From contig JACRGO010000164.1 of assembly GCA_016212295.1 (NCBI GenBank), forward strand, positions 1 through 40,545: DNA of 40,545 nt. Direction: 5' to 3'. The translations under genes and the position numbers were made by a program. Shown here piece after piece: positions 1 to 40,545 of the stretch. Position 1 is the stretch's first letter. Every line of letters begins with the position of its first letter. The notes under the pieces were generated by a model that did not search any database, had not been told where the DNA came from, and worked only from the letters and a program-made list of their open reading frames with translations. The DNA comes from Nitrospinota bacterium. GTDB taxonomy: Bacteria; Nitrospinota; Nitrospinia; JACRGO01.

Positions 1-265
1 GGGGAGAATAAAGGGATATATTTTAAAATTCAAGTCGGTAACACCCATAAAACGACTATTTTGTTTTAAAAAACAGTATGTTAGAGCATGCTATGACAAT
101 TTTAACCGGACAGCAGTGTCAAAAGATATTTTAAATTTCAGATTTCAGATTTTAGATTGGAAGAATATAAAAAAAACCTACCACAAATCTGAAATCTAAA
201 ATCTAAAATTAATTTCATCGGCTTTTATTGGATTGTGAGAGTGGTTTTCATGGGCGTTACATCGT
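1..265. repeat. Left-edge noncoding stretch with a low-complexity inverted repeat
   Basis: No gene is supported here. Positions 133-158 and 185-210 are built from CAGATTT/TAGATTT units and their complements, forming an imperfect hairpin of about 25 bp whose mismatches are nearly all C/T. Just before it, 121-143 is an exact 23-bp copy of the end of the HD-GYP gene at 9247-9269, including its last codons and stop. An open frame ends there (GQQCQKIF then stop, against GQQKIF), so a paralogue tail or relic may enter from the left. Confidence 0.5.
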
Positions 266-607
266 TCAGGCTGCCTTCAGCAGGAAATCCACATGCACCG
301 CATCAAAAGGAAAGACGATACGGTTATTTTCGGTTTTTTGCAGTATCCCGGCCTTCAAAAGCGCATGCACGTCACCATGCACCGCTTTCACGTCCCTTCC
401 CAGCCTTCGGGCCGCCTCGCGAATCGTCATCGGCCCGCCGCCGGCCATGGCCTTGAGCAGTTCCCATCGTTTTCCGGAGAGCGCCCTGAAAAGGAGCGCG
501 GGCGACTCGAAGCTTATGAACGCCCCCTGCGGCTTTCCTTCGAGCGCCCGCAGGAAGCGGCTGTTGATTTTCCCGCGGGTGGAAATTTCCAATGTTACGG
601 TGCGCAT
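266..607 (-). CDS. TumA-like antitoxin, winged-HTH DNA-binding protein
   Basis: A 113-residue protein with a C-terminal helix-turn-helix (about residues 50-100: MTIREAARRLGRDVKAVHGD, then a wing-like ILQKTENNRIVF). It is the second gene of a two-gene unit: its ATG lies one base after the TGA of the toxin gene, and the SD GGAGG sits inside the end of the toxin frame, so the two are translationally coupled. TumA-type antitoxins are HTH proteins that neutralise TumE and repress their own promoter. The assignment rests on the HTH plus the TumE partner; on its own the protein would only be called an HTH regulator. The toxin-first order is the reverse of the common type II order. Confidence 0.75.
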   Translation of the reverse strand: MRTVTLEISTRGKINSRFLRALEGKPQGAFISFESPALLFRALSGKRWELLKAMAGGGPMTIREAARRLGRDVKAVHGDVHALLKAGILQKTENNRIVFPFDAVHVDFLLKAA

Positions 608-608
608 A

Positions 609-890
609 TCAATGCCTCCATTTGTCCACGTCTTTCCAGAAATCGCCTAGCAGCGCTTCTGGTGAGTTAAAAGCGTAGGGAGTTTCCTCGCTCCCCTCAT
701 GCTTATGGTCCCCCTTGCCCGCCTCGTTGTCGCAGCGCAGCACACAGGAACCATTCACAACAAGGGCGAGTCGATATTTAAAGCCGCGGCGGCTGCCCGG
801 AAGCGGCGATGATAGCCGCCATACCGCCATTTCAACAAAAGTATTTTCAGCAATGACGCGGCGTTCGCTGAGCAGCAACCCGGCTTTCAT
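609..890 (-). CDS. TumE-family toxin (DUF6516)
   Basis: A 93-residue protein starting at MKAGLLLSERRV. The segment VWRLSSPLPGSRRGFKYRLA, followed by LRCDNEAGKGDHKH and a C-terminal LLGDFWKDVDKW, is the signature of the TumE/DUF6516 toxin family. The ATG at 890 was preferred over an upstream in-frame ATG at 926 because the -35 and -10 hexamers lie between them and family members start near this residue. No classical ribosome-binding site precedes it: the -10 ends 7 bases before the ATG, so the mRNA is probably leaderless or nearly so. TumE proteins are thought to act as RNases; the catalytic residues cannot be fixed here. Confidence 0.8.
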   Translation of the reverse strand: MKAGLLLSERRVIAENTFVEMAVWRLSSPLPGSRRGFKYRLALVVNGSCVLRCDNEAGKGDHKHEGSEETPYAFNSPEALLGDFWKDVDKWRH

Positions 891-926
891 GTTGGAGATA
901 ATAACAACGTATGAGGTTGTTGTCAA
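891..926 (-). promoter_or_regulatory. Promoter and operator of tumEA
   Basis: On the minus strand TTGACA (926-921) and TATTAT (903-898) are separated by exactly 17 bp, a near-consensus sigma-70 promoter. The inverted repeat AACAAC-N7-GTTGTT (903-908 and 916-921 on the plus strand) fills the spacer, the expected place for an autorepressor such as TumA. Predicted transcription start is within a base or two of the toxin ATG at 890. Confidence 0.65.
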
Positions 927-1069
927 GCGCTCTAACGCCAGACATCATTTAGCGCCAGGCTTCCAATCTTCAAACAATGCCAAGAAAAAAATCCTTGATA
1001 AATAAAATAAAACTGGGCTATGATCTTGCGGAAGCCAATGCGCCAAATATAAAGGAAGCATATCAAGGT

Positions 1070-1492
1070 ATGGACGGGAAGACAATCAGATCATTCAGGA
1101 AGAAAATAGCCGTTTTGCTCCTGCCTCTGATATTTCAACAAGGATGCATGCTTGCAGGACAAGTCGCCGCGACCGTTGCCGAGAAGGGCTATGATTACAC
1201 CCGGGATGGGACGGTTATCGACGTGATGAGCTGCCCCATGGAATTGTGCATGGAGTACGGGAGGGCGGCTCTTCGGGGATTGAATATTTCCTATCGGGAA
1301 GAAAAGGAAGAGACCCACTGGCTTCTCCGTGGAAGCATCCCGGAGAGGGAAGCGGTGATTCGATTTTATCCCCTTTCCGGAAATTTGACCAAGGTAAAGG
1401 CCAAGGTCTATTTGGTTTCCAACCAATTGGATGTCGACAGGGACATAGCCATGGAGATTCTGGACCAGATGAATCTTGCAATGGGCCGATAA
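1070..1492 (+). CDS. Small putative lipoprotein (DUF3568-like)
   Basis: 140 residues from the ATG at 1070. A basic N-terminus and hydrophobic stretch (KKIAVLLLPLIFQ) lead to an imperfect lipobox ending QQGC at residue 26. The mature part has AGQVAATVAEKGYDYTRDGTV followed by one alpha/beta domain (residues 55-140), resembling DUF3568 proteins, which occur as small outer-membrane lipoproteins; that link is tentative. An earlier in-frame ATG at 977 would add 31 polar residues before the signal sequence, so the later start is preferred although its RBS is poor. The stop codon abuts the left arm of the inverted-repeat element at 1492-1788. Confidence 0.55.
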   Translation: MDGKTIRSFRKKIAVLLLPLIFQQGCMLAGQVAATVAEKGYDYTRDGTVIDVMSCPMELCMEYGRAALRGLNISYREEKEETHWLLRGSIPEREAVIRFYPLSGNLTKVKAKVYLVSNQLDVDRDIAMEILDQMNLAMGR

Positions 1493-1788
1493 GATACTTA
1501 CTCGCCTATTCCGGGAATTTATCTCGCACATCCCATCTCCGGCAATGAGCCAAAAATATTTGAAATTTCAAAAAGGCGGCAAAAAGTAAAACCAGCAATT
1601 CTCGGTGAAACACGAAAGGCTTGAGATTCTTCGCTCCGCTCAGAATGACAGCTACAGACTTTCGTAATGTCATTCTGAAGAAGCGAAGCGACTGAAGAAT
1701 CTCCTGCCATTTTCACCGAGAATTGCTGAAGCAAAACGTTTCATGGCAAAAAAAGAGATAAATTTTCGGAATAGGCGAGTAAGTATCT
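1492..1788. repeat. Nested inverted-repeat (MITE-like) element
   Basis: Outer arms 1492-1525 and 1755-1788 are inverted copies of 34 bp with two mismatches (core TTACTCGCCTATTCCG). Inside, 1594-1610 and 1711-1727 are a perfect 17-bp inverted repeat (AGCAATTCTCGGTGAAA). The centre (about 1625-1710) is a third imperfect palindrome with AGATTCTTC and CAGAATGACA arms, a motif family common in environmental genomes. No gene lies inside. The right arm reaches nearly to the start of the next gene, and upstream candidate starts of that gene fall within the element. Confidence 0.8.
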
Positions 1789-1817
1789 CCGCATCGGAAC
1801 GTAATAATTATGGAAAG

Positions 1818-2900
1818 ATGAAAAAAAGAACCGCCATTTTCTTTTTTATTGCCGCCGCTTTTTTCAGCGGGTGCCACAAGGACGTCCCGGTGGGATGGAT
1901 TGAAAGGCCGGACAGCCTGTTTTATCTGAAGAAATCCGCTGAACTTCATGAAAAAGGAGAAACGGCAAAGGCGGAAAATTACTTTTTTTTCACCTTCCTC
2001 CGGTTCCACAGTTTCAAGGACGAGGAGATCTACAATCCGGAAGCGGTGGCCGAAGAAAGATTCGCGTCTCTCCTTGAAGAATTTCCAAAGGAACTACGGG
2101 AAAAATATTCCCTCACGCCCGGTTTTTTGAAGGCCATCCATGCGGGGAAAAAAATAGAGAGAGAACCGGAATATAAACCGGAAAGGCGGGAAACTGGCCC
2201 TCTCGAACCATCCCTCACCGGCAACGCCATACCCCTCCCTCCAGAGCCCAAAACCGCGCCAGCGCCGGAAATGCCGGCTTCCCCGGAGGCTGTAGGTCCG
2301 GCGCCGGATTCCCAGGAGGAAAAAGTTTTTGTCCGGGAAAGCCAAGCCAATCATAGGCCAGGGAGATTGCAGCGACTGAGCGCCCAACGCGCCAAGGACA
2401 AGGAAATTCTCTTCAAAACCAGCGCCCCCTTATCCGTCAAGGAAGTGATGGAAGCCTTCGGCTTAGCGTCAAGGCCGGAAAACGTTTCCCAAGCCCCTGA
2501 AGGGTTCCTGGTAAAACTGCCTTTCAGCGCGCAGCATCTGGGAGGCATGGTGGGTAAGAAGGAACAGGGGCCTTATGTGGCGGACCATGGCGGCGAGACC
2601 CTGGGGCTGGTTATTGCTAATGTAAAGGAATTGGTCCCGGAGCTTTGCGGGAAACGGGCCTACCGTTGCTCCATCTTCGAGAAGCTGTATGTCAAGGGAA
2701 AAATAGCGGACACCTATCCGGAGGCGGGGAAGAAGATTTTTCTTTGGAACAAGGATGTCCTGAAGGATTATCCCTTTGAGGAGTTAATGGCAGGGAAGGT
2801 AAAAATAAAAGGCGGGACCAGGCTGCAAATCTTCACCGATTTTTATTACGACGGCCTTTCCTCAACCAACGCAACTTCTCAAAAAGGCTGGGGAGGTTAA
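1818..2900 (+). CDS. Lipoprotein of unknown function with proline-rich linker
   Basis: 360 residues from the ATG at 1818; longer readings would begin inside the inverted-repeat element. The signal peptide MKKRTAIFFFIAAAFFSGC ends in a good lipobox (FSGC). Residues about 20-105 are a helical, TPR-like region (YLKKSAELHEKGETAKAENY), about 125-180 a Pro/Ala/Glu-rich linker, and about 200-355 a globular C-terminal domain with no recognised motif. The gene is nine bases from the next lipoprotein gene, which also has TPRs, so the two are probably co-transcribed and act together at the envelope. Function unknown. Confidence 0.75.
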   Translation: MKKRTAIFFFIAAAFFSGCHKDVPVGWIERPDSLFYLKKSAELHEKGETAKAENYFFFTFLRFHSFKDEEIYNPEAVAEERFASLLEEFPKELREKYSLTPGFLKAIHAGKKIEREPEYKPERRETGPLEPSLTGNAIPLPPEPKTAPAPEMPASPEAVGPAPDSQEEKVFVRESQANHRPGRLQRLSAQRAKDKEILFKTSAPLSVKEVMEAFGLASRPENVSQAPEGFLVKLPFSAQHLGGMVGKKEQGPYVADHGGETLGLVIANVKELVPELCGKRAYRCSIFEKLYVKGKIADTYPEAGKKIFLWNKDVLKDYPFEELMAGKVKIKGGTRLQIFTDFYYDGLSSTNATSQKGWGG

Positions 2901-2915
2901 TAAAAGGCTATGGCC

Positions 2916-3719
2916 ATGCGTCCATTCATGAACAATCCTTTTCACTGCTTTCTTTTTTTGCTGGCTCTCCTTGCCGGGTGCGCCACCACGGAAGCAAGGC
3001 TGGACAAGCAACTCCAGACAGAAAAAAATTTTTTCAGCGGCATGAATTACCTGGAAAGAAGACTTTTGCCACAGGCCCGCGAGGAATTCCTGGCGGCCAT
3101 CCAATTAGATCCATCCGTGCCCAAGCTGCACAGCGCCCTTGGGAGGGTTTATTTAGAGGAAAACAAACCGGACCTCGCTGAAAAAGAATTCAAAAAGACC
3201 CTTGATCTGGACAACCAATTCCTTGACGCATACATTCAATTGGGTACTTTATACATGGGCCAGAAAAGATTCGATGAAGCCATCGGCTCTTTTAAAAAAC
3301 TCCTTTCATTCGCCCCGCAATTCCCGGAATTCCGCGCCCAAAATTTCATTGGATGGGCTTATTACGAGAAAGGGGACTACGACCAGGCCTTCCAGTCCCT
3401 CAGGACCGCCGTTATTTCATCTCCGAAGTACATGCCGGCTCGATATAATCTGGGCTTGGCCCTTTTTGCCCTTGGCCATGAGGAAGAGGCCGCCAGGGAA
3501 TTCAACGAGGCCGTTAAACTTTCACCCGGCTTTTCGCCGGCGCATAACCAATTGGGATTGATCTACATGAAAAACAAAATGTACAAGGAGGCATTGTCTG
3601 AATTCAAGGAGGTGATTGCCTCCTCGCCGGACGAAAACATGAAAAGAATGGCAGGGGAATATGTAAAAATCATAGAGGGGATGCAAAACTCAAAACCTCA
3701 ATCGCCAAATAAAAAATAA
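2916..3719 (+). CDS. TPR lipoprotein, PilF/PilW-like architecture
   Basis: 267 residues from the ATG at 2916 (AAAAGG eight bases upstream; an ATG at 2910 is possible). The lipobox LAGC is followed by about six tetratricopeptide repeats from residue 40 to 255, with typical units such as LHSALGRVYLEENKPDLAEK and AHNQLGLIYMKNKMYKEA. Lipid-anchored TPR proteins of this size include PilF/PilW, which help assemble the type IV pilus secretin, but many unrelated scaffolds look the same and there are no pilus genes here. The neighbour upstream is another lipoprotein, which supports a shared outer-membrane role. Confidence 0.75.
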   Translation: MRPFMNNPFHCFLFLLALLAGCATTEARLDKQLQTEKNFFSGMNYLERRLLPQAREEFLAAIQLDPSVPKLHSALGRVYLEENKPDLAEKEFKKTLDLDNQFLDAYIQLGTLYMGQKRFDEAIGSFKKLLSFAPQFPEFRAQNFIGWAYYEKGDYDQAFQSLRTAVISSPKYMPARYNLGLALFALGHEEEAAREFNEAVKLSPGFSPAHNQLGLIYMKNKMYKEALSEFKEVIASSPDENMKRMAGEYVKIIEGMQNSKPQSPNKK

Positions 3720-3805
3720 ATCCCGATAACCAAAATTACAAGGAATAAACATAGTGAAAATCAATCTTGCCTGGGGGGGGGAGGAAAAAAATTCAAAATT
3801 TCTCT

Positions 3806-4048
3806 GGCCCGGCCACAGGCTCCGCTAACCAGGGCCGCTGTTTTCACCTTTTCGCTTAATCTGGCGTCCATCGCGTAGGCGGTCCCCGCCGCCGCTTCCC
3901 CCCTTTCCACGAAATTCAAGGCGGACCGCACATCAACGGTCCACACGGTTCTATAAAAAAACGTCTCCAGCCACCCAAAATAAACCAGCGCCTCCCTGGA
4001 GTATGTTCCGGCCAGGACATGTCTTGGGCCGCCCATAACCAACTTGCC
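3806..4048 (-). pseudogene. Relic of molybdate ABC transporter binding protein ModA
   Basis: On the minus strand an open stretch reads GKLVMGGPRHVLAGTYSREA, then VRSALNFVERGEAAAGTAYA with a following MDARLSEKVKTAALV. This lines up with the ModA segment usually written as LAVGDPEHVPAGxYAKEAL, VRxALxxVExGEAxxGIVY and a xDA-KVKVVA end, about 80 residues from the C-terminal lobe of a normally ~250-residue protein. The rest of the protein is missing: upstream sequence has no ModA similarity or signal peptide, and the 3' side runs into a nine-G tract and an A-rich tract that destroy the frame. No modB or modC is nearby. Best read as a pseudogene fragment. Confidence 0.7.
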
Positions 4049-4169
4049 TTGAAAGGCTGCGGCGAGACGCAGGCGGCTTTTTTTATTTTGACGCCCCCCC
4101 TTTGGCGTGATCAACACAAAGGCTCTCTATCGAGTCTGGCTCTTATTGATCGATTTTCGTTGCAAAATA

Positions 4170-4191
4170 GACAACGTTGTCAATTTGACAA
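4170..4191. promoter_or_regulatory. Overlapping palindromes, possible operator
   Basis: GACAACGTTGTC (4170-4181) is a perfect 12-bp palindrome and overlaps TTGTCAATTTGACAA (4177-4191). The site lies in the gene-free stretch 4061-4452 between two gene relics, so it may be a leftover operator of the lost molybdate gene. No matching regulator is identified. The rest of that stretch shows nothing convincing. Confidence 0.35.
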
Positions 4192-4452
4192 CATTAGCCA
4201 CTGGGAAGAGACCTGCTGGCTCATGGAACTCCTATTCTGGCAAACTTAAGATAAAATCGTTTCCGTGACAATTATCACAGACAGAACACAAAATTTGAAT
4301 TAACCTATGGGACGCAATTAAATAAATGTAAATAGTCAGGCACAGAGGCAAAAGGCACAAAGTGGACGAAAATACTAGTAATTACCAGCCTCGCCAAATA
4401 ATCCAACGGGCGCCACGGGGGGGTCCAATTTTCCAGGGACAAAATCGGGGGG

Positions 4453-4632
4453 ATTTTAGGCGTGGATTATCGCTCCAGGGCCGGCTTTCCCGTTATAAAT
4501 ATTCCCGGATGCCCTGCCCACCCCGACTGGATTACAGAAACCCTCTATCTCCTCTCACAAAAAAAACTGGCCCTCGATGCGCTTGATTACGCCAACCGTC
4601 CAGCGCATTTCTTCAACAACCTTGCCCACCAC
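4453..4632 (+). pseudogene. Relic of a [NiFe]-hydrogenase small subunit
   Basis: One plus-strand frame reads [31 protein letters not shown], then [20 protein letters not shown]. This is the conserved core of uptake-type hydrogenase small subunits, in which the Cys of GCPxHPxW ligates an iron-sulfur cluster and the next element is HHGC. Here HH is followed by RGKY, so the next ligand and everything after it are lost, as is all sequence before the fragment. About 60 residues of a normally ~300-residue protein remain. The frame ends just before the hybrid kinase gene at 4727. Confidence 0.7.
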
Positions 4633-4726
4633 AGGGGCAAATATTTGTGGGTTCCCGCCTTCGGCAACCCTGGTCTATTCTTTGTATCTCCTTCGGGGCA
4701 GATTTGAATGGATTATAAAAAGACCC

Positions 4727-7700
4727 ATGGAATTTTTTAAAAAACACAACATCACCATCCTGTGCCTTATCCTCATTATCTGTCTGTCTTCACTGACCAC
4801 GTATAACTATTTCCACCAAAAGGAAATCCTCCTTCAGCAGTTGAACGTGGACACGGACAATATCGTCAAGTCGGTCTCCTCCAGCATTTCCAAGTTCACG
4901 GCCATCAAGGACCTGATGAACATCCAGGACCTGATCAAGAACATCTCCCTGAAGCTGGACATCTTCGAGTTCCGCTACATGGACAAGGACGGGACCATCC
5001 TGAACTCCATGTTCAAGGAAGAGATCGGGCAAAAGTTCGAGCGTCCCAATTTCGACATTGCCGACAAAAAGAGCCTGGGACGTTTTTACGAGGACGAGCG
5101 GGACATGACCAAGGTCCGCGCGGTCTCCTATCCGGTCAACCGGGGCGAGGAGACCGTGGGCATCATAGACCTGGCCGTGGATATATCGGAGTTTAACAGC
5201 GCCTCCGCGGAGGTCAGGAAGGCGGCCCTCAAGCGGATGGAAACGGACGTGACCAACCTCGTGAACTCCGTGGCCAGCTCGGTCCTGACCAGCCTTTCCA
5301 TCTTCGAGACCGTGGACTTCCTCGATTTCCTGGCCAACTTCGTGAAATCCACGGAGAACATCGTGGAGGTGGCCTTGCTGGACAAGGGGGGAAAGGTCCT
5401 GGTCAGCAGCAATCCCGACAGGGCGGGCAAGGCCCTGGGCAAGGAACTCGCTGAGCCCCAGAGGGGATTTCTGACGGAAAAAGGGCGGGACGCGTACAGG
5501 ATTATTGATCATGTGGACCCCGCGAGGCCCGAGGGCATCCACCTGATGCTCCTCATGGACGCCACCTCGTATGTGTCCAATGCGCGCCAGCTCCTCGTCA
5601 CGGCCATAGCCACGGCCTTCTTCACCATCCTTTTTGCTCTGACCATCGCGTATTCCATATACAAAATCAACCTGGAGCGGGCCAAGAAGGAAAACGCCCG
5701 GCTGGAGTCCAAGGTCAGGGAGCGCACCACGGAATTGCAGAAGGCTAAAGAGACGGCAGATGATGCCAACCGCGCGAAAAGTGATTTTCTCGCCAACATG
5801 AGCCACGAAATCCGCACGCCGATGAACGCCATCATCGGCATGTCTCATCTGGCCTTGCAAACCGGCCTGAATGACAAGCAGCGCAACTACATCGGCAAAG
5901 TGGATTCCGCAGCCAGGAGCCTGCTCGGCATCATAAACGACATACTCGATTCCTCCAAGATCGAAGCGGGCAAGATGCAGCTTGAGAACATAGACTTCTA
6001 TCTGGAAGATGTCATGGAACACCTGGCCGATCTTTCCGTCATCAAGGCGCAGGATAAAGGGCTGGAGGTGTTGTTCGACGTGGGCGCCGATGTGCCGACG
6101 GCGCTCGTCGGCGATCCGTTACGGCTGGGGCAGGTGGTCATCAATCTGGTGAACAACGCCATCAAGTTCACCGAGAAAGGTGAAATTACCCTGGGCATCC
6201 ACAAGACAGCCGATGAACCGGATGGGGTGCGTTTGCATTTCGCTGTTGCCGATACCGGCATCGGCCTCACCGGGGAGCAGCGCGACAAGCTGTTCAGCGC
6301 CTTCTCCCAGGCCGACGCCTCGACCACCCGCAAGTACGGCGGCACGGGCCTGGGACTTACCATCAGCAAGCGCATGGTGGAAATGATGGGCGGCGATATC
6401 GGAGTGGACAGCGAACCTGGCAATGGCAGCGTCTTCCACTTCACCGCCAAATTTGGCTTACAGTCCGGGCAGCGTTCCCTTGCCGCGACCACCGGGGAGG
6501 TGGCTGGGCTGCGCATTCTGGTGGTGGACAATAATTCCAGCGCGCGGGAAATCATGCTGTCGATGCTGGAGTCGCTCAAGTTCGACGCGACCGCCGCGAG
6601 CAGCGGCGCGGAAGCCATCGGCGAATTGGAGCAGGCCCGGATCGAAGGCAAACCTTATGGCTTGGCGCTGATGGACTGGATGATGCCGGGCATGGACGGC
6701 ATTGAAACCATCAAACGCATACGCGCCGACGCCAAGCTGGCGCATACGCCGTCGGTAATCATGGTGACCGCTTACAGCCGGGATGAATTAATGCAGCGGG
6801 CGCGGGACACAAAAATCGAAGGCATGCTGGTCAAACCCGTGAGCCCATCCACCCTGGTCAGCGGCATACTCAACGCCTTTGGCAAGGAGGCATTACGCCA
6901 TCCGCGCAAAACGGAACGGCGGGACGCGTGCCTCGCGGCGGAAAAAGCCATGCGCGGCGCGCACCTGTTGCTGGCGGAAGACAACGCCGTCAATCAGGAC
7001 CTGGCATTGGAACTTCTCACGGCGGCGGGCATTCGGGTGGATGTCGCCAACAATGGCGCGGAGGCCTTGGAGATGGTGGCGAGGGCCGATTACGACGGCG
7101 TGCTGATGGACTGCCAGATGCCGGTGATGGACGGGTTCGAGGCCGCCCGCGAGATTCGTAAGGATGAACGTTTCGCCGGACTGCCGATTCTCACCATGAC
7201 GGCCAACGCGATGGCAGGCGACAGGGAGAAATGCATCGAATGCGGCATGAACGGCCACATCCCGAAACCAATTGACGTCGGCCGGCTCTTCATCACGTTG
7301 GAGCGTTGGATTAAGCCGAAAGCGGCCGCCGCTGAATCAAGCGCCAAGCCAGGCATTGCGAAAGTTGGAATGGATAATGACCTGCCATATATATCCGGCC
7401 TGGAAATAGAAAAGGCATTGGGCCGTTTAGGCGGCAACGCCAAGCTATTGCGCAGGCAGATCAACCGTTTCAACGAAACCCAGGCGGACGCCATGCAGCG
7501 GATTAAAAAAGCCATTGAGAAGAACGACACTGAAACCGCCGCCCGTGAAGCGCATACCGTGAAGGGGCAGGCCGGCGCTATTGGCGCCATGAAAATGGCC
7601 GAGCGCGCCGCCATGGTCGAGTGCATGTTGAATCGGGGAGAGGTAGATGGCTTGACCCCGGCGTTGGATGCGATGGAGCGGGAGCTGGCTACTCTGATGG

Positions 7701-7990
7701 AGCGGATAAACGCCGCAACGGGAAGCCGCCATGACACGGAAGATGTGACGGCATCCGGCGGTTCCGTGGATATGGAGGTGCTTGCCGGCGATTTGCGGCA
7801 GCTTGCCGCGCTGCTGGCGGATGACGATTCCAAGGCCGGCAAGATGGTGGACGGCATTGCGGACAGGCTTGGCGCAGCGGGCCAGGGCCTTTTCGCCAAA
7901 CAGCTCAAAAAACTCATCGCCAAATATGATTTTGAAGGGGCGATGGAGAAACTGAAGGAAGCGGCACAGGCTTTAGGGATAGTTCTTTGA
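4727..7990 (+). CDS. Hybrid sensor histidine kinase (Cache sensor, HisKA, two receivers, Hpt)
   Basis: 1087 residues from the ATG at 4727. A first membrane helix (residues 9-29) and a second (about 288-312) bracket a ~260-residue extracytoplasmic double-Cache-like sensor. A coiled coil leads to HisKA (H360 in [14 protein letters not shown]), HATPase (N-box [11 protein letters not shown]-boxes DTGIG and GGTGLGL), receiver 1 (D650 in [12 protein letters not shown]703), receiver 2 (D795 in [12 protein letters not shown]847) and an Hpt domain (H943 in [12 protein letters not shown]). This is the BarA/TorS-type multistep phosphorelay layout. The HD-GYP response regulator 188 bases downstream is the likely partner. 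No good RBS precedes the start, and the 5' side is the hydrogenase relic. Confidence 0.9.
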
Positions 7991-8040
7991 GGCGCAGTTT
8001 TGTTGCTTATCTGTAATTTTTGTCTTTTGGCAAACTTTTT

Positions 8041-8177
8041 AACCACAAAGCACACAGTGGTTAATTTCTCTAGTTGCCAAGCAGGAGCCTGGGAGCGAGA
8101 GGGTCTAATTGCCCCCTACAATAGCCGAGATTCCTATATAATCAAAAATTAAATTGCATGAAAACCAGGGAAAGCGC
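8041..8177 (+). promoter_or_regulatory. Kinase-regulator spacer with hairpin and -10 box
   Basis: AACCAC...GTGGTT (about 8041-8062) is a small hairpin of the CACAAAG repeat family. A TATAAT hexamer at about 8136-8141, with no convincing -35 at 17 bp, could give the HD-GYP gene its own promoter. A seven-codon frame (MKTRESA, 8158-8181) ends in a TGA that overlaps the ATG at 8178. The true start has an AGGGA ribosome site. Confidence 0.35.
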
Positions 8178-9260
8178 ATGAGCGAACTGCACACTAAACA
8201 AACGGTCCTGGTCGTGGACGATACGCCCGAAAATATTGATATATTGACCGAGACGCTCGATCCCTCTTACCGTACCAGGATAGCGACCAATGGCGAGAAG
8301 GCGCTTAAGATGGCCTTTTCCAACACGCCTCCGGATCTTATCCTGCTCGATATTATGATGCCCGGCATGAACGGATACGACGTATGCAAAAAGCTCAAGG
8401 AGAGCCAAAGCACACACGGTATTCCGGTGATCTTCATCACCGCCATGAACGAGGTGGCGGACGAGAAGAAAGGGCTGGAACTAGGGGCGGTGGACTACAT
8501 CACCAAGCCGATCAGTCCGGCAATCGTGCTGGCGCGAGTCAAGACCCATCTTGCGCTTTACGACCAGACGCGCCATCTGGAGAGCATGGTTGAACAGCGC
8601 ACCGCCGAGCTCGAAAAAACCCGGCACCAGATTATTCACCGCCTCGGCCGCGCTTCCGAATTCAAGGACAACGAAACAGGCAATCATGTCATCCGCATGA
8701 GTCATTATTCCCGCCTGATCGCTCAAGCCTTTGGATTGGGAGAAGAACCCGTCGATATACTGTTTAACGCCGCGCCGATGCATGATGTCGGCAAGATCGG
8801 CATCCCCGATAAAGTGCTGCTTAAGCCCGGCAAGCTCGACAATGCCGAATTGGAATCCATACGCAAGCATCCGGAAATGGGCGCGGAAATTATCGGAGAC
8901 CATCACGACATTCTGCTCAGGACCGCGCGCACCCTTGCGCTGACGCACCACGAAAAATGGGACGGCAGTGGTTATCCCAATAAGCTCAAGGGCGAGGAAA
9001 TCCCGCTGTTTGGACGGATTGTCGCCATCGCCGATGTTTTCGACGCCCTGACGTCAGAACGCCCTTACAAAAAGGCATGGCCTGTAAAGGAGGCGGCGCA
9101 TGAACTGGAAAAAAGCGCCGGCACGAATTTTGACCCTGGGCTGATTGGGCCTTTCAAGGCCGTGTTGCCTGAAATTATAAAAATAATAGAGCGATACGCT
9201 GATAAACACGGAGCATTGAATGACCTGGATTTTATCAAAGGACAGCAAAAGATATTTTAA
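8178..9260 (+). CDS. Response regulator with HD-GYP c-di-GMP phosphodiesterase domain
   Basis: 360 residues. Residues 8-125 are a receiver (DD at 14-15, phospho-acceptor D58 in LLDIMMPGMNG, K110). A coiled coil joins it to an HD-GYP domain at about 150-345, with HD at 202-203 (MHDVGKIGIP), HHEKWDGSGYP at 257-267 and the ADVFDALTS..PYKK block. HD-GYP proteins hydrolyse cyclic di-GMP; all metal-binding residues visible in these motifs are present, so it should be active. It follows the hybrid kinase on the same strand, suggesting the phosphorelay lowers c-di-GMP and so favours motility. The last 23 bp including the stop recur at 121-143. Confidence 0.9.
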   Translation: MSELHTKQTVLVVDDTPENIDILTETLDPSYRTRIATNGEKALKMAFSNTPPDLILLDIMMPGMNGYDVCKKLKESQSTHGIPVIFITAMNEVADEKKGLELGAVDYITKPISPAIVLARVKTHLALYDQTRHLESMVEQRTAELEKTRHQIIHRLGRASEFKDNETGNHVIRMSHYSRLIAQAFGLGEEPVDILFNAAPMHDVGKIGIPDKVLLKPGKLDNAELESIRKHPEMGAEIIGDHHDILLRTARTLALTHHEKWDGSGYPNKLKGEEIPLFGRIVAIADVFDALTSERPYKKAWPVKEAAHELEKSAGTNFDPGLIGPFKAVLPEIIKIIERYADKHGALNDLDFIKGQQKIF

Positions 9261-9354
9261 ATTTCAGATGAACCATCCGGCCCAAAAGTGGTATAATCCT
9301 TTCAAATGCATTCCTGATTTCCCGGCTTCCTTATAATTTGTTCTTTAATTATCC
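9261..9354 (+). promoter_or_regulatory. Candidate promoter region before the HprK-like gene
   Basis: Two TATAAT hexamers occur, in GTGGTATAATCC (about 9290) and CCTTATAATTTG (about 9332). Neither has a strong -35 at standard spacing. No ribosome site is clear before the ATG at 9355. Confidence 0.3.
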
Positions 9355-11130
9355 ATGGAAAAATTACGAAAACCCTATTCCTTTTCCGGCAACAAGGTAC
9401 TGGTTGATTACTCATCCATCTATTGCGATTCCGCCGCGTCCCTCCTTAAAAGCGACCTTTTCAGGGAAATCACAAGAAGGTTCATCGCGCGTCTTGAAAA
9501 GAAGGGGGACTATCTTCACGGCTTCCTGAAAGCCTCATTTCCCGGAAAGGACAATGAGGGGATTCTGGATTCGCTGCTCAACCTGTTCCGGCTCCTGGTG
9601 ACCCATAACGCCGAGGAGATCGGCTCATTCAGCGCGGAGCACCGCGCGGCCCTCTCAAGGCGCGACGACCTGTTTGAACTAAAGGACCGGCTTTACAACT
9701 TCTGGATACACATGGAAAGGGTCGCCTACATGGACGTGCCCAGAAGGAACACCAATATCGACAGCGACCTGCATTACGCGCAATTTGTGACAACCAACGA
9801 AGAACTCAAGGACCTGGTCCTGCTCACCTACCGCCGGATCGGCGAAAACCTTCTGGCGCAAAACCCCCGCGTTTTCAGACAGTTGCCGGCTTGGGCGAAT
9901 ATGGCCATGCTTGTGAGGTCGATTGAATGGGACTGTCCGGAACAATTCGGCGCCCTTAAGGACATACCTTTCGTGAGGCACTGCCTGATATTCCCCCCTC
10001 TCATCCTCTACCCGAAGGCAAACACCCGGAAAGGAAGTTTCGAGGAGCTTGAAAAACTTCCCGACGGCCTGTTCAACCTTAAAATCGAGGAATGGTTCTG
10101 CTTTCCGGCGAAGGTGGGGGAACTGCTTGCCTTTATATACTTCCATCGCGATTTCTGCACCCTCGCGCTTTCGATGAGCAACCTTTTCGAATTGGCGGGC
10201 AAGGTCGAGTTGAAGGGGAAAAAGCCCGATCTGATAATTATCTTCGGCATCGAACCGGAAAAATTCCCGGAAAAAACCGGGTACCATTTCCACAAGGAAA
10301 CCTCCACCCTCATCGGCATGGTCAGCAACATCGATGAAGTGGATTACTTCGGTTACTTCAAGAAAATGACCCTGACCTTGCACAATCTGAGAATGATAAA
10401 AAAGAAGAACCTGCCGGTCCACGGCGCGATGGTTGCCGTGAAACTCAAGGACGGCCCCACCGCCAACGTCGTGATAGTAGGCGACAGCGGAGCGGGGAAG
10501 TCAGAAACTCTTGAGGCGCTCCGCCTGCTTGCCGAGGACAACATCAAGGAGATGAAAATCATTTTCGATGACATGGGTTCCCTTAGACTTGATAACGACG
10601 GCAACGTGGTGGGTTACGGGACCGAGATCGGGGCCTTCGTGCGAATAGACGACCTCAGCCCGGCTTACGCGTACGAACAGGTGGGGCGGAGTATTTTCAT
10701 GAACCCGCACCTCAAGAACGCAAGAATCGTCATCCCCGTCACTACATACGAGACAATCATGCGTGGACACCGCGTCGATATCTTCCTTTACGCCAATAAT
10801 TACGACGCTGTCGCCAAGGAAAAGACCGCCATTGAATTCTTCAGCGAAAAGGAAAAAGCCATCGAGGTTTTCCGCAACGGCGCGCGCATGGCCAAAGGCA
10901 CCACCGATGAAAAAGGGCTGGTCCACACCTATTTCGCCAATCCCTTCGGCGCGCCCCAGGAAAGGAAGAAACACGAAAAAATCGCCGATATGTTTTTCGA
11001 CGCCATGTTCGCCAAGGGGGTCAAGGTAGGGCAGATACTTACACGCCTGGGACTGGATGGCTTTGAACAGAAAGGCCCGGAAAGCGCCTCCAGGGACCTT
11101 TTTGAAGTCATCAAGACCCTGAATAAATAA
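9355..11130 (+). CDS. Large HPr kinase / PEP carboxykinase-like P-loop protein
   Basis: 591 residues, no signal peptide or membrane helix. Residues 1-340 have no recognised domain. From about residue 355 the pattern HGAMVAV, VVIVGDSGAGKSE (P-loop 376-384), then IIFDD (DD at 405-406) matches the HPr kinase/phosphorylase core, where the sequence is HG-vlv, GxSGxGKSE and vaDD; the fold is shared with PEP carboxykinase. HprK enzymes are about 310 residues and modify HPr, but no HPr or PTS gene is in view, and PckA motifs are absent. The long N-terminal region is unlike either. It probably phosphorylates or senses something else; substrate unknown. A cNMP-binding protein gene converges on it. Confidence 0.7.
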   Translation: MEKLRKPYSFSGNKVLVDYSSIYCDSAASLLKSDLFREITRRFIARLEKKGDYLHGFLKASFPGKDNEGILDSLLNLFRLLVTHNAEEIGSFSAEHRAALSRRDDLFELKDRLYNFWIHMERVAYMDVPRRNTNIDSDLHYAQFVTTNEELKDLVLLTYRRIGENLLAQNPRVFRQLPAWANMAMLVRSIEWDCPEQFGALKDIPFVRHCLIFPPLILYPKANTRKGSFEELEKLPDGLFNLKIEEWFCFPAKVGELLAFIYFHRDFCTLALSMSNLFELAGKVELKGKKPDLIIIFGIEPEKFPEKTGYHFHKETSTLIGMVSNIDEVDYFGYFKKMTLTLHNLRMIKKKNLPVHGAMVAVKLKDGPTANVVIVGDSGAGKSETLEALRLLAEDNIKEMKIIFDDMGSLRLDNDGNVVGYGTEIGAFVRIDDLSPAYAYEQVGRSIFMNPHLKNARIVIPVTTYETIMRGHRVDIFLYANNYDAVAKEKTAIEFFSEKEKAIEVFRNGARMAKGTTDEKGLVHTYFANPFGAPQERKKHEKIADMFFDAMFAKGVKVGQILTRLGLDGFEQKGPESASRDLFEVIKTLNK

Positions 11131-11229
11131 CTCCCCGCGGGCCGGAACAAAAACTTGCCACGAAGCTACATTTGAAAGTGGCTAAAGTTTAAAGTGACTA
11201 AAATCAAGGAGGAGAAGGCCCGTAATGTG

Positions 11230-11727
11230 TTACGCCTGTTTCAACCTCTCCAATTCATCCTTCAAGCGTATCAGTTCCTCGTCCGTGCTCCTGAGGCGGG
11301 AGGCCAGGACTTCGGCCAGCAGGCGGTAGAAGACGGAGAAAAAGGCGTCGCGTTCCTGTGGCGTCACGCCGCTTAGGAAGGTGGCGTCAGTGGCCAGGCA
11401 GACGGTCCTAGTGACGGCTATGACCGAAGCCGACCTGGCCTCGCCGTCAATGGCCGCAAGCTCCCCGAAGGTGCCGCTCTTGTTGTAGTCCATCCTGGCG
11501 ATCTCCTTCCCGTGCTTGACCACCCTCACCTCGCCGTCGATGATGACGTAGACCCAACTGTCCAGTTCCCCTTCCCGGGCTATGGTTTCACCCGGATCGT
11601 AGGTCCTTATCTTGCTCAATGACAAAATCCGCTTGATGAAATTTTCGTGGACGGCTTTAAAGAACGGGATTTTCTTGAACTTGTTCACCATATCTCCCCG
11701 TTCCTTTAAATATGGGCTTTCCTGCAT
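11230..11727 (-). CDS. Cyclic-nucleotide-binding domain protein without HTH
   Basis: 165 residues starting at a clear AGGAGG ribosome site. One CNB domain (about residues 20-130) has the glycine-rich beta strands (YDPGETIAREGELDSWVYVI) and a phosphate-binding cassette FGELAAIDGEARSASV that keeps the FGE and R-S-A residues. The C-terminal 35 residues are a helix or coiled coil rich in Leu, Glu and Lys. With no HTH it is not a Crp/Fnr transcription factor; stand-alone CNB proteins usually regulate a partner. It converges with the HprK-like gene and lies downstream of cld on the same strand, but a 320-bp repeat-filled gap makes co-transcription with cld doubtful. Confidence 0.85.
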   Translation of the reverse strand: MQESPYLKERGDMVNKFKKIPFFKAVHENFIKRILSLSKIRTYDPGETIAREGELDSWVYVIIDGEVRVVKHGKEIARMDYNKSGTFGELAAIDGEARSASVIAVTRTVCLATDATFLSGVTPQERDAFFSVFYRLLAEVLASRLRSTDEELIRLKDELERLKQA

Positions 11728-12047
11728 GGCGCGTCCTCCTGGGTATAGGGATTTAGGATTTGAGATTAAAAATTTGAGATTTGAGATTTTTTAAAAAATA
11801 CGGAACAACGGATTTTCTTTAATTTGAAAATGTATATTCCTTTGTGTTTCCTTGTGCCTTCGTGTCTTAGTGGCAAAAAAAATAATAGCCACAAAGGCAC
11901 TAAGGCTCCACGGCACACTAGGTTTAAGTGCGCTGAATTCGCGGTGAAAAAGCAAGTTCCTTTTTTTAACTTTAGTCACTTTCAACTTTAGTTCACTTTA
12001 GTCACTTTAGCTCACTTTTGACTTTAGTCACTTTTATTTTTTGACTC
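11728..12047. repeat. Gene-free gap with three kinds of simple repeat
   Basis: No gene is seen. 11755-11790 holds AT-rich TTTGAGATT units. 11838-11912 is an imperfect hairpin made from CCTTTGTGT/GCCACAAAGGCAC words. 11968-12035 is a degenerate tandem array of ACTTTAGTCACTTT, also echoed at about 11175-11205 on the other side of the cNMP gene. Confidence 0.6.
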
Positions 12048-12839
12048 CTATTCAAGCGCCTCGTCAAATGTGGCAATGCGCCCGATAAGCGGCGTTCCGT
12101 ATACAGTGTACCTGGCCTCCTTCACGGACTTAAGGACAGCTATCAACCCGTCGAATGCCTTAAGGTCCGCGGTCTCGAAATATGTCACGAAGTCGTTCTT
12201 TCCAATTCCCCTGGCGTGGTAGAGCTTTCTCTTGACGTCCTTGATGAAGGGCAGGGTTTGAACCGTGTGCTCTTCCATCATCTCCAGCCTTTCCTTCTCG
12301 GGAAGGTCCCACCATTCCCGGGACTTGTCCACTGTCACCATGATCCCGAATACCGGCGGCTGGCCTTCGTATTTAAGCGCTTTCAACTGGGCCAGCAAAT
12401 CGGGGAACTTCGGCGCGTAGACAAGTCCCTTGGTGGCCCCAAGACGCGTGTCCTGGAGGACAAAATAACGGCCCAGCGCGCCGGGGGAGAGCAGGTCCTT
12501 GATGAACTTCTGGTTTTGGTCAGGATCATAGGCATGAAGCCTCAAGAAGAGGTCCGTGTCCTTTGACGTTCCAGAGGCTCTATACACGTCGGCCACCACC
12601 TTGGCCGCGTATTCGTCCACTAAATTTTTTGCCTTGGCCGCGACCGATTTTTTCCCGGCTGCGTCCACGCTTTTCCATGAGGGGGCAGCCTTAAGGAGGA
12701 CAAAGGCGGCGGACACGCCCTCCGCCTTCAACACCTCGGCTCTGTCAAGGGCCTTGTCCAGCGGTTCCGCGTTCACGGCAAGGGAAAAAATAAAAACGGA
12801 AAAAATTGTTGCTGTAAATCCCATGGCTCTTTTTATCAT
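12048..12839 (-). CDS. Chlorite dismutase family protein, exported
   Basis: 263 residues with a signal peptide cut near AVNA/E (24/25) and a strong AAAGGAGG site. The C-terminal ferredoxin-like repeat carries the family signature: WW at 176-177, the proximal haem ligand in EEHTVQTLPF (H191) and, thirteen residues on, the distal arginine in DVKRKLYH (R204). In characterised enzymes this arginine is needed to turn chlorite into chloride and O2. The length and export signal match pentameric periplasmic Cld of the Nitrospira/Dechloromonas type rather than the short cytoplasmic type or the haem-biosynthesis protein HemQ. There is no perchlorate or chlorate reductase gene nearby, so the physiological substrate is uncertain. 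Confidence 0.85.
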   Translation of the reverse strand: MIKRAMGFTATIFSVFIFSLAVNAEPLDKALDRAEVLKAEGVSAAFVLLKAAPSWKSVDAAGKKSVAAKAKNLVDEYAAKVVADVYRASGTSKDTDLFLRLHAYDPDQNQKFIKDLLSPGALGRYFVLQDTRLGATKGLVYAPKFPDLLAQLKALKYEGQPPVFGIMVTVDKSREWWDLPEKERLEMMEEHTVQTLPFIKDVKRKLYHARGIGKNDFVTYFETADLKAFDGLIAVLKSVKEARYTVYGTPLIGRIATFDEALE

Positions 12840-12896
12840 GGCCGTTGCCTCCTTTTAAGGTTTGAGTGTTTTAAAATTAGCCGCCAGAACGCATTT

Positions 12897-12925
12897 AGCA
12901 TATTTCTTTTGCCGGCAGAAATCAA
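12897..12925 (-). promoter_or_regulatory. Candidate promoter of the chlorite dismutase gene
   Basis: On the minus strand TTGATT (12925-12920) and TATGCT (12902-12897) lie 17 bp apart, ending about 57 bases before the ATG at 12839. This fits a sigma-70 promoter with a leader carrying the AAAGGAGG ribosome site. Confidence 0.45.
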
Positions 12926-13016
12926 TTTGGCCATAAGCACAGGGTTTTAAAAAAAAATATGTAACTATTCAGCGAACTATTATATGGCCCCGCTAGTCGC
13001 CGTTAAATGCGCCTTT

Positions 13017-13130
13017 ACATCCCCCTTGATCCCCCTTGAGAAGGGGGAATGGGTTGTGTCGCCCACGGCGGGATTTCTTCCAGCCATCACCTCTTCATTC
13101 CCCCTTGGAAAAGGGGGCCAGGGGGATGTG
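13017..13130. repeat. Composite CCCCCTTG / AAGGGGG inverted repeat
   Basis: 13017-13052 (CATCCCCCTTG...AAGGGGGAATG) and 13095-13130 (CATTCCCCCTTG...CAGGGGGATG) are inverted copies of each other, and each arm folds on itself. The same element recurs at 24494-24612 and 39783-39856. Confidence 0.8.
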
Positions 13131-13746
13131 AAAATCCCGGACGGAAGCCCTTTAACTATAAAAGTTCACTACTAATGAACCAAAAATATAAAAACGCTGA
13201 ACAGTTACAAAAATATTTTTAAAAAGCCATGAAATGGCGATGCCCAAATAGCCCAGAAAGAACCAAGGGAAGACGCAAGCGCTAAGATTTTCCATGACTG
13301 AAAGGACGTCCTCTCTTGAATAAAAAGGATATGGCTCATCGGAATATATTGGAATACCTATGTCCTTAAATATTTGAAATTTAAAAAAAAGGCGCAATGT
13401 TTTTTCATTTACATTTACAAGGAAAAGGCGTATGGGGCGGTTTAACCACTAATTTACTTTTGGCATGAATGAGAGTAAAATCCGCACCAGTAAACAATTT
13501 AAAGCCTGCAAGGGCATTCACATCGATTTCAAGAGAGCCTGGCTGCTTTTGACCATGTGATGCCCGGCGTTAGGCGGCAGACCGGGCGGCCTTATGGGTG
13601 GCGAGGCGGAACTGCTACCGCCGAAATTTTCTTTTTAAACGCTCAACGCCGATTTTATTTCAAGCTGAAAACGAAAATTCCGGTTTAATCCTGCCCCCAA
13701 ATCCTTTGCTGTTGAAAATTTGGGGCATAGGCGAGGAGGTTTGGGC
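13131..13746. other. Gene-poor gap before the sigma-54 activator
   Basis: No gene can be supported with confidence. A minus-strand frame (13397-13152) codes a plausible membrane-like stretch (FPWFFLGYLGIAISWLF) but has only a TTG start and no RBS; it may be a fragment. A plus-strand 31-codon frame lies at 13465-13560. GGGCATTCACATCG and CATGTGATGCCC (about 13512-13563) are inverted with one bulged base and are followed by GGCGTTAGGC, which resembles half of an attC site on the plus strand. Confidence 0.35.
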
Positions 13747-15069
13747 ATGAAAACAGACGAATATCAGACCATCATGAATTCCGTGGCGGACGGCGTCTTC
13801 ACGGTGGACCTGCGGTGGCGGATCACTTCCTGGAACAGGGCCGCGGAGCGAATCACCGGCTTTTCGAAGGAAGAGGCCCTGGGCAGGCATTGTTACGACG
13901 TCTTCCGCGCCAATCTTTGCCAAACCGGATGCATCCTACGGCGTACCCTGGAAACCGGCAAGGAACTGATCAATATGGAGGTCACCATCGTCACCAAGGC
14001 GGGAGAGGAAAAGCCCATCAGCATCTCCACCGCCCTTCTCAAGGACCTGGAAGGGGGCAAGACCATCGGAGGAGTAGAGACCTTCCGCGACCTCTCCGCC
14101 ATAGAGAATCTGCGCAAGCGGCTCTCCGGAAGATATTCCTTCCAGGACATCATCGGGAAGAGCCATCCCATGCAGGAGATATTCCGCATCCTCCCCGACA
14201 TCGCGGAGAGCGAGAGCACGGCCCTCATTCAGGGGCCGACGGGGTCTGGCAAGGAACTCTTCGCCAAGGCGATCCATAATCTAAGCCCCAGAAAATCCGG
14301 CCCCTTTGTCACCGTGAATTGCGCGGCCCTGCCGGACACCCTGCTCGAGTCCGAACTCTTCGGATACCGCAAGGGGGCCTTCACGGACGCCACGCGGGAC
14401 AAGCCGGGCCGCTTTGCCCTGGCCGAGGGCGGGACCTTGTTTCTGGACGAGATAGGCGATATCTCCGCCGCCCTGCAGGCGAAGATATTGCGGGTCCTGC
14501 AGGAAAAGGCGTATGAACCTCTGGGGGGGACCCAATCGGTGAAGGCGGACGTCCGGATCATCGCGGCCACCAACCGGGACCTTCGCGAAGAGATGGCCCT
14601 GGGGCGTTTTCGGGACGATCTTTATTACCGGTTGAATATTATCCTTATTAACATCCCTCCATTGGCGGAACGTAAGGAAGATATACCTCTCTTAGTTGAC
14701 CATTTTATTTCTTATTTCAACGCGGAAAAGGGAAAGGAAATAAAAGGCATGAACCAGGAGGCCATGGAGGCCATGATGCATTACGATTTTCCGGGAAATA
14801 TACGGGAACTGGAAAACATCATCGAACGGGCCTTTATCCTCTGTAAAAAGGATGTCATTGATCTGGCGAGCCTTCCGCCGGAGTTGAAGTCTCTATCCAG
14901 GAATTATCAGGAGACAAGGCCGTCCTCGAACCCTTTAAAGACGGCGGAGGCGGAGGCCATCCGTTGCGCCCTGGCCGAACACGGGGGCCACCGGGAAAAG
15001 ACGGCCAAGGCCCTGGGGATTCATAAGACGACCCTTTTGCGGAAGATGAAACGGCTGGGGATTTCCTGA
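13747..15069 (+). CDS. PAS-domain sigma-54-dependent transcriptional activator
   Basis: 440 residues from the ATG at 13747, nine bases after GAGGAGG. Residues 5-115 are a PAS domain with three cysteines (C49, C58, C62 in RHCYDVF and NLCQTGC), a pattern that could hold a metal or sense redox. The AAA+ domain (about 133-360) has Walker A GPTGSGKE (163-170), GAFTDA (210-215, a natural variant of the sigma-54-contacting GAFTGA loop) and Walker B LFLDEIGD. The end is a Fis-type HTH (REKTAKALGIHKTTLLRKMK). A sigma-54 promoter lies 3.9 kb downstream before the NifX-like gene, with the cassette array and a toxin-antitoxin pair between; that operon is the probable target. Confidence 0.9.
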   Translation: MKTDEYQTIMNSVADGVFTVDLRWRITSWNRAAERITGFSKEEALGRHCYDVFRANLCQTGCILRRTLETGKELINMEVTIVTKAGEEKPISISTALLKDLEGGKTIGGVETFRDLSAIENLRKRLSGRYSFQDIIGKSHPMQEIFRILPDIAESESTALIQGPTGSGKELFAKAIHNLSPRKSGPFVTVNCAALPDTLLESELFGYRKGAFTDATRDKPGRFALAEGGTLFLDEIGDISAALQAKILRVLQEKAYEPLGGTQSVKADVRIIAATNRDLREEMALGRFRDDLYYRLNIILINIPPLAERKEDIPLLVDHFISYFNAEKGKEIKGMNQEAMEAMMHYDFPGNIRELENIIERAFILCKKDVIDLASLPPELKSLSRNYQETRPSSNPLKTAEAEAIRCALAEHGGHREKTAKALGIHKTTLLRKMKRLGIS

Positions 15070-15135
15070 CGGCATTTTCAAAAAACACATTGGCGAACCG
15101 GATGAGGTGGACAATCCGGGCGCCGCCGAAGGCGG

Positions 15136-15200
15136 CGCGAACGTGTAGCTAAGGGGCGCGGCAACCTTTTGCCGCGTCCCTCTTGAGCGTTTTGTTATGC
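15136..15200 (-). repeat. Integron attC site a
   Basis: On the minus strand the site runs from R'' GCATAAC (15200-15194) to R' GTTCGCG (15142-15136). Between them AAGAGGGACGCGGCAA pairs with TTGCCGCGCCCCTT, leaving single bulged bases, and the outer AGC/GCT and AAC/GTT also pair. This is the folded attC layout used by integron integrases. The stop codon of the DUF2442 gene lies within R'', the usual cassette arrangement. Confidence 0.85.
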
Positions 15201-15452
15201 GATTTTTCTTTGTTTCTTTGGGGTGTTGACGATGCCCAGCATTCCATCAATCGAAATGTCTTCATCTAATAGCGACCAATGTATTCCGTAACCTGATGGA
15301 GAAATCTCAAAAGTATTCCTTTCAATTTCAGTCGCTTTTTCCAGTACAGGAGATAAGTCTTTTAGATTAAATCGCTTTAATACCCCATCAATGTTGGCTT
15401 CAAGAACGTCTCCAGTGAATTTAATGTCTTTAACCTCATGGTAGTTATTCAT
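15195..15452 (-). CDS. DUF2442 protein, probable antitoxin
   Basis: 85 residues starting MNNYHEVKDIKF; an AGGAGG site eight bases upstream fixes the ATG at 15452. The sequence (VLEANIDGVLKRFNLKDLSP and later IHWSLLDEDISIDGMLG) matches the DUF2442 family of small proteins that bind in pairs with DUF4160 partners. The start overlaps the stop of the DUF4160 gene (ATGA), so the two are translated together. DUF2442 genes occur widely in toxin-antitoxin-like pairs, and the antitoxin role is an inference from that. The gene sits in an integron cassette and its stop overlaps the attC. Confidence 0.75.
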   Translation of the reverse strand: MNNYHEVKDIKFTGDVLEANIDGVLKRFNLKDLSPVLEKATEIERNTFEISPSGYGIHWSLLDEDISIDGMLGIVNTPKKQRKIA

Positions 15453-15706
15453 TGCAAACGCCTCCTCTGAAATTCTTCCCATTGTGATTCGATATATTCA
15501 AAGTGTTCGTATATGATTTTTCTGATTTGTCGTTTATCTTTCTCAGACATCTGAAATGAAAATGCTTCTTCAATATCGAACGATTCACGGTCTAACCAAT
15601 ATTTACATTCCATCTCGCCCTTTCGACAGTGGACATGAATAGGTTCGTTTCCCTCGTTTGCATAAAAGAACAAACGCCAGCCAAGTATTACAAGTATTGT
15701 GGGCAT
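15449..15706 (-). CDS. DUF4160 protein, probable toxin partner
   Basis: 85 residues starting MPTILVILGWRLFFYANEGN. The motif FYANEGNEPIHVHCRKGEME, followed by a helical tail (RQIRKIIYEHFEYIESQWEEF), is the DUF4160 signature. It overlaps the DUF2442 gene by four bases. The pair is the content of the leftmost cassette; toxin-antitoxin genes are common in cassette arrays, where they help stabilise the array. The start lies 28 bases beyond the repeated cassette element at 15734-15904. Toxic activity is inferred from the pairing only. Confidence 0.75.
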   Translation of the reverse strand: MPTILVILGWRLFFYANEGNEPIHVHCRKGEMECKYWLDRESFDIEEAFSFQMSEKDKRQIRKIIYEHFEYIESQWEEFQRRRLQ

Positions 15707-15733
15707 CGTCTATTTTCTGCCTTTCTGTTCTTC

Positions 15734-15904
15734 GCCTAATGCGGCGTTGAGCCGCCGCCAATCGGGCGGCAAGCCGCAGGCTTGAAGCCCGGTTGGCGGT
15801 CGGTTTCGAATGCCTGGTCCGCGCCGCCTTCGGCGGCGTAGCGAAACTGTGCAGAGGAACCGATGGGTCAACGCCGCATTCGCGCCGCCGAAGGCGGCGC
15901 GAAC
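15734..15904 (-). repeat. Cassette-borne structured element, copy 1
   Basis: About 171 bp, roughly 90% identical by eye to 17555-17727. Read on the minus strand it begins exactly at the GTT of attC b with a 25-bp hairpin (TTCGCGCCGCC/GGCGGCGCGAA), then AATGCGGCGTTGA, several internal hairpins (CGCCGCCGAAGGCGGCG), and ends TCAACGCCGCATT-AGGC. The terminal 13-mers are perfect inverted repeats. It may be an ORF-less cassette with a noncanonical attC (AAT/ATT in place of AAC/GTT) or a cassette leader. Confidence 0.75.
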
Positions 15905-16024
15905 GACATGGGTCAGTTGCCATGCCCAATAAAACAATGAAAGCCATAAAACCAATGGATAGGAACCAAGACCAACTCCCGAAAGCCGACATGGGGCATG
16001 GTCAACTGGACCCAATGGTTATGT
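15898..16024 (-). repeat. Integron attC site b
   Basis: R'' ACATAAC (16024-16018) and R' GTTCGCG (15904-15898) on the minus strand. The arms GGGTCcAGTTGaCCATGCCC and GGGCATGGCAACTGACCC pair along about 18 bp with two single extrahelical bases, the feature that sets strand choice in attC recombination. It follows the receiver gene stop at 16066 by about 40 bases. The inner loop region is long and contains an incidental open frame. Confidence 0.8.
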
Positions 16025-16065
16025 TATTTGCGGGAAAATCGTTATGCAAATGGGGGATTCATTGT

Positions 16066-16797
16066 TTAATCGTCTAACGGCTTAACAAATTTAGATTTGC
16101 ATTCTTTTAAAAGAGCTTCTTCTTCTTTTTTATATTCATCAAGTTCGTCTGGAAGAAGGTATTTTGTGTTCAACATGAAGTTTGCTTTGTATAGATGACA
16201 GATACCTGGTTTATCTTCTGAGCGGTCTAAAAATTCAGAGAGTTCTTGTTTTTTACCTATTAAATCATATGAAATTTTATTTTGAACCCTTTCATCCACT
16301 ATAACCTCACAACCAGTTCCACGAATACAAAGCTTAGTTAATCCTTTTTCACGTAATTTTCTCAATTCTTTTAAATGTTCCGCATCCATTGGCATCTCCT
16401 TTCCTAAAATAATTTGATTTTGCTTGATATGTATCTTTATGGCCTTAAGGGTTAATTCATTTATTTTATCGAAAAGTTTATCAGGATCATAGGGCTTTTC
16501 TAAAAAATCGTCCATTCCGGCTTCCCAATATTTATCCCTTATTGTTAAATTCCCGGTTAGAGCCATTATTGGAAAATATTTTACTTTCCTACGAATAATT
16601 TTTGTTGCTTCATACCCATTCATTAGAGGCATATCGATATCCATTAGACAAAGATCGTATTTCCCTTCATTTTTTAGGGCATGTTCCACAGCCTCCATTC
16701 CATTGGAGGCCATGTCAAATCCATAACCTTGAATGTCCATTAACATTCCTATGGCATTTTGAATAAATTGATTGTCTTCTACGATTAAAAGTTTCAT
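16066..16797 (-). CDS. Cassette-encoded receiver-domain protein with novel C-terminal domain
   Basis: 243 residues. Residues 1-115 are a CheY-like receiver: ED at 7-8, phospho-acceptor D53 in LCLMDIDMPLMNG, T85 and K107 region (ALTG, LEKPYDPD). Residues about 120-243 match nothing I recognise; they include a basic helical part and three cysteines (KLCIRGTGCEVIV, PGICHLYKANF). There is no HTH or output enzyme. The gene lies between attC sites c and b and is clearly more AT-rich than the surrounding chromosome, so it was acquired with its cassette. A signalling receiver is an unusual cargo. It may act by protein binding or on the second messenger of a defence-like system; unknown. Confidence 0.8.
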   Translation of the reverse strand: MKLLIVEDNQFIQNAIGMLMDIQGYGFDMASNGMEAVEHALKNEGKYDLCLMDIDMPLMNGYEATKIIRRKVKYFPIMALTGNLTIRDKYWEAGMDDFLEKPYDPDKLFDKINELTLKAIKIHIKQNQIILGKEMPMDAEHLKELRKLREKGLTKLCIRGTGCEVIVDERVQNKISYDLIGKKQELSEFLDRSEDKPGICHLYKANFMLNTKYLLPDELDEYKKEEEALLKECKSKFVKPLDD

Positions 16798-16814
16798 ATT
16801 TTGAAAATTAAGTC

Positions 16815-16895
16815 ACATAACGCCAGCCGTAATCGGCGCATTTGTAGGGAGCGTAGCGAACGAAAAATGCGTCCGAGTTAACGGCATTGTTAGCT
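16815..16895 (-). repeat. Integron attC site c
   Basis: R'' AGCTAAC (16895-16889) and R' GTTATGT (16821-16815) on the minus strand. GCCGTTAACTCGGACGCATTT pairs with AAATGCGCCGATTACGGC with small bulges around a loop TTCGTTCGCTACGCTCCC that is typical of attC sites. It starts eight bases after the stop of the cassette gene at 16903 and ends 18 bases before the receiver gene start: a textbook cassette junction. Confidence 0.9.
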
Positions 16896-16902
16896 GATGA
16901 TT

Positions 16903-17541
16903 TCATTGGACGACAAACTCTCCGTTGGCTTTGCCACAAACTACCCGAGGAATTCGGGTCGTTGGACCAGCTTCGATGACCCACACCCCATTGAACTCTG
17001 GTGTTCGAATCACAGTAAAATGTAATGCCAATAACGCGTGGAGTTGATCTATAATTCCTGGAAGCTCCCTGACAAGATTTTGCACTCCCTTATCATTTCC
17101 CCACGGATTGTCTGCGTGGAGGAATTTCCCAAGACGGTCGTATAATGATTCGAATTGTTTCTTTGTTAAATAACCATCTTTCTTTCGGTCGAAGTGCCAC
17201 TCACCTGATTTTTTCTTGGTTGCCGGCAAGACCGGTACTGGGTAAAAATCGTTGTTTACCTTACTCAAAAGCTGAATAATTTTTTTAGCATTATAGTCTT
17301 TTCTATAGTCCACCGTTCCGTCTGATTTTGACCGTAACTTCTCATAGGCCATTTTGTTCGGCGCAATTGAGGCAAATGCCATGCACTCAAGCGCCTTGCG
17401 TAACTGAAGCACGGTTGCTTCAAATGCATAGATGTTGCTCGTTCTTTTTAACTCACTAAAAAACGAGGTGCAAGCGGTGAGACGCTCGAAGGTCTCACTG
17501 ATTTTACGCAAGTACGTTTGCTGGAGTTCTACTTCACCCAT
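16903..17541 (-). CDS. Cassette-encoded protein of unknown function, possible HEPN-like
   Basis: 212 residues from the ATG at 17541 (AAAAGG six bases upstream; an ATG at 17547 has the site too close). Largely alpha-helical, starting GEVELQQTYLRKISETFERL, with a conserved-looking block LRKALECMAFASIAPNK and a later YDRLGKFLHADNPWG. The last contains R-x5-H, the kind of motif carried by HEPN RNases of toxin and defence systems, though here it follows a hydrophobic residue. No known family is recognised. It is the cargo of a cassette closed by attC c, and its start lies 13 bases past the second copy of the 171-bp element. Confidence 0.65.
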   Translation of the reverse strand: MGEVELQQTYLRKISETFERLTACTSFFSELKRTSNIYAFEATVLQLRKALECMAFASIAPNKMAYEKLRSKSDGTVDYRKDYNAKKIIQLLSKVNNDFYPVPVLPATKKKSGEWHFDRKKDGYLTKKQFESLYDRLGKFLHADNPWGNDKGVQNLVRELPGIIDQLHALLALHFTVIRTPEFNGVWVIEAGPTTRIPRVVCGKANGEFVVQ

Positions 17542-17554
17542 GATCATCCTTTTC

Positions 17555-17727
17555 AGCTAATGCGGCGTTGAGCCGCCGCCATTAGGGCGGCAAGCCGCAG
17601 GCTTGAAGCCCGGTTGGCGGTCGGTTTCGAACGCCTGGTTCGCAAGCCGCCTTCGGCGGCGAAGCGAAACAGTGCGGAGGAACCGAAGGGTCAACGCCGC
17701 ATTCGCGCCGCCGAAGGCGGCGCGAAC
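17555..17727 (-). repeat. Cassette-borne structured element, copy 2
   Basis: Second copy of the element at 15734-15904, with the same borders: GTTCGCGCCGCC at one end (17727) and CAACGCCGCATTAGC at the other (17555). Differences include extra bases near TTGCGAA and substitutions in loops, while the stems are kept by paired changes. It again joins an attC-like GTT to the start of a cassette gene. Confidence 0.75.
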
Positions 17728-17815
17728 AAGCGATTAGACAGTTATACTTCCAGACCGCAACGAAATATTCATAAGCGGTCATTAACAGATTATCTCGCTG
17801 ATTTCATTATGTTTT
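17721..17815 (-). repeat. Possible fourth attC site (weak)
   Basis: Minus-strand GTTCGCG at 17727-17721 is preceded by a hairpin GACCGC/GCGGTC and outer AGCGAGAT/ATCGCT arms, with an AAC near 17813. Pairing is poorer than in the other three. It could be a decayed attC or the edge of the array. From 17816 to 17997 I see no integrase, attI or gene, only AT-rich and CT-rich sequence. Confidence 0.4.
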
Positions 17816-17997
17816 GTAAACGACTAATATGCTATTTCTAATGTTAGTCAATAATGAACCAGCCTCCCTCTTGACCTTGCCGCAAATTTAGCACGGGGAA
17901 ATTGAAAAGTCAAAGAATTTTTCGAGGGGCAGGGGACAGAGGGCAGAGAATGGTGGACAGAAGACGGAAGAGCTGAACAAAGGATGGCTTAAATTCG

Positions 17998-18375
17998 TTA
18001 TTCCCAAAGGGCGTGTTTGTAATGCTTGAGGATCAAGGAATCCTTGGTGACCAGTCTGGATGAGTGAACGCGCGCCTGGGCCACTATAAGCCGGTCAAAG
18101 GGATCGCGGGTCCAATTCAGTCCGATCGCTTGCTTTATGACCTGGTCAAAGGGAAGTCCGCAAATTTTAAGTCCGACCCGTTTTGAAATATCCTGAAACA
18201 CCTTTTCTCCTCGCGCCGACACCCTGCCTGTTTCAAAAAGATATTGAAGCTCTAAAAGGACCATTGGAGAAATCAATAATTCTTCCCGCGACAATTCCCC
18301 TTGAATCTTTTCCGGAATAAGTTCAATCCTCCCGGCGTACATCCAGGCCACGATGTGGGTATCAAGGTAAATCAT
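17998..18375 (-). CDS. VapC-like PIN-domain toxin
   Basis: 125 residues with the PIN nuclease acidic residues in place: D5 (MIYLDTHIVAW), E42 (MVLLELQYLFE), D91 and D94 (NWTRDPFDRLIVAQA). The end LVTKDSLILKHY is also typical. PIN toxins cleave RNA, often tRNA or rRNA. The start lies inside the antitoxin frame (14-bp overlap), so they are translated together. It lies on the same strand as the neighbouring cassettes, but no attC is seen between them and it is treated as separate. Confidence 0.9.
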   Translation of the reverse strand: MIYLDTHIVAWMYAGRIELIPEKIQGELSREELLISPMVLLELQYLFETGRVSARGEKVFQDISKRVGLKICGLPFDQVIKQAIGLNWTRDPFDRLIVAQARVHSSRLVTKDSLILKHYKHALWE

Positions 18376-18598
18376 GGGATTCCCATTCCCTGGACCAGTC
18401 CATGTGGACTATTTCCTCAGGATCACATTTCAGGTAGGGCCTTTTTTTCAGATTGGCCAGTTTATTCGCTGGTTCCTCGGAGGATATCTTCAGCCTGCGG
18501 CCTTGGCGGTTGACCTCGATTGGGACGCCCGTCTCAAGGACCTTGTCCAGAATCCTGTAGATATCTTCCCTGAGTTTGGAAGGAGTCAGCGTTTTCAT
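18362..18598 (-). CDS. Phd/YefM-like antitoxin of the VapC pair
   Basis: 78 residues from the ATG at 18598: MKTLTPSKLREDIYRILDKV followed by TGVPIEVNRQGRRLKI. This is the Phd/YefM DNA-binding fold; the acidic C-terminal part (DPEEIVHMDWSREWESHD) would wrap the toxin. Upstream in-frame starts at 18607 and 18652 exist, but the promoter hexamers lie over them, which favours the last ATG. No ribosome site precedes it; the -10 ends seven bases before the ATG, so the message is predicted leaderless, as for tumE. Confidence 0.8.
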   Translation of the reverse strand: MKTLTPSKLREDIYRILDKVLETGVPIEVNRQGRRLKISSEEPANKLANLKKRPYLKCDPEEIVHMDWSREWESHDLP

Positions 18599-18634
18599 GA
18601 TATTCATAATAACACCCAACACGTACGTAATCAA
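18599..18634 (-). promoter_or_regulatory. Promoter and operator of the phd-vapC pair
   Basis: Minus-strand TTGATT (18634-18629) and TATTAT (18611-18606) are 17 bp apart, and seven bases separate the -10 from the ATG, exactly as in the tumEA promoter. The palindrome ACGTACGT (18621-18628) lies in the spacer and is the likely autorepressor site. Confidence 0.55.
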
Positions 18635-18963
18635 GTCAATGTCGTACGGCATTTTTCACTCGCCGAATCTGATAAACGGAATTCAGAATTCTGGAGTCAG
18701 AATTCAGAATGCCATCCATGCCCGCTGGGTTTTTCAAGGTTCAAAGTTCGATGTTGGATGTTCGATGTTCGGGCTCCAAACAGTTCCTTTGCCATTTGGA
18801 TTTTGAGCTTTGAAATTTAGGCCGTCTTTTATGGCGCAGGTAGCAGAAATGCTTCCTCGTCCTGTTTAAGCAGAGCAAAATCGCACCCACCCTCCCGCTT
18901 TCTCTGTCCACCATTGCCTTGCATCTCATTGAATTTACAGCTTCCATTGCCTAATCTCCCTCC
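18635..18963. other. Gene-free gap upstream of the sigma-54 promoter
   Basis: No gene is supported. It contains GAATTCAGAATTCTGGAGTC-type repeated words (about 18680-18712) and TTCGATGTT repeats (about 18745-18770). An activator site for the sigma-54 promoter would be expected here, but I cannot point to a convincing inverted repeat. Confidence 0.4.
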
Positions 18964-18990
18964 TGGCACGGCCTATGCTTTTCTATAGGG
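18964..18990 (+). promoter_or_regulatory. Sigma-54 (-24/-12) promoter of the cofactor operon
   Basis: TGGCACGGCCTATGCTTT has GG at 18965-18966 and GC at 18977-18978 with exactly ten bases between, and TGGCACG is a perfect -24 box. Predicted start is near 18990, giving a 17-base leader that contains only the GGGAGGGG ribosome site before the ATG at 19007. Confidence 0.8.
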
Positions 18991-19006
18991 TGGGAGGGGC
19001 AATTCA

Positions 19007-19348
19007 ATGCTACTCGGCATAACGACATTCGGGAAAAAAATATCCCCCCGCTTTGATTTTGCGTTAGGCCTGCTCCTGGTGGAGATCGAAGGGAGTGCAA
19101 TACTGAAACGTAAAGAGGAATCAATGGAAGGGATGCCCGGCGGGAAGCGGGTATCTTTCCTCGTTGCGCTGGGCGCGCAGGCTATTATTACCGGGGGGAT
19201 GCGGCGATGTGATTACCATGCCGCTCTCGATGCGGGATTGGAGGTCCATGCCGGATTCATGGGGGAGGTGGAGGAAAATTTGCGGCGGTATCTTTCCGGG
19301 ACCCTCCCCCGGTTTGGGCCGGGCATGAACCTTACGTTCAGGCATTGA
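19007..19348 (+). CDS. NifX/NifB-C-terminal-like cofactor-binding protein
   Basis: 113 residues. The pattern ITTFGKKISPRFDFALGLLL, then LGAQAIITGGMRR, and EVHAGFMGEVEENLRRYLSG is that of the dinitrogenase iron-molybdenum cofactor (NifX/NafY/NifB C-terminal) family, small carriers that hold iron-sulfur or Fe-Mo cofactor precursors. No nif structural genes are in view, and proteins of this kind are widespread in anaerobes that do not fix nitrogen. It is the first gene after a sigma-54 promoter and probably serves as the carrier of the operon. Confidence 0.85.
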   Translation: MLLGITTFGKKISPRFDFALGLLLVEIEGSAILKRKEESMEGMPGGKRVSFLVALGAQAIITGGMRRCDYHAALDAGLEVHAGFMGEVEENLRRYLSGTLPRFGPGMNLTFRH

Positions 19349-19377
19349 CTCAACACTTTTAAATGGAGGAGAGACTC

Positions 19378-19476
19378 ATGGATACCATGATTCCTGTTAT
19401 TGTGTTTGGTTCAACCGTTGTTTTAATCGCCATTTGGATTTATGCCTCTAAAAAAGAGGACAAGGAAAATAGGTGA
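19378..19476 (+). CDS. 32-residue single-pass membrane microprotein
   Basis: The frame ATGGATACC... has a perfect GGAGGAG ribosome site eight bases upstream. It encodes MDTMIPVIVFGSTVVLIAIW followed by IYASKKEDKENR: one membrane helix with a charged cytoplasmic tail, like CcoQ/CcoS-type or transporter-accessory microproteins. It is 29 bases from the NifX-like stop, and its stop overlaps a possible GTG start of the next gene, so it is firmly part of the operon. Function unknown. Confidence 0.75.
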   Translation: MDTMIPVIVFGSTVVLIAIWIYASKKEDKENR

Positions 19477-19481
19477 GAGCA

Positions 19482-19940
19482 ATGAGAAAAATAAATGTTC
19501 TTGCCGTATTGATGCCCATTTGTGTCCTTTGCCTTGCCGTTGATTCTTTCGCGCAAGGAAGAATGTGGGGTATAAGAGGCGGCGGCTGGGGACATGGGTC
19601 TCAATACTGCGCTATGTATGATACCCAGGCCGTCGAGACCATCTCCGGAAAAGTGATGAGCGTGGACAAGATCACCCCGATGCGGGGAATGAATTACGGC
19701 ATCCATCTGATGGTGAAGACGGAGAAAGAGGAAATTTCCGTGCATCTGGGGCCGGGGTGGTTTCTTGAAAACCAGGACATGGCCATTGAAACCAACGACC
19801 AGGTGGAAATAACTGGATCGAGAATCACCTATGAAGGAAAACCGGCCCTGATCGCCGCTGAGGTGAAAAAGGGCGGGAATGTCCTCGTCCTCAGGGACAA
19901 AAACGGCTTCCCTGCCTGGAGCGGATGGAGGAGGCGGTAA
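19482..19940 (+). CDS. Exported OB-fold-like protein
   Basis: 152 residues from the ATG at 19482 (AGGTGAG site; a GTG at 19473 overlaps the preceding stop). The signal peptide ends near SFA/Q. After a Gly-rich segment comes a single beta-rich domain, ETISGKVMSVDKITPMRGMN to ITGSRITYEGKPALIAAEVK, ending LVLRDKNGFPAWSGWRRR. Proteins with the same GPGWFLENQ and PAWSGWR features are common in sulfate and metal reducers, annotated only as hypothetical; the beta pattern resembles small OB-fold domains. Likely periplasmic and possibly a metal or cofactor binder working with the adjacent cytochrome. Confidence 0.7.
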   Translation: MRKINVLAVLMPICVLCLAVDSFAQGRMWGIRGGGWGHGSQYCAMYDTQAVETISGKVMSVDKITPMRGMNYGIHLMVKTEKEEISVHLGPGWFLENQDMAIETNDQVEITGSRITYEGKPALIAAEVKKGGNVLVLRDKNGFPAWSGWRRR

Positions 19941-19968
19941 TCCCCATAAGAAAGGAGGAGATGCGGCT

Positions 19969-20481
19969 ATGCTCGGAAAGAATTATTTATTTATAGGCTC
20001 TGTTGCTGGATTGTTTTTGACGTCGTTTCTATCAACGTCCGTCAGCTATCCCGAACCGGCAAGTTCCATCATAACCGGCAAGGCCCTTTATCGTTTGAAT
20101 TGCGCGAGATGCCACCAAGCGGACCGGAGCGGCTACGCTCCTTCTTATCCCCCATTGATAAATATCAAAGAAAAATTTTCCAAGGAGAGCATTATGGGAA
20201 GAATGGAAAAAGGCAAGGGGCGTATGCCTGCATTTCCTTATTTGTCCATGGCGGAAAAAGAGACCATAGTTTCCTTTCTTTTTGAAAAAGAGGGAGTGGA
20301 TGATGCGCTTTCGCCTGATGACAGGGCGAATATGATCATTAAAAGCCAGCGCTTATGCCGCCACGCCGTCCATAATCCGCATCCGCCTGTGCTTTGCCGA
20401 AGACGCATGGCTCACATGGACGCAGGCGTCCGGTGTTTTGCTGCCGGCGACCACTGCCTAGGCCCGGTGTGCGCAAAATAA
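19969..20481 (+). CDS. Exported class I cytochrome c with an atypical tail
   Basis: 170 residues from the ATG at 19969 (AAGGAGGAG site). After a signal or anchor helix (residues 5-25) a single haem site CARCH (45-49) and an axial Met candidate in GRMPAFPYLSMAEK define a class I cytochrome c ending near residue 108 (VSFLFEKEG). The remaining about 60 residues are rich in Cys, His and Arg (RLCRHAVHNPHPPVLCRRRM) and do not resemble a cytochrome domain, so the 3' part may be frameshifted or newly captured. A periplasmic electron carrier in a cofactor operon would fit a redox step during maturation. Confidence 0.7.
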   Translation: MLGKNYLFIGSVAGLFLTSFLSTSVSYPEPASSIITGKALYRLNCARCHQADRSGYAPSYPPLINIKEKFSKESIMGRMEKGKGRMPAFPYLSMAEKETIVSFLFEKEGVDDALSPDDRANMIIKSQRLCRHAVHNPHPPVLCRRRMAHMDAGVRCFAAGDHCLGPVCAK

Positions 20482-20548
20482 TGACGAGGAGAAGGGAATA
20501 GCGCTCGGAGCTTGTTGAATAGCAACCCTATTTTGAGGAGATGAAAAA

Positions 20549-21460
20549 ATGAACTGGATAGCCCTCATCCTTTTAATATGCCTGATTATTTTCGGCGTCG
20601 GATTTTTGATTGCCGACCTCTTCAGGACGAATAGCGAACTGAAGGCCGGCGCGGCCCAAAAAGGGAAGACCCGCATTAAAATCATCGGTGGCTGTGGAAA
20701 GGACGGAAGGCGGGAGCCCGTCGTCGAGGTGGACTTCGAGATGGGGACCATCGTCAGCATCGTGGGGCCCACCGGATCGGGAAAGACCGCCTTGATCAAC
20801 GACATAGAACTCTACGCCAACGGGAATACGCCCACGAAGCGAAAGGTCCTGATCAACGGGGTTTCCCCCTCCGACGAATTCAGCGGCGACCCTTCCCATA
20901 ACCCCATCGCCCTGATCACCCAGCACACCAATTTCCTGTCGGACCTTCCGGTGGAGAAATTCCTCTCCATGCACGCGAAAATCCGGCAAGGTGACGCCGG
21001 GGAGCCGATCGTGCAGGACACGCTCAACTTCGCCAATCAGCTCACGGGGGAGTCCATCAACCCCAGGGTGAAAATGACGGAACTCTCCGGTGGACAGACC
21101 CGCGCGCTTCTGATCGCCGACGCGGTGGTCATCGGGAACTCCTCCATTCTTCTATTGGACGAAATAGAAAACGCGGGGATCAACCGGACCAAGGCCCTGG
21201 ACATGTTGAAAAACTACGAGAAGATATTCATCTTCGTCACGCACGATCCCCGGATCGCGCTCTTGTCCGATTTCCGGATCGTCATGAAGAACGGCGCCAT
21301 GCGGGAGATCATCAAGACCGACGAGCAGGAAAGAGAGGTGTTCGAGGAGATCAGGAAAATCGACGATCTCATTCTGGACTTCCGGCAGAAGATCAGAGAG
21401 GGGGAACGCATCGCGAAATACGAATTGGATGAAAGGATAGATGCCCTGAAGGTGGGCTGA
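20549..21460 (+). CDS. Membrane-anchored single ABC ATPase
   Basis: 303 residues with a GAGGAG site. Residues 4-24 are a membrane helix (ALILLICLIIFGVGFLIA). The ATPase has Walker A GPTGSGKT (about 73-80), a Q-loop (ALITQHTNF), the signature LSGGQTR, Walker B SILLLDEIEN and the switch HD (FVTHDPRI). After it a helical tail (about 250-300) follows. There is no permease, and a lone ABC ATPase tied directly to the membrane is unusual; such soluble-type ATPases (for example AtwA/SufC-like) often drive cofactor assembly or enzyme activation rather than transport. It is followed by a GTPase and an iron-sulfur protein. Confidence 0.8.
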   Translation: MNWIALILLICLIIFGVGFLIADLFRTNSELKAGAAQKGKTRIKIIGGCGKDGRREPVVEVDFEMGTIVSIVGPTGSGKTALINDIELYANGNTPTKRKVLINGVSPSDEFSGDPSHNPIALITQHTNFLSDLPVEKFLSMHAKIRQGDAGEPIVQDTLNFANQLTGESINPRVKMTELSGGQTRALLIADAVVIGNSSILLLDEIENAGINRTKALDMLKNYEKIFIFVTHDPRIALLSDFRIVMKNGAMREIIKTDEQEREVFEEIRKIDDLILDFRQKIREGERIAKYELDERIDALKVG

Positions 21461-21466
21461 GGAGAT

Positions 21467-21588
21467 AAAAATACCAAATGACAAACATCAAATCCCAAAT
21501 AAGTTCCAAAAACAAAATATCAAATTAAGCCTTTCGATATTGTAATTTGGAATTTATTTGAAATTTGTGATTTGAGGTTTGGTATTTT
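21467..21588. repeat. Long AT-rich hairpin inside the cofactor operon
   Basis: The left arm begins AAAATACCAAA and contains CAAATCCCAAATAA and TTCCAAA; the right arm (about 21546-21588) is its near-complete inverse and ends TTTGGTATTTT. It could act as a transcription or mRNA stability element between the ABC ATPase and GTPase genes, but similar AAATTTG hairpins occur elsewhere in the window, so it is probably a resident repeat. Confidence 0.7.
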
Positions 21589-21621
21589 CAGTTCCGGTCA
21601 TGCCTGCTTAGGGAGAAAAAA

Positions 21622-22323
21622 ATGAAGCTCATTATATGCGCGGGACCGCCCACCAGCGGGAAGACCACTGTGATCCGGCAGGCGATGCGCCGCTTGGTCT
21701 CCAAGGGCCACAAGCCGGCCTTTCTGAAGGTGGACGTGCAATACGCGGACGAGGACGAAATAATGAAGGCGGAGTTCCGGATACCGGCCCGGAAGGTGTA
21801 TTCGGGGGACCTGTGTCCCGACCACTGCACCGTGCTGGTCCTGGGGGAGGCGGTGAAGTGGGCGGAGGGGGAAAATTGCGGCATGCTCATAGTGGAAACC
21901 GCCGGACTCTGCCTGCGGTGCGCCCCTTATATCAAGGGTTCCCTGGGCGTGGCGGTCCTGGAGGCCACGAGCGGTATCAATCTCCCCAAAAAACTCGGCC
22001 CCATCCTGTCCCTGGCCAACATGGCCATAGTCACCAAGATAGACCTCGTGTCCCAAGCCGAGCGGGAGGTCTTTCTTTCCAATATTCTGGATGTGGCGCG
22101 GGTGGGGGTCATCGAGACGGACGCCCTTCACGGGATCAACATCGACCGCCTGGTCCAGAAGATCGAGGAGGCGGAGGAGATTCAAGGACCCCTGGAACTA
22201 AAAGGGAACCCTCCACTGGGCACGTGCACCATCTGCGTGGGGAAAAAGGAGATCGGCTGGAAGGGGCATTTCGGCATTGTGCGGTCCCTGGACTCGCCGG
22301 ACCTCTTTTATCGCGGTGAATGA
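21622..22323 (+). CDS. HypB/CobW-like P-loop GTPase with cysteine motifs
   Basis: 233 residues, GGGAG site. Walker A GPPTSGKTT (8-16), a switch-like VETAGLCLRC (91-100) and a guanine-specificity TKID (138-141) put it among G3E/SIMIBI GTPases such as HypB, which loads nickel into hydrogenases. Cysteines C65 and C69 (GDLCPDHC), C97 and C100 (GLCLRC) and a C-terminal GTCTICVGKKEIGW pair are candidate metal or cluster ligands. It overlaps the next gene region closely (two-base gap). Most likely it delivers or gates a metal for a client enzyme; the client is not known. Confidence 0.8.
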   Translation: MKLIICAGPPTSGKTTVIRQAMRRLVSKGHKPAFLKVDVQYADEDEIMKAEFRIPARKVYSGDLCPDHCTVLVLGEAVKWAEGENCGMLIVETAGLCLRCAPYIKGSLGVAVLEATSGINLPKKLGPILSLANMAIVTKIDLVSQAEREVFLSNILDVARVGVIETDALHGINIDRLVQKIEEAEEIQGPLELKGNPPLGTCTICVGKKEIGWKGHFGIVRSLDSPDLFYRGE

Positions 22324-22324
22324 A

Positions 22325-23014
22325 ATGAAATCCTTGACGGAAATTTTGCGCATGTTTGAGGGGCCAGGACCCGGGGACGCCGGGGCCATCCTTGAAAAAC
22401 TGCCCGGCAAGGATTGCGGGATCTGCGGTTTTTCCACGTGCAGGGAATTCGCGGGGATGGTTTTGGAAAAACCAGAGGCCATGGGCAGGTGTATTTTTCT
22501 GGGAAAGCCGGAAGGCTCTCCGGTCGTGGAAGAACATGAAAGGGAAAATATCCCCTGGAAAGACATCCTCGGTAGGGAATACGATTTTATCCTGGACCGG
22601 TTCCCCAACGAACCGGGTCCGAGGGAAACCATCCTGCCCTTCAATCCCGCCAATGTTGAAAAACTTCAAATCAAGAAAGGCTACGTTTTATACGGACGCC
22701 CCGCCTGGGCGGGATGTCCGGTCACCCACTGCGGAGTGGTGATGGAACCCCCGGATTACTTCAACGGCCTGATTGAGTGGTGCGTCGTCGGCCCCCTGGA
22801 GGCCAGGGAAAGGGGGATACATATCGGGCATTACAATCCCATCGCCTATGAAGGTTTGGCGTTGTGTGCGAACAAGGATCTGCAATTCGGACGGAGGTAT
22901 TATTTCCTGCCGAGGTACTGCATGCTCCAGGCGCGGCATTCGGGGGTCCTCAATATGCTGGTGAAGACAAGCGAGGGGACGCGCGCCCGCCTGGAAGGAA
23001 TCATGTTGGGTTGA
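22325..23014 (+). CDS. 4Fe-4S protein with conserved uncharacterised C-terminal domain
   Basis: 229 residues. The N-terminus has KLPGKDCGICGFSTCREFAG (C31, C34, C39) and RCIF (C56), the Cx2Cx4C...C cluster seen in corrinoid iron-sulfur proteins and reductive activators. The C-terminal domain (about 100-229) contains GRPAWAGCPVTHCGVV, YNPIAYEGLALC and GRRYYFLPRYCMLQARHSGV, a conserved-looking block that I recall from uncharacterised proteins of methanogens and anaerobes but cannot name. It starts directly after the GTPase stop, so the two are co-translated. It could be the cluster donor or electron donor of the maturation system. Confidence 0.75.
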   Translation: MKSLTEILRMFEGPGPGDAGAILEKLPGKDCGICGFSTCREFAGMVLEKPEAMGRCIFLGKPEGSPVVEEHERENIPWKDILGREYDFILDRFPNEPGPRETILPFNPANVEKLQIKKGYVLYGRPAWAGCPVTHCGVVMEPPDYFNGLIEWCVVGPLEARERGIHIGHYNPIAYEGLALCANKDLQFGRRYYFLPRYCMLQARHSGVLNMLVKTSEGTRARLEGIMLG

Positions 23015-23116
23015 TCCCGCCGCTTCCCTTGAAGCGAGTCATCGATCGCTCATGAATTTCCTATTAAATTTCAAATATTTTTTCCGGCGCGTTGGTGAGT
23101 GGATGCGTTAACTATC

Positions 23117-24337
23117 TCAGCCTCTTTCCCTCTCTTCTTCCTTTTGGCCATGCCTGTGGTCCGCCTTTTTCACCTTTTTTTCCACGACCAGCCTGAGACC
23201 GCCGCTTCTCGGATCAATTCCAAGGGAGGCGTTTCCCTCTATAATGGACAAAAGGTCATGCCCTATGAGCTTTTTTTTCCACCCTTGCATAAGCGTATGT
23301 TCCATCGCGGAACCTGTCTTATATGATTTGACGAACTCCTTTATTTCCTTGCGGGAGGCGAGAAAGGCGGGATTTATCTTGAGTTTCTTTCCCCGGTGCT
23401 GGGTGAAGGACCAAAGGAGCCCCTCGGCGCCGTTTGAAAAGTCATCATTTTCCAATGGCGGCAGAACAGGCCATTCGCTTTTTGGCGCGGCAAGCCCTTT
23501 GCGGATAGCTTCCAGTATGTCGGGTCCGTTGTTCTTGATCTCATTTGGATGCAACCCCCGGACGAGTTTAAGGTCCTTAACGCACGAAGTGGCCTGTCTT
23601 GCCAGGGCCAACAGGGTCTCCTCCCGGACTATGGCGTTCAGAAAACGGTCCCTTTTCCGGGCCTCCAATTCGCGCCAGGCCGCCAGTTCACGCAAAACCG
23701 CCAGTTCCCTGGGCCTCAGGGACCTGATGCCTTTTATTTTCCGGTATTGATTTTCCGGCAGGGGAAGTTCGTAAAGGGAAGGGTCTTCCATCCGGATGAA
23801 TTCCTCTTCAAGCCATTCCTCCCTTTTATGTTCCCGCAACTTATTAAGTAAAAAATCCTGGGCCTGGAGCAGGTAACGGACGTCGTTCAAGGCATAGGAG
23901 ACCTGGTTTTCGGAAAGCGGGCGCCGGGTCCAGTCCGTATAGGTCTCGGATTTGTTCAGCCGGACCCCTACCGCTGATTCCACCAGTTTCAGCAAGGATA
24001 TCTGGGCGCCGAAGCCGACCAGTGAGGCGGCCATCTGTGTATCGAAAATATTTCTTACCGGCTTGCCGGAGTTTTGGTAAATTATTTCAAGGTCCTGCTT
24101 GCCGGAATGAAAGACCTTCATCACCTTGTGATTATGCAAGATATCTAGTAAGGGGTCCAGGGACTGTATCGCCAGGGTATCGATAGCCGCGCAATCATTT
24201 TCGGAGGCCACCTGCACAAGAGCAAGGATGGGGAAATAGGTCTTTTCCCGCATGAATTCCACGTCCACGGCTAAACGTGAAACGCCCTTAAGGCTGGAGC
24301 AGAAGCTTTTCAGTTGTTTTATATCCGTGATGAGCAT
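23117..24337 (-). CDS. Ribonuclease D-like 3'-5' exonuclease with HRDC
   Basis: 406 residues, GGAGG site ten bases upstream. DEDD exonuclease motifs: VDVEFMRE (D25, E27), FHSGKQDLEII (about D82), and SYALNDVRYL (about 147-156, the Y-x3-D form). An HRDC region follows (RPRELAVLRELAAWRELEAR), then a C-terminal helical part. RNase D trims tRNA 3' ends and structured RNAs. It converges on the cofactor operon, with a 102-base gap and no strong terminator. Confidence 0.85.
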   Translation of the reverse strand: MLITDIKQLKSFCSSLKGVSRLAVDVEFMREKTYFPILALVQVASENDCAAIDTLAIQSLDPLLDILHNHKVMKVFHSGKQDLEIIYQNSGKPVRNIFDTQMAASLVGFGAQISLLKLVESAVGVRLNKSETYTDWTRRPLSENQVSYALNDVRYLLQAQDFLLNKLREHKREEWLEEEFIRMEDPSLYELPLPENQYRKIKGIRSLRPRELAVLRELAAWRELEARKRDRFLNAIVREETLLALARQATSCVKDLKLVRGLHPNEIKNNGPDILEAIRKGLAAPKSEWPVLPPLENDDFSNGAEGLLWSFTQHRGKKLKINPAFLASRKEIKEFVKSYKTGSAMEHTLMQGWKKKLIGHDLLSIIEGNASLGIDPRSGGLRLVVEKKVKKADHRHGQKEEERERG

Positions 24338-24700
24338 TTTATAAATATCCTCCGGAGAATTATTGAAGAATTAAAATTGAAAAATGTCATGCGCCATGCG
24401 TGGTGCGTCGTGCGCTCATGACTTCAGGGCTATGAAGCCATACTGAGTTTAGTTTATGGCATTGCGGCTTCACGTTCAATTGCAGGGGAAACCACATCCC
24501 CCTTGGTCCCCCTTTGGTAAGGGGGAATACGAGGACCGTCCCTAAAACGGGGAACGTCCCTAAAATGGGATCTGTTTTAATTCCCCCTTGGCAAGGGGGA
24601 TTAAGGGGGATGTAAAAAATAGCTAATGAGGCTTTCTCTGGTTTTTCATGACAACCCTGTGAACGGTTACAAAAAGTTCTTCCTAAAAATGGAAATTATG
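24338..24700. repeat. Gap with CCCCCTTG hairpins and GTCCCTAAAA repeats
   Basis: 24494-24528 and 24579-24612 are inverted copies of the CATCCCCCTTG...AAGGGGGAAT element. Between them lie GTCCCTAAAACGGGG and GTCCCTAAAATGGGA. 24388-24422 has short GCGCCATGCGTGGTGCG-type repeats. No gene is seen. Confidence 0.7.
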
Positions 24701-27271
24701 CTATCTTTTTACATCCACCATAATCGAGGAAAGAGGGCCTTCGTCCTTACCCTCTGAAATTTCCACCAATGCCTCCCAAACGAACCCTTCCTGTCCTTCC
24801 TTATCCGCCACTTTCAGCCAGGGTTTGCCTTGATGGAAAACAGCTATCTTTTCCACCAACAGGAAACGCGCCCCCTTCATGGCTGTTCCAAGCTGCGGAT
24901 AATTCAGGCCCGGACCCTCACGAATAATTACATCATCAGTTGAGATCACGACAAAGGACCTCTTCTCATTTGGAGCCTTTTGTTTTGTCTCCGCCTGGCC
25001 ATCAGGATTTTCCGCGGGCAAGTCCGGCGCCGCTGGTGGCGGGGACGCCTGCTTCTCTCCTTGGGCCGCCACGGCCAAGCCGCCCCAGATATAACCAGAG
25101 TTTCCCTTGCCGTCAGCCACCTTGAGCCAGGGAATTTTTTGATAAAGAACATCCGAGGTTTCAATCAACTCAAAGCGATCTCCCTTTTTGGCCTCTCCAA
25201 CCTTTTCAAAGTTGACACCCGGACCTTTCCTCAAGGACGCGGTTTCATTTTTGATAATAATGAATTTTTTAAGATACTCCTCCGGTTTTCCAGCTTTTGG
25301 CTCTACTTTTCCCTCAACCGGAGCAGTAGGCTGAGGAGGGGCAATGTCCCCGGCCTTTGGCCCGGTTTCCTCTTTTTTTAGTGGCGGTAATGGGGATGGC
25401 TGCTCCACCTTTTTGGGCAAGGCGGTCTCTTTTTCGCCCACCGGGGCAGCAGGCTGTGCTGCTTCCGGTTTTGCCGGTTCTTCCTTTGGCTTTTCCGCTT
25501 TTGGCTCCGCTTTTTCCTCAGCCTGGGCCGCAAGCAGCGGAGGAATTCCAGACTGAACAGGGGCAGTTGCCATGGCAGGCGCCGCTGCTCCTGCCTCCTC
25601 TTTCTTCTTTTCTTCCACAAGCGGGGGAACAGCGGGTTCCTGGATTGTTTGCGGCTCCACGGGCTTTTCCTCTTTCGCCGGGCCTTCTTTTCCCGCCGGC
25701 GATTCCGCTGGAGCGGCCGGGGGCTGCTCCGCCTTTGCCGGGGTTTCCGTTGATCCAGCGGCGTCCTTCGATTCTTTTTCTCCCTCAAAAAGCACGAAGA
25801 TAGGATTGGCGATGAGATAATTGTCCCCATGTATATACGCCTTGACCCTGTAAAAGACCGTCTCGCCGGGATTGAAGTAATCGTCCTCAAGTTGAAAGTC
25901 CACTGGCGTGGTGGCCGTGGCCTCCTTGATTTTTTCACCCGACCGGATTATTGACAGCGTCAATTCATGGTTTTTCCGGTCCGTTGTGCTTAACCTGACC
26001 CTGATGCTTGGTTTTTCAGATACATTTATGGCGTCCCCCATGATGGCCTTCTCCGAGCCATCCGCCTTTTGGACGCTGAATTCATCCAGTGAAAGCCTGT
26101 AGTCTTTTTGCTGGGATTGCCTGACCGCGTACATTTTTCCGCCGCGCATAGCGGCTATAACGCCTTCCTTTGTTTTGCTGGCAACCAGGAATATGGTCTT
26201 TACGTCACTCAGGCGGATATTGGATGTGCCTTCGCAATGATAGTCATGGCCGCCGATTCCCCAAACCGCGTTCTTTCTTTCCCCACGCAGAAATTGCGTA
26301 AGGGCCTGGTCCCATTCCCGGCCAGGCTCGGTAACCGTTATGGTGTCCTCGTACACGGCTTGAAATCCCGTATAGCCATAGGTCAATAAAAGGTCCTGTG
26401 GATGTGGAGGGGTGTTGACGCTGATCGGCCCTTTTTGGCCTATGCCTGAAGAGGATTCCGGATGATGCCAAAAGGTCATTGCGCCCAGGCTGTTTGCGTA
26501 ATCCAGGGTCAACTGCCACGGGGTCAGGCCCTGGGGACCGTGGTATTGGTCAAACGGGGAACTCCTGAAGGGGTGATAGCTTATCATGAGCAGCAAGTTG
26601 ATGGACAGAACGGCGATTCCCCCTATTCGGAAATAGCCTTCCCATAAAATCATGACCGCCCCCACCAGGGCGGACAGAAAAAAGAAGATGAATCCCTTGA
26701 AAAAACTCCAGAAATATTCAGTTGAGAAATTGCTGTCCAGGGTGGGCAGTCCCTTGTAATCCGACGGGTTTTCCATTCCCACGATGCTGATATGGTTCTC
26801 CCAAAGGTTGGCGGTAAGGTCATTTGAAAAAACGCCGCCTGTCCAGTAATAAAAAGGCGCGCTTTCCACTCCGGGAATCGCTATAAAGTTTTCAAATTCG
26901 TATTTAAGGTTTTCAAAGGCGCGAAGATAACTGTCGGCGCCGTTCAGCAAAAGAGAACTCTTCTCAACCTTCTTTCTAAGCAGGTTCCTGAACGGAAATA
27001 TCCCGTATTCCAGGGAATAGCGGTCATGGTCCATAACGATCATGGCCTCTATTTTTCTTTCAATGCACATCTCGGCCAGGGTCTTGAGGGTGAAGCATCC
27101 ATCGGAGAATTTACTGCGGAGGTCAGTGACCCCTACAAGCGGGATATATTCCATTTTATGGTCTCCCCTTTTGCCCGTCCATTTTTCCTCTTCCCCAAAA
27201 CCCTGGGAAGGAATGATAACGGCAATCAAAGAAAGGGCAAAAAAAACTATAACCTTATGTATTCTTTTCAT
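24701..27271 (-). CDS. PHP-like envelope protein with membrane segments, Pro/Glu-rich linker and two SH3b domains
   Basis: 856 residues. The ATG at 27271 overlaps the glycosyltransferase stop (ATGA), favouring it over 27292. After a signal peptide, residues about 40-375 resemble a PHP hydrolase (SDGCFTLKTLAEMCIERKIE, VMDHDRYS, FWHHPESS, GIGGHDYH), but the usual first H-x-H is replaced: VTDLRSKFSDG. Two membrane helices (FIFFFLSALVGAVMILW and IGGIAVLSINLLLMISY) lie within that part. Then come a beta domain, a ~150-residue Pro/Glu/Ala/Lys linker and two bacterial SH3 domains (TASLRKGPGVNFEKVGE and DVIIREGPGLNYPQLGT), which usually bind peptidoglycan. A cell-envelope role coupled to the glycosyltransferase is likely. 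Confidence 0.75.
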   Translation of the reverse strand: MKRIHKVIVFFALSLIAVIIPSQGFGEEEKWTGKRGDHKMEYIPLVGVTDLRSKFSDGCFTLKTLAEMCIERKIEAMIVMDHDRYSLEYGIFPFRNLLRKKVEKSSLLLNGADSYLRAFENLKYEFENFIAIPGVESAPFYYWTGGVFSNDLTANLWENHISIVGMENPSDYKGLPTLDSNFSTEYFWSFFKGFIFFFLSALVGAVMILWEGYFRIGGIAVLSINLLLMISYHPFRSSPFDQYHGPQGLTPWQLTLDYANSLGAMTFWHHPESSSGIGQKGPISVNTPPHPQDLLLTYGYTGFQAVYEDTITVTEPGREWDQALTQFLRGERKNAVWGIGGHDYHCEGTSNIRLSDVKTIFLVASKTKEGVIAAMRGGKMYAVRQSQQKDYRLSLDEFSVQKADGSEKAIMGDAINVSEKPSIRVRLSTTDRKNHELTLSIIRSGEKIKEATATTPVDFQLEDDYFNPGETVFYRVKAYIHGDNYLIANPIFVLFEGEKESKDAAGSTETPAKAEQPPAAPAESPAGKEGPAKEEKPVEPQTIQEPAVPPLVEEKKKEEAGAAAPAMATAPVQSGIPPLLAAQAEEKAEPKAEKPKEEPAKPEAAQPAAPVGEKETALPKKVEQPSPLPPLKKEETGPKAGDIAPPQPTAPVEGKVEPKAGKPEEYLKKFIIIKNETASLRKGPGVNFEKVGEAKKGDRFELIETSDVLYQKIPWLKVADGKGNSGYIWGGLAVAAQGEKQASPPPAAPDLPAENPDGQAETKQKAPNEKRSFVVISTDDVIIREGPGLNYPQLGTAMKGARFLLVEKIAVFHQGKPWLKVADKEGQEGFVWEALVEISEGKDEGPLSSIMVDVKR

Positions 27272-28464
27272 AACGCCTTGCGTCTGGTCCATTCACTGTA
27301 AAGTTTGTCGATTTTGTCCACCATGGACTCCAGGCTGAATTCCCCTGCCTTCTTCCTTCCATTCTCCCCAAGGGAATTTCTCAATCCTGGGCCAGCTAAT
27401 AATTTTAACACTGATTGGGCCATGATTTCAGGCGCTTGCGCGGGGACAAGAAATCCGTTGGCGCCGTTATCCACAACGCTTGGGACCCCTCCCACCTCCG
27501 TTGCCACTATAGGCAGTCCGCAGGCCATGGCCTCCACCAGCACCCTGCCCATGCCTTCATTCAGGGATGTGAGAAGAAAAACATCCATTGCGCGCAACCA
27601 ATCCGAAAGGTCATCCAGCCAGCCTGGAAGGAGCAGGGAATCCTGCAAATTTAATTTCCTCGCCAGGTCGGAGAGGTCTTCTCGCAATGGCCCTTCTCCC
27701 ATTATTACAAAAAAAGCCCTTGGCTCCGCCCTTTTTATCAGAGCGGCGGCTTGCAGAAAATCATCGTATCCTTTCACAGGCACAAGCCTTCCCGCGGATC
27801 CCACTACCAATGCGTCTTCCGGGATGCCGTGGACCCTTTTAATTTCCCTCACAGCCTGCGGATTGTGTTTCACAAAGCGGTCCAGGGGAACGCCGCTGTG
27901 GATGGTCCGGAATTTTGCCCGCTTAGCGATGCCGAAGTGGATATGCTCCTCCATGCATTTATCGGTAAGGGTGATGATTGAGTCCGAGACAGCGGCCGAG
28001 GCCCTTTCCAGGAAAATAAAAAGCCGTGTCTTCCATTCGCCGAAATAACCGGAGAAAACGTGTCCGTGAGGGGTGTGAATGATAACCGGCGCTCCGGCGA
28101 AAAAAGCGGCCCACCTCCCTATTATTCCCGCCTTGGAGGTGTGGGTGTGGACGATATGGAATTTTTCTCTACGAATCAAAAACATTAATTGAAAGAAGAC
28201 CATAAGGTCGAAAACCGGATGAATCCGCCTGACCAGCATGGGAAGGGTGAGAAACCTGACCCCGCTTTCCCCGGCCTCTTTCATGGCCCGGTCCACGGAC
28301 GTCCTTTCCCCTTGGTCCATATCGGACTCCAGGGACAATCCAGAGGCAAGGAATATTATATACCCTTTCCCGGCAAGGCCGACGCAGGAGGAAAGGGTAT
28401 TTATGGCTGATCCGCCCTTGTCCAGGCGGGCAATGATATGCAGGACCTTAAATTTTTTGAGCAC
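27268..28464 (-). CDS. GT4-family glycosyltransferase
   Basis: 398 residues of the GT-B fold. N-terminal domain: KVLHIIARLDKGGSAINTLS and FHIVHTHTSKAGIIGRWAA. C-terminal nucleotide-sugar domain: VVGSAGRLVPVKGYDDFLQA, ILLPGWLDD-like LLPGWLDDLSDWL and the E-x7-E motif in LTSLNEGMGRVLVEAMACGLPIVATEVGG. It adds a sugar to a lipid- or nucleotide-linked acceptor in polysaccharide or capsule synthesis; the exact sugar cannot be told. It is translationally coupled to the PHP-like SH3b protein. Confidence 0.85.
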   Translation of the reverse strand: MLKKFKVLHIIARLDKGGSAINTLSSCVGLAGKGYIIFLASGLSLESDMDQGERTSVDRAMKEAGESGVRFLTLPMLVRRIHPVFDLMVFFQLMFLIRREKFHIVHTHTSKAGIIGRWAAFFAGAPVIIHTPHGHVFSGYFGEWKTRLFIFLERASAAVSDSIITLTDKCMEEHIHFGIAKRAKFRTIHSGVPLDRFVKHNPQAVREIKRVHGIPEDALVVGSAGRLVPVKGYDDFLQAAALIKRAEPRAFFVIMGEGPLREDLSDLARKLNLQDSLLLPGWLDDLSDWLRAMDVFLLTSLNEGMGRVLVEAMACGLPIVATEVGGVPSVVDNGANGFLVPAQAPEIMAQSVLKLLAGPGLRNSLGENGRKKAGEFSLESMVDKIDKLYSEWTRRKAL

Positions 28465-29022
28465 CTATGTTCTGGAAGCTGGAGATTTATGGTTTTTAAG
28501 AAAATATTTTTTGAAAATTTCCGGAACACCAAGAAAAATAAATATATTTTTTTATTCCTGAGATGCTGAACACACCTTATTGAGCCATGATCGAAAAAAA
28601 CGGCTTCAAAATCAACGTGATGATAGGACAAAAGCCCTTAATTGTCAAGGTATTATGGGCGTGACAGGGAAGTGGAAGATATAGGAAATTAAAGGAATAT
28701 TTTAGTGTGTTTCGTGTATTTCGTGGTTCAACTGCTTTTCTAAAAGAAAAATTAAAACCGTTGGATTCCTGCTTTCGCTGGAATGACTGGTGAAAAATCA
28801 CAATTTGTAGCCGTATTGAGTATAGATAAAGGGAAAATCAACTTTTTAAATAGAACGCTGATGACGCGGATTATTCTGATTTTCACGGATTAAAATAAAT
28901 TTCATCCGCGCTAATCCGTGTCATCCGCGTTATCCGCGTTCTATTTTTTAGTTCGTCGAAGGGCGTGAGTTCATTTTTAATTCAAATATGCGATAATTGT
29001 AAATGAAAAATACAGGTTTAAA
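28465..29022. repeat. Gap with a 100-bp GCGGAT inverted repeat
   Basis: 28848-28947 starts AAATAGAACG and ends CGTTCTATTT; inside, CGCGGAT/ATCCGCG and CACGGATTA/TAATCCGTG also pair. It is a known-looking environmental repeat. The rest (28465-28847) has AT-rich filler, a GTGTTTCGTGTATTTCGTGG word at about 28704, and no gene. A GATAAT hexamer at about 28991 could be a weak -10 for queA. Confidence 0.65.
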
Positions 29023-30060
29023 ATGAATACCACCGAATTTGATTATGAACTTCCACGGGAACTGATAGCCCAGTACCCTGCCGGGGAAAGGGACCAGTCC
29101 AGGCTTTTGGCGGTGGACAGGCAAAAGGGGACAATCCTCCACTCCAGGTTTCAAAACCTCCCGGGGTTTCTTCAACGCGGCGACCTCCTTGTCCTTAATG
29201 ACACCAAGGTCATCCCCGCAAGGCTGATCGGAAAAAAGGCCGGGACCGGCGGAAGGGTGGAACTGCTCCTATTGGAGCCGGCAGGAAAAAATGCCTGGAA
29301 GTGCATGTTCAAGCGCGGCAAGAAATTAGCAAAGGGGAACAAAATCATTTTCAAGGATGGGGAATTCAGCGGCAAGGTAATGGAGGAAGTCCTGGAAGGG
29401 AAGGGATTCGTTGAATTTGACTATTCCGGAGACTTTTGGGCGGCCCTGGAGCGGTTTGGAAGCGTCCCCCTCCCCCCTTACATCAGAAGAAACGAGTCCC
29501 TGTCCTTTCATGACGCGGAGAGATACCAGACCGTGTTCGCAAGGGACCCAGGCTCTTGCGCCGCACCCACGGCGGGCCTTCATTTCACGGAGAAGATTTT
29601 CAGTGGATTGAAAGCCGCCGGGGTGGACCTTGCCTTTGTCACCTTGCACGTCGGGCCAGGGACCTTTCTCCCCATCCGCGCGGACGAGGTGGAATTGCAT
29701 CGAATGGAGCCGGAGTTCTTTCGCGTTCCCCATGAAACAGCGCAGGTATTGGAAAGAGCCAGGGGCGGACGCTCCCGCGTAATCCCCGTGGGAAGCACCG
29801 CACTCCGGTGCATTGAATCGGCCTTTAGGGATGGAAGGGCAGGACCTGTGGAACGTGGATACACTGACTTATTCATCTATCCGGGATACGAGTTCCAGCG
29901 GGTCAATGGGCTTATCACCAACTTCCATCTCCCAAGGTCCACGCTCTTTGTCCTGGTCTGCGCCCTGGCCGGGACCGGCCTCATGAGGTTAGCCTACCGT
30001 GAGGCCGTGGAAAACCGTTACAGCTTTTACAGTTACGGCGACGCCATGATAATACTGTGA
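29023..30060 (+). CDS. queA: S-adenosylmethionine:tRNA ribosyltransferase-isomerase
   Basis: 345 residues, the full family length. It makes epoxyqueuosine by transferring the ribosyl part of SAM to 7-aminomethyl-7-deazaguanine in tRNA wobble position 34. Hallmarks are the start FDYELPRELIAQYPAGERDQ, VLNDTKVIPARL, PPYIRR, AAPTAGLHFTEKI, TLHVGPGTFLPIRADEV and the end NFHLPRSTLFVLVCALAG. The start has a modest AGG site. No other queuosine gene is adjacent. Confidence 0.97.
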   Translation: MNTTEFDYELPRELIAQYPAGERDQSRLLAVDRQKGTILHSRFQNLPGFLQRGDLLVLNDTKVIPARLIGKKAGTGGRVELLLLEPAGKNAWKCMFKRGKKLAKGNKIIFKDGEFSGKVMEEVLEGKGFVEFDYSGDFWAALERFGSVPLPPYIRRNESLSFHDAERYQTVFARDPGSCAAPTAGLHFTEKIFSGLKAAGVDLAFVTLHVGPGTFLPIRADEVELHRMEPEFFRVPHETAQVLERARGGRSRVIPVGSTALRCIESAFRDGRAGPVERGYTDLFIYPGYEFQRVNGLITNFHLPRSTLFVLVCALAGTGLMRLAYREAVENRYSFYSYGDAMIIL

Positions 30061-30111
30061 GAGTTGGAAGTAAAAGTTAACAGTGGCCAGTTGTCAGGGG
30101 GCAGGATAATA

Positions 30112-30182
30112 TTAGTTATTGGAATTTTGAGTTTATTTGAAATTTGTGATTTGAAATTTGGAATTTGGAATTTGGAATTTCA
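30112..30182. repeat. AAATTTG/GGAATTTGG low-complexity repeat
   Basis: Tandem units TTTGAAATTTGTGATTTG and TTTGGAATTTGGAATTTGG fill the gap between queA and mqnE. The same vocabulary forms the hairpins at 133-210 and 21467-21588. Confidence 0.7.
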
Positions 30183-30204
30183 TTCCGGTTTTTAAGTTTG
30201 CCAG

Positions 30205-31290
30205 ATGCTCATTCATCCTTCACTGGAACCCATACGCGAAAAAGTCGAAAAGGGGGAAAGGCTTTCCTTCCAGGACGGCCTGGACCTTTTCAGGTCGCCC
30301 GACCTCCTGGGTGTCGGCGCTCTGGCCAATATAGTCCGCGAACGAAAGAACGGCAACAGGGCGTACTTTATTGTCAATCGCCACATCAATCCCACCAACA
30401 TCTGCAAGAACCGGTGCAGGTTCTGCGCCTTCAGCAAGAACGCCGGGGAGGAGGGGGCATACGCCATGGACCTCGAGGCCGTCCTGAAGTCCGCCGCCAC
30501 CGGTCCCAACGCCGGTCCCAGCGAATTTCACATCGTGGGCGGACTCCATCCGGAGTGGCCGTTTCATTTTTATGAGGAGATGCTGCGCGCCTTGCGGGAC
30601 CGGTTTCCTAACGTCCATCTGAAGGCATTCACCGCGGTGGAAATAGCCCACTTGGCGGAGGTCTCCGGCCTTGGGATCGAGGGGACTCTGTTGCGGTTGA
30701 AGGAGGCCGGGCTTGGCTCCCTGCCCGGCGGGGGGGCTGAGATCTTCAATCCAGCCACGCGAAATAAACTCTGCCCTGAAAAGATCACGGGCGGGAAATG
30801 GCTTGAGGTCATGGAGACGGCCCACGGGCTGGGCATTCCAAGCACCGCCACCATGCTTTACGGGCATATTGAGTCAGCGGAGGACAGGGTGGACCATTTG
30901 ATCAGATTGCGGGAACTGCAGGACAGGACCAACGGCTTTCTATCGTTCATTCCCCTGGCCTTTCATCCGAAGAACACCGATTTTCACTGCTTGTCCGCCT
31001 CCACCGGACAACTCGATCTCAAAGTCATGGCCGTCTCCAGACTGATGCTTGATAACTTTGCCCACATCAAGGCGTACTGGATCATGCTCGGACCAAAGAT
31101 ATCGCAGATATCCCTCATGTTCGGGGCGGATGACATGGACGGGACAGTGGTTGAGGAAAAGATCACACACGCCGCAGGAGCAGAGACGGCGCAGTTTACC
31201 GCCAGGGAGACCTTCATAAATTTGATCAGCGGGACGGGCCGCGACCCTTACGAGCGCGACGCCTTGTACCGGAGAATGGATAAAGTGTGA
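30205..31290 (+). CDS. mqnE: Aminofutalosine synthase (radical SAM)
   Basis: 361 residues. The radical-SAM cluster motif is C67-x3-C71-x2-C74 in NICKNRCRFCAF, preceded by NRHINPTN. The segments HIVGGLHPEWPFHFYEEML, LKAFTAVEI, AGLGSLPGGGAEIF, ATMLYGHIES and IKAYWIMLGPK, with GTVVEEKITHAAGA, are those of MqnE, which joins chorismate-derived 3-enolpyruvylbenzoate to SAM in the futalosine route to menaquinone. It differs from MqnC and from CofH. So this organism makes menaquinone by the futalosine pathway. The start has no clear ribosome site. Confidence 0.95.
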   Translation: MLIHPSLEPIREKVEKGERLSFQDGLDLFRSPDLLGVGALANIVRERKNGNRAYFIVNRHINPTNICKNRCRFCAFSKNAGEEGAYAMDLEAVLKSAATGPNAGPSEFHIVGGLHPEWPFHFYEEMLRALRDRFPNVHLKAFTAVEIAHLAEVSGLGIEGTLLRLKEAGLGSLPGGGAEIFNPATRNKLCPEKITGGKWLEVMETAHGLGIPSTATMLYGHIESAEDRVDHLIRLRELQDRTNGFLSFIPLAFHPKNTDFHCLSASTGQLDLKVMAVSRLMLDNFAHIKAYWIMLGPKISQISLMFGADDMDGTVVEEKITHAAGAETAQFTARETFINLISGTGRDPYERDALYRRMDKV

Positions 31291-31327
31291 CTAAAGGGAA
31301 AAGAGTAAAGTAAAAATAAATAGGCCC

Positions 31328-32722
31328 TTACAAAATCTCCCTTTTAAAACCGATCTTCTTCATTATCCTGTAAATAGTCATCCTCGGTATTCCTGAAATC
31401 TCCGAGGCGCGGGTTATGTTGCCTTCCGACTTTTTCAGCAGATTTTCCATGTATCCCTTGTCAAAAACATCCAAATACCTTTTCTTCGCCTCATGGTAAT
31501 TCAGCTCGTCGAATTCAAGAGGCCGGGCTGCCGCTGGTGCGCCGGATCCACCGGAAATGTTTTCCGGGAGGTCCTCAACCCCTATGCCGTTGCCGCCTGC
31601 GAAGGAAGCGGCCCTTTCAAGGCAATTTTGCAGCTCTCTTATATTGCCCGGCCAGGGATAGGCTTTGAGCCTGTCCATGGCTTCCCTGGAAACGGCCAGG
31701 ACCGGCAAGCTGTGGGACCCGGCGTACTTTTTCAGAATGGAATCGCAAAGCAGAGGTATGTCCTCGGCCCTCTCCCGAAGCGGCGGGAGGGTGATTGAAA
31801 TCACGTTGAGCCGGAAATAAAGCTCCTCGCGGAATTTCTTCTCTTCAATGCATTTACGCAGGTCCCGGTTCGTGGCTGAGATTATCCTGATGTCGAGGTC
31901 GATCTCCTTGCGGCCCCCGACCTTGCGGATTTTCCGCTCCTGCAGCACGCGGAGCAGCTTGGACTGCAGGTCCATCCCCAACTCAGCTATCTCGTCAAGG
32001 AACAGGGTCCCGGTGTTGGCGGTTTCAAAAATACCCTCCCTTGAAATATGCGCGCCCGTAAAGGACCCCTTCTCGTGTCCGAATAGCTCCGATTCTATGA
32101 GGGTCTCAGGCAAGGCCGCGCAGTCTAACGGCACGAAGGGCCGTCCCAAGCGGCGGCTGTTGGCGTGGATTGAGTGCGCGATCAATTCCTTCCCTGTGCC
32201 GCTCTCTCCCAGGATCAGGACGTTTGAATGGGTCCCGGCGATTTTTTTAATTGTTTCAATGACATTTTTTATCCCCTGGCTCCGTCCTATGATATTGTCG
32301 AAGCAAAAATTATCGGAAAGTTGTTTTTTGAGGGCGCGGTTTTCCCTGGCCAGATCAATGGTCTTAAGAGCCCGGTCTATGGAGTGCTTCAACTGGTCGG
32401 AGGTGAAGGGCTTGGGAAGATAGTCGAAGGCGCCCTCCCTGATGGCCTCAACCGCTGATTCTATGGACCCGAAGGCGGTAAAAATTATGACGGCCAGATC
32501 CGGATGCCTTTTCTTAACCTGATGGAGGAACTCAATACCGCCCATGCCGGGCATTTTTAGATCGGACAGCGCCAGCGCGGGCGATTCTTCCCCGATAATC
32601 CTCAGGGCCTCCTCTCCATTCGGAGCGGTGATGGGGGAATAGCCCATGGCGCGGAGGAGCCGGGCGCAGTTCTCCAGCATGTCTTCCTCGTCATCCACCA
32701 GGAGAATGCGGTCTTTTTTCAT
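31328..32722 (-). CDS. NtrC-family sigma-54 response regulator
   Basis: 464 residues from the ATG at 32722 (TGAGGAA site; the longer reading adds non-family residues). Receiver (RILLVDDEEDM, phospho-acceptor D in LALSDLKMPGMGG, K), AAA+ domain with GESGTGKE, GSFTGA (variant of GAFTGA), Walker B LFLDEIAE, and a Fis-type HTH (ITRASEISGIPRMTIYRIMK). Next to fliW, csrA and the flagellar genes it may be the FlrC/FlgR-like activator of flagellar sigma-54 promoters, though its kinase is not in the window. Convergent with mqnE. Confidence 0.9.
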   Translation of the reverse strand: MKKDRILLVDDEEDMLENCARLLRAMGYSPITAPNGEEALRIIGEESPALALSDLKMPGMGGIEFLHQVKKRHPDLAVIIFTAFGSIESAVEAIREGAFDYLPKPFTSDQLKHSIDRALKTIDLARENRALKKQLSDNFCFDNIIGRSQGIKNVIETIKKIAGTHSNVLILGESGTGKELIAHSIHANSRRLGRPFVPLDCAALPETLIESELFGHEKGSFTGAHISREGIFETANTGTLFLDEIAELGMDLQSKLLRVLQERKIRKVGGRKEIDLDIRIISATNRDLRKCIEEKKFREELYFRLNVISITLPPLRERAEDIPLLCDSILKKYAGSHSLPVLAVSREAMDRLKAYPWPGNIRELQNCLERAASFAGGNGIGVEDLPENISGGSGAPAAARPLEFDELNYHEAKKRYLDVFDKGYMENLLKKSEGNITRASEISGIPRMTIYRIMKKIGFKREIL

Positions 32723-32744
32723 GAAACCATTCCTCAATAAATTA

Positions 32745-32815
32745 GCCGCCAAGGACGCGAAGCCACGCAAAGTTTTTTGTTTTCTTAGCGGTCCTTGGCA
32801 TACTTCGCGGTTTTC
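32745..32815. repeat. GCCAAGGACGCGAAG hairpin
   Basis: GCCGCCAAGGACGCGAAGCC and GGTCCTTGGCATACTTCGCGG are imperfect inverted copies around a TTTTTTGTTTTC loop. It belongs to the CACAAAG/CGCGAAG repeat family seen at several other gaps and separates the regulator gene from fliW. Confidence 0.6.
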
Positions 32816-33254
32816 ATATTGAAACCATTTCAGGCGCCATTAGATCGTGGCTGGAGGAATAGTTTGAATCCGAGAGGACCAATTGCTTGGCCATGAAGTT
32901 TTTTAAATTTATTGCTATGGGGCCGAGAAGATTGGCGGTGACAGCGGAAGTTTCCCGCTTGATGGAAACGAAAGTCAGGATCAAAAGGCCGGACTTGTCC
33001 TTCACGCCCAGAAATTCCAGGTCCGTTTTTTTTATGTCCGCTTCATACTCCGGAAAAAAATGGATGGGGTCCATGATGACAAAGGCCAGGCCAGGCTCAT
33101 CCACGGACTGGAACCACTTGAATGGGGACTCAGGCGCGTGGTCCAGTATGGCGTATTTTTTGTTTCCTTCAAATCCAATGACCCCTTCGGGCATCGTGAT
33201 TATCTGGCTGTCTTCCACATTGACTTCGCCGAACCGCGTTGTGTTTATTTCCAT
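32814..33254 (-). CDS. fliW: Flagellar assembly factor FliW
   Basis: 146 residues with the family signature FGEVNVEDSQIITMPEGVIG, FEGNKKYAILDH, PFKWFQSVDEPGLAFVIMDP and a final NLLGPIAINLKNFMAKQLVL. FliW binds and blocks CsrA and is itself titrated by flagellin, so flagellin translation follows export. csrA lies upstream on the same strand, but a 588-bp repeat-filled gap now separates them, so fliW may have its own promoter. Confidence 0.95.
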   Translation of the reverse strand: MEINTTRFGEVNVEDSQIITMPEGVIGFEGNKKYAILDHAPESPFKWFQSVDEPGLAFVIMDPIHFFPEYEADIKKTDLEFLGVKDKSGLLILTFVSIKRETSAVTANLLGPIAINLKNFMAKQLVLSDSNYSSSHDLMAPEMVSI

Positions 33255-33842
33255 AATCGTCTATTCCATAAAATAAGCAAATAGCGTAATTATTCAGCGT
33301 CTTTTTATAAAAAAATCACTCAATTCTACCCCGAAGGGGTTACATATAATAGCCCAGGGTTGCCGAAGGCTACCATGTGCTGAAATAAATATCCCCTTTG
33401 GGTAATAAAAAAACGCTAATTACAAAAAAACAAACAAGGAAAAGAAATTGTTTTGTACATTCAGTAGTTGTAATTTGTAATTTATTAAAAGTCTCATAAT
33501 AGTACTTACAGAAACAAACTCCATTAAGTTAAGGAAAATACTTTTTTTCAAGCCTGAAAGGCTGATTTATTATAGCCCTGGGCAACGCCCTGGGAACGGA
33601 ATTAAATAAGATTTTTAGCCCTGAAAGGGCGACTTAGATATGGTATCCTTTTAAATCGCCCTTTCAGGGCTGGAATGCTTTATGTTCCTTATCCCAGGGC
33701 GTTGCCCTGGGCTATATTAAGTCAGCCCTTCGGGCTTTTTTCAGAATATTTCCCCTTAACTTAATGGCAGTGAGGCGGAGCCTGGGAACGAGAGGCAAGC
33801 CGCGACGCGCAACCCGCGTAATCCGTGGTTAAAAACAGAATT
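33255..33842. repeat. Gap occupied by a large CCCTGGGC/CCTGAAAGG palindromic element
   Basis: 33540-33640 (GCCTGAAAGGC, GCCCTGGGCAACGCCCTGGG, AGCCCTGAAAGGGC) and 33645-33745 (CGCCCTTTCAGGGCT, CCCAGGGCGTTGCCCTGGGC, AGCCCTTCGGGCT) are inverted copies. A partial copy with CAGGGTTGCCGAAGGCT is at about 33352-33410. AGCCC-TTC-GGGCTTTTTT (33724-33741) looks like an intrinsic terminator on the plus strand. GGAGCCTGGGAACGAGAGG (33778-33797) also occurs at about 8085 with one change. No gene is seen. Confidence 0.75.
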
Positions 33843-34079
33843 TCATTTTTTCCTGCCCGCCAAAAGTCCCGCAAGTCCATCCAGATCGTTTACCCCGGCG
33901 GCAGCGGCTTTTTTATTTTCCTCCAGTATTTTCTCAAACACTTCCCCGCGATAAATGAGGACATTGTCCGGGGCTTCAATGCCTATCTTGACGGTCCCTC
34001 CCTTGATCTCCACGACGGAAACCTTTGTCTTTCCGTCGATGAATATGCTCTCGCCAGATTTTCTAGTCAGGACCAACAA
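33843..34079 (-). CDS. csrA: Carbon storage regulator CsrA
   Basis: 78 residues using a TTG start at 34079 so that the protein begins MLVLTRKSGESIFI, as all CsrA do; a start further upstream would add 23 unrelated residues. R44 (LIYRGEV), needed for RNA binding, is present, as is the GIEAP block. CsrA binds GGA motifs in leaders and represses translation, including flagellin. Its own leader has two GGA motifs at the ribosome site (GGGGGAATGGGAT), so it may repress itself. The C-terminus carries about 15 extra residues. It lies 95 bases downstream of flgL on the same strand. Confidence 0.93.
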   Translation of the reverse strand: MLVLTRKSGESIFIDGKTKVSVVEIKGGTVKIGIEAPDNVLIYRGEVFEKILEENKKAAAAGVNDLDGLAGLLAGRKK

Positions 34080-34173
34080 ATCCCATTCCCCCAGGCAAAG
34101 GTCTTTTATAATGCAGAAATTTTCATTCTTTACCGCTTCAATGACCAATGACTAATGACCAATAACCATCCTC

Positions 34174-35694
34174 TTATCTCAGGAAATCCACAAGCGTGGG
34201 CGGGAGTATTCTTGCCGTGGTGGAAAGCGAGGCGTTCAGGGCGGTCTCGAGCGCGGCAAGCTGGGTGGCCGACGCCGCGAAATCGTCATTCTCCGTCAAG
34301 GCGACAGCCTGAGTGGAGTTTTCCCTGTTGACGTTCAGGGATTCCACGTTGGAATTAACCATGTTCACCCTCGCGCCGACTGTCCCGCGAACGTTGCTCA
34401 TGTTCTCGGATATTACCCCCAGATTTTCCACTAGGGCGGAAACGGCCCTTATGTCATTATTGGCAAACGCGGCCCTTAAGGAGGTAAGGGTGGAAAATAA
34501 GCTATTGGCCCCTCCCAATCCCAAATCAGAGGCCGTGGTCCCTGTACCGGAATCCAATACCACTGGGATGGTCGCGCCTGTGGTGGAGGCGAGTTTCAAT
34601 CCGTTCCCGGCGCTGTTGATCGTCGCGTTAAGATTCAGCCCCGCGTTGTTGAAGGCGTTCAGAATGTCCTGCACTGTCGCGGCATTGCCGAAAGTCACCA
34701 CCCCGGAGGCGGCGCCGTTAACCACCCTGACGTCGGAAAGCGTTATCCCGTTTCCTCCCTTCAAAAGGGAGAGCGGGGTGGCGGCGGTAATCGCGGGCTG
34801 GGCCTTTATCCCCTGAATGGTCTGCGCGGCATTGCCTATTACTCCCAATTCCCTGGCCGTGGTTCCGGTCCCGGCGTCCTGCACCACCAGGTTCCCTGTG
34901 GGATTTAAGTTATTGTCAGTTATGGATATGCCGTCCCCGGCGCTGTTGATGGACGCCGAAACTCCAAGCCCGGAGGAGTTTATGGAATTGATCACATCCC
35001 CTACCGTGAAATTAGCGCCTATGGCTACAGTGGCGGAATTTCCAAGCCTGTTGGTGATGGAGAACTGGCCGGCAGGCGCTCCATTGCCATGATGGAAACC
35101 GGATATAAGGGTGTTGGCGTCAATATCCGCGTTCAGGTCGGCCGCAAAAACACTGGAGCCGACAAGGTTGAGGCCGACCATGTTTCCATCGTTCACCTCC
35201 GCCTGCACTTCCGTGTTATCGCCGACATAGTTGATTTCCGATCCGTTTTGCCGGATCGGACTTTCCGCGGTGCTTTGCCCTCCCATAACATACCTGGACC
35301 CGAATTTGGAATTGACCAGTGACACTGCTTCGTTTATCCACAAGGATATCTGGCTGGCGGCGGAGCTCCTTTGCGCCTGGTTCGGCAGGAAGTTGGCCTG
35401 CTGCACGCCCAAGCTCCTGGCGGCGTCAGTGATATTTTGCAGACTCGACACCACTGAATCCGTCTGGCGGAGAAAATTCGTTGAGTATTCGGCGTTTCGG
35501 ATATACTGGGCCTGGGTGGCCGCCTCTTTCCGGTAATTCAATATCTGGCGGGTCCCTATGGGGTCGTCGGACGGCCTGTTGATTTTCTTTCCAGTGACAA
35601 GCTTTTCCTGGGTCTTGTTCAACTGGTCGGAGATGCGAAGGATGTTATCCGTCGCTGTCCTCATCTTTATGCCGTTAGTAATTCGTATAGCCAT
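34174..35694 (-). CDS. flgL: Hook-filament junction protein FlgL with Flagellin_IN inserts
   Basis: 506 residues; ordinary FlgL is about 300. The N-terminal flagellin domain (LNKTQEKLVTGKKINRPSDD, YSTNFLRQTDSVVSSLQNI) and the C-terminal one (LTENDDFAASATQLAALETAL) are intact. The middle holds two imperfect repeats of Flagellin_IN type (FTVGDVINSINSSGLGVSA and ATVQDILNAFNNAGLNLNA, each followed by INSAG and a TGTTA-LG end) that enlarge the surface domain. It begins two bases after flgK and completes the junction between hook and filament. Confidence 0.93.
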   Translation of the reverse strand: MAIRITNGIKMRTATDNILRISDQLNKTQEKLVTGKKINRPSDDPIGTRQILNYRKEAATQAQYIRNAEYSTNFLRQTDSVVSSLQNITDAARSLGVQQANFLPNQAQRSSAASQISLWINEAVSLVNSKFGSRYVMGGQSTAESPIRQNGSEINYVGDNTEVQAEVNDGNMVGLNLVGSSVFAADLNADIDANTLISGFHHGNGAPAGQFSITNRLGNSATVAIGANFTVGDVINSINSSGLGVSASINSAGDGISITDNNLNPTGNLVVQDAGTGTTARELGVIGNAAQTIQGIKAQPAITAATPLSLLKGGNGITLSDVRVVNGAASGVVTFGNAATVQDILNAFNNAGLNLNATINSAGNGLKLASTTGATIPVVLDSGTGTTASDLGLGGANSLFSTLTSLRAAFANNDIRAVSALVENLGVISENMSNVRGTVGARVNMVNSNVESLNVNRENSTQAVALTENDDFAASATQLAALETALNASLSTTARILPPTLVDFLR

Positions 35695-35696
35695 TT

Positions 35697-37355
35697 TCAG
35701 ATCGCCTGTTGAAGCGCCTTTAACATTTCCTCGACGGTTGACATGAGTCTGGCCGAGGCGTTGTATGCCTGTTGAAATTTTATTATGTTGACCATTTCCT
35801 CGTCAATGGAAACCCCGGCGATGCCTTCCCGTTGACTAAAGAGCTGCTTCTGGATGGCGTCCTGATGCTCCATCCCCTGGGCCGCCTTCAGGCTTTCGAT
35901 TCCAACGTCCCCTACCAGGGAAGCATAATATTCCTGAAAGGTAACGGCGCCGGAGCCGGCAAGCAAGGTGTTGCCTTGAAAGACAAGGCTGTTCTGGAGA
36001 TCGGCCAAGCTTGTGGCATTGGACCCGTCCCCTGGAAACAAAGTCTTGCCTGCGGCGACTTTATTAGGGTCGGCGGACACAGCGGAATTTACCGCCATGC
36101 TCAAGGCCGCGCCCTCCGACGAGTTGAAGGTGAACTTGTCCCCAGCTTGCGCCGAACCGGACAGCGTAACCCGTATCCCGTTTCCAAGGTCCACGGCACT
36201 TCCGGAAGAAAAGCTGAAGGTCCCGGAGGCTGACCCTCTGCTCACATTGAAAAGGGAAAAACTCCCCCCGCCGGTTATATCGATCCGGTAATTATCCGTG
36301 GAAACAAAGCCCTGCTGGCCAACCACGCCTGAAATCGTGGCGTTCCCGGCGTTATTTACATCTGAACGGGCGGTGACGCTTAACGAAGAAAAGAAGTCCA
36401 CTCCCCTGTTTTTATCAAGCCCATAACCGGATGAATGGACGCGGTTGACCTCCCGGATGATGCCGGCCGCGAATTTATCCAGACGATTCAGGTAGCCGGG
36501 AATGACCGTGTCCCGCACGTAAAGATGCCCTTTTAGGGAGCCGGAGTTGATTTCCTGTGTGATATTAGTCAAATTCCCCTGGCCGTCGTTGATGTTGACG
36601 TCCACCAGCCCATTGTTGTTTCCATTGATGGATGTCTCCATCTGGAAGGCCGTCTGTCCCATGACCAGAGTCTTTCCCTTAGTGGTGGTGATGATCAGTT
36701 CCTTGGTGCCCGGGTCTTCGTAAGTGGTAATGTCGAGGATATCGGCAAGGGCCTTGACCTTTTCATCCCGCCTGTCCCTCAAGTCGTTAGCCTGTATTTG
36801 GTTCTTTTCCGACGCATGGATTGTTTTGCTTAAATCCGTGATCTCAGAGGTCAAGACATTCACCTGTGTGACAGTCTGCTTTATCTGCTCTTCCATGTTG
36901 GTTTGGGTCCTGTTGAGATCGCTGGAAATACGCCTCATGTTGTCGGCCATAAGGGAGGCGTTGGCGATAACAGCGGTCCTTTCCGTCATTCCCTTCGCGT
37001 TCAGGGAAAGGTCGTGAAAACTGTTAAAAAACTGGCTGACGCTGTTGGACATGCCCCTGTTGTCGGATTCGTTGAAAATTGTTTCCAACAGGGAAACCGC
37101 CCTGTTCGCTGTCTTATAAAAGGATTGGTTGGAAGCCGAGCTATTCAATTGGCTGGTTATGAAACCGTCCGCCGCCCTTGTAATGGAGCCAAGCTTTACG
37201 CCGGTCCCAAGGGAAGACGCCTGCATTTCCACCAATTGGCGGGAATAGCCGGGCGTATTCACATTCGCCAGATTCTGCCCGGTGACCTCAATCCCTGTTT
37301 GTTGCGCCAGTATGGAGGACCTTGAGATATTAAGAAGTCCATATATGTTTGTCAT
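35697..37355 (-). CDS. flgK: Hook-associated protein FlgK
   Basis: 552 residues. N-terminus NIYGLLNISRSSILAQQTGI with GQNLANVNTPGYSRQ and the C-terminus VSIDEEMVNIIKFQQAYNAS then ARLMSTVEEMLKALQQ are the rod/hook/HAP signature. The central part has the variable domains with a Gly/Ser-rich beta segment. It sits four bases after flgN and two before flgL, transcribed together from the FliA promoter. Confidence 0.96.
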   Translation of the reverse strand: MTNIYGLLNISRSSILAQQTGIEVTGQNLANVNTPGYSRQLVEMQASSLGTGVKLGSITRAADGFITSQLNSSASNQSFYKTANRAVSLLETIFNESDNRGMSNSVSQFFNSFHDLSLNAKGMTERTAVIANASLMADNMRRISSDLNRTQTNMEEQIKQTVTQVNVLTSEITDLSKTIHASEKNQIQANDLRDRRDEKVKALADILDITTYEDPGTKELIITTTKGKTLVMGQTAFQMETSINGNNNGLVDVNINDGQGNLTNITQEINSGSLKGHLYVRDTVIPGYLNRLDKFAAGIIREVNRVHSSGYGLDKNRGVDFFSSLSVTARSDVNNAGNATISGVVGQQGFVSTDNYRIDITGGGSFSLFNVSRGSASGTFSFSSGSAVDLGNGIRVTLSGSAQAGDKFTFNSSEGAALSMAVNSAVSADPNKVAAGKTLFPGDGSNATSLADLQNSLVFQGNTLLAGSGAVTFQEYYASLVGDVGIESLKAAQGMEHQDAIQKQLFSQREGIAGVSIDEEMVNIIKFQQAYNASARLMSTVEEMLKALQQAI

Positions 37356-37358
37356 TCT

Positions 37359-37862
37359 TCACACCCTTGAATTTAACACCCGTCCCTGGCCGTTAGGGAG
37401 ATTTCTGGTTTTTCCGTTAGCGGAATATTCCTGCTGGCCCCATACCAATTTCTCCAGGAAATTTCTCGTCTTGCCCAGGGAGGCTGAACATGCCTCGACC
37501 AATGACTTGTTTCGTTTTCCTTCCTTTGACACTGACTCGATTTGTTCCTTAAGCTTTTTCCTTAAACCAAGCAACTTTCCGGAACCAGGCTCTCCAAAAA
37601 ACCTGGACAGCCTTAAAAGGGTCAATTCTTCCCCTGGAACGTTAAATTTTGCCGAGTAGTGGGCAATTATTTCTCTTCTTTTTTTCTCGTTGGCCTCCAA
37701 CTTTTTCACAAGGGCCTCTTTTTCCTTAGCTGATTTAAGGATATCCTGAAAGGAATTTTCCTTTACAGCCTCCCTTTCCTTGGACAATGATTCCAGGAGA
37801 TTCTCGTAAAGTACGATTTTTTCAGTCAAAATATCAATAAATTCCTTGTTTTCCCGTTCCAT
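37359..37862 (-). CDS. flgN: FlgN-type export chaperone
   Basis: 167 residues from the ATG at 37862; a TTG further up would lie at or before the predicted transcription start, so it is rejected. The protein is almost entirely coiled coil (LYENLLESLSKEREAVKENS, LVKKLEANEKKRREII), ending with a Gly/Asn-rich tail (NGKTRNLPNGQGRVLNSRV). FlgN proteins keep FlgK and FlgL unfolded for export, matching the order flgN-flgK-flgL. Sequence similarity within this family is low, so the call leans on position. Confidence 0.8.
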   Translation of the reverse strand: MERENKEFIDILTEKIVLYENLLESLSKEREAVKENSFQDILKSAKEKEALVKKLEANEKKRREIIAHYSAKFNVPGEELTLLRLSRFFGEPGSGKLLGLRKKLKEQIESVSKEGKRNKSLVEACSASLGKTRNFLEKLVWGQQEYSANGKTRNLPNGQGRVLNSRV

Positions 37863-37896
37863 GGCTTTTCTTCGAAAAATTCCGGTCTCTGGGTTT

Positions 37897-37923
37897 TTAT
37901 CGGCCAAAAGTAATTAAACATGA
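37897..37923 (-). promoter_or_regulatory. FliA (sigma-28) promoter of flgN-flgK-flgL-csrA
   Basis: Minus-strand GCCGATAA (37904-37897) is a perfect -10 box, preceded at exactly 11 bp by TCATGTTT (37923-37916), which matches six of eight bases of the TAAAGTTT -35 box. Predicted start is about 28 bases before the flgN ATG. These genes are thus late-class flagellar genes. Confidence 0.8.
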
Positions 37924-37975
37924 ATGGCCCTTCTCTCTTTTATGATTTATTCTTTTCAATTTTCGGACCGTTTTG

Positions 37976-38184
37976 TATTATTACGTTCCGAAATTTGCGT
38001 TGTCCGCTCAAATTTTTTGAGCCAGTCCCATAGCGCGGCATGGCCGCAACCAAAATAAATTTCTCTTGCAGTATTCAAAGCCGGATTTATTTCAAGCGGA
38101 AAACGCAAATTTCGGAACGTAATAATATCATCGAACGTTTGAATACATCGAAATTTATTTTGGTTGCGGCCATGCCGCGCTATG
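37976..38184. repeat. Two interleaved inverted repeats (A-B-A'-B')
   Basis: A (37976-38008) pairs with A' (38095-38127) over 33 bp with one mismatch (core CGCAAATTTCGGAACG). B (38029-38063) pairs with B' (38150-38184) over 35 bp perfectly (core GGTTGCGGCCATGCCG). The order A-B-A'-B' makes the two helices interlocked, a pseudoknot-type arrangement. B' overlaps the flgJ stop codon. No ORF with flgM character is present in the gap. Confidence 0.9.
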
Positions 38185-38500
38185 AAAATTGCCTGTAAAG
38201 CATGTCCGCTATGCCAAGTCCCTTGGTTTTCGCGGCGCTTTTTGTCACTTCCTGGTCCATCATGGATTGATAAATTTCCTCTGCTGAGCTTTTCAAGAGG
38301 TCGGATTTGGGAACGGCCTCGCGCATGTGCTTTAGCATGGTAAAGGTCAAAATGGATTCAAACTCCTGGGCTGCCTCCTTCAGTTTTTTGTCGTCCACCC
38401 CTTTTTTCAATTGGGACGACATGCCTTTGAGTTTTTCCACGCTGCTTGCAAGCTGAGTGTCTTTCGTGGGTATTTTTGAAATTGGAAGGAATTCGGACAT
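38180..38500 (-). CDS. flgJ: Rod-assembly protein FlgJ, rod-binding domain only
   Basis: 106 residues with an AGGAGG site. The rod-binding domain is complete (KLKEAAQEFESILTFTMLKH, MREAVPKSD, and a final GLGIADMLYRQ), but the C-terminal muramidase domain of enterobacterial FlgJ is absent, as in many other phyla; a separate hydrolase must open the wall. It lies downstream of flgI. Its stop codon is in the right arm of the interleaved repeat. Confidence 0.9.
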   Translation of the reverse strand: MSEFLPISKIPTKDTQLASSVEKLKGMSSQLKKGVDDKKLKEAAQEFESILTFTMLKHMREAVPKSDLLKSSAEEIYQSMMDQEVTKSAAKTKGLGIADMLYRQFS

Positions 38501-38534
38501 GAGGATTTTCCTCCTGAAAGGTTGGTTAAAAGGA

Positions 38535-38592
38535 AGCCGCCCACCCCCTCCCCTCGATTTAGTGGGCGGCTGGAAAGGGACAAGGTCCCTTT
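38535..38592 (-). terminator. Hairpins between flgI and flgJ
   Basis: AGCCGCCCAC (38535-38544) pairs with GTGGGCGGCT (38562-38571), and AAAGGGAC (38574-38581) with GTCCCTTT (38585-38592), which touches the flgI stop. Neither has a U tract in the minus direction, so partial termination or mRNA processing is more likely than a full stop. Confidence 0.45.
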
Positions 38593-39704
38593 TATAAAAT
38601 GACGAGTTCAGCCTGCAAGGCGCCTGAAGCCTTGATGGCCTGGAGGATCGAAATGAGGTCCTTAGGCTTGACGCCTATGGAATTAAGCGCGGTAACCACC
38701 TCCCCGATATTTGCCCCCTGTGGAAGCACAAGAAGGTGGTCTTCCCCTTCCTTGCCAGTTACCCGGTTTCTGGGGACTATTTGGATTGCTTCGCCTGAAG
38801 CCGGCGGAGGTGGAGAAACAATCGTTTCTTCCTTGATTTGGATTATCAGGTTGCCATGGGAAACGGCTATGGTGGAAATACGGACGTCCGCCCCCATCAC
38901 TATGGTGCCGGTCTTTTCCGCCAATACAACCTTTGCATTGATATCAGGGGTCACCTGGACATTTTCCATAAGTGAAATGAAGCGGACTGAATCTTCCTTG
39001 AAACTGTCCGGGATTTTCACAAGCACGGTCCCGGAGTCCTCGGCCTTGGAAATTGGCTCCCCGAAATTCATGTCGATCTGATGCCCGATCCTCATCGCGG
39101 TCGTGAAATCAGGGGTCTTGAGCATCAGTTTAATTACGCTTTTGCCCTGAAAATCAAAATCCACTTCTTTCTCTATCAAGGCCCCCCCGGTTATGCGTCC
39201 CACGGTCGGATGGTTCTTCTGGACCCCGGCCTCGGCCCGCCCGGCTGCTATACCGCCAATGGACACCGGCCCTTGGGCCACCCCGTAAATTTCTCCGTTG
39301 GCCGCCTTCAATGGCGTCATTATAAGGGTCCCTCCCTGAAGGCTTTTGCAATCACCCATTGAGGAGACCGTAACATCCACCTTTGTCCCGGTCTTTGTGA
39401 AGGGGGGGAGGGTGGACGTCACCATGACTGAAGCCGCGTTTTTCAATTTCAATTGGGTCAACTTCGCGGGCGGCACTTTTACTCCCATCTTCTCCAACAT
39501 GGCTGTAACGCTTTGCAGGTTGAAAAAGATGTTTGTGGAGAGGTCGCCCGTGCCCTCCAGTCCCACCACCACCCCGTAGCCGATTAATTGGTTATCGCGG
39601 ACCCCGAAGACATTCGTGATATCCTTCAACCGGATGGCCTCGGAGGTGGAGGAAGAAAAGACCAGCGAAAAAGCAATGCCAATGGCGATGACCAGCCTAA
39701 TCAT
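38592..39704 (-). CDS. flgI: Flagellar P-ring protein FlgI
   Basis: 370 residues with a cleavable signal peptide (to about SEA/I). The sequence RLKDITNVFGVRDNQLIGYG, VVGLEGTGDLS, MLEKMGVKVP, NAASVMVTSTLPPFTKTGTK and the end ALNSIGVKPKDLISILQAIK, then ASGALQAELVIL are near-universal FlgI features. The P-ring surrounds the rod in the peptidoglycan layer, showing a Gram-negative envelope. FlgH, usually just upstream, is not in the window. Confidence 0.98.
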   Translation of the reverse strand: MIRLVIAIGIAFSLVFSSSTSEAIRLKDITNVFGVRDNQLIGYGVVVGLEGTGDLSTNIFFNLQSVTAMLEKMGVKVPPAKLTQLKLKNAASVMVTSTLPPFTKTGTKVDVTVSSMGDCKSLQGGTLIMTPLKAANGEIYGVAQGPVSIGGIAAGRAEAGVQKNHPTVGRITGGALIEKEVDFDFQGKSVIKLMLKTPDFTTAMRIGHQIDMNFGEPISKAEDSGTVLVKIPDSFKEDSVRFISLMENVQVTPDINAKVVLAEKTGTIVMGADVRISTIAVSHGNLIIQIKEETIVSPPPPASGEAIQIVPRNRVTGKEGEDHLLVLPQGANIGEVVTALNSIGVKPKDLISILQAIKASGALQAELVIL

Positions 39705-40001
39705 TTTAAAATTTCCTTATAATTAAATAGTATAGGAATTTCCATTTTTAATCTTTAAAAATCAAATAGGTATATTAATCACACCCCCCTTGATCCCCCC
39801 TTGCCAGGGGGGAATTTTTGATATATTCCCCCTTAAAAAAGGGGGCCAGGGGGATATCAATTATTTTGATTTCTCAGCGTTTTATTTTCAGTCCGCCCGA
39901 GGGCTATAAGTTCATGGCCGCGCGGAGAAAAGAAAACAATAGAATTGTAAATATTTTATAAATCTCCGCGTCTTTGCGTCTCCGCGTAAAAAAATAAGTT
40001 A
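39705..40001. repeat. Gap with CCCCCTTG hairpin
   Basis: 39783-39856 is the third copy of the CCCCCTTGAT/CCAGGGGG element, with arms CCCCCCTTGATC and CCAGGGGGATATC. TCTCCGCGTCTTTGCGTCTCCGCG at about 39961-39985 belongs to the CGCGAAG family. No gene is seen. Confidence 0.7.
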
Positions 40002-40406
40002 CTAAAAGGTTGCCAGAACGATCTTGACCGAAGCGGTGGCGTTTTCCACTATGGCGTTCACATAAGCGGCGCCCGCGACAGTTCCGGCAGTGAAGGTTGT
40101 CGTGGCCACTCCGTTGACGGTGGTCAAGGTGGCGGCCCCAAGCGTTCCCCTGGAAACGGTCAAACTAACAGTGGCGCCGTCAACGTAAGACCCGCCCTGG
40201 TCCCAAACTTCCACCATGATGGTGGCCTGGCTGGCCCCGTCCGCTGGAAGCGACTTCCCGGAATAAATCGCTGACAAGCCAAGATAATAAAGGGAAATGC
40301 CGGAAGTGGACACCGCCGTCGTGTCCTTTTTAGAGCAGGAAGTAAAAAGGAGCAGGAGGGCCAAAACCGCTATCCTGAAAAGCTTACTTGTTTGAATTGG
40401 TTTCAT
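40002..40406 (-). CDS. Small lipoprotein with one bacterial Ig-like domain
   Basis: 134 residues. The signal peptide ends in lipobox LFTSC (C24). The remainder is one beta-sandwich domain (LPADGASQATIMVEVWDQGG, VSLTVSRGTLGAATLTTVNG, VATTTFTAGTVAGAAYVNAI) that fits the Big_1/invasin type with the typical DG and ATTTFTAG features. Multidomain adhesins carry many such domains, while this protein has only one, so it may be a truncated relic or a small surface protein. It is upstream of flgI on the same strand but separated by a repeat-filled gap, and is not a known flagellar gene. Confidence 0.75.
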   Translation of the reverse strand: MKPIQTSKLFRIAVLALLLLFTSCSKKDTTAVSTSGISLYYLGLSAIYSGKSLPADGASQATIMVEVWDQGGSYVDGATVSLTVSRGTLGAATLTTVNGVATTTFTAGTVAGAAYVNAIVENATASVKIVLATF

Positions 40407-40545
40407 GATAGTGTCAACAATTTTGTGTAAATTCTCTTTCTTTTAATTGCTTAAAGAAAGGGAGGTTTGCATTCACCTTTCCAACTGGATTTGCTCTCCA
40501 AACCAGTTCCATCTTGAGGGATATAAAGGCCAGGAGTCTGTAACA
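40407..40545. other. Right-edge noncoding sequence
   Basis: Upstream of the Ig-like lipoprotein gene. TTGACA-like GTTGACAC lies only a few bases before its ATG, too near to be its -35. Nothing else can be supported. Confidence 0.3.

Follow-up and report, generated by a model that had tools for sequence, protein, structure and literature searches.

An ABC ATPase, UreG/HypB-like GTPase and 4Fe-4S protein gene set in a Nitrospinota bacterium, with neighbors elsewhere that point to sulfur incorporation

We analyze a 40,545-nucleotide stretch of DNA from a Nitrospinota bacterium (hereafter, the window) that carries adjacent genes for an ABC ATPase, a G3E-type GTPase and a 4Fe-4S protein. Judged by gene order across genomes, this trio is a widely shared, horizontally moving gene set, and its window copy would be a mobile three-gene module inserted into a resident exported-cytochrome operon. 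The genes that recur beside the trio point to sulfur incorporation and not to nickel or FeMo enzyme maturation. We propose that the trio is an NTP-driven module that loads a metal or Fe-S center for sulfur-incorporating enzymes, a reading to which we give somewhat less than an even chance. The first-pass annotation had described a single seven-gene maturation operon in this region; the seven open reading frames are there, all in the same direction, and only the last three form a conserved unit. The features are as follows.

18964-18979, + strand: sigma-54-type -24/-12 promoter-like site TGGCACGGCCTATGCT, one mismatch to TGGCACGNNNNTTGCW, predicted start at about 18990
19007-19348, + strand: NifX/NafY-like protein of 113 aa, outside the conserved trio (PF02579, Nitro_FeMo-Co, 28.5 bits)
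19378-19476, + strand: membrane protein of 32 aa with a single helix, read from the sequence
19482-19940, + strand: exported 152-aa OB-like protein with weak MamS/MamX similarity, a resident gene common to G001, a genome of the same genus
19969-20481, + strand: exported mono-heme cytochrome c (PF13442), a resident gene common to G001
20549-20641, + strand: resident transmembrane segment of about 31 codons, now the N-terminus of the ABC ATPase, with DNA homology to G001 until about 20638
20642-21460, + strand: trio gene 1, a soluble-type ABC ATPase core with 41-65% identity to 39 homologues, lacking its own start codon and fused to the preceding resident segment
21461-21595, no strand: AT-rich imperfect inverted repeat in the ATPase-GTPase spacer, with arms of about 50 nt that are 76% complementary
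21622-22323, + strand: trio gene 2, a UreG/HypB-like G3E-type GTPase with invariant C65-P-D-H68, C97, C100, C202, C205 and H216
22325-23014, + strand: trio gene 3, a 4Fe-4S protein of 229 aa with an N-terminal cluster domain like that of corrinoid Fe-S proteins and a beta-rich C-terminal domain

Neither of the two situations that the first-pass annotation had named as counting against it, unlinked genes in relatives or an ATPase paired with a known permease, was found for the trio. The neighborhood comparison that it proposed shows the three genes together in 46 of 50 related bacterial and archaeal loci, the remaining four being cut by contig ends, and a permease was recognized in the trio operon of none of the 50. 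This last count bears on the idea that the ATPase serves an importer of a metal or sulfur compound encoded elsewhere, with the GTPase and the Fe-S protein receiving the imported ion. The ATPase, assigned to ABC_tran by Pfam, has generic transporter ATPases as its best database matches, and one paralogous GTPase-ABC pair adjoins a FecCD permease and binding protein, both of which suit an importer; given the permease count, and the lack of a clear membrane segment in every trio ATPase but the window's, we regard the idea as improbable. Other paralogous GTPase-ABC pairs adjoin DUF364 "heavy-metal chelation" or transport genes, which we count in favor of metal loading. Within the window's phylum, we looked for the trio in 76 other genomes and did not find it.

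The system had been called undescribed, which holds for its role and not for its existence. Chadwick et al. 2025 (PMC12068725, Fig. 2B) depict an ATPase, a Ni2+-binding GTPase and a COG2000 Fe-S protein beside methanogen coenzyme M genes and assign the three no role. By description this is the same three-gene set: Methanosarcina loci (L020-L022, L024, L026, L028, L035) carry the same three homologues as the window, with an HcyBio-family (MMP16-like) gene directly downstream, as in that paper. From the gene order and the paper's legend, the trio Fe-S protein probably belongs to the family that it calls COG2000. The window copy has the ATPase, the UreG/HypB-like GTPase and the PF04060 Fe-S protein in the same co-linear arrangement, but it is bacterial, its ATPase carries a fused membrane segment, and no adjacent MMP16, HcyBio or coenzyme M genes were recognized in the window.

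A probable account of how the trio came to lie behind four other genes comes from G001, which lacks the trio and keeps the OB-like gene, the cytochrome c gene (55% identity across the first 105 aa) and a small membrane segment; DUF4920 and PepSY genes come next there. The DNA of the membrane segment aligns between the two genomes with a local alignment score of 88 (null maximum, 30), and past the junction, at about codon 31 of the ATPase, local alignment detects no DNA homology to G001. Because the homology ends there, the "membrane anchor" of the window ATPase is, on this alignment, resident sequence to which an inserted ATPase has been joined. Among 48 homologues the annotated anchor is unique to the window copy, and an ATPase that is normally membrane-anchored is not supported.

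The NifX-like, OB-like and cytochrome genes have homologues at none of the 50 loci that carry the trio, and G001 has the OB/cytochrome part without it; on these grounds we reject a single seven-gene system. The NifX-like gene does match the Nitro_FeMo-Co family, marginally (28.5 bits against a Pfam cut-off of 26.3); a place for this putative carrier in the machine is not supported. The exported gene annotated as OB-like is a real open reading frame whose label derives from weak, sub-cut-off similarity to MamS/MamX. A magnetosome reading of the gene draws on the same below-cut-off similarity. For the 32-aa membrane protein, a family match above cut-off was looked for and none was found.

Ahead of these genes, the near-perfect -24/-12 promoter and 17-base leader of the first-pass annotation are both visible. 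Against the sigma-54 consensus TGGCAC(G)-N-TTGC, the site has a single mismatch and the correct GG-N10-GC spacing, and it is the sole match in the window with fewer than two mismatches. Exact matches to TGGCACGNNNNWTGCW (WTGCW) number three in the 3.74 Mb genome, the window site among them. When one mismatch is allowed, 26 sites are found genome-wide and 14 in a reversed control; given this modest excess, a functional promoter at this position is plausible, short of proof. The 17-nt leader carries GGGAGGGG ahead of the ATG at 19007, and we infer a transcription start near 18990.

Sequence and predicted fold both place the GTPase with the UreG/HypB nickel chaperones, and its putative metal-ligand positions are conserved, in agreement with the annotated HypB-like GTPase with Cys motifs. 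It scores 37.4 bits for PF02492 (cobW/HypB/UreG; cut-off 20.7), and profile searches match it to UreG (4hi0, E 2e-9) and HypB (2hf8, E 3e-9). The predicted fold is nearest to Klebsiella pneumoniae UreG with GMPPNP and nickel (5xkt, Z 23.2 over 184 residues), and HypB 2hf8 gives Z 21.3. With these proteins it has in common the P-loop, the guanine-specificity motif (TKID; T138-K139-x-D141, invariant) and the metal-ligand region, where C65 and H68 align with the UreG CPH and HypB CH ligands. It differs from them in falling below both equivalog cut-offs (HypB TIGR00073, 38.0 bits against 121.2; UreG TIGR00101, 19.7 against 204.2), in the additional invariant C-terminal CxxC (C202/C205) and H216, and in its partner genes.

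This class and predicted fold are what would be expected if the trio matured a known nickel enzyme (NiFe-hydrogenase, CODH/acetyl-CoA synthase or LarA), replacing or assisting HypB, CooC/AcsF or LarC. Many trio genomes, moreover, are those of anaerobes with such enzymes, including the window genome, which has NiFe-hydrogenase-family genes. Yet among 30 trio genomes, most of them metagenome-assembled (MAGs), a caveat on any absence, 7 lack NiFe-hydrogenase-family proteins, 17 lack acetyl-CoA synthase and 14 lack LarA, and two (behind L029 and L034), both MAGs, have none of the three. Nor was any of these enzymes recognized beside the trio among the neighbors read. We therefore reject each as an obligatory client and think it improbable that the trio matures a known nickel enzyme. 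For the first-pass annotation, which had proposed nickel or FeMo enzyme maturation and asked which metalloenzyme co-occurs, the nickel-chaperone kind of the GTPase survives and the direction is weakened, no tested nickel enzyme being obligatory.

The Fe-S protein (PF04060 by Pfam) has an N-terminal domain that matches the cluster domain of the corrinoid Fe-S protein. With the large subunit of that protein (CdhE/AcsC) it shares PF04060 at 24-29% identity over 49 residues, whereas it has no TIM barrel or corrinoid domain and carries a different C-terminal domain with invariant C131, H135, C199 and H205. For the fold of this C-terminal domain we found no convincing match (best Foldseek E, 0.22; best VIA Z, 5.5, to unrelated folds). 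A MOSC-like reading of the domain found no support.

What recurs around the trio is sulfur metabolism. Besides the Methanosarcina HcyBio-family gene, which resembles that of the coenzyme M synthase MMP16, ComA-ComB lies upstream in Clostridia, IscS sits between the GTPase and Fe-S genes in four loci of different lineages, and further neighbors include Rrf2 regulators, MetY, MetA, CysE and sulfate adenylyltransferase. At least one sulfur gene lies within 4.5 kb in 24 of the 50 loci. Sulfur-gene density is 0.16 per kb near the trio versus 0.03 per kb further out, an enrichment that is descriptive, since the families counted were picked after the near genes had been seen and a good many of the loci, such as those of Methanosarcina and Pelotomaculum, are related. 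None of the sulfur enzymes is universal, and the window's own neighborhood has no recognized sulfur gene. In one clostridial class, 6 of 13 trio genomes have ComA no more than about 8 kb from the trio; both HcyBio and ComA are near-universal in this class, the one tested, so their co-occurrence with the trio there is uninformative. Neither the window genome nor the trio genomes of Planctomycetes, Schekmanbacteria, Acidobacteria and Heliophilum have HcyBio, and COG1900/HcyBio was rejected as an obligatory client (38/51 genomes).

The same neighbors would also suit a sulfur-relay or sulfide-supply device in place of a metal loader, in which a cysteine desulfurase or sulfide supplies the sulfur, the Fe-S protein carries or reduces it on its way to enzymes such as MetY and the COG1900 aldehyde sulfurtransferases, and the two NTPases gate the transfer. 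IscS within the operon in those four loci, sulfur-acceptor genes at others and a sulfur donor for MMP16/L-ASST that the literature leaves unresolved all speak for such a relay; against it, the part that a UreG/HypB-like GTPase with conserved metal ligands would play in a pure relay is not obvious, and paralogous pairs are found in metal or transport settings with no sulfur genes nearby. We consider a relay unlikely, though a serious alternative.

Under the proposed center-loading module, the GTPase would, like UreG and HypB, bind a metal ion at the conserved Cys/His residues and pass it on when GTP is hydrolyzed. With its 4Fe-4S cluster and the second set of Cys/His residues, that of the C-terminal domain, the Fe-S protein would hold or transfer the center. 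Assembly or transfer would be driven by the ABC ATPase in the manner of SufC, the ATPase that drives Fe-S assembly, and the ATPase would not pump. The client would belong to anaerobic sulfur incorporation, as an enzyme or a sulfur carrier acting in thiol formation for coenzyme M or homocysteine or on sulfur derived from cysteine desulfurase. The soluble ABC ATPase, together with the cysteine desulfurase and Rrf2 regulator of some trio operons, recalls the SUF/ISC systems (SufC with SufS/IscS and IscR), from which the trio differs in having a G3E GTPase and in that no SufB/SufD or IscU-type scaffold was recognized among its neighbors. In a broader form, which we offer as speculation, the trio would build or install an undescribed metal-sulfur center (nickel or another metal, on the Fe-S protein) that helps anaerobes insert sulfur into small molecules, for instance in coenzyme M and homocysteine synthesis, and would have spread horizontally across bacteria and archaea; the GTPase-ABC pair would be a general metal-loading engine with an exchangeable third partner, the Fe-S protein here and DUF364 or a transporter in the paralogues.

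Coenzyme M and homocysteine are made by COG1900 enzymes whose sulfur donor and reaction mechanism are unresolved (PMC12068725). A conserved NTPase-FeS module that adjoins those genes in methanogens, and other sulfur-assimilation genes in bacteria without them, is a concrete, testable candidate for this question. The window copy, with its in-frame fusion to a resident membrane gene, would illustrate how such a module enters a new lineage. We know of no nickel-chaperone-like GTPase in anaerobic sulfur metabolism; the proposal, if true, would add one.

Searching one genome per species (84,980 species) with the GTPase returned 50 loci, distributed across Planctomycetes, Schekmanbacteria, Syntrophaceae, Acidobacteria, Verrucomicrobia, Chloroflexi, Omnitrophota, Clostridia, Methanosarcina, Methanoregulaceae, Methanocella and Thermoplasmata. 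The complete trio of ABC ATPase, GTPase and 4Fe-4S protein genes is present in 46 of them, and the other four (L003, L009, L043 and L051) all end at contig edges. The trio linkage foreseen in the first-pass annotation is thus borne out across genomes; its view of all seven genes as one system is not, as homologues of the NifX-like, OB-like and cytochrome genes occur at 0/50 trio loci. In the GTPase tree, the window sequence falls inside a many-phyla clade (support 0.997), and none of 76 other genomes from its own small phylum carries the trio GTPase; given both observations, horizontal transfer is the simplest reading of the spread. Two loci, L023 (“Nitrospirae”) and L036 (“Desulfovibrio”), nest in Methanosarcina and Clostridia, respectively, and are probably misbinned contigs, which affects the phylum counts and not the linkage result.

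We find that the trio is absent from G001, a 99% complete genome of the same genus. On G001 contig C94, an OB-like gene (75% identical to the window's over 111 aa) and a cytochrome c (55% identity) are followed by an ORF whose first 31 residues are 61% identical to the membrane N-terminus of the window ATPase; this ORF runs on into a DUF4920 exported protein, and a PepSY-TM-like gene comes next. DNA homology extends from the ribosome site to about codon 31 (score 88 versus a null maximum of 30), with none beyond (score 27, null maximum 32). Trio ATPases elsewhere are soluble-type, and 0/47 (L050 being an open frame merged with ComA) have a comparable hydrophobic N-terminal segment of their own. 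Because the G001 homology stops where it does and the other ATPases lack the segment, the window ATPase is, judging by these alignments, an in-frame fusion formed at the insertion point: the membrane anchor noted earlier does exist, but as a fused-on segment peculiar to the window. With no ATG, GTG or TTG close to where the ATPase core should begin, the fusion product is probably the protein that is made. As other genomes of the phylum lack the trio and its copies in other lineages are unfused, gain in the window is favoured over loss in G001, though two genomes by themselves do not establish the direction; the resident genes common to G001 support a genuine window contig.

The seven predicted ORFs are present (19007-23014), with these features in or around them:

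13720-15069, plus strand: sigma-54-dependent activator gene by its sequence (AAA+ domain, Fis-type HTH, PAS domain), with the -24/-12 site ~4 kb downstream
17998-18652, minus strand: VapC-like PIN-type toxin and small Phd-like partner (called by eye), immediately preceding the operon
18679-18713: GAATTCAGAATTCTG / CAGAATTCAGAAT, repeated in direct and inverted orientation ~250 bp ahead of the sigma-54 site
18964-18979: -24/-12 site
19969-20481: cytochrome c, last ~60 residues unlike the same-genus homologue
21461-21595: AT-rich imperfect inverted repeat between the ATPase and GTPase genes (arms ~50 nt, 76% complementary, 35 nt apart), one copy only in the window
31328-32770, minus strand: second sigma-54-dependent activator gene by its sequence (AAA+ domain, Fis-type HTH)

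The near-perfect promoter motif and 17-nt leader described at first pass are both present in the sequence: the -24/-12 site has correct spacing and one mismatch and is the best in a scan of the window, and the leader contains a purine-rich ribosome site. A slightly relaxed pattern has three exact matches in the genome, this site among them; one-mismatch matches number 26 versus 14 in a reversed control, a ratio of only ~2. The activator at 13720-15069 could regulate the site, and the upstream repeats are possibly an activator site, or chance. The intergenic inverted repeat may represent a mobile or repetitive element and may affect co-transcription. The cytochrome tail looks like read-through of former intergenic sequence, and a second, partial OB-like homologue (64% over 70 aa) lies on contig C174 of the window genome (L091, ~8835-9044).

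Profile searches with the GTPase match UreG and HypB, and its predicted fold (pLDDT 81, 37 C-terminal residues uncertain) is nearest to nickel-bound UreG (Z 23.2). The invariant C65-P-D-H68 aligns with the metal-ligand region of UreG (CPH) and HypB (CH), and C97, within a GLCxRC motif, is close to the third HypB ligand; the window GTPase differs in its additional invariant C100, C202, C205 and H216. Because it scores far under both model cut-offs, we classify it from sequence as a G3E GTPase resembling nickel chaperones, neither HypB nor UreG, so that “HypB-like” stands as a likeness but not as membership. The 4Fe-4S assignment of the last protein is supported by an N-terminal domain like that of the corrinoid Fe-S protein; its beta-rich C-terminal domain, with invariant C131, H135, C199 and H205, gave no clear match to a known fold.

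Sulfur genes recur beside the trio. In Methanosarcina, a radical SAM gene lies upstream and an HcyBio-family (MMP16-like) gene immediately downstream, frequently with ThiI next in line; in several Clostridia loci, ComA and ComB are immediately upstream. A cysteine desulfurase separates the GTPase and Fe-S genes in Schekmanbacteria, Syntrophaceae, a deltaproteobacterium and Opitutia; two of these four loci also have an upstream Rrf2 regulator. Other neighbours include MetY, MetA, CysE, sulfate adenylyltransferase and a binding-protein transporter. In 24/50 loci, one or more of 12 such families occurs within 4.5 kb (density 0.16 per kb, versus 0.03 per kb at 4.5-10.5 kb), figures that are descriptive rather than a test because the families were picked after viewing the neighbours and related loci are included. 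In agreement with this, 6/13 trio genomes from a single clostridial class have ComA no more than ~8 kb away from the trio. Methanogens of several orders have been reported with the trio adjoining coenzyme M genes, with no role assigned (PMC12068725). That the trio is itself a sulfur relay, as such neighbours might suggest, we regard as rather unlikely beside the GTPase's nickel-chaperone likeness.

No tested family is universal among trio genomes. HcyBio, found in 38/51 and absent from the window genome, is ruled out as an obligatory client, as are NiFe-hydrogenase-family proteins, acetyl-CoA synthase and LarA (23/30, 13/30 and 16/30 trio genomes, most of them MAGs), all three being missing in 2/30. 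Contigs of the window genome other than this one do encode hydrogenase-family proteins; service to a known nickel enzyme, which the GTPase's resemblances would fit, is unlikely. Alongside the linkage, ligand conservation, insertion and fusion demonstrated here and the predicted fold, a mechanism is plausible, if a little short of probable: GTP would drive metal hand-over, ATP would drive assembly, the Fe-S protein would act as carrier or scaffold, and a sulfur enzyme would be the client.

The same clostridial class (that of genome G107) has a second GTPase-ABC pair without the Fe-S protein, its GTPase 35-40% identical to the window's. At these loci (L069-L080), possibly an undescribed metal-handling cassette, the Fe-S gene is replaced by DUF364 (“putative heavy-metal chelation”), a family that genomic neighbourhoods have linked with the transport and chelation of metals (PMC2954201), or by binding-protein and transporter genes. 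A FecCD permease adjoins one such pair; the trio ATPase has complete motifs and no permease partner was recognised in the trio operons of the 50 loci, and we consider it improbable that the trio ATPase is an importer ATPase. Because the paralogous pairs occur with DUF364 or transport genes and not with the Fe-S protein, the GTPase-ABC pair resembles an engine for metal handling whose third component can be swapped.
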